Part shown: piece by piece, positions 1 through 24,723 of the stretch | How positions within the stretch are numbered: position 1 is the first letter of the stretch | Layout of the letters: each line of letters starts with the position of its first letter | Virus record (IMG/VR): IMGVR_UViG_3300001419_000051 | Coordinates: 1-24,723 of that record | Strand: one strand, 5' to 3' | Length of the DNA: 24,723 nucleotides | From: a virus | Program-made: the position numbers and the translations under genes | Notes under the pieces: model-generated | What the model was told of the DNA's origin: nothing | Seen by the model: the letters and a program-made list of their open reading frames with translations, nothing else | Databases searched by the model: none

Positions 1-1
1 G

Positions 2-103
2 GGCGAGGCCGAGTCCGTCAAGCTGCGTCCGCTCCCGCCCCGGGCCGAGCGGCCGACCGTCGACCCCGGGCGTTGGGACTCTGGCCCGGCGGGGCGCGAC
101 TGA
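2..103 (+). CDS. C-terminal end of an unidentified phage protein (partial)
   Basis: An open frame enters from the left edge and stops at TGA 101-103, giving a 33-residue charged, Pro/Arg-rich tail (GEAESVKLRPLPP... to ...GPAGRD). Its stop overlaps the ATG of the next gene (TGATG), the same junction type used throughout the window, which supports its being real. Too little is present to assign a family. Its place directly before a lysis-like cassette would suit an endolysin or a late tail protein, but nothing in the residues shows either. Confidence 0.55.
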   Translation, partial: GEAESVKLRPLPPRAERPTVDPGRWDSGPAGRD

Positions 104-618
104 TGCGCATCGCTGCCCTGTTGCTGACCGCGCTGGCCGTCGTTGCTGCGCGCGACGCCCGAGCCCAGGGGACGGGCGAGTGGGTCCGCGCGGACGGATC
201 CGCGGTCTACATGCCGTGCCCGAACGCGCGGGAGTACGGCGCGCGCACGCGCATCCCGGCCAGTTGTCGCGTCGCCCACCCGGGCATCCTCTACACTGTG
301 CAGCGCGACGCCCGCGCCGAGGCGGACGCGGCGGAGCTCGCCGCCGCCATCGACGAGACCCGCGAGCTGCGGCTGACGGTCGAGAACGACCGGGCGGTCG
401 TCGAGATGCTGCAGCGGAGCGTCGAGGGCCTGGCCGCAGAGCACGAGACAATCGCCGCTCAACTCGAGGCGTGCGAGCGCCGGGCTGCGCAGCTCGACGC
501 CGACCGTCGAGCGGCCGAGGCGCGGGAGCGGTCCTTTAAGTGGGGCGACGCCGCGATCGGCGCAGGCGTCGGCGGCCTGCTCGGGGCCGCTCTGGTGTTC
601 GTGCTGGTGACTCGATGA
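103..618 (+). CDS. Exported coiled-coil protein with C-terminal membrane anchor, spanin-like
   Basis: This is a 171-aa protein starting at ATG 103, which overlaps the preceding stop. A TTG 30 bases upstream would place eleven residues before the signal peptide, so the ATG is preferred. Residues 1-21 form a signal peptide ending in an AxA-type site (RDARA, then Q). The domain that follows has Cys39 and Cys55. Residues about 68-146 are a long Ala/Glu/Arg-rich coiled coil with a further Cys124, and residues 149-169 are a hydrophobic segment followed by a single Arg. The expected arrangement is a periplasmic or extracytoplasmic coiled coil anchored at its C-terminus. Together with the next two genes this resembles a lysis cassette. 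A spanin-like role is inferred from topology and context, not from a recognised family motif. Confidence 0.6.
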   Translation: MRIAALLLTALAVVAARDARAQGTGEWVRADGSAVYMPCPNAREYGARTRIPASCRVAHPGILYTVQRDARAEADAAELAAAIDETRELRLTVENDRAVVEMLQRSVEGLAAEHETIAAQLEACERRAAQLDADRRAAEARERSFKWGDAAIGAGVGGLLGAALVFVLVTR

Positions 619-707
619 CCGTCCACGATCTCGTCCAGCGCCTCTGGTGGTACGAAGCAACCGTGCCGGTGCTGCCGGTGTGTGCCGTGAGGTTTTCCCG
701 TGTCTGA
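615..707 (+). CDS. Small 30-aa ORF linking two lysis-region genes
   Basis: ATG 615 overlaps the stop of the preceding gene (ATGA), and the frame ends at TGA 705-707, overlapping the GTG start of the next gene at 700. The 30-residue product has a Trp/Tyr-rich start (VQRLWWYEATVPVLPVCAV) that could be amphipathic or weakly membrane-active. No family is recognised. The double overlap suggests translational coupling, and the ORF fills what would otherwise be an 81-base gap in a very compact genome. It could equally be chance. Confidence 0.35.
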   Translation: MTVHDLVQRLWWYEATVPVLPVCAVRFSRV

Positions 708-972
708 TGCCGAGCAGCTGGGAGCGCTGATCGTCCAGAAGGTCGACGAGCTCGCGACCGAGGTGGCGAAGCTGCGCGACGAGCTGAGCCATATCAAGGT
801 CGAGTTGGCGCGCAAAGACGGTCTCGCCGAGCGGGTCGACAAGCTCGCCGCGCGGGCCGACCGTCACGAGATTGAGGTGGCCGCCCTCAAGTTGACCGTG
901 GCCCGCTGGTCTGGCATCGCGGTTACCCTCGCGACTGCGGCCTCGGCTATCAGCAAGTATCTCCTGCCGTGA
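700..972 (+). CDS. XhlA-like coiled-coil/tail-anchored membrane protein (holin accessory)
   Basis: This is a 90-aa protein from GTG 700, with an AGG-type ribosome site just upstream. Residues about 10-68 form a heptad-rich coiled coil (VDELATEVAKLRDELSHIKVEL...). Residues 70-88 are one hydrophobic segment ending in KYLLP. A short coiled coil plus a C-terminal transmembrane helix is the layout of the XhlA/hemolysin family of phage lysis proteins, which sit in the inner membrane and assist the holin. The gene overlaps the next, holin-like gene by 4 bases (GTGA), so the two are probably co-translated. The assignment rests on size, topology and neighbourhood; a small tail-anchored structural protein cannot be excluded. 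Confidence 0.6.
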   Translation: MSDAEQLGALIVQKVDELATEVAKLRDELSHIKVELARKDGLAERVDKLAARADRHEIEVAALKLTVARWSGIAVTLATAASAISKYLLP

Positions 973-1289
973 GTGAGGGTGCGAGCCGCGCGGGCCAGTG
1001 GGCCGCCATCGCTGCGGCGATCGGCACGGGCGTCGCTGCCCTGGTACAGTCGATGGGCGCAATGCCCGAGCGGCGAACGCGCCCGGCCATCGTCGAGACA
1101 CGCCGCGCCGTCGCAGACCACGCCGCGCGGATTGCGGTGCTCGAGGTGCGCATCGAGTATCTGGAGAGGGCGCGATTCGGCGGCCCCGCGGAGCCGCCGA
1201 GGTCGGCGCTGGTCGACGTCAAGCGGCGAGCTCGGGCGGGGGCGCTGGCGGACATCCCAAGCGTGGACCAGGTCGAGCCGCAGAACTAG
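969..1289 (+). CDS. Holin-like small membrane protein
   Basis: This is a 106-aa protein from GTG 969. Residues 9-31 form one Ala/Gly-rich transmembrane segment near the N-terminus. Residues about 43-70 are a short coiled coil, and the tail is basic then acidic. Its topology is the reverse of the preceding protein (N-terminal rather than C-terminal helix), so the two could associate in the membrane. A holin or holin-partner role is inferred from position and topology only. The stop TAG at 1287-1289 overlaps the stop of the opposing gene, so this gene ends the rightward lysis block. Confidence 0.5.
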   Translation: MSEGASRAGQWAAIAAAIGTGVAALVQSMGAMPERRTRPAIVETRRAVADHAARIAVLEVRIEYLERARFGGPAEPPRSALVDVKRRARAGALADIPSVDQVEPQN

Positions 1290-1522
1290 TGCTCGTCCCT
1301 GTTTTCGTCGGTCGCCGTCAGCCGCACGTCCGGCAGGCTGTCCGCTCCCTGCTCCAGCCGGCCGGTGAGTCTCGCGTGGTGCAACCGCAGGTCCACGGTT
1401 TTGCATGCGACGCCGAGAAGCCGTGCCTCCGCGTGCGCTTGATCTACGTCGACGTCGCCTCCGACAAGCCGCGCGTGCGCGGCGTGGATCTCCGCCATCA
1501 TGTCACTGATCGTTTTCCACAT
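1286..1522 (-). CDS. 78-aa protein of unknown function, end of leftward operon
   Basis: Read leftward from ATG 1522, chosen because an ideal AGGAGG lies at 1533-1538, 10 bases upstream. A longer open frame upstream lacks such a site and would lie wholly inside the previous gene. The product starts MWKTISDMMAEIHAAHARLV and is mostly helical, with evenly spaced His/Ala/Asp residues and an acidic, polar C-terminus. No domain is recognised. It overlaps the end of the preceding DNA-binding protein by 20 bases. It is the last gene of the leftward unit, and its stop shares the CTAG at 1286-1289 with the opposing holin-like gene. Confidence 0.6.
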   Translation of the reverse strand: MWKTISDMMAEIHAAHARLVGGDVDVDQAHAEARLLGVACKTVDLRLHHARLTGRLEQGADSLPDVRLTATDENRDEH

Positions 1523-2135
1523 TGCTCGTCGTCCTCCTGTTGTTGATGCTGCTGCGCAGCCGGGCGAGCGCACACGCGACACCCTCGAGTTCGGGCGACC
1601 GACCTCGATGCCGATGGTCGGCGACCGCCTGCTGACACGTCGCCGAGCAGTACATCGCGGGCACATGCGTCGAGGGCTGAAACGTCTCGCCGCACGGGCA
1701 CGTGACCGGGCGGGGCGGCGGCACGGGCATGTGCAGCTTCTTGCGAGCTCGAGTTGCTGCGCTCGCGACCACCCCGGCCATTCGGGCGACCTCCGCGTCG
1801 GGCAGCGCGCCCAGCGGGTAATCGTCCCACCGCACCCAGGACCAGAGGCCTTGCGTGCGCGGCTTGGCGACGCGCGGCTTCGCGGGGATGCCGCGCACCC
1901 TGCGCGCCCTCGCGACGGCGGGCTCGCTCATGCCGGTTCGTCGCGCGATTTCCGCGTCGGACTCGATCCCAAGCGGCTCCTCGTCCCAATCGTGCGGCGG
2001 GTGGGCGCGCGGAATTCCTCGGCGTTGCCTTGCCTGCATGACGGCGTGTCGCGTCACGCCGAGCCGTCGAGCGATCTTCGTGTCCGTCTCGACTCCGAGA
2101 GGCTGCACGTCCCAATTGATGCCCGCGGGTCTCAC
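1503..2135 (-). CDS. Protein with three repeated helix-turn-helix modules and a C-terminal zinc-finger-like motif
   Basis: This is a 210-aa protein from GTG 2135, the first start in a frame that begins at the stop of the upstream gene. Three 35-residue repeats occupy residues 8-42, 50-84 and 103-137. Each has the pattern W-D-x2-P-L-G-x3-D-x-(E/K)-(I/V)-A-R-x2-G-(V/M), then A-x3-A-R, ending in I/M-P. The core (DAEIARRTGMSEPAVARARR) reads as a helix-turn-helix like those of homeodomain-like or resolvase folds. After a Pro-rich linker come C146-x-C148, C163, C167 and H174, a likely zinc-binding knuckle. The protein is predicted to bind an extended DNA site, one module per half-turn or turn. It lies in the repressor operon with the recombination genes. 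Its role (regulator or recombination accessory) is unknown. Confidence 0.75.
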   Translation of the reverse strand: MRPAGINWDVQPLGVETDTKIARRLGVTRHAVMQARQRRGIPRAHPPHDWDEEPLGIESDAEIARRTGMSEPAVARARRVRGIPAKPRVAKPRTQGLWSWVRWDDYPLGALPDAEVARMAGVVASAATRARKKLHMPVPPPRPVTCPCGETFQPSTHVPAMYCSATCQQAVADHRHRGRSPELEGVACALARLRSSINNRRTTSNVENDQ

Positions 2136-2186
2136 GACGACGGCGCCGCTTCCAGCGCAGCGACAAGCGCCCCAGCCGGGTGTAGC

Positions 2187-2417
2187 TCAGTCGATTCCAC
2201 GGGGCCTCTCCGGCTCGGTGGCCCGCCGACGGTCGCGCGCGGACTCGCCGCGCAGCATATGCCGGACGACGGCAATGGGCGCCTCGACGGGCAGCCGCTG
2301 TCCGGTGCTGAAATGCACCACCACCGAGGACGCGCCGACCGCCTCGACGGCGACCACGCGGTCAGCGCGGACTAGCGCGCCGGGGAGGTCGACCCACTCG
2401 GGCTGTTGCTTACTCAT
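2187..2417 (-). CDS. 76-aa small beta-rich protein, unknown function
   Basis: This is a 76-aa product from ATG 2417 with a GGGGAG ribosome site about 8 bases upstream. The centre (ADRVVAVEAVGASSVVVHF, then STGQRLPVEAP) alternates hydrophobic residues like a small beta-barrel. In outline it resembles short FlbD-like or other regulatory proteins in which one strand pair is followed by 'TGQxxxV'. The C-terminus is very Arg-rich (SARDRRRATEPERPRG), suggesting contact with nucleic acid. This resemblance is weak and no function is claimed. It sits between the annealing protein and the three-module DNA-binding protein in the leftward operon, and its ATG overlaps the stop of a 14-codon ORF. Confidence 0.6.
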   Translation of the reverse strand: MSKQQPEWVDLPGALVRADRVVAVEAVGASSVVVHFSTGQRLPVEAPIAVVRHMLRGESARDRRRATEPERPRGID

Positions 2418-2458
2418 GCTGGGCTCCCCTCGCCGCCGTAGCCGTCGCCGTCCGTCAC
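2414..2458 (-). CDS. 14-codon micro-ORF bridging two genes
   Basis: A GTG at 2458-2456 overlaps the stop of the annealing-protein gene (GTGA). The reading frame MTDGDGYGGEGSPA stops at 2416-2414, overlapping the ATG of the 76-aa gene (ATGA). It exactly bridges a 37-base gap with both junctions in the style used elsewhere. It may act as a coupling relay that carries ribosomes from one gene to the next rather than making a working peptide. It contains the ribosome site of the following gene. Confidence 0.3.
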   Translation of the reverse strand: MTDGDGYGGEGSPA

Positions 2459-3144
2459 CGCCCCAGCCTCCGCATGATGTTGGCGTTGCCGCCGGACCGC
2501 TCGGGTGCGCGACGGGTGCCGGTCGACTCGGTCGGCGTCAACTCGTCCACCGTGTAGATCCCGGCGAGGACGTCGGGGTACACCGCGCGCGCCAACGACG
2601 CCGAGCACCGCGCGCGCAGCATCGCGGCCGGGTGCGACTTCCAGTTACCCTTTCCGACCAGGCCCGCGGTCCGCGCCTGCTCGATCGTGTAGCTCATGCG
2701 CGTCGGCTCCGGGTCCTCGGTCCGCTGCGTCTCGTAGACCGCGACCGTGTCGGTGCTCTCGACGAGCCGGAAGTAGCGGCAGGCCGGCGAGGACTTCGCC
2801 GCCGCGGTCATCATCTCCGCCGACAGCGTCGGGCGCCCCTCGATGACGTGGATGGACCGCAGCGACTGCATCGGGGCGATCCCCATCTCCGCGCCGGTCA
2901 GGATCGCCATCAGGATGTTGGGCGGGTTGCCGGCGAAGGCCCGCGGCACCAACTGGCTGTTGCTGAGGATGTCCGCGAAGCGCATCGCCTCGTCGAGCGA
3001 CATCGTGGTCCCCCGCATCACCGGCTCGACGCGGGCCGGCATCACCTCGCGGTCCTCCGCCGGCAAAGCATCGACGACCTCGCCGAGTTCCGCCTGCACC
3101 ATCTCGCCGCTCTGCGGCGCGTCCTCGTGGTTCTCGTTGCTCAT
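2455..3144 (-). CDS. recT: RecT-family single-strand annealing protein
   Basis: This is a 229-aa protein from ATG 3144, which overlaps the exonuclease stop (TGATG). Residues 48-117 carry the family signature. The helix 'SLDEAMRFADILSNSQLVP' comes first, followed by 'GNPPNILMAILTGAEMGIAPMQSL' and 'IHVIEGRPTLSAEMMTAAAK'. The section 'GNWKSHPAAMLRARCSASLARAVYPDVLAGIYTVDEL' follows at 166-201. RecT-type proteins coat single-stranded DNA and anneal complementary strands in phage recombination. The adjacent upstream YqaJ exonuclease is the usual partner, together forming a Red/RecET-like pair. The C-terminal 30 residues are polar and probably disordered, ending in a basic tail. The N-terminal 45 residues are acidic. 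Confidence 0.88.
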   Translation of the reverse strand: MSNENHEDAPQSGEMVQAELGEVVDALPAEDREVMPARVEPVMRGTTMSLDEAMRFADILSNSQLVPRAFAGNPPNILMAILTGAEMGIAPMQSLRSIHVIEGRPTLSAEMMTAAAKSSPACRYFRLVESTDTVAVYETQRTEDPEPTRMSYTIEQARTAGLVGKGNWKSHPAAMLRARCSASLARAVYPDVLAGIYTVDELTPTESTGTRRAPERSGGNANIMRRLGR

Positions 3145-4124
3145 CACTTCTCCCGCTTGACCGTGACGCGCAGCGTGCGCGCCGCCTGGCCGATGTACCG
3201 GCACGCCTCGTAGGCTTCCGGGTATTCCTGCTCCAGTTGCTCCAGGTCGACCCGCTCGGGCGGCGACCCGTCCTTCCAGGTGACCTTGACGCCGCCCCCG
3301 GTGGACTCCTCGGCGTCGCCCATCAGCGCGCGCAGCTCGTTGGCCGCCTGCTTCACCCGCGCGTCGATGCGCTTCGACTCGTCGCGGAGCTCGTCGTATC
3401 GCCGCGCCGCCGCGGCGAGTTCGTCGTCCATCGGACGAACGCCCACCGGGGCACCTGCGGCGACGGTGAGCGCCTGCGTGCACGCCTGCGACGACTCGAC
3501 GGGCGGCGGCTCTCCACCCACGACGTGCTTCTGCCACCACTCGCCCGCGAACTCGAGCAGGCGGTCGGAGAGCTCCGGGTCTCGGTCCATCGTGTACTCG
3601 CGGATTGACGTCCCGCGGTAAAGCACCACCAGCACGCCGCGCGGCAGGCCGGTGACCGCGAGCCCCCAGGCCAGCTGGACCTGGTACGCCTCGGGCACGT
3701 TGCCCTCGCCGCACGTCGAGCCGGTCGGCCCCCAGTCCTCGCCGTAGCCGGCGGTCACCTTGCCCTCGTAGAGCATGCGCGGGTCGATGGCGCCGAGCTG
3801 CCCGCTGCCGTCGTGCTCAAAGCCGTCCGGCGAGACGAACGCCCAGGGGTGATCGTCGTGCCGCGCAATGACGTTGTCCATCCGGCGCAGGTACGTCTCG
3901 TTTCGGCGCTCCCACTCCATGGCGACCCACGCTTCGAGTCCGCTCCCGAGGTCCATCGCCTCGTTGCGCTTCTCGGGCAGCGCCAGACCGCGCTTGGACG
4001 CCCACACGGACCAAGGCGTCGCCCACTTGGACGCGCCGAGAATCCCCGCGACATCGGTCCCGCCGAGTCCGCGCTTGCGGGCCTCGAGCCATTCGCCGCG
4101 GGTGTTGTATCGTTCGAGAATCAC
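3144..4124 (-). CDS. YqaJ/lambda-Exo-type 5'-3' exonuclease (viral recombinase)
   Basis: This is a 326-aa protein from GTG 4124, which overlaps the upstream stop (GTGA). A longer frame to 4295 covers the upstream gene and is rejected. The N-terminus has the YqaJ start motif 'RKRGLGGTDVAGILGASKW' with 'TPWSVW' (residues 17-41), then 'AMDLGSGLEAWVAMEWERR' (56-74). The nuclease core has D100 in 'SPDGFE', E120-x-K122 in 'YEGKV', and 'PEAYQVQLAWGLAVTGL' (144-160), which supplies the conserved Gln. It is expected to degrade one strand of duplex ends and hand single strands to the neighbouring RecT protein. Residues about 235-270 form a helical C-terminal region beyond the nuclease core, and the last 50 residues resemble the C-terminal part of other phage YqaJ proteins. 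Confidence 0.88.
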   Translation of the reverse strand: MILERYNTRGEWLEARKRGLGGTDVAGILGASKWATPWSVWASKRGLALPEKRNEAMDLGSGLEAWVAMEWERRNETYLRRMDNVIARHDDHPWAFVSPDGFEHDGSGQLGAIDPRMLYEGKVTAGYGEDWGPTGSTCGEGNVPEAYQVQLAWGLAVTGLPRGVLVVLYRGTSIREYTMDRDPELSDRLLEFAGEWWQKHVVGGEPPPVESSQACTQALTVAAGAPVGVRPMDDELAAAARRYDELRDESKRIDARVKQAANELRALMGDAEESTGGGVKVTWKDGSPPERVDLEQLEQEYPEAYEACRYIGQAARTLRVTVKREK

Positions 4125-4324
4125 ACGGTCCCCCGATCGTCCTCGATGCGCTCCGCCTGCGCGTCCATCAGCCCGGCCCAGAAGCCCGCCTCGTGGTCGC
4201 GGCTGCCCATGTCCGCGTCGTCCGGGTCGCGGCCGTAGTGGGCGAAGCCCGACTCCCAGCCGGCGTCGAACGCCTGTCGGTCGGTGTAGTGGCACACCTC
4301 GCCGCTCTGCATCGTGTAGTGCAC
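4121..4324 (-). CDS. 67-aa protein of unknown function
   Basis: The proposed start is GTG 4324, preceded on this strand by GGGAGAGG with a spacing of a few bases. A longer frame from 4405 would run back into the repressor gene, and ATG 4312 is an alternative start. The product is rich in aromatic, His and acidic residues, with 'AFDAGWESGFAHYGRDPDD' and 'DHEAGFWAGLMDAQAERIEDD'. The two similar parts (AGWESGFAHYG and AGFWAGLMDAQ) suggest an internal helical pair. No family is recognised. It is the second gene of the leftward operon, between the repressor and the exonuclease. Confidence 0.6.
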   Translation of the reverse strand: MHYTMQSGEVCHYTDRQAFDAGWESGFAHYGRDPDDADMGSRDHEAGFWAGLMDAQAERIEDDRGTV

Positions 4325-4352
4325 TGGTCCTCTCCCGTCTGTGTCTCGTCTA

Positions 4353-4367
4353 CTGGTCCGGCACCAG
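4353..4367 (-). terminator. Short hairpin directly after the repressor stop (weak attenuator candidate)
   Basis: CTGGT (4353-4357) and ACCAG (4363-4367) form a 5-bp stem with a 5-base GC-rich loop, starting one base past the repressor stop codon on the minus strand. There is no T-run after it, so it is at best a weak attenuator or an mRNA end-protecting hairpin. It could explain different expression of the repressor and the recombination genes. Confidence 0.2.
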
Positions 4368-4368
4368 G

Positions 4369-4614
4369 TCAGCCGGTCGTGGTGCTCGCCAGTTGTCTCC
4401 CGCACTGATTACACGTCGTCGACTGCTGGTGTGGCACCAGCTCCCGCAGGTCGACGCCGTAGACCTCGGCCATCCGGCCGAGCGTGCGAATATCGTGCAC
4501 ACCGTCGCGCTCCCAGCGCGCTATGGTCTGCTGCCACGTCTCCAGGGCCTTCGCTGCCTGCGCTTGCGTCAAGTCAGCGTCGCGGCGAGCCCGCCTCAAG
4601 ATTGCTCCGTTCAT
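4369..4614 (-). CDS. XRE-family helix-turn-helix repressor with C-terminal CxxC
   Basis: This is an 81-aa protein from ATG 4614. Residues 4-60 are a Cro/C1-type helix-turn-helix domain: 'ILRRARRDADLTQAQAAKALETWQQTIARWERDGVHDIRTLGRMAEVYGV', with 'TQAQAAKAL' and 'QQTIARWE' as the two helices of the motif. A short tail carries C68-x2-C71 ('TTCNQCGRQ'), possibly half of a zinc site. The upstream region holds a symmetric operator and divergent promoters. A -10-like TACGGT sits 6 bases before the ATG, so the message is probably leaderless, as for lambda cI from PRM. No cleavage or multimerisation domain of the LexA/cI type is present, so induction would not be by RecA-driven self-cleavage. Confidence 0.85.
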   Translation of the reverse strand: MNGAILRRARRDADLTQAQAAKALETWQQTIARWERDGVHDIRTLGRMAEVYGVDLRELVPHQQSTTCNQCGRQLASTTTG

Positions 4615-4620
4615 GTGCTC

Positions 4621-4648
4621 ACCGTAGCACATCCCCGATGGGATGCAA
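4621..4648 (-). promoter_or_regulatory. Leftward promoter for the repressor operon
   Basis: On the minus strand TTGCAT (4648-4643) and TACGGT (4626-4621) are separated by 16 bases, a good sigma-70-like pair. The predicted start of transcription falls at or beside the repressor ATG at 4614, implying a leaderless message. The -35 element overlaps the left arm of the operator dyad. Confidence 0.55.
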
Positions 4649-4666
4649 CGTAAAAAACAACGTTGC
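4645..4666. promoter_or_regulatory. Operator dyad GCAACGT-N8-ACGTTGC
   Basis: A perfect 7+7 bp inverted repeat with an A-rich 8-base centre (aaaaaaca) lies between the divergent repressor and early-right genes. Its arms overlap both -35 elements, so one bound dimer could block both promoters. An outer 10-bp inverted pair (GCTCACCGTA 4617-4626 and TACGGTGAGC 4686-4695) is centred on nearly the same point (about 4656), making the whole region symmetric. Confidence 0.65.
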
Positions 4667-4691
4667 GGTTGTCCGGCAGTGGCGTTACGGT
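4663..4691 (+). promoter_or_regulatory. Rightward early promoter for replication genes
   Basis: TTGCGG (4663-4668), a 17-base spacer and TACGGT (4686-4691) form a good promoter pair, placing the transcript start near 4698. The 48-aa gene starts at 4721 after a GGGAGA ribosome site (4705-4710). The -10 hexamer is identical to that of the leftward promoter. Confidence 0.55.
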
Positions 4692-4720
4692 GAGCGGGCA
4701 CATCGGGAGACGAACCCACG

Positions 4721-4867
4721 ATGACCACGAGACGACGACGCGCCGACCTGCTGCGGCAGCTGGCCGGCAAGAGCGGCGAAGACGTCCGCCGGATGCTACT
4801 CGAGCAGGCGAAGCGAGACGCGGAGCGACGGACCGAGCAAGACCGAGACGCCGAGGCGCCCGAGTGA
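4721..4867 (+). CDS. 48-aa highly charged protein, first gene of the early-right operon
   Basis: ATG 4721 to TGA 4865-4867 encodes 48 residues, very rich in Arg, Glu and Asp, with a central helix 'GEDVRRMLLEQAKRDAERR'. It has a GGGAGA ribosome site, lies directly downstream of the predicted early promoter, and its stop overlaps the GTG of the initiator gene (GTGA). No family is recognised. Its position, like that of small Cro-like or antitermination genes in other temperate phages, suggests an early regulatory or coupling role, but no helix-turn-helix is visible. Confidence 0.6.
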   Translation: MTTRRRRADLLRQLAGKSGEDVRRMLLEQAKRDAERRTEQDRDAEAPE

Positions 4868-5610
4868 CCGACACGTCAAGCGGTCCGGCGTGGTCCTGGT
4901 GGGTGCGCGACGAGTGCATCGGCCTCTCGCCGTCCGCGAGGCTGTTGCTTTACGCGCTGGCGTCGCGAGTTGGCGCAGACGGGCGCGCGTTCCCCAGCCT
5001 CTTGACGATGGCGGCGGACACCGGACTGCACCGGTCCACGATCGTGCGAGCGGTCGCCGAACTGGAGGGCGCCGGGGCGGTCCGCGTCGAGCGCGTCACC
5101 GGAAGTCGATCCAGGTACACGCTAACCCGCGAACCCGTCGCACCACGCGACCGGTCGCACAGTGGAACCGGTCGCACCACGCGACGGGGGGGGTCGCACA
5201 GTGCGACGGGGGGGGTCGCACAGTGCGACCCAAAGAGAACAATGAAGAGAACAAGGAAGAACCCAGTCCCGCGCGCGCACGCGCGAGAGGGCGCCGAGGT
5301 CGTCCCGCTCCAACCGTTGATCGCCCAGGATCCGCCGGACGGTCTGCGACTGCTCGGCGAGCTCTCGAAGGTGCTCACGAAGCGGCGACCGTGGACGTAC
5401 AACGAGGAAACCAACGCCGCGCAGCTGCTGTCGCAGTACGGGCTCGACGCCTGCCTCGAGGTGGTCAAGACGATGGACGCGGCCGACTCGCCTGTCGCGA
5501 TGTTGCGGCGTAGGCTGGAGAAGCGAGGCAACGGGCGTCCGGGCGGGAAGTCGCCGAGCGACATGACGGACGCCGAGTTTCAGCAGTGGATGCGGGAGAC
5601 ACGACAGTGA
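4864..5610 (+). CDS. Replication initiator (lambda-O/DnaD-like) with N-terminal winged helix
   Basis: This is a 248-aa protein from GTG 4864, overlapping the previous stop. The frame is open back to 4663, but that would cover the promoter region. Residues 20-90 form a winged helix-turn-helix ('LSPSARLLLYALASRVGADG', 'PSLLTMAADTGLHRSTIVRA', 'VAELEGAGAVRVER'), as in HTH_36-type phage initiators. Residues 91-145 are a low-complexity Arg/Gly/Ser linker encoded by the iterons and an A-rich stretch. Residues 160-225 are a helical C-terminal domain ('LLGELSKVLTKRRPWTYNEETNAAQLLSQYGLDACLEVV'). This domain probably contacts the helicase encoded next. The layout (DNA-binding domain, origin-encoded linker, helicase-contact domain) matches lambda O. 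The stop overlaps the helicase start. Confidence 0.8.
   Translation: MTDTSSGPAWSWWVRDECIGLSPSARLLLYALASRVGADGRAFPSLLTMAADTGLHRSTIVRAVAELEGAGAVRVERVTGSRSRYTLTREPVAPRDRSHSGTGRTTRRGGSHSATGGVAQCDPKRTMKRTRKNPVPRAHAREGAEVVPLQPLIAQDPPDGLRLLGELSKVLTKRRPWTYNEETNAAQLLSQYGLDACLEVVKTMDAADSPVAMLRRRLEKRGNGRPGGKSPSDMTDAEFQQWMRETRQ
5137..5263. other. Probable replication origin: five iterons plus an A-rich unwinding region inside the initiator gene
   Basis: Five 15-bp iterons start at 5137, 5154, 5171, 5193 and 5215, spaced 17, 17, 22 and 22 bases apart. Copies 1 and 3 are GTCGCACCACGCGAC, copy 2 is GTCGCACAGTGGAAC, and copies 4 and 5 are the perfect palindrome GTCGCACAGTGCGAC. Runs of eight G separate copies 3-4 and 4-5. 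Immediately after copy 5, bases 5231-5260 hold 19 A/T of 30 on an all-purine-biased strand, striking in so GC-rich a genome. Iterons in the initiator gene followed by an A-rich tract are the architecture of lambda ori. Confidence 0.75.
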
Positions 5611-6905
5611 GCGCAGAACGATTCCTCGTGGCGTCCATCCTGGCCGCCCCGGCGACGATCCACAGCGTCCGCGGGCGCGTGCCGGTCGAGGCCATCTCCA
5701 CGCCGAGCCTGCGGCACGTCTACGCCGCGGCGGTCGAGCTCGCCGAGGACGGCCAGGTCCCGAGCGTCGCCGCGCTGGTCAGCGTGAAGGGGTTCGACAA
5801 CGGGCGCCTCGTCGAGATCGCGATGGCGGCGGACGACGGGCGCGACGCGACTCAACTTGCGGAGCTCGTAGCGGGCGCGCACCTCGGCCGACGACTCCAG
5901 GCCATCGCGGCGAACGCAGCGATCGACCTGTCGACGGTCGAGCCGCAGCGCGCAAAGGGCGTAGCCAGCGACCTCATCGCGGCGATCGTCGGCGAGCTCA
6001 CCGCAGGCGGGGACGCTGGGCACATGGTCACGATGCGCGAGGCGGTCGCGACGGCCATCGGGGAGATTCGGGACGCCTTCCGCCGCCGAGACGCGGGCGA
6101 GCCGCCACGCGGGTACACCACCGGGCTCCGCAACCTCGACGACATGCTCGGAGAGGGCGGACCGCTGCCCGGCCAGTTGCTGTTCATCGGCGCCGGACCG
6201 GGAACCGGCAAGACTGCGATGGCGCTCGGCATGGTACGTGCCGCGGCTGCGCAGCGGCCGACGCAGGCGCATGTCTACCTGACCGGGGAGACATGGGCCG
6301 CGCAGCTCGCGCGGCGGCACATCGCCGCGGGGTCCGGCGTGAGGATGCAGCAGTTGCGGGCGGACAGGACCGCGACCGCCGACGAGGTCAGCGCGCGCAT
6401 GCACTCGTGGATGCAGCGTGACCGCGCGGTCCCCGACAACATCCTGGTGGTGGACAAGCCGAAGCCGGGCGTCGGCGACGTGCTGGCGGCAATCTACGCT
6501 GCTCGCGCGCGGTTCGACCTCGTCGGCATGGTCGTGGTGGATCACCTGCACCTGATGCGGCACAGGAACGACGAGCACGACGAGCCCGCCATCCGGCACA
6601 CCATCGAGAGCCTGCACGCCATCGCGCACCAGGAGCGGCCGGCGCTCGTCATCCCGGCGCAGCTGAACCGCTCGAGGAAGGACCACGCGGGCGTGCCGCC
6701 GATGACCACGATTCGAGGCGCGGGCGCCGTTGAGGAGTTCGCGCACCAGGTGCTGATGATGGCGACGGACGATTCGCACAGCGACGAACGCACCATCATC
6801 GCGAACATCGACAAGAACCGGGACGGAAGGATGGGACCGCTGCGGTTCCGGTTCACGGGCTCCACACAGCGGTTCCGCGAAGCGGGAGATGACTACGATG
6901 GATGA
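5607..6905 (+). CDS. DnaB-like replicative helicase
   Basis: This is a 432-aa protein from GTG 5607, which overlaps the initiator stop and has GCGGGAGA at 5592-5599. Residues 1-100 resemble the DnaB N-terminal domain (AERFLVASIL..., then PSLRHVYAAAVELAEDGQVPS). The RecA-like motor starts about residue 168 ('GYTTGLRNLDDMLGEGGPLPGQ'), with Walker A GPGTGKT at 197-203. 'TGETW' (227-230) stands where DnaB has 'SLEM'. Walker B is 'VGMVVVDHLHLM' with D312. 'VIPAQLNRSRKDH' (348-360) is the usual 'QLNR' motif, and 'NIDKNRDGRMGPLRFRF' (400-416) supplies the arginine finger and C-terminal strand. It unwinds DNA at the phage fork and would be loaded by the initiator encoded upstream. No primase domain is present, so a host primase is presumably used. 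Confidence 0.88.
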   Translation: MSAERFLVASILAAPATIHSVRGRVPVEAISTPSLRHVYAAAVELAEDGQVPSVAALVSVKGFDNGRLVEIAMAADDGRDATQLAELVAGAHLGRRLQAIAANAAIDLSTVEPQRAKGVASDLIAAIVGELTAGGDAGHMVTMREAVATAIGEIRDAFRRRDAGEPPRGYTTGLRNLDDMLGEGGPLPGQLLFIGAGPGTGKTAMALGMVRAAAAQRPTQAHVYLTGETWAAQLARRHIAAGSGVRMQQLRADRTATADEVSARMHSWMQRDRAVPDNILVVDKPKPGVGDVLAAIYAARARFDLVGMVVVDHLHLMRHRNDEHDEPAIRHTIESLHAIAHQERPALVIPAQLNRSRKDHAGVPPMTTIRGAGAVEEFAHQVLMMATDDSHSDERTIIANIDKNRDGRMGPLRFRFTGSTQRFREAGDDYDG

Positions 6906-7254
6906 ACACAAGCGGCGAGAGCTGGGCGAGCGGTTGGCGAAGGCGACGGGCGCGCTGCGGAGTGACGTAGCCGCGCTGGGGCGCCGGTGCGAGTGGGGCA
7001 TGTTCACCGACCACGCGAGCGCGGAATACGTGCCCGACGTGCTCGACGGCGGCACGATGCGCGCAGCGCTGGAGTGGGCGCGGGAGGTGACGGGACGGCC
7101 CGCCCTGTTCGTTGGTGTGGTGCTCGGCCAGTGGCGCGCACTCGACGGTGATCAGGATGCGCCCGGCGTGTCGGACGTGCTCAGCGACGGACACCCCACC
7201 GAGGCGGAAGCCCACGTCGCGCTCGCCGAGTGGGCCGCGGAGAACCGCGAGTGA
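6898..7254 (+). CDS. 118-aa protein of unknown function
   Basis: ATG 6898 is preferred to ATG 6889 because AGCGGGAGA at 6881-6889 then has normal spacing. It overlaps the helicase end by 8 bases. The product begins with a helix (MDEHKRRELGERLAKATGALRSDVAAL). A mixed region follows with 'LFVGVVLGQWRALDGDQ', and the protein ends in an acidic helix (TEAEAHVALAEWAAENRE). No domain is recognised. Genes in this position, between helicase and resolvase, are often small replication or nucleotide-metabolism accessories, but nothing specific can be said. Confidence 0.6.
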   Translation: MDEHKRRELGERLAKATGALRSDVAALGRRCEWGMFTDHASAEYVPDVLDGGTMRAALEWAREVTGRPALFVGVVLGQWRALDGDQDAPGVSDVLSDGHPTEAEAHVALAEWAAENRE

Positions 7255-7685
7255 GCGCCACGGACACGGCGGCTAACGCATCGGCGCGGGCCGAGGCGCG
7301 AGAGGGCGATGCCGACACCGGCCTGGTGCTGACCACGCGGGCGGTCGCGGACCTGTGGTGCCTGCGGGCGGCGGCGCTCTCGCCGGGCGACGCGGGAGCA
7401 GTGGCGCGAGCGAAGCTGCTGAACCTGTGCGAGATGGTCGGGAGCGTCTGCGCGCCCCACCGGGTCATGGGCAGCGGCGAGGCGTACGGCTGGGACTCCG
7501 CAGTGCGAGAGGCGCGGCGAGCGGAAGAGGCGGAGCGGCGAGCGGAAGAGGCGGAGCGGCGGGCCGAGAGCGCCCGCGGGTTCGTCGATCTGATGCTGAC
7601 GGTGGACCCGGAGCTCATCGACCGCGAGTTCATCGTGGCGTCGTTGGAGCACATGCGCGCGACGTTCAAGCCGGGGGCGAAGTGA
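7251..7685 (+). CDS. 144-aa protein with tandem-repeat coiled coil
   Basis: This starts at GTG 7251, overlapping the previous stop (GTGA) with a GGAG upstream. The N-terminal 25 residues are Ala/Glu-rich and probably disordered. Residues about 27-70 are helical ('LTTRAVADLWCLRAAALSPG'), and residues 86-107 are a 7-residue repeat (AEEAERR, two full copies plus partial copies) forming a charged helix. The C-terminus 'VDPELIDREFIVASLEHMRATF' is another helix. No family is recognised. The repeat arises from a 21-base tandem duplication in the DNA. Confidence 0.55.
   Translation: MSATDTAANASARAEAREGDADTGLVLTTRAVADLWCLRAAALSPGDAGAVARAKLLNLCEMVGSVCAPHRVMGSGEAYGWDSAVREARRAEEAERRAEEAERRAESARGFVDLMLTVDPELIDREFIVASLEHMRATFKPGAK
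7515..7561 (+). repeat. 21-bp tandem repeat within a gene
   Basis: Two identical 21-base units occupy 7515-7535 and 7536-7556, with the first five bases of a third copy at 7557-7561. The unit length keeps the reading frame and encodes a 7-residue, single-heptad helix repeat, so copy number could change without breaking the gene. Confidence 0.8.
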
Positions 7686-8053
7686 TGGGGCGCTCTACGT
7701 TCGCCGCAGACGTGCTCCGCGCGACCCCGCGGTCCGGCGGGATGACCGCGTCGGAGGTCGCAGCGGAGCTCAACGCATGCAGCGTCCGCGTCGCAGCGAC
7801 TCTGCGGCGACTCGTCAGGTCGGGATCCGTGCGCGCGGTACCCGCGATGGGCGGAGCTCGCTACATGCGCGTCGGCGACGATCTGCCCGACAACCCGGGA
7901 AACGTCCCAGTGCGCATCCCGGTGGCCGTGCTGGGCGTCTTGCCCGACCAGGAGGTCGCGCGGCAGTACCAGTGCAACCGGGCAACGGTCGCTCGGCGAC
8001 GCCGGCAACTTGGGCGACCCATCGTTCGCGCGCCGTATGGGTCGGCGAAGTGA
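7685..8053 (+). CDS. 122-aa protein with winged helix and second helix-turn-helix
   Basis: ATG 7685 overlaps the previous stop (TGATG). Residues 18-62 form a winged-helix-like domain: 'GGMTASEVAAELNACSVRVAATLRRLVRSGSVRAVP', then the wing 'GGARYMRV'. Residues 78-113 form a second helix-turn-helix ('LGVLPDQEVARQYQCNRATVARRRRQLGRPI'). It shares its 'LG-x2-P/S-D-x-E-V/I-A-R' core and Arg-rich third helix with the three modules of the leftward 210-aa protein. Two DNA-binding domains suggest a middle or late regulator. It lies just upstream of RusA and the packaging genes. Confidence 0.65.
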   Translation: MGRSTFAADVLRATPRSGGMTASEVAAELNACSVRVAATLRRLVRSGSVRAVPAMGGARYMRVGDDLPDNPGNVPVRIPVAVLGVLPDQEVARQYQCNRATVARRRRQLGRPIVRAPYGSAK

Positions 8054-8478
8054 GCGGCTACGGCTTCACGGTCCCTGGCGACGCTGTGCCGAAGGGGCGC
8101 CCGCGCACCGCGCGCATCGGCGGCCGGACCATCACGCGGACCCCGACCCGCACGGAGAACTACGAGGCGGTCATCAAGGCGTGCGCGGCGGGGCAGGCGC
8201 CACCGTCGCCGCTCGAGGGACCGCTGCGGGTGACCATCCTCGAGGTGAGACGACGACCGCAGCGGCTCAACCGCAAGCGCGACCCGGACGACCGCATGCC
8301 CTGCGACAAGCGGCCGGACATCGACAACATCGCGAAGATCGTGCTGGACGCTCTCGACGGGTGGTGGTGGCACGACGACGGCCAGGTGTGCGAGCTGCAC
8401 GCGACGAAGATGTACGCCGAGCGGGGCGGGCGGCCGAGTCTGGTGGTCCACGTTGAGCGCGTGGACGACGGCGGGTAA
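8050..8478 (+). CDS. rusA: RusA-type Holliday junction resolvase
   Basis: This is a 142-aa protein from GTG 8050, overlapping the previous stop. The N-terminal strand has the family's 'PGDAVPKGRPR' (residues 9-19). The catalytic block is 'CDKRPDIDNIAKIVLDALDG' (85-104), with D90, D92 and K96, followed by D109-D110 in 'HDDGQVCELHATK', matching the third catalytic Asp region. RusA dimers cut four-way junctions and so clear branched DNA before packaging. Unusual is 'GWWWHDD', three Trp where relatives have small or aliphatic residues. Length is normal for the family (about 120-145 aa). Confidence 0.88.
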   Translation: MSGYGFTVPGDAVPKGRPRTARIGGRTITRTPTRTENYEAVIKACAAGQAPPSPLEGPLRVTILEVRRRPQRLNRKRDPDDRMPCDKRPDIDNIAKIVLDALDGWWWHDDGQVCELHATKMYAERGGRPSLVVHVERVDDGG

Positions 8479-8501
8479 TGTAACCAAGCGGGAGGCGAAC
8501 C

Positions 8502-8735
8502 ATGAAAGCAACAATCGAGTGCGACGGCTGCGGGCGCGAGTTCGACGCGCGCATAGGCGTGAACGCCACGGCTGCGGGTGCCCTGTGCGGCCCGTGCTGC
8601 CGGGAGTACGGGGCGCGCGGGACGCGGGCTCTGCCGATGCGTCAGGTGGCGAGTGCGGGGGCCTTCCAGTTCTCGGCCGAGGCGCGGGACGCGCGCATTG
8701 AGTTGGACGACGACGACTTCGGGCGAACGGCGTGA
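8502..8735 (+). CDS. 77-aa zinc-ribbon-like protein
   Basis: ATG 8502 follows a strong AGCGGGAGG (8487-8495). Two cysteine pairs, C7-x2-C10 ('ECDGCGREF') and C29-x2-C32 ('LCGPCCREYG'), form a zinc ribbon; C33 is extra. The C-terminal half is acidic, ending 'ELDDDDFGRTA'. Small zinc ribbons beside terminase genes in phages are often transcription or nuclease accessories, but no family is recognised here. Its stop overlaps the GTG of the next small gene. Confidence 0.65.
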   Translation: MKATIECDGCGREFDARIGVNATAAGALCGPCCREYGARGTRALPMRQVASAGAFQFSAEARDARIELDDDDFGRTA

Positions 8736-8863
8736 GGCGCGCGGCGCTTCGAGCGGTCAAGTGCGCGCTCACCGTCGCAGCGGTGCCGGCGTGGCTGGTG
8801 CTGTCCGCCGCGGCGGCGGTGCTGGTGGTGGAGTCGATGGTGCGCGCGGACGTGGAGGGATAG
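8732..8863 (+). CDS. 43-aa single-pass membrane peptide
   Basis: GTG 8732 overlaps the zinc-ribbon stop (GTGA), and the frame ends at TAG 8861-8863. The product has a basic N-terminus (MRRAALRAVKCA), one hydrophobic segment at residues 12-34 (LTVAAVPAWLVLSAAAAVLVV) and an acidic end, an inner-membrane orientation with the N-terminus inside. It also carries the ribosome site (GGAGG 8854-8858) of the small terminase gene. It may be a small holin-like or superinfection-exclusion peptide; the function is unknown. Confidence 0.5.
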   Translation: MRRAALRAVKCALTVAAVPAWLVLSAAAAVLVVESMVRADVEG

Positions 8864-8865
8864 GC

Positions 8866-9276
8866 GTGGCGAAGGGCAAGCAAGCGGGGAGGTCAGCGCG
8901 CGCGCGCGGGAGAGTCCCCGAAGAGAGGGTGGACGCCGCCTGCTCGCTACTCCGCGAGGGCGTGCCGATTCGGCTGGTGTGCCAGAGGGTCGGCATCGCG
9001 AGCGACACCCTGCACCGTTGGCTGAGGCCCGAGACGGACACCGAGACCGGGCGCAAGATTCGTGAAGCGCGGGCAGACGGAATCATCGCGCTGCACCGCG
9101 AGGCGCGCGAGAGTGACGGCGGCGGCGCCCGGTGGCTGCTGACCCGGTCGGGCGTCGGCGGCCCGGACGGATACGGGGACCGCGCCGAGGTGGTGACGGT
9201 CGATGCAGGCCAAGACCACTCGGCGTTCTGGCGGGACTGGGCGAAGGCGGCCGACGAGGACGCGGCCGACGAGTGA
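8866..9276 (+). CDS. terS: Small terminase subunit (TerS-like)
   Basis: This is a 136-aa protein from GTG 8866 with GGAGG seven bases upstream. The N-terminus is basic (AKGKQAGRSARARGR). Residues about 20-50 are a helix-turn-helix: 'VDAACSLLREGVPIRLVCQRVGIASDTLHRWLRP'. A helical middle follows ('IREARADGIIALHREARE'), then 'GGGARWLLTRSGVGGPDGYG' and the acidic end 'DWAKAADEDAADE'. This layout, and its 4-base overlap with the large terminase, make it the DNA-recognition subunit that marks phage DNA for packaging. The family call rests mostly on context and the helix-turn-helix. Confidence 0.78.
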   Translation: MAKGKQAGRSARARGRVPEERVDAACSLLREGVPIRLVCQRVGIASDTLHRWLRPETDTETGRKIREARADGIIALHREARESDGGGARWLLTRSGVGGPDGYGDRAEVVTVDAGQDHSAFWRDWAKAADEDAADE

Positions 9277-10646
9277 GGCCCAACCCGCTCCAGCGCGACA
9301 TCGTGCGCGCCATCAAGCGCGGGGCGCAGCTCATCGCCATCCAGGCTGGGTGGGGGTCGGGCAAGACCTCGGGCATCGCCACGGCGCTCGGCCTGGTCAA
9401 CGAGATGCGCGGCGGCTGCCGGCTTGCGTGGATCATGGACCGCTACCAGCGCGCCATCGACGTCAGCATCCCGGAGTGCGAGAAGTGGCTCGAGGCGCGC
9501 GGGTGGGCGCGCGCCGAGTCCGGGTTGCGGTGGAACGCGCCAAACGGCGGATCGGTCGTGCTGCGCAACTTCTACGCCGCGGCTGGCGAGGATGGCCGCC
9601 GGCTCGAGGGGCTGAACCTCGGCGCGGCGGCCATCGACGAGTGCCAGGATCTGCCGCCCTCAGCGCTTAAGCGCATGGTGGGCCGCGTCGGTCGCGACGG
9701 CTCCGGTCCGCCGCTGCTTATCCTCGCCGGGCTGCCGGTCCCAAAGGCGTGGTGGGTGCGAGCTGCGGAGAATCACCCGCACGGCGTGGTCATCAAGGCG
9801 ACGTCGCACGCCAACGCCGAGAACCTGCCACCGGAGTTCTTCGCGAACGCCCGCGCCGCCCTGACGGCTCGCGAGTACGAAGCGATGGTCGAGAACCGGC
9901 CCATGCCGCCGAAGGGGCAGGTGTACGCGATGTTCCGCGAGGAGGAGTGGCCGGCGGGCAACCTGCTGTCGGAGTTCGTGCCGACCGGCCGCGACTGCGT
10001 CGTCGCCGCCGACTTCGGGGTGGACCGGCCGGCAGCGGCACTCATCGCTTGGGACCCCGTGCGCGAGGTGGACGTCATCGTGGACGACGTGCAGCCGGAC
10101 GGGGTGAGCGTCTACGAGTTCGCGGACCTGGTGGCGGCGCGGATTCGCCACCACCGGATGCGGCTGTCGCGAGTCGTCGGGGACCCCGCCGGCAACGCGA
10201 GGTCGGCCGCGCACCCGGAGAAGGCCACGCAAGCGGGCATCTTCGTGGCGCGGCTCCGCGAGCAGTTCGAGCAGGCGGTCCCGCCGATGCTCTTCACGAC
10301 CGAGCGGGACCGGCGGTCCATCCCGGCCGGCGTGCTGTGCCTCGGCGCCCGGTTCGCATCGGCGGACGGCGCGCGGCGGCTGGTGGTCTGGACGCCGAGC
10401 TACGAGCGCGAGGCCGCGTCGGCGGAGGCGCGCACCCTGGCCGGGTGCATCGGCGGCTACGCCTATCCGGCCAGCGGCGGCGACATGCCGAAGAAGGACG
10501 GCCGGCACGATCACCTGATGGATGCGTTACGATACTGGGCGTGTGTACTACGCTGGGTGAGTCCCAAGCGGGCGCCATCGGCGCGGGACTTGATGCCAGC
10601 CATTGACGACCTCGACGACGACGCAGAGTGGCTCGACGCGAGGTGA
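9273..10646 (+). CDS. terL: Large terminase subunit (packaging ATPase-nuclease)
   Basis: This is a 457-aa protein from GTG 9273. The ATPase domain has Walker A 'AGWGSGKT' (25-32) and Walker B 'LGAAAIDECQDL' with D122-E123. The coupling motif is 'LLILAGLP' (148-155). The RNase H-like nuclease domain shows 'CVVAADFGVDRPAAALIAWD' with D247, 'VVGDPAGNARS' with D304, and 'DGRHDHLMDALRYWA' with D413/D417 (409-423). It cuts concatemeric DNA and pumps it through the portal. All expected motifs are intact and the length is typical. The frame is open upstream of 9273, but the overlap with terS and the N-terminal 'NPLQRDIVRAIKRG' favour this start. Confidence 0.92.
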   Translation: MRPNPLQRDIVRAIKRGAQLIAIQAGWGSGKTSGIATALGLVNEMRGGCRLAWIMDRYQRAIDVSIPECEKWLEARGWARAESGLRWNAPNGGSVVLRNFYAAAGEDGRRLEGLNLGAAAIDECQDLPPSALKRMVGRVGRDGSGPPLLILAGLPVPKAWWVRAAENHPHGVVIKATSHANAENLPPEFFANARAALTAREYEAMVENRPMPPKGQVYAMFREEEWPAGNLLSEFVPTGRDCVVAADFGVDRPAAALIAWDPVREVDVIVDDVQPDGVSVYEFADLVAARIRHHRMRLSRVVGDPAGNARSAAHPEKATQAGIFVARLREQFEQAVPPMLFTTERDRRSIPAGVLCLGARFASADGARRLVVWTPSYEREAASAEARTLAGCIGGYAYPASGGDMPKKDGRHDHLMDALRYWACVLRWVSPKRAPSARDLMPAIDDLDDDAEWLDAR

Positions 10647-10658
10647 GCGGGAGAGACG

Positions 10659-10982
10659 ATGAACCGATCCACGCTTGTGTGGTTGGCCGCCGCGGCGGCG
10701 TTCGTGGCGGGCGTCGCCCTCGGCGTCGGGTGGAGCTACCACAACGTCGAGGCGATGCGGGTGGAACTGCTGGTGGCAGAGGCCGAGGCCCGGCACCACG
10801 AGACACGGGTGGAGCAGGCGCTCGCAGCGTGCGCGGAGGTGGACGGTGTCCACGCCCGGCTCGATGCGCTGGAGCGCGAGGCGGGCGCGGCGACCAGGGC
10901 GCTGGTGGCGATGCGCGAGGACTGCGTCGTCCCCGGCATGTGGCACGAGCTCGGCGTGGTCCAGTTGCCGAGGCTGCGATGA
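10659..10982 (+). CDS. 107-aa membrane-anchored coiled-coil protein (i-spanin-like topology)
   Basis: ATG 10659 follows AGCGGGAGA (10646-10654). Residues 6-25 are an N-terminal transmembrane segment and residues about 30-86 a coiled coil, with Cys58 and Cys89. This N-in topology with a helical outer domain is that of Rz-type inner-membrane spanins, and the next, overlapping gene encodes a tiny Cys-rich peptide. However, no lipobox-bearing partner is visible and the location beside terminase is unusual for a spanin. It could equally be a small membrane protein of unknown role. Confidence 0.45.
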   Translation: MNRSTLVWLAAAAAFVAGVALGVGWSYHNVEAMRVELLVAEAEARHHETRVEQALAACAEVDGVHARLDALEREAGAATRALVAMREDCVVPGMWHELGVVQLPRLR

Positions 10983-11101
10983 GACTGGCGTGCCTCGACG
11001 GGCGCGACGTGTGCGGCGTCCGCGAGTGCATCGACGACACGGACTGCTCGAGCGGCGTCTGCATCACCGAGGGGTCCAGGCGCGGGAGTTGCGGGCTGTG
11101 A
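10979..11101 (+). CDS. 40-aa cysteine-rich peptide
   Basis: ATG 10979 overlaps the previous stop (ATGA), and the frame ends at TGA 11099-11101, overlapping the next GTG. The 40 residues contain six cysteines (5, 12, 17, 23, 28, 38) in the pattern C-x6-C-x4-C-x5-C-x4-C-x9-C. The motif 'CIDDTDCSSGVC' matches the DxDC-x2-G-x-C modules common in exported proteins of Myxococcota. Six evenly spread cysteines suggest a disulphide knot or metal site. No signal peptide is present, so export is uncertain. Both junctions support it as a real gene. Confidence 0.5.
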   Translation: MRLACLDGRDVCGVRECIDDTDCSSGVCITEGSRRGSCGL

Positions 11102-11316
11102 AGTGGCGCACCACCGAAGGCGGCGAGTTCGCGACCGCCGGCCAGTTCATGCTGTTCGTCCGCGACGCGCTGTGGTCCATCGAGGTTGACGGGCCGACCG
11201 CGGACGGCGAGGTGCATCGCGTCTGCCTCGCGTCGGGGCGCGACGACGACCCGAAGCGCGCGGCGGCCGATGCGCTGCGGTCGATGCTCGACGAGGCACA
11301 ATCCCTGTTGACGTAG
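11098..11316 (+). CDS. 72-aa protein of unknown function
   Basis: GTG 11098 overlaps the previous stop (GTGA). The product has a beta-like first half ('KWRTTEGGEFATAGQFMLFV', 'ALWSIEVDG') and ends in a helix ('DDPKRAAADALRSMLDEAQ'). The closing bases of the gene include the -35 of a predicted promoter for the helicase-methyltransferase gene. No family is recognised. It resembles small single-domain phage proteins with a strand-rich core followed by one helix. Confidence 0.5.
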   Translation: MKWRTTEGGEFATAGQFMLFVRDALWSIEVDGPTADGEVHRVCLASGRDDDPKRAAADALRSMLDEAQSLLT

Positions 11317-11336
11317 CGCACTACGTGCGATGTAGT
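11308..11336 (+). promoter_or_regulatory. Promoter upstream of the helicase-methyltransferase gene
   Basis: TTGACG (11308-11313), a 17-base spacer and TGTAGT (11331-11336) make a strong sigma-70-like match. A further small inverted repeat GTGCC-N9-GGCAC lies at 11343-11361, just before the ribosome site AGCGGGAGA (11362-11370). That hairpin could act on the leader RNA or as an operator. The gene break of 58 bases is one of the few in this operon. Confidence 0.45.
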
Positions 11337-11374
11337 CCCCGCGTGCCGGTGAAATTGGCACAGCGGGAGACAAC

Positions 11375-13561
11375 ATGACCTACGAATCCTTCTTGCGGGC
11401 AAAGGCGCCCGCCCATCCAGATACAGGCATCAGCGTCGGCGCCGTGCACCACTCGCTTTTCGAGTGGCAGGCTGCGGTCGTCAAATGGGCGCTCCGCAAG
11501 GGTCGAGCGTGTCTGTTTGAGGACTGCGGCCTGGGCAAGACGCTCCAGCAGCTTGTGTGGGCGCAGAACGTGCCCGGCGACGTGCTGATTCTGACGCCGC
11601 TGGCCGTCGCGGAGCAGACCGCGGCCGAGGCGCGACGGTTTGGCATCGCGGCGGGCGTGACCAGGGACGGCTCGAAGTTCGAGCGTGGTCACATCACAAT
11701 CACGAACTACGAGCGGCTGCACCGGTACGACGTGGCCGACTTCCGCGGCCTGGTGCTCGACGAGTCGTCGATCCTGAAGGCGCACGACGGCAAGACGCGC
11801 ACCGCCATCATCGAAGCGGCGCAGTCGGTGCCGTTCCGGCTCGCGTGCACCGCGACCCCGGCGCCGAACGACCACATGGAGCTCGCGAACCATGCCGAGT
11901 TCGTTGGCGCGATGACTCGCAACGAGATGCTGGCCCGGTTTTTCGTGCACGACGGCGGGTCCACTCAGTCGTGGAGGCTCAAGGGCCACGCACGCGACGA
12001 CTTCTGGTCATGGGTCGCGACCTGGGCTGTGATGGTGCGCACGCCTGCCGACCTCGGATACGACGCGACCGGATACGACCTGCCCGCCCTCGTGACTGAG
12101 GAGTGCCACATCGACACCGGAATTGTGCCCGAGGGTGAATTGTTTGCGGTCGCCGCGTCGTCGATGAACGACCAGCGCCGGGCGCGCAAGCGCACCATGA
12201 TGGACCGGGTGCGGGCTGTCGCAGACCGCGTCAACGGCAACGCCGACCAGTGGGTGGTGTGGTGCGAGTTGAACGCCGAGGGCGACGCACTCGCAGGCGC
12301 CATCGCGGGCGCCGTTCAGGTGTCCGGCTCGGACTCTGACGAAGACAAGGCGCGCAAGCTGGCCGCGTTCCAGTCCGGCGACGCGCGGGTCATCGTCACC
12401 AAGCCGAAAATCGCGGGGTTCGGACTCAACTGGCAGCACTGCCACAGGATGGCGTTCGTGGGCCTGTCGCACTCGTGGGAGCAGTTCTACCAGGCGGTGC
12501 GGCGGTGTTGGAGGTTCGGCCAGGATCGCGAGGTCGAGGTGTTCATCGTGTCCACCGACGTGGAGGCGGCGGTTCTCCAGAACATCAAGCGCAAGCAGGA
12601 CTCGGCCGACGAGATGGCGGCCGAGATGGTTTCACGGATGGGGCCGACGATGCGCGGCCAGATTGAGGGGGCGCTCGTGGTTGAGCAGAACATCGAGACG
12701 GGCGACGTCGCCGAGGGCGACGGGTGGCGCGTGACGCACGATGACTGCGTGCGGGTCGTCGGCGCGATGGAGTCGGAATCGGTGCACTATTCGGTGTTCT
12801 CGCCGCCGTTCGCATCGCTCTACACGTACACCGACGACCCTCGAGACATGGGCAACTGCTCGGACCACGACACGTTCTACGAGCACTTCGGACATCTGGT
12901 GCCCGAACTGTTCCGCGTCACCAAGCCGGGGCGGTTGCTGTCGTTCCATTGCATGGACCTGCCCACGTCGAAGGCGCGCGACGGCGTGATCGGGCTGCGC
13001 GACTTTCGCGGCGAGCTGGTGCGGCTGTTCGAGTCGCACGGGTGGATCCTCCACTCGCAGGTCACGATCTGGAAGGACCCTGTGACGGCGATGCAGCGCA
13101 CCAAGGCTCTCGGGCTGCTGCACAAGCAGCTCAAGAAGGACTCGTGCATGAGCCGCCAGGGAATCCCCGACTACCTCGTGACGATGCGCAAGCCGGGCGA
13201 CAACCCCGAGAGGGTTTCGCACACGAACGAGACGTTTCCCGTGCAGATGTGGCAGCGGTACGCGTCGCCGGTGTGGATGGATATCGACCCGTCGGACACG
13301 CTCCAGTTCCGCAGCGCCCGCGAGCACGACGACGAGCGCCACATCTGCCCGCTGCAGCTGGGCGTGATTCGGCGGGCGCTCAAGCTGTGGACGAACGAGG
13401 GCGACACCGTGCTGTCTCCGTTCACCGGCATCGGCAGCGAGGGCCACGTCGCGCTCGAGATGGGACGCAGGTTCGTCGGCGCCGAACTGAAGCGATCGTA
13501 CTTCGACCAGGCTCGGCGCAACCTCGCCGCGGCGACCGAGCAGATGTCGTTCGCGCTGTGA
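11375..13561 (+). CDS. SNF2-type helicase fused to a beta-class DNA methyltransferase
   Basis: This is a 728-aa protein from ATG 11375 with AGCGGGAGA four bases upstream. Residues 1-430 are an SNF2/DEAD-like helicase: Walker A 'DCGLGKT' (50-56), 'DESSILK' (129-135), 'CTATPAPN' (158-165), and motif VI 'QAVRRCWRFGQ' (373-383) with 'GLSHSWEQFYQ' just before. Residues 450-728 are a methyltransferase in permuted order. 'SPPF' (476-479) is motif IV, and 'SPFTGIGSEGHVALEMGRRFVGAEL' (681-705) is the SAM-binding motif I region. SPP[FY] is typical of N4-cytosine enzymes, though adenine specificity cannot be excluded. Such fusions occur in phages, and the overall idea resembles P1 DarB (methyltransferase-helicase used against restriction). 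Likely role: modifying the phage genome, possibly while translocating along it. Confidence 0.85.
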   Translation: MTYESFLRAKAPAHPDTGISVGAVHHSLFEWQAAVVKWALRKGRACLFEDCGLGKTLQQLVWAQNVPGDVLILTPLAVAEQTAAEARRFGIAAGVTRDGSKFERGHITITNYERLHRYDVADFRGLVLDESSILKAHDGKTRTAIIEAAQSVPFRLACTATPAPNDHMELANHAEFVGAMTRNEMLARFFVHDGGSTQSWRLKGHARDDFWSWVATWAVMVRTPADLGYDATGYDLPALVTEECHIDTGIVPEGELFAVAASSMNDQRRARKRTMMDRVRAVADRVNGNADQWVVWCELNAEGDALAGAIAGAVQVSGSDSDEDKARKLAAFQSGDARVIVTKPKIAGFGLNWQHCHRMAFVGLSHSWEQFYQAVRRCWRFGQDREVEVFIVSTDVEAAVLQNIKRKQDSADEMAAEMVSRMGPTMRGQIEGALVVEQNIETGDVAEGDGWRVTHDDCVRVVGAMESESVHYSVFSPPFASLYTYTDDPRDMGNCSDHDTFYEHFGHLVPELFRVTKPGRLLSFHCMDLPTSKARDGVIGLRDFRGELVRLFESHGWILHSQVTIWKDPVTAMQRTKALGLLHKQLKKDSCMSRQGIPDYLVTMRKPGDNPERVSHTNETFPVQMWQRYASPVWMDIDPSDTLQFRSAREHDDERHICPLQLGVIRRALKLWTNEGDTVLSPFTGIGSEGHVALEMGRRFVGAELKRSYFDQARRNLAAATEQMSFAL

Positions 13562-13884
13562 AGCTCGTGGTCGTCGAGTCGCCCTGCGCGGGCGAGTGGG
13601 AGCGCAACCGCAACTACGCGAACCGCGCGCTGCGCGACTGCATCAACCGCGGCGAGGCGCCCATCGCGTCGCATGTGCTGCTGGCGTTCTCGGGCGCGCT
13701 GGACGACGCCAACCCGGATCAGCGAGCCGCGGGCATGGCCGCCGGGCTCGCGTGGATCGAGAGCGCCGACCTGCTCGCGGTCTACATGGACTGGGGCGTG
13801 TCGTCTGGGATGCAGGCGGGCATCAACGAGGCGCTCAAGGCGGGGTTGCCGGTGGAGTACCGCCGACTCGGGCGGGTGGTGTGA
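13558..13884 (+). CDS. DUF7768-like protein (nucleoside 2-deoxyribosyltransferase-like fold)
   Basis: This is a 108-aa protein from GTG 13558, overlapping the methyltransferase stop (GTGA). It has the pattern 'VVVESPCAGEWERNRNYANRA' with 'LRDCINRGEAPIASHVLL' (4-42), 'DQRAAGMAAGLAWIESADLLAVYMDWGVSSGMQAGI' (54-89) and 'GLPVEYRRLG' (96-105). This is the usual layout of the phage DUF7768 family, which is related in fold to nucleoside 2-deoxyribosyltransferases. The biological substrate is not known. Its coupling to the methyltransferase gene suggests a role in nucleotide or base metabolism of phage DNA; that is inference. Confidence 0.7.
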   Translation: MKLVVVESPCAGEWERNRNYANRALRDCINRGEAPIASHVLLAFSGALDDANPDQRAAGMAAGLAWIESADLLAVYMDWGVSSGMQAGINEALKAGLPVEYRRLGRVV

Positions 13885-13898
13885 GGCGCCGTCGTTGA

Positions 13899-13927
13899 TT
13901 GACCCGCCGCCCCGCGCGCCGTAGCCT
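13899..13927 (+). promoter_or_regulatory. Promoter upstream of the structural operon
   Basis: TTGACC (13899-13904), a 17-base spacer and TAGCCT (13922-13927) lie in the 76-base gap before the portal gene. A mini-ORF GTG 13935 to TGA 13964 (9 codons) ends overlapping the portal ATG (ATGA) and could serve as a coupling leader, since the portal gene lacks a strong ribosome site. Both calls rest on sequence pattern only. Confidence 0.45.
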
Positions 13928-13960
13928 AGCGAGCGTGACCACCCGCCCCGCGAGCACCCG

Positions 13961-15322
13961 ATGACCCTCGGCGTTGTCAGCGACCCGACCGCCGAGGAGA
14001 TGCGCGCGCAGCCGCAGAGCGCGCCGGAGGACCTGCTCGGGCTGCCTGGCAACGGCCCGCAGCACGGCAAGATCGACACGCAGGAGCACGTCGCGAAGCT
14101 GCGCGGCGCGCAGTGGCACCGAGTGGTCATCGAGATGCTGCGGAGCTCGCCGAGCATCGCGACGGTGTCTCGAGAACTGATGTCCTACCTGATGTCGGCG
14201 ACCTGGTCTGTCGAGGGCGGCCAGGACGGCATCGCGGAGTTTTGGCGAGAGGCGCTGGGGCTCGAAGGTCGCGCGGGTCGCATGACCACGACCTTCGAGC
14301 GGGCGCTGCGCGGACTCGCCTACGCGCTCAACGGCGGCTTCGCCTACTCCGAGGAGATGTACTACCACGCGGACGGCCGGGTGTGGCTCGACCGCCTGGA
14401 GTGGCGCGACCCGCGCTCGCACTACCGGTGGATCACCGACCAGCGCGGGCAGGTTGCCGGCGTCGAGCAGTGGGTGACCGACGCGAGCGGACGCCAGTGG
14501 CAGACGGTCATCCCGGTGGACCGACTCGCGCTCGCCGTGTGGGACGGCGACGGGTACGATTACGAGGGGTTGGGTCTGCTGCGTCCGCTGTGGTCGCACT
14601 GGCGTGACCAGTCGCACGCGCTGCAGTCGATGGCGGTCGCGGTCGAGCGGCTGGCGGTCCCGGCGATCCACGCGCAGCTCGACTATGAGGCGCTGCGGTC
14701 TGCGGTCGACGCGCAGGGCGATCGGGTGTTCTCCGAGGACAACATCAAGGCGCTGGCGTCGGGCATTCAGCAGCAGATGCGCGCGCTGCGGTCCGTGAAC
14801 AAGTCGGTGCTGGTCACGCCGTCGGCCAAGTTCATCGAGATCGCGCCGCTCCTCGGCGCGCAGATCGACGCCGACATGTTCGAGCGGGTCATCGCGATCC
14901 ACGAGCACCGGATGACGCGGGCCTACCTTGCGCAGATTCTCGACCTTGGCGTCACGAACAGCGGGTCGCGGTCGGTCGGCGAGGTGCAGGAGCGGTCGGC
15001 GGAGCGGTTCGCGACGAACGCGCTCGAGTGGCTGCGCGACAGCCTGCGGCCGACGCTGGGCAGGCTCACCTGGTACAACTTCGGCGACGTCGCGCCCGCG
15101 GACATGCCCACGCTGGTCTTCTCGGGGATCCAGACACCGGAGTTCGTGCGGCATCTCCAGGCCCTGCCGTCGCTCGCCGCGCAGGACCTCATCGCCCGGA
15201 CGCCCGAAGTGGTCCAGGCGATGCACCGCAAGCTGGGGCTCCCGGTGCCCGAGGTAGCGGACGCGCGCCCCGCGTCGCTGCTGCGCCGGCCCATCACCGC
15301 CGCGTCCGTGCTGGGCGAGTAG
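13961..15322 (+). CDS. Portal protein, DUF935 (Mu gp29-like) family
   Basis: This is a 453-aa protein from ATG 13961. The N-terminal third ('SSPSIATVSRELMSYLMSATWSVEGG', residues 62-87) has the wording of the DUF935 portal family. It continues with 'NGGFAYSEEMYYHADGRVWLDRLEWRDPRSHYRW', then 'GLGLLRPLWSHWRDQSHAL' and 'AVPAIHAQLDYEAL'. The region 'GVTNSGSRSVGEVQERSAERFATNALEWLRDSLRPTL' is the typical stem and clip portion. Portals of this family form the dodecameric ring at one capsid vertex for DNA entry and exit. It follows the terminase block by several kilobases and leads the structural operon. The C-terminal end (ARPASLLRRPI) is basic and probably flexible. Confidence 0.85.
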   Translation: MTLGVVSDPTAEEMRAQPQSAPEDLLGLPGNGPQHGKIDTQEHVAKLRGAQWHRVVIEMLRSSPSIATVSRELMSYLMSATWSVEGGQDGIAEFWREALGLEGRAGRMTTTFERALRGLAYALNGGFAYSEEMYYHADGRVWLDRLEWRDPRSHYRWITDQRGQVAGVEQWVTDASGRQWQTVIPVDRLALAVWDGDGYDYEGLGLLRPLWSHWRDQSHALQSMAVAVERLAVPAIHAQLDYEALRSAVDAQGDRVFSEDNIKALASGIQQQMRALRSVNKSVLVTPSAKFIEIAPLLGAQIDADMFERVIAIHEHRMTRAYLAQILDLGVTNSGSRSVGEVQERSAERFATNALEWLRDSLRPTLGRLTWYNFGDVAPADMPTLVFSGIQTPEFVRHLQALPSLAAQDLIARTPEVVQAMHRKLGLPVPEVADARPASLLRRPITAASVLGE

Positions 15323-15325
15323 CCG

Positions 15326-16882
15326 ATGCCGACCTACGAGCTGACCGAGAGCATCCGCGAGAGCCTGCGCCGCGGGCTGCGTCTTCACGAGGAAGGCAAG
15401 TCCGGCGACGGGCTAACGTCGCAGACGGTGCGCGAGGCGCGCGAGGGCATCCGCGACGGGTGGGATCTGGACAAGCTGAACCGCGCGGTTGCATGGTTCG
15501 CCCGCCACGAAGCCAGCAAGACGCCCGGCTGGGACAAGCGCGGCGACGAGTCCCCGGCGTTCGTGGCGTGGCTGCTGTGGGGCGGCGACGCGGACGGCGT
15601 CGAGCGCATCCGCGACCGCGCGCGACGCGCAGAAGGCGTTGACGAGGTGCGGTCCGGTCCGTCAACCTCTGAGGCGATGGGACCCGAAGCGCCAGTCGAG
15701 CTTGCCGCGGACGCCGCGACCCTTCGCCTCTACGGGGCGATCGGTGACTACGACAGCAGCATGGCGGCGGTCGTCGGGATGCTCGACGAGGTCGATGGGC
15801 AGGATCTGCTTGTCCGCATAGCGTCGATGGGCGGCGACGCCTTCGAGGGCATCGCCATCGCCAACGCCATCATGCAGCGCAAGGGCCGGACGGTCGCGCG
15901 CATTGAGTCGGTGGCCGCGTCTGCGGCGTCGGTGATCGCGATGGCGGCGGACCGCATCGAGATGGTCGAGGGGTCGCTGATGATGATCCACTCGGCGAAC
16001 GGCATGGTGCACGGCGAGGCCGGCGATATGCGGACCGCGGCCGACGCGATCGAGCGGCTGAACGCGAGCGCCGCCGCAATCTACGCGCGACGGTCGGGCA
16101 TGACCCCGGACGCGGCGCTGTACGCGATGGAGCGAACCACCTGGTACACCGCCGATGAGGCGGTCGCCGCTGGACTTGCGGACGCAGTGGTGCGGATCCC
16201 GATGGAGTCGGACGCCGCGGGCGCCGTGCTCTCGGGGTCGGTGCCGCCCAGCATCCCGTCGGCCGGATTGATCAAGATCGCAGCCTGCGCCGCAGGCATG
16301 ACCGGCCCCGCGGGGCAGAATCGGAAGGAGACGACGGTGGACAAGACCACGATCACCGCCGAGGCCCACGCCAAGCTCCAGGCGCGTTTCGACGCGCAGG
16401 CGGCGCAGCTCAAGGACTCGGAGAAGCAGGTCACCACGCTGCGGGCGAAGCTCGAGGCGCTGGAGACGGAGCGGCCCCAGCTGGCCGGCAAGGTCGAGGC
16501 GCTGCAGGCGCAGCTCGACGCGATGCAGGAGAAGGATCGTCTCCGCACCCGCGACGAGCTGATCGGCGCGGCGATGAAGTCGGGCCGCATCAACGAGGGT
16601 CAGCGCGCCAAGTTCGAGGCGCTGTACGACGCTGCGCCCGAGCAGTGCGCCGACCTGCTCGCCAGCATGAAGGCGGGCGACGGGTGGCCGTCGCAGCCGC
16701 TGCCGCGCGACGCGGAGATCCAGCCGGCGCAGTTCTCGACCCAGCGCGAGTACCTGGCCGAGTTGGCGCGCCTGCAGCTGTCCGGCGAGGCGCGGGACGA
16801 GAAGCACGCGGCCGACATCATCGAGAAGAAGTACCCGGGCACCCGCGACGCGGTGCTGTCCACGACCCGGAAGGTGGGCTGA
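15326..16882 (+). CDS. ClpP-type prohead maturation protease fused to scaffold
   Basis: This is a 518-aa protein from ATG 15326, three bases after the portal stop. Residues 1-105 are an additional domain with 'WFARHEASKTPGWD' and 'FVAWLLWGGDADG', a pattern seen beside many phage head proteases. Residues about 130-295 are a ClpP-like protease: 'VRIASMGGDAFEGIAIANAI', the serine motif 'VAASAASVIAMAADRIEM' (likely S199), 'MMIHSANG' (H222), then 'TTWYTADEAVAAGLAD'. Residues 338-518 are a coiled-coil-rich scaffold ('TTLRAKLEALETERPQ', etc.). An internal start at 16337 may make the scaffold separately. The protease matures the capsid by cutting the scaffold and itself. Confidence 0.88.
   Translation: MPTYELTESIRESLRRGLRLHEEGKSGDGLTSQTVREAREGIRDGWDLDKLNRAVAWFARHEASKTPGWDKRGDESPAFVAWLLWGGDADGVERIRDRARRAEGVDEVRSGPSTSEAMGPEAPVELAADAATLRLYGAIGDYDSSMAAVVGMLDEVDGQDLLVRIASMGGDAFEGIAIANAIMQRKGRTVARIESVAASAASVIAMAADRIEMVEGSLMMIHSANGMVHGEAGDMRTAADAIERLNASAAAIYARRSGMTPDAALYAMERTTWYTADEAVAAGLADAVVRIPMESDAAGAVLSGSVPPSIPSAGLIKIAACAAGMTGPAGQNRKETTVDKTTITAEAHAKLQARFDAQAAQLKDSEKQVTTLRAKLEALETERPQLAGKVEALQAQLDAMQEKDRLRTRDELIGAAMKSGRINEGQRAKFEALYDAAPEQCADLLASMKAGDGWPSQPLPRDAEIQPAQFSTQREYLAELARLQLSGEARDEKHAADIIEKKYPGTRDAVLSTTRKVG
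16337..16882 (+). CDS. Nested scaffold protein from an internal in-frame GTG start
   Basis: GGAAGGAG (16323-16330) lies 6 bases before an in-frame GTG at 16337-16339, a far better ribosome site than that of the full-length gene. Starting there gives a 181-aa protein (MDKTTITAEAHAKLQARFDA... to ...STTRKVG) comprising just the coiled-coil scaffold. This is the lambda C/Nu3 arrangement. Full-length protease-scaffold and free scaffold would then be made from one gene at different levels. The start lies directly after a likely linker (TGPAGQNRKETT). Confidence 0.65.
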   Translation: MDKTTITAEAHAKLQARFDAQAAQLKDSEKQVTTLRAKLEALETERPQLAGKVEALQAQLDAMQEKDRLRTRDELIGAAMKSGRINEGQRAKFEALYDAAPEQCADLLASMKAGDGWPSQPLPRDAEIQPAQFSTQREYLAELARLQLSGEARDEKHAADIIEKKYPGTRDAVLSTTRKVG

Positions 16883-16883
16883 C

Positions 16884-17270
16884 ATGGGCGATCCGCAGAT
16901 CATGAGCTACATCGCGGGCGAGGCGATGACCGCGCCCCGGGGCCTCCCGGTGAAGGTCAGCGCGGCTCGCACCGTCGTGCTGTGCGACAGCGGCGCGAGC
17001 GGCGAGGATTCCATCGGCGTCATCAACCAGGACACCGACGTCGCCAACGGCGGCGAGGTGAACGTCGCGGTGCTCGGCACGCCCCGGCAGTACAAGGCCG
17101 GCGCCACCATTACCGCGGGGACGCACCGCTTTTTGATGACCGAGACCGCGACCGGCCGGGTCATCCCGGCGACCAGCGGCAACGAGGCGTGCGCCTACTT
17201 CTGCGGCCTGCAGGACGCGGCGGACGGAGATCTCGTCTACGCCATCCCGATCCGCTACCAGGTCCCCTGA
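16884..17270 (+). CDS. Capsid decoration (cement) protein, DUF2190-like
   Basis: This is a 128-aa protein from ATG 16884, one base past the scaffold stop, with GGTGG upstream. It is beta-rich and Gly/Ala-rich ('GLPVKVSAARTVVLCDSG', 'GVINQDTDVANGGEVNVAVL', 'KAGATITAGTHRFLMT', 'GDLVYAIPIRYQVP'), typical of the head decoration family placed between protease/scaffold and major capsid genes. It is expected to bind the outside of the mature capsid at three-fold or quasi-three-fold points. Length agrees with the family (100-140 aa). Confidence 0.8.
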   Translation: MGDPQIMSYIAGEAMTAPRGLPVKVSAARTVVLCDSGASGEDSIGVINQDTDVANGGEVNVAVLGTPRQYKAGATITAGTHRFLMTETATGRVIPATSGNEACAYFCGLQDAADGDLVYAIPIRYQVP

Positions 17271-17302
17271 CGGACTGACCTGACCACCGAAAGGAGCGCC
17301 CG

Positions 17303-18376
17303 ATGGGCACCTACAACCCGATTTCCCAGCTGCTCCGGGCGCAGATCGGCCAGGTCAACAGCCTGGACCGCGTGCAGGAGCGTGTCATCGGCGCGCGGCT
17401 CTTGGCGCCCGTGCAGGTGAACGTGCCGCGCGGTCGCCGGGGCGGCTCGCTTATCATCGAGCAGGACGCCGACTACCACGGGCAGGTCGAGAACCTGGCC
17501 CGAGCGAAGGGCGCCCCGCACCGCGAGCTCCCCGAGTCGACGCCGATCACCACGACCTACACGGTCAACAACGTGCTCGGCGCCAAGCGCTCGGTGGCGG
17601 TCGAAGACCAGTTCGACGATCAGCTGTCGGCGGACGCGGGCCTGATGACCCTCGAGCAGCGCGCGCAGCTCAAGCTCGCCATCGCGTGGGAGCTGTGGCA
17701 GGAGAAGACGGTGGCGGACGCGATGTTCACCGCCGCCAACTTCACCACGACCTACGCCGCAACCGCGATCCCCAACGGCAAGGGCGTGCAGTACAACTCC
17801 GCCGGCTCCGACTTTATCTTCGACCTGGTGAAGCTCATCGAGAATCGGGAGGACGCCACCAACGGCATCTTCGCCCCGGAGGACTCCTGCGTGGTGCTCG
17901 GCCAGGGTCTCGCGCGGGCGCTGCAGACCAACGACGCCATGCGCAACCTGGTGGGCGACCTCGCGGACGGCCCCATCCGGCAGGACAGCAGCGTGATTCC
18001 GTTCTCGGCCATCGCCGAGAAGATCCGGCGCGAGACCGGCGTGCGCGAGGTCTACGTGGGCGCCGCCCGACTGCGGAGTTCCAACCTCGGCCAGTCGCTG
18101 ACAACCTCCCGGCTGTGGAACACCGAGTCCTTCGGGCTCTACTCGCTCCCGTCGCCGATGGCGGGTCTGGGCAACGACGGCATGCGGGTCGAGCCGACCT
18201 GCGCGCTGCACCTCGCGGTGCCGGACCTCGACGATCCGCTGTCCTCGCGCTACAACGAGGACAACAAGTGCACCGAGTACTTCACGGACCTCTACCGGTC
18301 GGTGAAGATCATCCCCGACTCGGAGTCCGTCGCGACCTCGAGCCTGGGGATCGTCGTGACGAACTGCCTGGCGTAA
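17303..18376 (+). CDS. Major capsid protein
   Basis: This is a 357-aa protein from ATG 17303, with AAAGGAG at 17289-17295, the strongest ribosome site of the region, as befits the most abundant virion protein. It follows the protease-scaffold and decoration genes, the normal capsid order. The sequence has an extended N-arm, then 'TYTVNNVLGAKRSVAVEDQFDDQL', a helical region ('LEQRAQLKLAIAWELWQEKT') and 'ETGVREVYVGAARLRSS'. A C-terminal strand set follows ('CTEYFTDLYRSVKIIPDSE'). Together this is consistent with an HK97-fold capsid subunit. The family could not be named from memory; the assignment is by context, size and composition. An N-terminal propeptide is not evident, in line with separate scaffold. 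Confidence 0.85.
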   Translation: MGTYNPISQLLRAQIGQVNSLDRVQERVIGARLLAPVQVNVPRGRRGGSLIIEQDADYHGQVENLARAKGAPHRELPESTPITTTYTVNNVLGAKRSVAVEDQFDDQLSADAGLMTLEQRAQLKLAIAWELWQEKTVADAMFTAANFTTTYAATAIPNGKGVQYNSAGSDFIFDLVKLIENREDATNGIFAPEDSCVVLGQGLARALQTNDAMRNLVGDLADGPIRQDSSVIPFSAIAEKIRRETGVREVYVGAARLRSSNLGQSLTTSRLWNTESFGLYSLPSPMAGLGNDGMRVEPTCALHLAVPDLDDPLSSRYNEDNKCTEYFTDLYRSVKIIPDSESVATSSLGIVVTNCLA

Positions 18377-18395
18377 GCCGGGCGAGGGGGCGGGC

Positions 18396-18620
18396 ATGAA
18401 GCGGTACAAGTGGGAGCCCGAGGCGCGCAACGCCGGAATCGGGCACGGGCCGAACCGGTCGCTGGACGGCAAGCCCGGCGACGTGGTGGAGCTCGACCCG
18501 GCGCACGCCGAGAAGGTGAACGCCATCGTGCCGGGCGCAAACGGAAAGCCCGCGCTGATCGAGGTGAAGCCGCGCCGCAGGTCGAAGGCCAAGCCGGCCG
18601 ACGACGCCCCTGAGTCGTAA
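18396..18620 (+). CDS. 74-aa basic protein, unknown function
   Basis: ATG 18396 follows a G-rich leader. The product starts with 'KRYKWEPEARNAGIGHGP' and has 'GDVVELDPAHAEKVNAI' in the middle, then a Lys/Arg-rich tail ('KPRRRSKAKPADDAPES'). The middle resembles short beta-hairpin 'G(D/E)vvelt..qA' proteins seen between capsid and head completion genes in other phages. A small minor head protein is likely, with the basic tail possibly facing DNA. It is the last gene before the hairpin cluster at 18628-18682. Confidence 0.55.
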   Translation: MKRYKWEPEARNAGIGHGPNRSLDGKPGDVVELDPAHAEKVNAIVPGANGKPALIEVKPRRRSKAKPADDAPES

Positions 18621-18627
18621 CGAGCAA

Positions 18628-18690
18628 GGTCGCTCTCCCGCGACCGCCGGCCGGGGCGTCTGCCCGCGATGACCCGGCCGGCACCTTTCT
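18628..18690 (+). terminator. Stacked hairpins after the capsid genes, terminator or mRNA-stability element
   Basis: GGTCGC-N6-GCGACC (18628-18645) is followed without a gap by GCCGGCCGGG (18646-18655) and its exact complement CCCGGCCGGC (18673-18682), a 10-bp stem with a 17-base loop. A partial T-rich tail ACCTTTCT follows at 18683-18690. The strong second stem with a weak T-tract could end or reduce transcription after the capsid genes, so that later genes are expressed less. Alternatively it protects the capsid message from 3' decay. Confidence 0.5.
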
Positions 18691-18706
18691 CACCAACGGA
18701 GGACCG

Positions 18707-19621
18707 ATGCACGTCGGCGAGTGCAGACACGAGTTCCGGCTCGACGCGCTCGACGATGTCGGCGTGTCCCCGGAACTGGTGCGCATCGTCCGCGAGCGGA
18801 TCCGCATTGCGGACGATGCGGCAGACCTCTTGAAGACCAACTTGACGACGGTGGTGCAGAACCTCGCGGTGCGGCTGCGCGCTGCGATGGGCGGCACCTC
18901 GGAAACGGATCGCATGCGGGCGGCCATCCTGTCGACGCGGCTCGAGAACGTCATCGACCTGCTCGACCAGGCTGGGATGAGTGAGGCGGAGGCGGAGTTC
19001 TTCCGGCCGTACAGGCGATTGGCTGACCTCGCGGACGACGGGCTCGAGGCGGCAGGCGTCCCGAACGCATCGCGGATCCTTGACGAGCCCGCGGCGCGGC
19101 TCGCGATCGACGCGACGATCGAGGACCACCTGCAGGGCTGGGAGAACGTCATCGAGCGGCCGATGGCGTCTCGCATTCTGTCGGGCATGCGGTCGGCGGC
19201 TGTCGGCGAGACGCTGGACGAGGTGGTGTCGCGCATCGTGGAGGAGGAGGACCGCCGGGTGAGTGGGGCGGTCACCGAGGCCAAGACCCGCATGGCGGAG
19301 TTCGACCGGGCGGCGCAAGAGGAGGCGGTGCTACAGGCTGAGCGCGCCGGGGCTGACCTGGTGCGCGTCTATCTCGGCCCGCTCGACGGCGTGACCCGCC
19401 CGTTCTGCCGTCCGTTGGTCGGCAAGGCGGTGACGCGGCGCCAGATCCAGGGGTTGAGCAACGGCCAGACCGCTGTGTCTCCGCTGTTCGCGGGCGGCGG
19501 GTACAACTGCCGTCACTCGTGGGTCGCGATGACCCCGGACGAGGTGCGACGCGCGGGGATCCCGCTGGCGACGCCCTCCGACATCTCGGCGGCGAACCAG
19601 GGCGGAAGGGCGAACCGATGA
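18707..19621 (+). CDS. MuF-like minor head protein
   Basis: This is a 304-aa protein from ATG 18707 with GGAGG 5 bases upstream. The first two thirds are helical. The C-terminal domain (about 215-285) reads 'VYLGPLDGVTRPFCRPLVGK' (D227, C234), then 'GGGYNCRHSWVAMTPDEVRR' with C268-R-H-S-W. The D-x-x-x-R-x-x-C...C-R-H pattern is that of phage Mu F-type C-terminal domains, carried on minor head proteins injected with or placed near the portal. In other phages this gene lies next to the portal; here it follows the capsid genes, which is unusual. Its ending overlaps the next ATG. Confidence 0.7.
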   Translation: MHVGECRHEFRLDALDDVGVSPELVRIVRERIRIADDAADLLKTNLTTVVQNLAVRLRAAMGGTSETDRMRAAILSTRLENVIDLLDQAGMSEAEAEFFRPYRRLADLADDGLEAAGVPNASRILDEPAARLAIDATIEDHLQGWENVIERPMASRILSGMRSAAVGETLDEVVSRIVEEEDRRVSGAVTEAKTRMAEFDRAAQEEAVLQAERAGADLVRVYLGPLDGVTRPFCRPLVGKAVTRRQIQGLSNGQTAVSPLFAGGGYNCRHSWVAMTPDEVRRAGIPLATPSDISAANQGGRANR

Positions 19622-20613
19622 GCGCGGCGAACACCCAGCGGAAGGCGATCATCGGCGAGGACCACACCTTCATCTGGACGGCGCCCGGCCCGCTGACGAC
19701 GACCCCGACGCTGACGCTGACCAAGCCGGACGGTACGGACATCGTGGACCTCGGTCTGCCCGTTGCGGGGCCGGCGTCGCTCTCGGCCATCGCTGCGGAC
19801 CGCCGCACGCTGACCATCGGTTCGCTGTCGCCTACCAACGCCTGCACCGGGCCGACCTTCGGTGCGGTCGCGGTCATCGGCCAGGATGGCGGCTACTCCA
19901 TCGCGCAGGTCGAGGCGTTCAACAGCGATACGGAGATCGTGCTGTCGCAGCCGCTGCCGCACCCGATCGACGTGGAGCTCGGCGCGACGGTCCAGTGGCT
20001 GACCTACGTGGCGACCATCGCGACGGCCGACTTGGGCTCGACTCCGCTGCGCAACATCGCATGGCGGATGGCGTTCGATCGCCGCTTCAACGGGCTCGGC
20101 GTGGAGCTAGAGACCGCGTCGCGCGGCGTGCTGCAGCTCGTTCGCGTGCCGTTCGACACCGGGCTGACGGACGCCGACGTCGCGGCGCTGGTGCCCAACG
20201 TTCTGGTGCCGGGGCGGCAGGACTCGATGGCGCCGCAGCGGGCGATGGCGCTCGCGATGGTGGAGCAGGCGGTGTCGGTCCGGCTGGACGCGGGGACCTA
20301 CCCGGACCAGCTGTCGGGCCGGCAGTTCTTGACGGCGCACGCCTACATGACCGCGCACCTGCTCGAGCAGGCGAGACGGCAGGCGCCCGGCGTCGAGCCG
20401 CGGACCGACCTGCTCGAGATGGCGATGCGGCTGATCACGGACGCGCTGCAGCGCCCGGAGTGGGTGGACGTCAACGACAACGGCATCGTCGACGAGGGCG
20501 AGGTCGACGCCTCGCAGCCGACGACGACGATGGTGGCCGGCACGTTCACCTCTGCGTTCGAGGCGGACGCGGACGCGCGCGGGCTGTATCTCGACATCGA
20601 CGAGAGCCGATGA
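19618..20613 (+). CDS. Head-tail connector-region protein with EF-hand loop
   Basis: This is a 331-aa protein from ATG 19618, overlapping the previous stop (ATGA). The N-terminal half (1-175) is beta-rich ('HTFIWTAPGPLTTTPTLTLT', etc.), resembling a virion beta-sandwich. Residues 200-280 are helical ('QRAMALAMVEQAVSVRLDAG', 'FLTAHAYMTAHLLEQARR'), like gp6-type head completion proteins. Residues 284-295 'DVNDNGIVDEGE' fit an EF-hand calcium loop exactly (ligands D284, N286, N288, D292, E295). It is placed between the MuF-like gene and the tail completion genes. The two-part build suggests a fusion of a decoration-like domain and an adaptor. The family is not recognised. Confidence 0.55.
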   Translation: MSAANTQRKAIIGEDHTFIWTAPGPLTTTPTLTLTKPDGTDIVDLGLPVAGPASLSAIAADRRTLTIGSLSPTNACTGPTFGAVAVIGQDGGYSIAQVEAFNSDTEIVLSQPLPHPIDVELGATVQWLTYVATIATADLGSTPLRNIAWRMAFDRRFNGLGVELETASRGVLQLVRVPFDTGLTDADVAALVPNVLVPGRQDSMAPQRAMALAMVEQAVSVRLDAGTYPDQLSGRQFLTAHAYMTAHLLEQARRQAPGVEPRTDLLEMAMRLITDALQRPEWVDVNDNGIVDEGEVDASQPTTTMVAGTFTSAFEADADARGLYLDIDESR

Positions 20614-21143
20614 GGCTCAAGGTCAAAACGCGAACGGTCGGTCCCGGTCTCCCGCTGCGCCTGTGGGGCGTGGGTGAGATGAAGGAGCTGGCGGTGGTCA
20701 CGCAAGGGGCGATGGTCCGTCGCGCGTTCCGGCAGGGGCGCGACGTCAAAGACCAGCCGTTCCGCCGGTACAGCACCCGGCCGATCTACATCGGCGGCTC
20801 GACGGCGCGGCGCCTGGCCCCGAAGGGCGGTCGGCGGACTGACGGCGGCTCGACGTACTACTCGGGCGGCTACGCCGAGTACAAGCGGCTGTCACGCCAG
20901 TTCAGCGGCGAGGACGCGCCCGTGGATCTGACGCTGTCCGGCCAGCTGCGCCGCTCGGTGCGCGTCGTCCGGGTCCTGCGCTACCTCGCGGAGATCGGGC
21001 CGACCGGGTCCGCTGCCATCTACGGCGCCGGGGTCGGCAAGGCGCGGCCCTTTGTCGGCGTGTCGCCGAACGACAGCAAGGCGCTGCGGCGAGCCCTCAC
21101 GCGGCTGGTGCGCAAGGCGATGAACCGGAGCCGCGCCCGATGA
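20610..21143 (+). CDS. Phage virion morphogenesis / tail completion protein (gpG/HK97 gp10-like)
   Basis: This is a 177-aa protein from ATG 20610, overlapping the previous stop. It is very basic. The family-like C-terminal part has 'LTLSGQLRRSVRVV', 'IYGAGVGKARPFVGVSPND' and a helical Arg-rich end ('ALRRALTRLVRKAMNRSRAR'). The 'G-x-ARPFVG' ending just before a basic helix is typical of Mu gpG and HK97 gp10-like tail completion proteins that sit at the head-tail joint. The 'STRPIYIGG' and 'GGYAEYKRL' stretches match the same group. It lies immediately before the tail-terminator gene, the expected order. Confidence 0.72.
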   Translation: MRLKVKTRTVGPGLPLRLWGVGEMKELAVVTQGAMVRRAFRQGRDVKDQPFRRYSTRPIYIGGSTARRLAPKGGRRTDGGSTYYSGGYAEYKRLSRQFSGEDAPVDLTLSGQLRRSVRVVRVLRYLAEIGPTGSAAIYGAGVGKARPFVGVSPNDSKALRRALTRLVRKAMNRSRAR

Positions 21144-21589
21144 GCAAGGTCAGCGCCATCCGCGACCACATCATCGGCCAGATCCGCGAGGTGGTGCCGT
21201 CGTTCGATCCGGCTGCGCGCCACACATGCCTCGACGACGGGACCGGCCACACACCGACGCTCGACGACCTCGTGAGCCAGGGGCGCGACCGGTTCTTCAT
21301 GCTGGAGTCCACCGGGGCGGTCGAGGACGGGATGACCGGCGTGGGCGTGATGCGGGTGCGTGAGAACCTGGTGGTGCGTTCCATCTACGCGCAGCCCGGC
21401 GAGCGCACGCGGCGCATGGCGGCCACCGACACGCTCGACCTGATGCTGCGCCTGCGCAACCCCGCGAATTGGGGCGCGGTCGGCATCGACGCCATCGTGA
21501 TCACCGACGCGGACGTGGACGAATCGGAAACGGAGGGCGGGGGACTCGTCGTGTCACGCCCTCTCGCGGTACTCTACATCGAGGATTGA
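21140..21589 (+). CDS. Tail terminator-like protein
   Basis: This is a 149-aa protein from ATG 21140 (ATGA overlap). It starts with a helix ('VSAIRDHIIGQIREVVPSF') and contains 'GVGVMRVRENLVVRSIYAQPGE', 'AATDTLDLMLRLRNP' and a final strand 'GGGLVVSRPLAVLYIED'. That alpha/beta layout ending in a beta strand, at this position directly before the tail tube gene, matches tail terminator proteins (lambda gpU-like) that cap the tail tube. The call rests mainly on gene order, length and secondary structure. Confidence 0.65.
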   Translation: MSKVSAIRDHIIGQIREVVPSFDPAARHTCLDDGTGHTPTLDDLVSQGRDRFFMLESTGAVEDGMTGVGVMRVRENLVVRSIYAQPGERTRRMAATDTLDLMLRLRNPANWGAVGIDAIVITDADVDESETEGGGLVVSRPLAVLYIED

Positions 21590-21601
21590 AAGGGGGCCGA
21601 C

Positions 21602-22888
21602 GTGCCGGCACTTGAGACAGTTGCAGTCGCGGTCGAGTCGTCCTACGGGTCGCCCGCCGCCACCTCGCCCGTGCCGGACGTGTCCGGGCTGACGTTCGTG
21701 TCCGGCGAGTTCATCCGCGCGGAGGCGGTCTACGACGGGCAGGAGACGCCCAACGTGGACCTGGAGTTGACGCGGTCGAGCGTCGGGCGCCTGCCGCCTG
21801 AGCCGGTGACCGTCAACGTGGCCGGCACGCCGCAGCCCGGCCGGCAGATCGACGCCATCACGCTCGAGGCCCCCATCCGGGGGATCGGCGCAGCGTCCGC
21901 CTTCGCGACCTACGACCTGATCCCGATCATGCGGTGTCTCAACACCGCGCTCGGGTTCAGCGATGCGGGCGCGGACACCGACACCGTCGTCGGCGGCACC
22001 GACGCGAACAACTTCGAGCCGACGACCGCCGCCAACATGGCCGCGGGTCGACTGTTCCAGTGGACCGAGAACGGGCGCGTCGAGTATTCGGCGGTGACCG
22101 AGATCAGCAGCGGCGGCGGCAACGACCTGACGTGCTCGCCCGCGCTGTCCGGCACGCCCGGCGCCGCGGACGTGATGCGGCTCTGCGCGATGCTCGGGCC
22201 GACGCTCGGGACGAACCTGTCGCTGGGCGCGTCGGTCGCGATCCGGTTCGACATGCTATCGCACCGGTTCATCGCGGTCGGCTGCCGCTGTCGGCGCGCC
22301 GCGTTCGAACTGCGCGACGGGCTCGTGTACGTGACCGTCGAGATGGTCCCCGGGCTCATCATCGACGACGACGGGTCCGCCTCGATGGTGGATCCGACCG
22401 TGGCGGACGGCACCGTCGCGACCTTCCTCGGCTCGTACTTCGTGTACAGCGACGCGATCGGGACCGCTACGGCGCCGTACGCGCTCGGCCGCAACACGCT
22501 GAACGTCGGGTCGTGGTCGCTGGAGATCGCCTTCACCTGGCAGCAGCAGGGCGGCTCCGCGAACCAGATCGGGCTGTCGGCGCTGGAGCTGGCCGACGTC
22601 GAGGCCACGCTGTCCATCGAGCGCGCCGAGCTCGACAGCACGCTGCGCACCGACTTCATCAACTCGCGCAAGCGCAACATCATGGTCGGCTGCGGCCGGC
22701 AGGGCGTCGGCAACGGATTCTGCATCTCGCTCGGCGCGGCGCACCTGGTCAACGACTCGCTCCCGCAGGAGGGCGAGAACGGCATTAACCAGCAGCGCGC
22801 GACGTGGCGGGCGGGTCAGTACAGCGGCGACACTGCCGGGACGTCGCAGACCGCCAACCTGGACCTGGCGATCGGGTTCGTCCGGTAG
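21602..22888 (+). CDS. Major tail tube protein
   Basis: This is a 428-aa protein from GTG 21602 with AAAGGGGG upstream. It is Gly/Thr/Ser-rich and beta-rich ('VDLELTRSSVGRLPPEPVTV', 'NTLNVGSWSLEIAFTWQQQ', 'DVEATLSIERAELDSTLRTDF'), and contains four to five cysteines. Position (after the tail terminator, before the tail assembly chaperone frameshift gene and the tape measure protein) identifies the tail tube subunit. The protein is longer than most tube proteins (150-250 aa), suggesting an inserted or C-terminal decoration domain. Siphophage-like layout, as no sheath gene precedes it. Confidence 0.75.
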   Translation: MPALETVAVAVESSYGSPAATSPVPDVSGLTFVSGEFIRAEAVYDGQETPNVDLELTRSSVGRLPPEPVTVNVAGTPQPGRQIDAITLEAPIRGIGAASAFATYDLIPIMRCLNTALGFSDAGADTDTVVGGTDANNFEPTTAANMAAGRLFQWTENGRVEYSAVTEISSGGGNDLTCSPALSGTPGAADVMRLCAMLGPTLGTNLSLGASVAIRFDMLSHRFIAVGCRCRRAAFELRDGLVYVTVEMVPGLIIDDDGSASMVDPTVADGTVATFLGSYFVYSDAIGTATAPYALGRNTLNVGSWSLEIAFTWQQQGGSANQIGLSALELADVEATLSIERAELDSTLRTDFINSRKRNIMVGCGRQGVGNGFCISLGAAHLVNDSLPQEGENGINQQRATWRAGQYSGDTAGTSQTANLDLAIGFVR

Positions 22889-22924
22889 GGGCGAGCGGGC
22901 AGACACACACAGCGGGAGAGCGAC

Positions 22925-23497
22925 ATGGGGCTGACGAGGCACATCGCGAGACTGTCCACCGACGAGCGCATCACGATCGTGCTGTCGGTAGACCCGGACA
23001 TCGCGGAGAACAACACCGAGGAGCAGATCGCCGGCTACTTCGACACGCTGCGGCTGTCGGACCTGACGGTGCCCGACACGGCGACGCGGGTGGTCATCCG
23101 GCCGCTGTCCATCGCCGAGCGTGACGCTGCGGAGGACCGGGCCGAGGAGCACAGCCGGGCGCGTCGGTCGCGTCGCGGCGAGCAGTTGGCGGCGGACATG
23201 TTCGAGGCGGCGCGCACGGCGCAGGCCGAGGCGGAGGACGACGAGAAGGCGGCGGCCGGGGTCGAGGCCATCGCCAAGTGGGAGCGGGCGCTGGACGACG
23301 ACGACGCGCGGGCGCTCGAGGGGCACCTGCGCTGGTCGAACGCCCGAGTCGAGGAGCTGGCGCTGGCCGGCCTGGTGGACCCCACCGACGAGGTCGTGGA
23401 CATCGTGAAGGGCGCGCCGGACGTCGCCCGAGAGATTGCGAGCGCCGTGGAGCGGGTGTCGACCCTCCCAAAAGCGCGCTTCTCGCTCTCCGGCTAG
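22925..23497 (+). CDS. Tail assembly chaperone, short form (G-like)
   Basis: This is a 190-aa protein from ATG 22925 with AGCGGGAGA five bases upstream. It is acidic and helical ('VVIRPLSIAERDAAEDRAEE', 'LAADMFEAARTAQAEAEDDEKAA', 'LAGLVDPTDEVVDIVKGAP'), lying between tail tube and tape measure genes, the fixed position of tail assembly chaperones. Near its end the slippery site CCCAAAA (23467-23473) allows a -1 shift into a longer C-terminal frame. It binds and guides the tape measure protein during tail assembly and is not found in the mature virion. Confidence 0.8.
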   Translation: MGLTRHIARLSTDERITIVLSVDPDIAENNTEEQIAGYFDTLRLSDLTVPDTATRVVIRPLSIAERDAAEDRAEEHSRARRSRRGEQLAADMFEAARTAQAEAEDDEKAAAGVEAIAKWERALDDDDARALEGHLRWSNARVEELALAGLVDPTDEVVDIVKGAPDVAREIASAVERVSTLPKARFSLSG

Positions 23498-23919
23498 CGG
23501 TCCGGTACGCGGACGACGAGGGCGGCACACGGTGGCGCTGTAGTCAGTGCGCAGATCGCCGAGAGACCTGGGACCGTCGCGGACGCTGCGGCGGCTCGAT
23601 GAGGGAGACGCGAGGAATGGAAATCTGGGCGCACCCGATGATGGACCACGCGACGTTCACCTCGTGTCCGGTCGCGGTCTTCGGCGGGAGTTCCATCACC
23701 ACCCCGATGCGCGAAAGGTTGCGCGGCGGACCGTCCCCGGATCCGTGGCTGTCGCGGGCGTTCAGGGCGCTGCGTGTGGCGGCCAACGGGGGCGCCCTCG
23801 CGGATGTTCTCGGCCCGCTGTCCGCCGCCGGCACCGAGGCGGTTTGCGCCATCACCGCCGAGCGTGACGCGATGCAGGCGGAGCAGCTGGAGCGCGCACA
23901 GAAGAAGGGCGGCGGCTGA
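22925..23919 (+). CDS. Tail assembly chaperone, frameshifted long form (GT-like)
   Basis: The -1 shift at CCCAAAA joins residues 1-183 of the short form to the frame that continues to TGA 23917-23919. The predicted product is 331 aa (183 + 148). The extension begins 'SALLALRLAVRYADDEGGTR' and carries C-x2-C (WRCSQCADR) and a further Cys (GRCGG), which could bind zinc. It continues with 'MEIWAHPMMDHATFTSC' and a helical end 'TAERDAMQAEQLERAQKKGGG'. The overlap and position exactly reproduce the lambda G/GT scheme, where the T part binds the tape measure protein. Confidence 0.75.
23467..23473 (+). promoter_or_regulatory. -1 programmed ribosomal frameshift site CCCAAAA
   Basis: In the chaperone frame the bases read C-CCA-AAA, the X-XXY-YYZ form; slipping back one base re-pairs both tRNAs (CCC-AAA). 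The chaperone frame stops eight codons later, while the -1 frame is open for 148 codons. A GTCCG-N5-CGGAC hairpin lies 26 bases downstream at 23500-23514 and might stimulate the shift. Confidence 0.75.
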
Positions 23920-24723
23920 TGGCGGTCACACGCGAGATCGTCCGGCTGATCGTCCAGGGCGGCAAGAAGGCCGAGAAGGATTTCAAGGGAGCGGCCGGCG
24001 CACTCGGGCTGATCGGCAAGACGGCCGGTGTCGTGACCGGCGTGCTCGGCGGCGCCACCGCTGCGATGGCGGCGTTCAACGCGGCGCTGGAGGTCGGCAC
24101 CGCGGGCGCCAAGATCCGCGACCTCGAGCAGGCGGTGACGCGCCTCGGGACGACCGCTCAGGACGTTGACCGCCTCCGGTCTGCGGTCGCAGGCACGGTC
24201 ACGGACGCGGACCTGCTCCGGTTCAACAACATGGCCCGAACGCTCGGGCTGACGCAGGAGCAGTTCCAGAAGGCGACCGAGGTCGCGAAGGCGGCGGCCG
24301 GGACGCTCGGGATCGACGTGCGCTTCGCGGTCGAGTCGGTCTCGACCGGCCTGGCGCGTCAGTCGAAGTTGTGGCTCGACAACCTCGGGATCGTCATCGA
24401 CACCGAGAAGGCCTACAAGGATTACGCCGCCAGCATCGGGACGACCGCGTCCGCGCTGGACGACGCGCAGAAGAAGCAGGCGTTCTTCAACGCCTTCGTC
24501 GAGGCCGGCAACCGGCTCATCTCTCAGGCGCCGGCCGATCGTTACGCGGACCAGTTCGAGCGCGTGGCGGCCGAACTCGGCAACGTTTCGGATGCGGCGG
24601 CGAAGCTGGCGTCGGTGGCGCTCGGGCGCGCGATTGACGCGCTGGACGAGATGAGCGGCGCGGCACAGCGCGCGCGGGACGCGGCCGATCCGCTCGCCGC
24701 GCGGCTGCGTAAGGCAGGCGAGG
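23919..24723 (+). CDS. Tape measure protein (N-terminal part, runs off the window)
   Basis: ATG 23919 overlaps the chaperone long-form stop (TGATG), and the frame is open to the right edge, 268 codons. The start 'AVTREIVRLIVQGGKKAEKD' is followed by a hydrophobic segment ('LGLIGKTAGVVTGVLGGATAAMAAF', about residues 30-56). Helical heptad-rich sequence then follows ('LEQAVTRLGTTAQDVDRLRS', 'QEQFQKATEVAKAAAGTLG', 'DAQKKQAFFNAFVEAGNRLI'). Tape measure proteins set tail length and form the channel used at DNA entry. Position after the frameshifting chaperone is diagnostic. Confidence 0.88.
   Translation, partial: MAVTREIVRLIVQGGKKAEKDFKGAAGALGLIGKTAGVVTGVLGGATAAMAAFNAALEVGTAGAKIRDLEQAVTRLGTTAQDVDRLRSAVAGTVTDADLLRFNNMARTLGLTQEQFQKATEVAKAAAGTLGIDVRFAVESVSTGLARQSKLWLDNLGIVIDTEKAYKDYAASIGTTASALDDAQKKQAFFNAFVEAGNRLISQAPADRYADQFERVAAELGNVSDAAAKLASVALGRAIDALDEMSGAAQRARDAADPLAARLRKAGE

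Follow-up and report, generated by a model that had tools for sequence, protein, structure and literature searches.

Results

The window, by which we mean the whole stretch of DNA analysed here, is the 24,723 nt of the IMG/VR record IMGVR_UViG_3300001419_000051 (positions 1-24,723), taken as a single strand. At 4864-5610 of its plus strand lies a GTG-started gene of 248 aa that we call the initiator gene, from its Pfam HTH_36 match, its PHROG families and its AlphaFold model. Residues 20-71 match HTH_36 (PF13730) with E=1.4e-12 and 47.7 bits, against a curated cut-off of 25, and the protein matches the replication-initiation families phrog_270 (1.9e-11), phrog_6643 (2.6e-11) and the "O-like" phrog_391 (3.7e-8). 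While O-like PHROG families match, Phage_rep_O gives no Pfam match at E up to 1; RepA_N (PF06970) and Rep_3 (PF01051) are likewise absent from the Pfam matches up to this value, and no solved structure matches the protein by sequence. The AlphaFold model displays a confident winged helix at about residues 11-90, a low-confidence segment at about 91-157, which is predicted to be a disordered linker, and helices at 159-223 and 236-247.

The following gene (5607-6905, plus strand), whose start overlaps the initiator stop by four bases, encodes a DnaB-like replicative helicase (PF03796, DnaB_C, E=4e-32); its match to TIGR03600, phage_DnaB, has E=8.7e-38 and lies under the curated cut-off of that model. 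On the other side, a 48-aa ORF without family match (4721-4867, plus strand) has its stop overlapping the initiator start. Left of this replication operon and divergent from it, a repressor-like HTH_3 gene (4369-4614, minus strand, with Pfam and PHROG matches) sits between the operon and two leftward genes, also divergent from the operon, for a RecT-like annealing protein and a RecE/YqaJ-like exonuclease (2455-4295, minus strand). At 11375-13561 (plus strand), a 728-aa gene fuses an SNF2/DEAD-type helicase with an N6/N4 DNA methyltransferase (PF00176, PF00271, PF01555), a combination that looks restriction- or protection-like. The GC-skew minimum near 4.5 kb was set aside as evidence for an origin, because it coincides with the switch of gene direction.

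Five 15-bp iterons, all on the plus strand, are found inside the initiator gene: GTCGCACCACGCGAC at 5137-5151, GTCGCACAGTGGAAC at 5154-5168, GTCGCACCACGCGAC again at 5171-5185, and GTCGCACAGTGCGAC both at 5193-5207 and at 5215-5229. In degenerate form the word is GTYGCAC-NNN-GYRAC. The number of copies, their starts and their successive spacings of 17, 17, 22 and 22 bp are those given by the earlier note on this DNA. When both strands of the window were scanned for matches with at most three mismatches from GTCGCACAGTGCGAC, 14 were obtained, 10 of which are the five sites; the same scan on 100 dinucleotide shuffles gave 3.47 matches on average and 10 at most. The strict form GTCGCACNNNGCGAC has no further occurrence anywhere in the record. 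The array starts 273 bp into the gene and covers codons 92-122, and an A-rich tract behind it extends to codon 133, so that both fall within the predicted disordered linker. Two descriptions have to be trimmed. The two copies taken for perfect palindromes do have 7-nt arms, but one central base remains unpaired between them; the arms of iterons 1 and 3 are only 5 nt long and the dyad of iteron 2 is imperfect. Similarly, "about two helix turns" suits the spacing of 22 bp (about 2 turns) but not that of 17 bp (about 1.6 turns).

The A-rich stretch directly behind the iterons (19 of 30 bases A/T at 5231-5260) is present as described. Moreover, the 31 bp at 5232-5262 (plus strand), proposed here as the DNA unwinding element, rank last in nearest-neighbour stability among the 24,693 stretches of this length in the window (-37.2 kcal/mol, the mean being -50.0 kcal/mol). 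The tract is thus stronger evidence than previously claimed.

The spacings of 17 and 22 bp shift the reading frame at every step, so the five copies yield different peptides (VAPRD, SHSGT, TTR, SHSAT and VAQCD) and all three frames are used. Among named phages we found no close relative of the window, either by DNA or by initiator protein; in IMG/VR there is a single close contig, L005, whose initiator protein is 95% identical. Over the array and the A-rich tract, L005 differs from the window at one of 135 nt, the central base of iteron 5. None of the 45 third positions of this region differs, whereas 32 of 203 do so in the remainder of the gene; once the clustering of differences is allowed for, this conservation is borderline (0.04, 4% of shifted windows being equally well conserved). 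The presence of copies in all three frames, together with the predicted disorder of the linker, argues that the DNA and not the peptide is conserved, so that the peptide would be incidental. The earlier note regarded as damaging any relatives whose linker keeps its residues and loses the DNA repeats: the comparison with relatives gave the opposite, the residues being lost and the repeats kept, in changing frames.

The same word was then sought in other genomes. A degenerate two-iteron form of it retrieved 33 viral contigs, 20 of which have the array inside an HTH_36-like winged-helix initiator gene; this was so in none of the 10 contigs retrieved by a control pattern matched in composition. 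These 20 include near-identical contigs, and most profile seeds came from them; nevertheless Pfam independently calls HTH_36 (PF13730) in 41 of the 42 members of the final alignment. Apart from that of L005, the sampled proteins found by the pattern are only about 19-28% identical to the window initiator, the word is spelled with GTTGCA or GTCGCA depending on the genome, and its frame differs among unrelated proteins. The array DNA itself, used as query against phages, gave chance matches only. Five of the viral loci retrieved by the pattern were rejected as low-complexity matches, four being peptide-repeat genes (L009, L015, L020 and L028) and one a collagen-like gene (L038).

A genome pattern scan with the window word gave 10 loci. 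L048 is clearly a prophage initiator, and the array lies within it; in L043-L047 and L049 the repeats lie in other genes or between genes, which indicates that three copies of the word do not by themselves prove an origin. L045 (Mycolicibacterium canariasense, about 1345-1435) carries three 26-bp units based on GTCGCACCATGCGACTTCGCCCTCAC, and no initiator was detected in their vicinity. The related contigs L040, L041 and L042, from Kiritimatiellae/Verrucomicrobia MAGs, have three to four copies each, near or within broken initiator frames—in L040 the winged-helix frame ends 86 bp away—and may be decayed prophage initiators. Two other placements were observed: several copies of the GTTGCAC-NNN-GCAAC type at 5100-5340 of L025, which lie about 116 bp away from a winged-helix ORF rather than within it, and a close pair of this word at 4310-4345 of L031, just upstream of another winged-helix-like gene and not inside its likely coding part.

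As the preceding searches start from the repeats, we also retrieved relatives using only the winged-helix domain, which involves no selection on repeats; an alignment of a 14-protein family was too diverse for scanning, hence the use of this sole domain. The 80 IMG/VR loci and 20 named phage or plasmid regions so gathered were reduced to 48 genes by removing close copies. In 33 of these 48, the 260 nt behind the domain contain a significant array of at least three copies, and in the other 15 the linker has none. Control stretches of the same genes had arrays in 3 of 47 cases upstream, 0 of 48 in the domain and 0 of 48 farther downstream. The iteron words vary widely, e.g. GCACAG-3-CTGTGC in ZF40, or elsewhere GTGTCA-3-TGACAC and GTCCCA-3-TGGGAC. 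In one initiator, that of L084, the in-gene array, about 119-186 nt past the winged helix, consists of words resembling DnaA boxes, TTATCCACA and TGTGGATAA, which would suit binding by the host DnaA.

By contrast with the words, which vary, the layout is regular. Over 42 arrays the spacing is 16-17 bp in 25 cases, 21-25 bp in 97 and 18-20 bp in one; the protein-first arrays alone give 17 short spacings, 76 long ones and none at 18-20. Where both classes occur, the short spacings all come first in 12 of 13 arrays, as they do in the window, whereas chance would give 3.3 (P 7.5e-8, the arrays being treated as unrelated). Besides, in 41 relatives the 40 bp that follow the last iteron are richer in AT by 0.11-0.13, with no rise upstream.

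The frames used by these arrays bear on a first alternative, according to which the repeats are a protein-level feature, namely a low-complexity repetitive linker peptide or a tandem duplication devoid of DNA function. Indeed 12 of the 41 arrays keep a single frame, with periods of 21 or 24 bp, and so repeat the peptide too. However, the other 29 use two or three frames, the spacings modulo 3 distribute as 50/40/36, only weakly uneven, and unrelated proteins have the DNA word in different frames; adding the differing peptides of the window, we consider this explanation extremely improbable.

A second alternative places the function in hairpins, G-structures or slippage on G8 runs, acting in mRNA regulation or programmed frameshifting. 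The earlier note had pointed to two gaps filled by G8 runs (5186-5193 and 5208-5215, plus strand). The gaps between iterons 3 and 4 and between iterons 4 and 5 are indeed G-filled, but each contains seven G, the eighth already belonging to the next iteron, as its first base. These runs are intact in L005, and as a single strand the array folds much more strongly than shuffled sequences do (z about -7). Such folding, however, follows trivially from palindromic repeats. In the relatives other than L005, which frequently have spacers rich in C or G, runs of eight are absent, and the arrays persist with these other spacers and with imperfect dyads; nor was any alternative-frame product seen. The suggestion that the runs form unusual structures is thus left without comparative support, and we see hardly any chance that they are the working element.

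Behind the arrays a second repeat appears, which is common to many relatives. GAACC is present there in 33 of 41 arrays (5.6 expected after shuffling) and at least twice in 24 of 41 (0.3 expected), typically as AGAACC-NN-TCA with copies 11-12 or 17 bp apart, and it is nearly absent farther downstream. Frame 0 is favoured (50/15/10), suggesting that the repeats may be partly coding, for EP residues, although spacings of 11 and 17 bp shift the frame. From their likeness to this repeat, three degenerate copies can be proposed on the plus strand of the window: GAACAATGA at 5237-5245, GAACAAGGA at 5249-5257, 12 bp past the first, and, with a weak score, GAACCCAGT at 5259-5267, 10 bp past the second. 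Those at 5237 and 5249 are within the nine best AGAACC-type matches of the window and form the only adjacent pair among them.

We also compared the recognition helices with the iteron words. T59 and R62 are found in 14 of 14 initiators associated with a window-type word, against 24 and 21 respectively of 47 others, and residue 56 is H, N or D in 12 of the former 14 and in 11 of the 47. As these counts ignore shared ancestry, and the correlation is not significant in the protein-first subset alone (which has two genes of window type), we retain as a lead that these residues might set the word.

Discussion

We interpret the locus as a theta-type phage replication origin, lambda-O-like, lying inside the coding sequence of its own initiator. 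On the sequence comparisons above, the probability of this reading is estimated at about 0.92. The N-terminal winged helix, probably in dimeric form, would bind the five dyad iterons, and the nucleoprotein complex so formed would strain and open the neighbouring A-rich tract (5232-5262). Next, the C-terminal helices of the initiator would recruit the DnaB-like helicase of the phage, encoded by the next gene, onto the opened strands. The linker stretch would be kept as DNA, the protein tolerating whatever the three frames encode. Since the 24.7-kb record may be a fragment, a second origin may exist elsewhere.

It could be argued that the winged-helix protein binds its own gene in order to repress or roadblock its own transcription, the origin being elsewhere. 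Dyad sites for such a protein do resemble operators, and HTH_36 is a general DNA-binding domain. Against this, the array lies well inside the gene rather than ahead of it, and no sigma-70-like promoter was detected at 4550-5700 (by a consensus scan only). An operator would also leave unexplained the adjoining stability minimum, the AT rise of the relatives and the AGAACC repeats. We regard an operator without origin as very unlikely; autoregulation is a possible second effect of the same repeats.

If the locus is the origin, that of an uncultivated GC-rich phage is narrowed down to about 130 bp, and in other phages origins could be sought from sequence alone by one rule: to check the linker behind the HTH_36 domain. 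More generally, there is in our view an even chance that the arrays obey a common grammar of HTH_36 phage origins, with iterons specific to each initiator, spacings of 16-17 bp on the 5' side, spacings of 21-25 bp beside the unwinding element, then a constant AGAACC-NN-TCA, while the iteron words change. Neither the spacing rule nor the common AGAACC repeats are described in the papers searched, a coverage that leaves out most subscription journals. Were this grammar true, the invariant repeats would be read, single- or double-stranded, by something common to the initiators or to the hosts, and the residues of the recognition helix would predict the iteron word. TrfA of RK2 binds its 13-mers as single strand (PMC4081077); by analogy, the AGAACC-type repeats could be read after opening. 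This raises the questions of why the two spacings keep a constant order, which factor recognises the AGAACC repeats, and whether the word is determined by T59, R62 and an H, N or D at residue 56.

The comparison of the locus with the lambda O/ori plan, already made in the earlier note, holds: the N-terminal DNA-binding domain, the in-gene iterons, the AT-rich tract on their 3' side and the neighbouring helicase gene all fit. In the lambda O gene, for which an in-gene origin is established, dyad iterons are likewise followed by an A-rich tract and a partner gene comes next, and the DNA binding of O is a precedent (PMC7466680). Self-complementarity had been presented as a difference from lambda, but lambda iterons show dyad symmetry as well. 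The actual differences are otherwise: lambda iterons are 18 bp long and of another word, against 15 bp here; their spacings (20, 24 and 23) overlap our long class, the 17-bp class being absent; lambda has no AGAACC repeats; and its partner gene encodes the loader P instead of a DnaB-like helicase. In the gene 18 - gene 12 modules of P22/L-type phages, an initiator with in-gene repeats is followed by a DnaB-type helicase gene (PMC8022706). ST64T is organized in the same way, but the ST64T/L repeats are 11 bp long and partly in tandem, unlike the 15-bp dyads at 17 and 22 bp of the window.

Among plasmids, the rep gene of pSK41, shown to hold an in-gene origin, carries four Rep boxes at its centre, which encode a deletable linker, and a chimeric initiator of pPR9 whose N-terminus is of the HTH_36 type (PF13730) is functional in replication (PMC5703833). 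RepA_N initiators such as that of pSK41 share with the window central in-gene boxes over a linker; they differ by their Gram-positive hosts and a host-directed C-terminus, whereas the window protein has no RepA_N match in Pfam. The winged-helix folds look alike, but fold comparison ranks 4pql (Z 10.0), 4pt7 (9.8) and 5kbj (8.8) level with unrelated winged helices, for which reason we claim no kinship with RepA_N from the fold. An in-gene origin has also been shown for repC of repABC plasmids, and in some HTH_36 plasmid initiators (Paracoccus) the iterons are upstream of rep instead (PMC3832669).

Further counterparts are phage genes annotated "replication protein O" with an HTH_36 domain, for example in Pectobacterium ZF40, Pseudomonas MD8 and Klebsiella RothD. 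They share with the window the domain, the array in the linker, the two spacing classes and the AT-rich tract behind, but have other iteron words; in MD8 the in-gene repeats had already been noted (PMC8508860). An origin inside the initiator gene is thus of a kind already known; what is newer here is the spacing rule, together with the AGAACC repeats.
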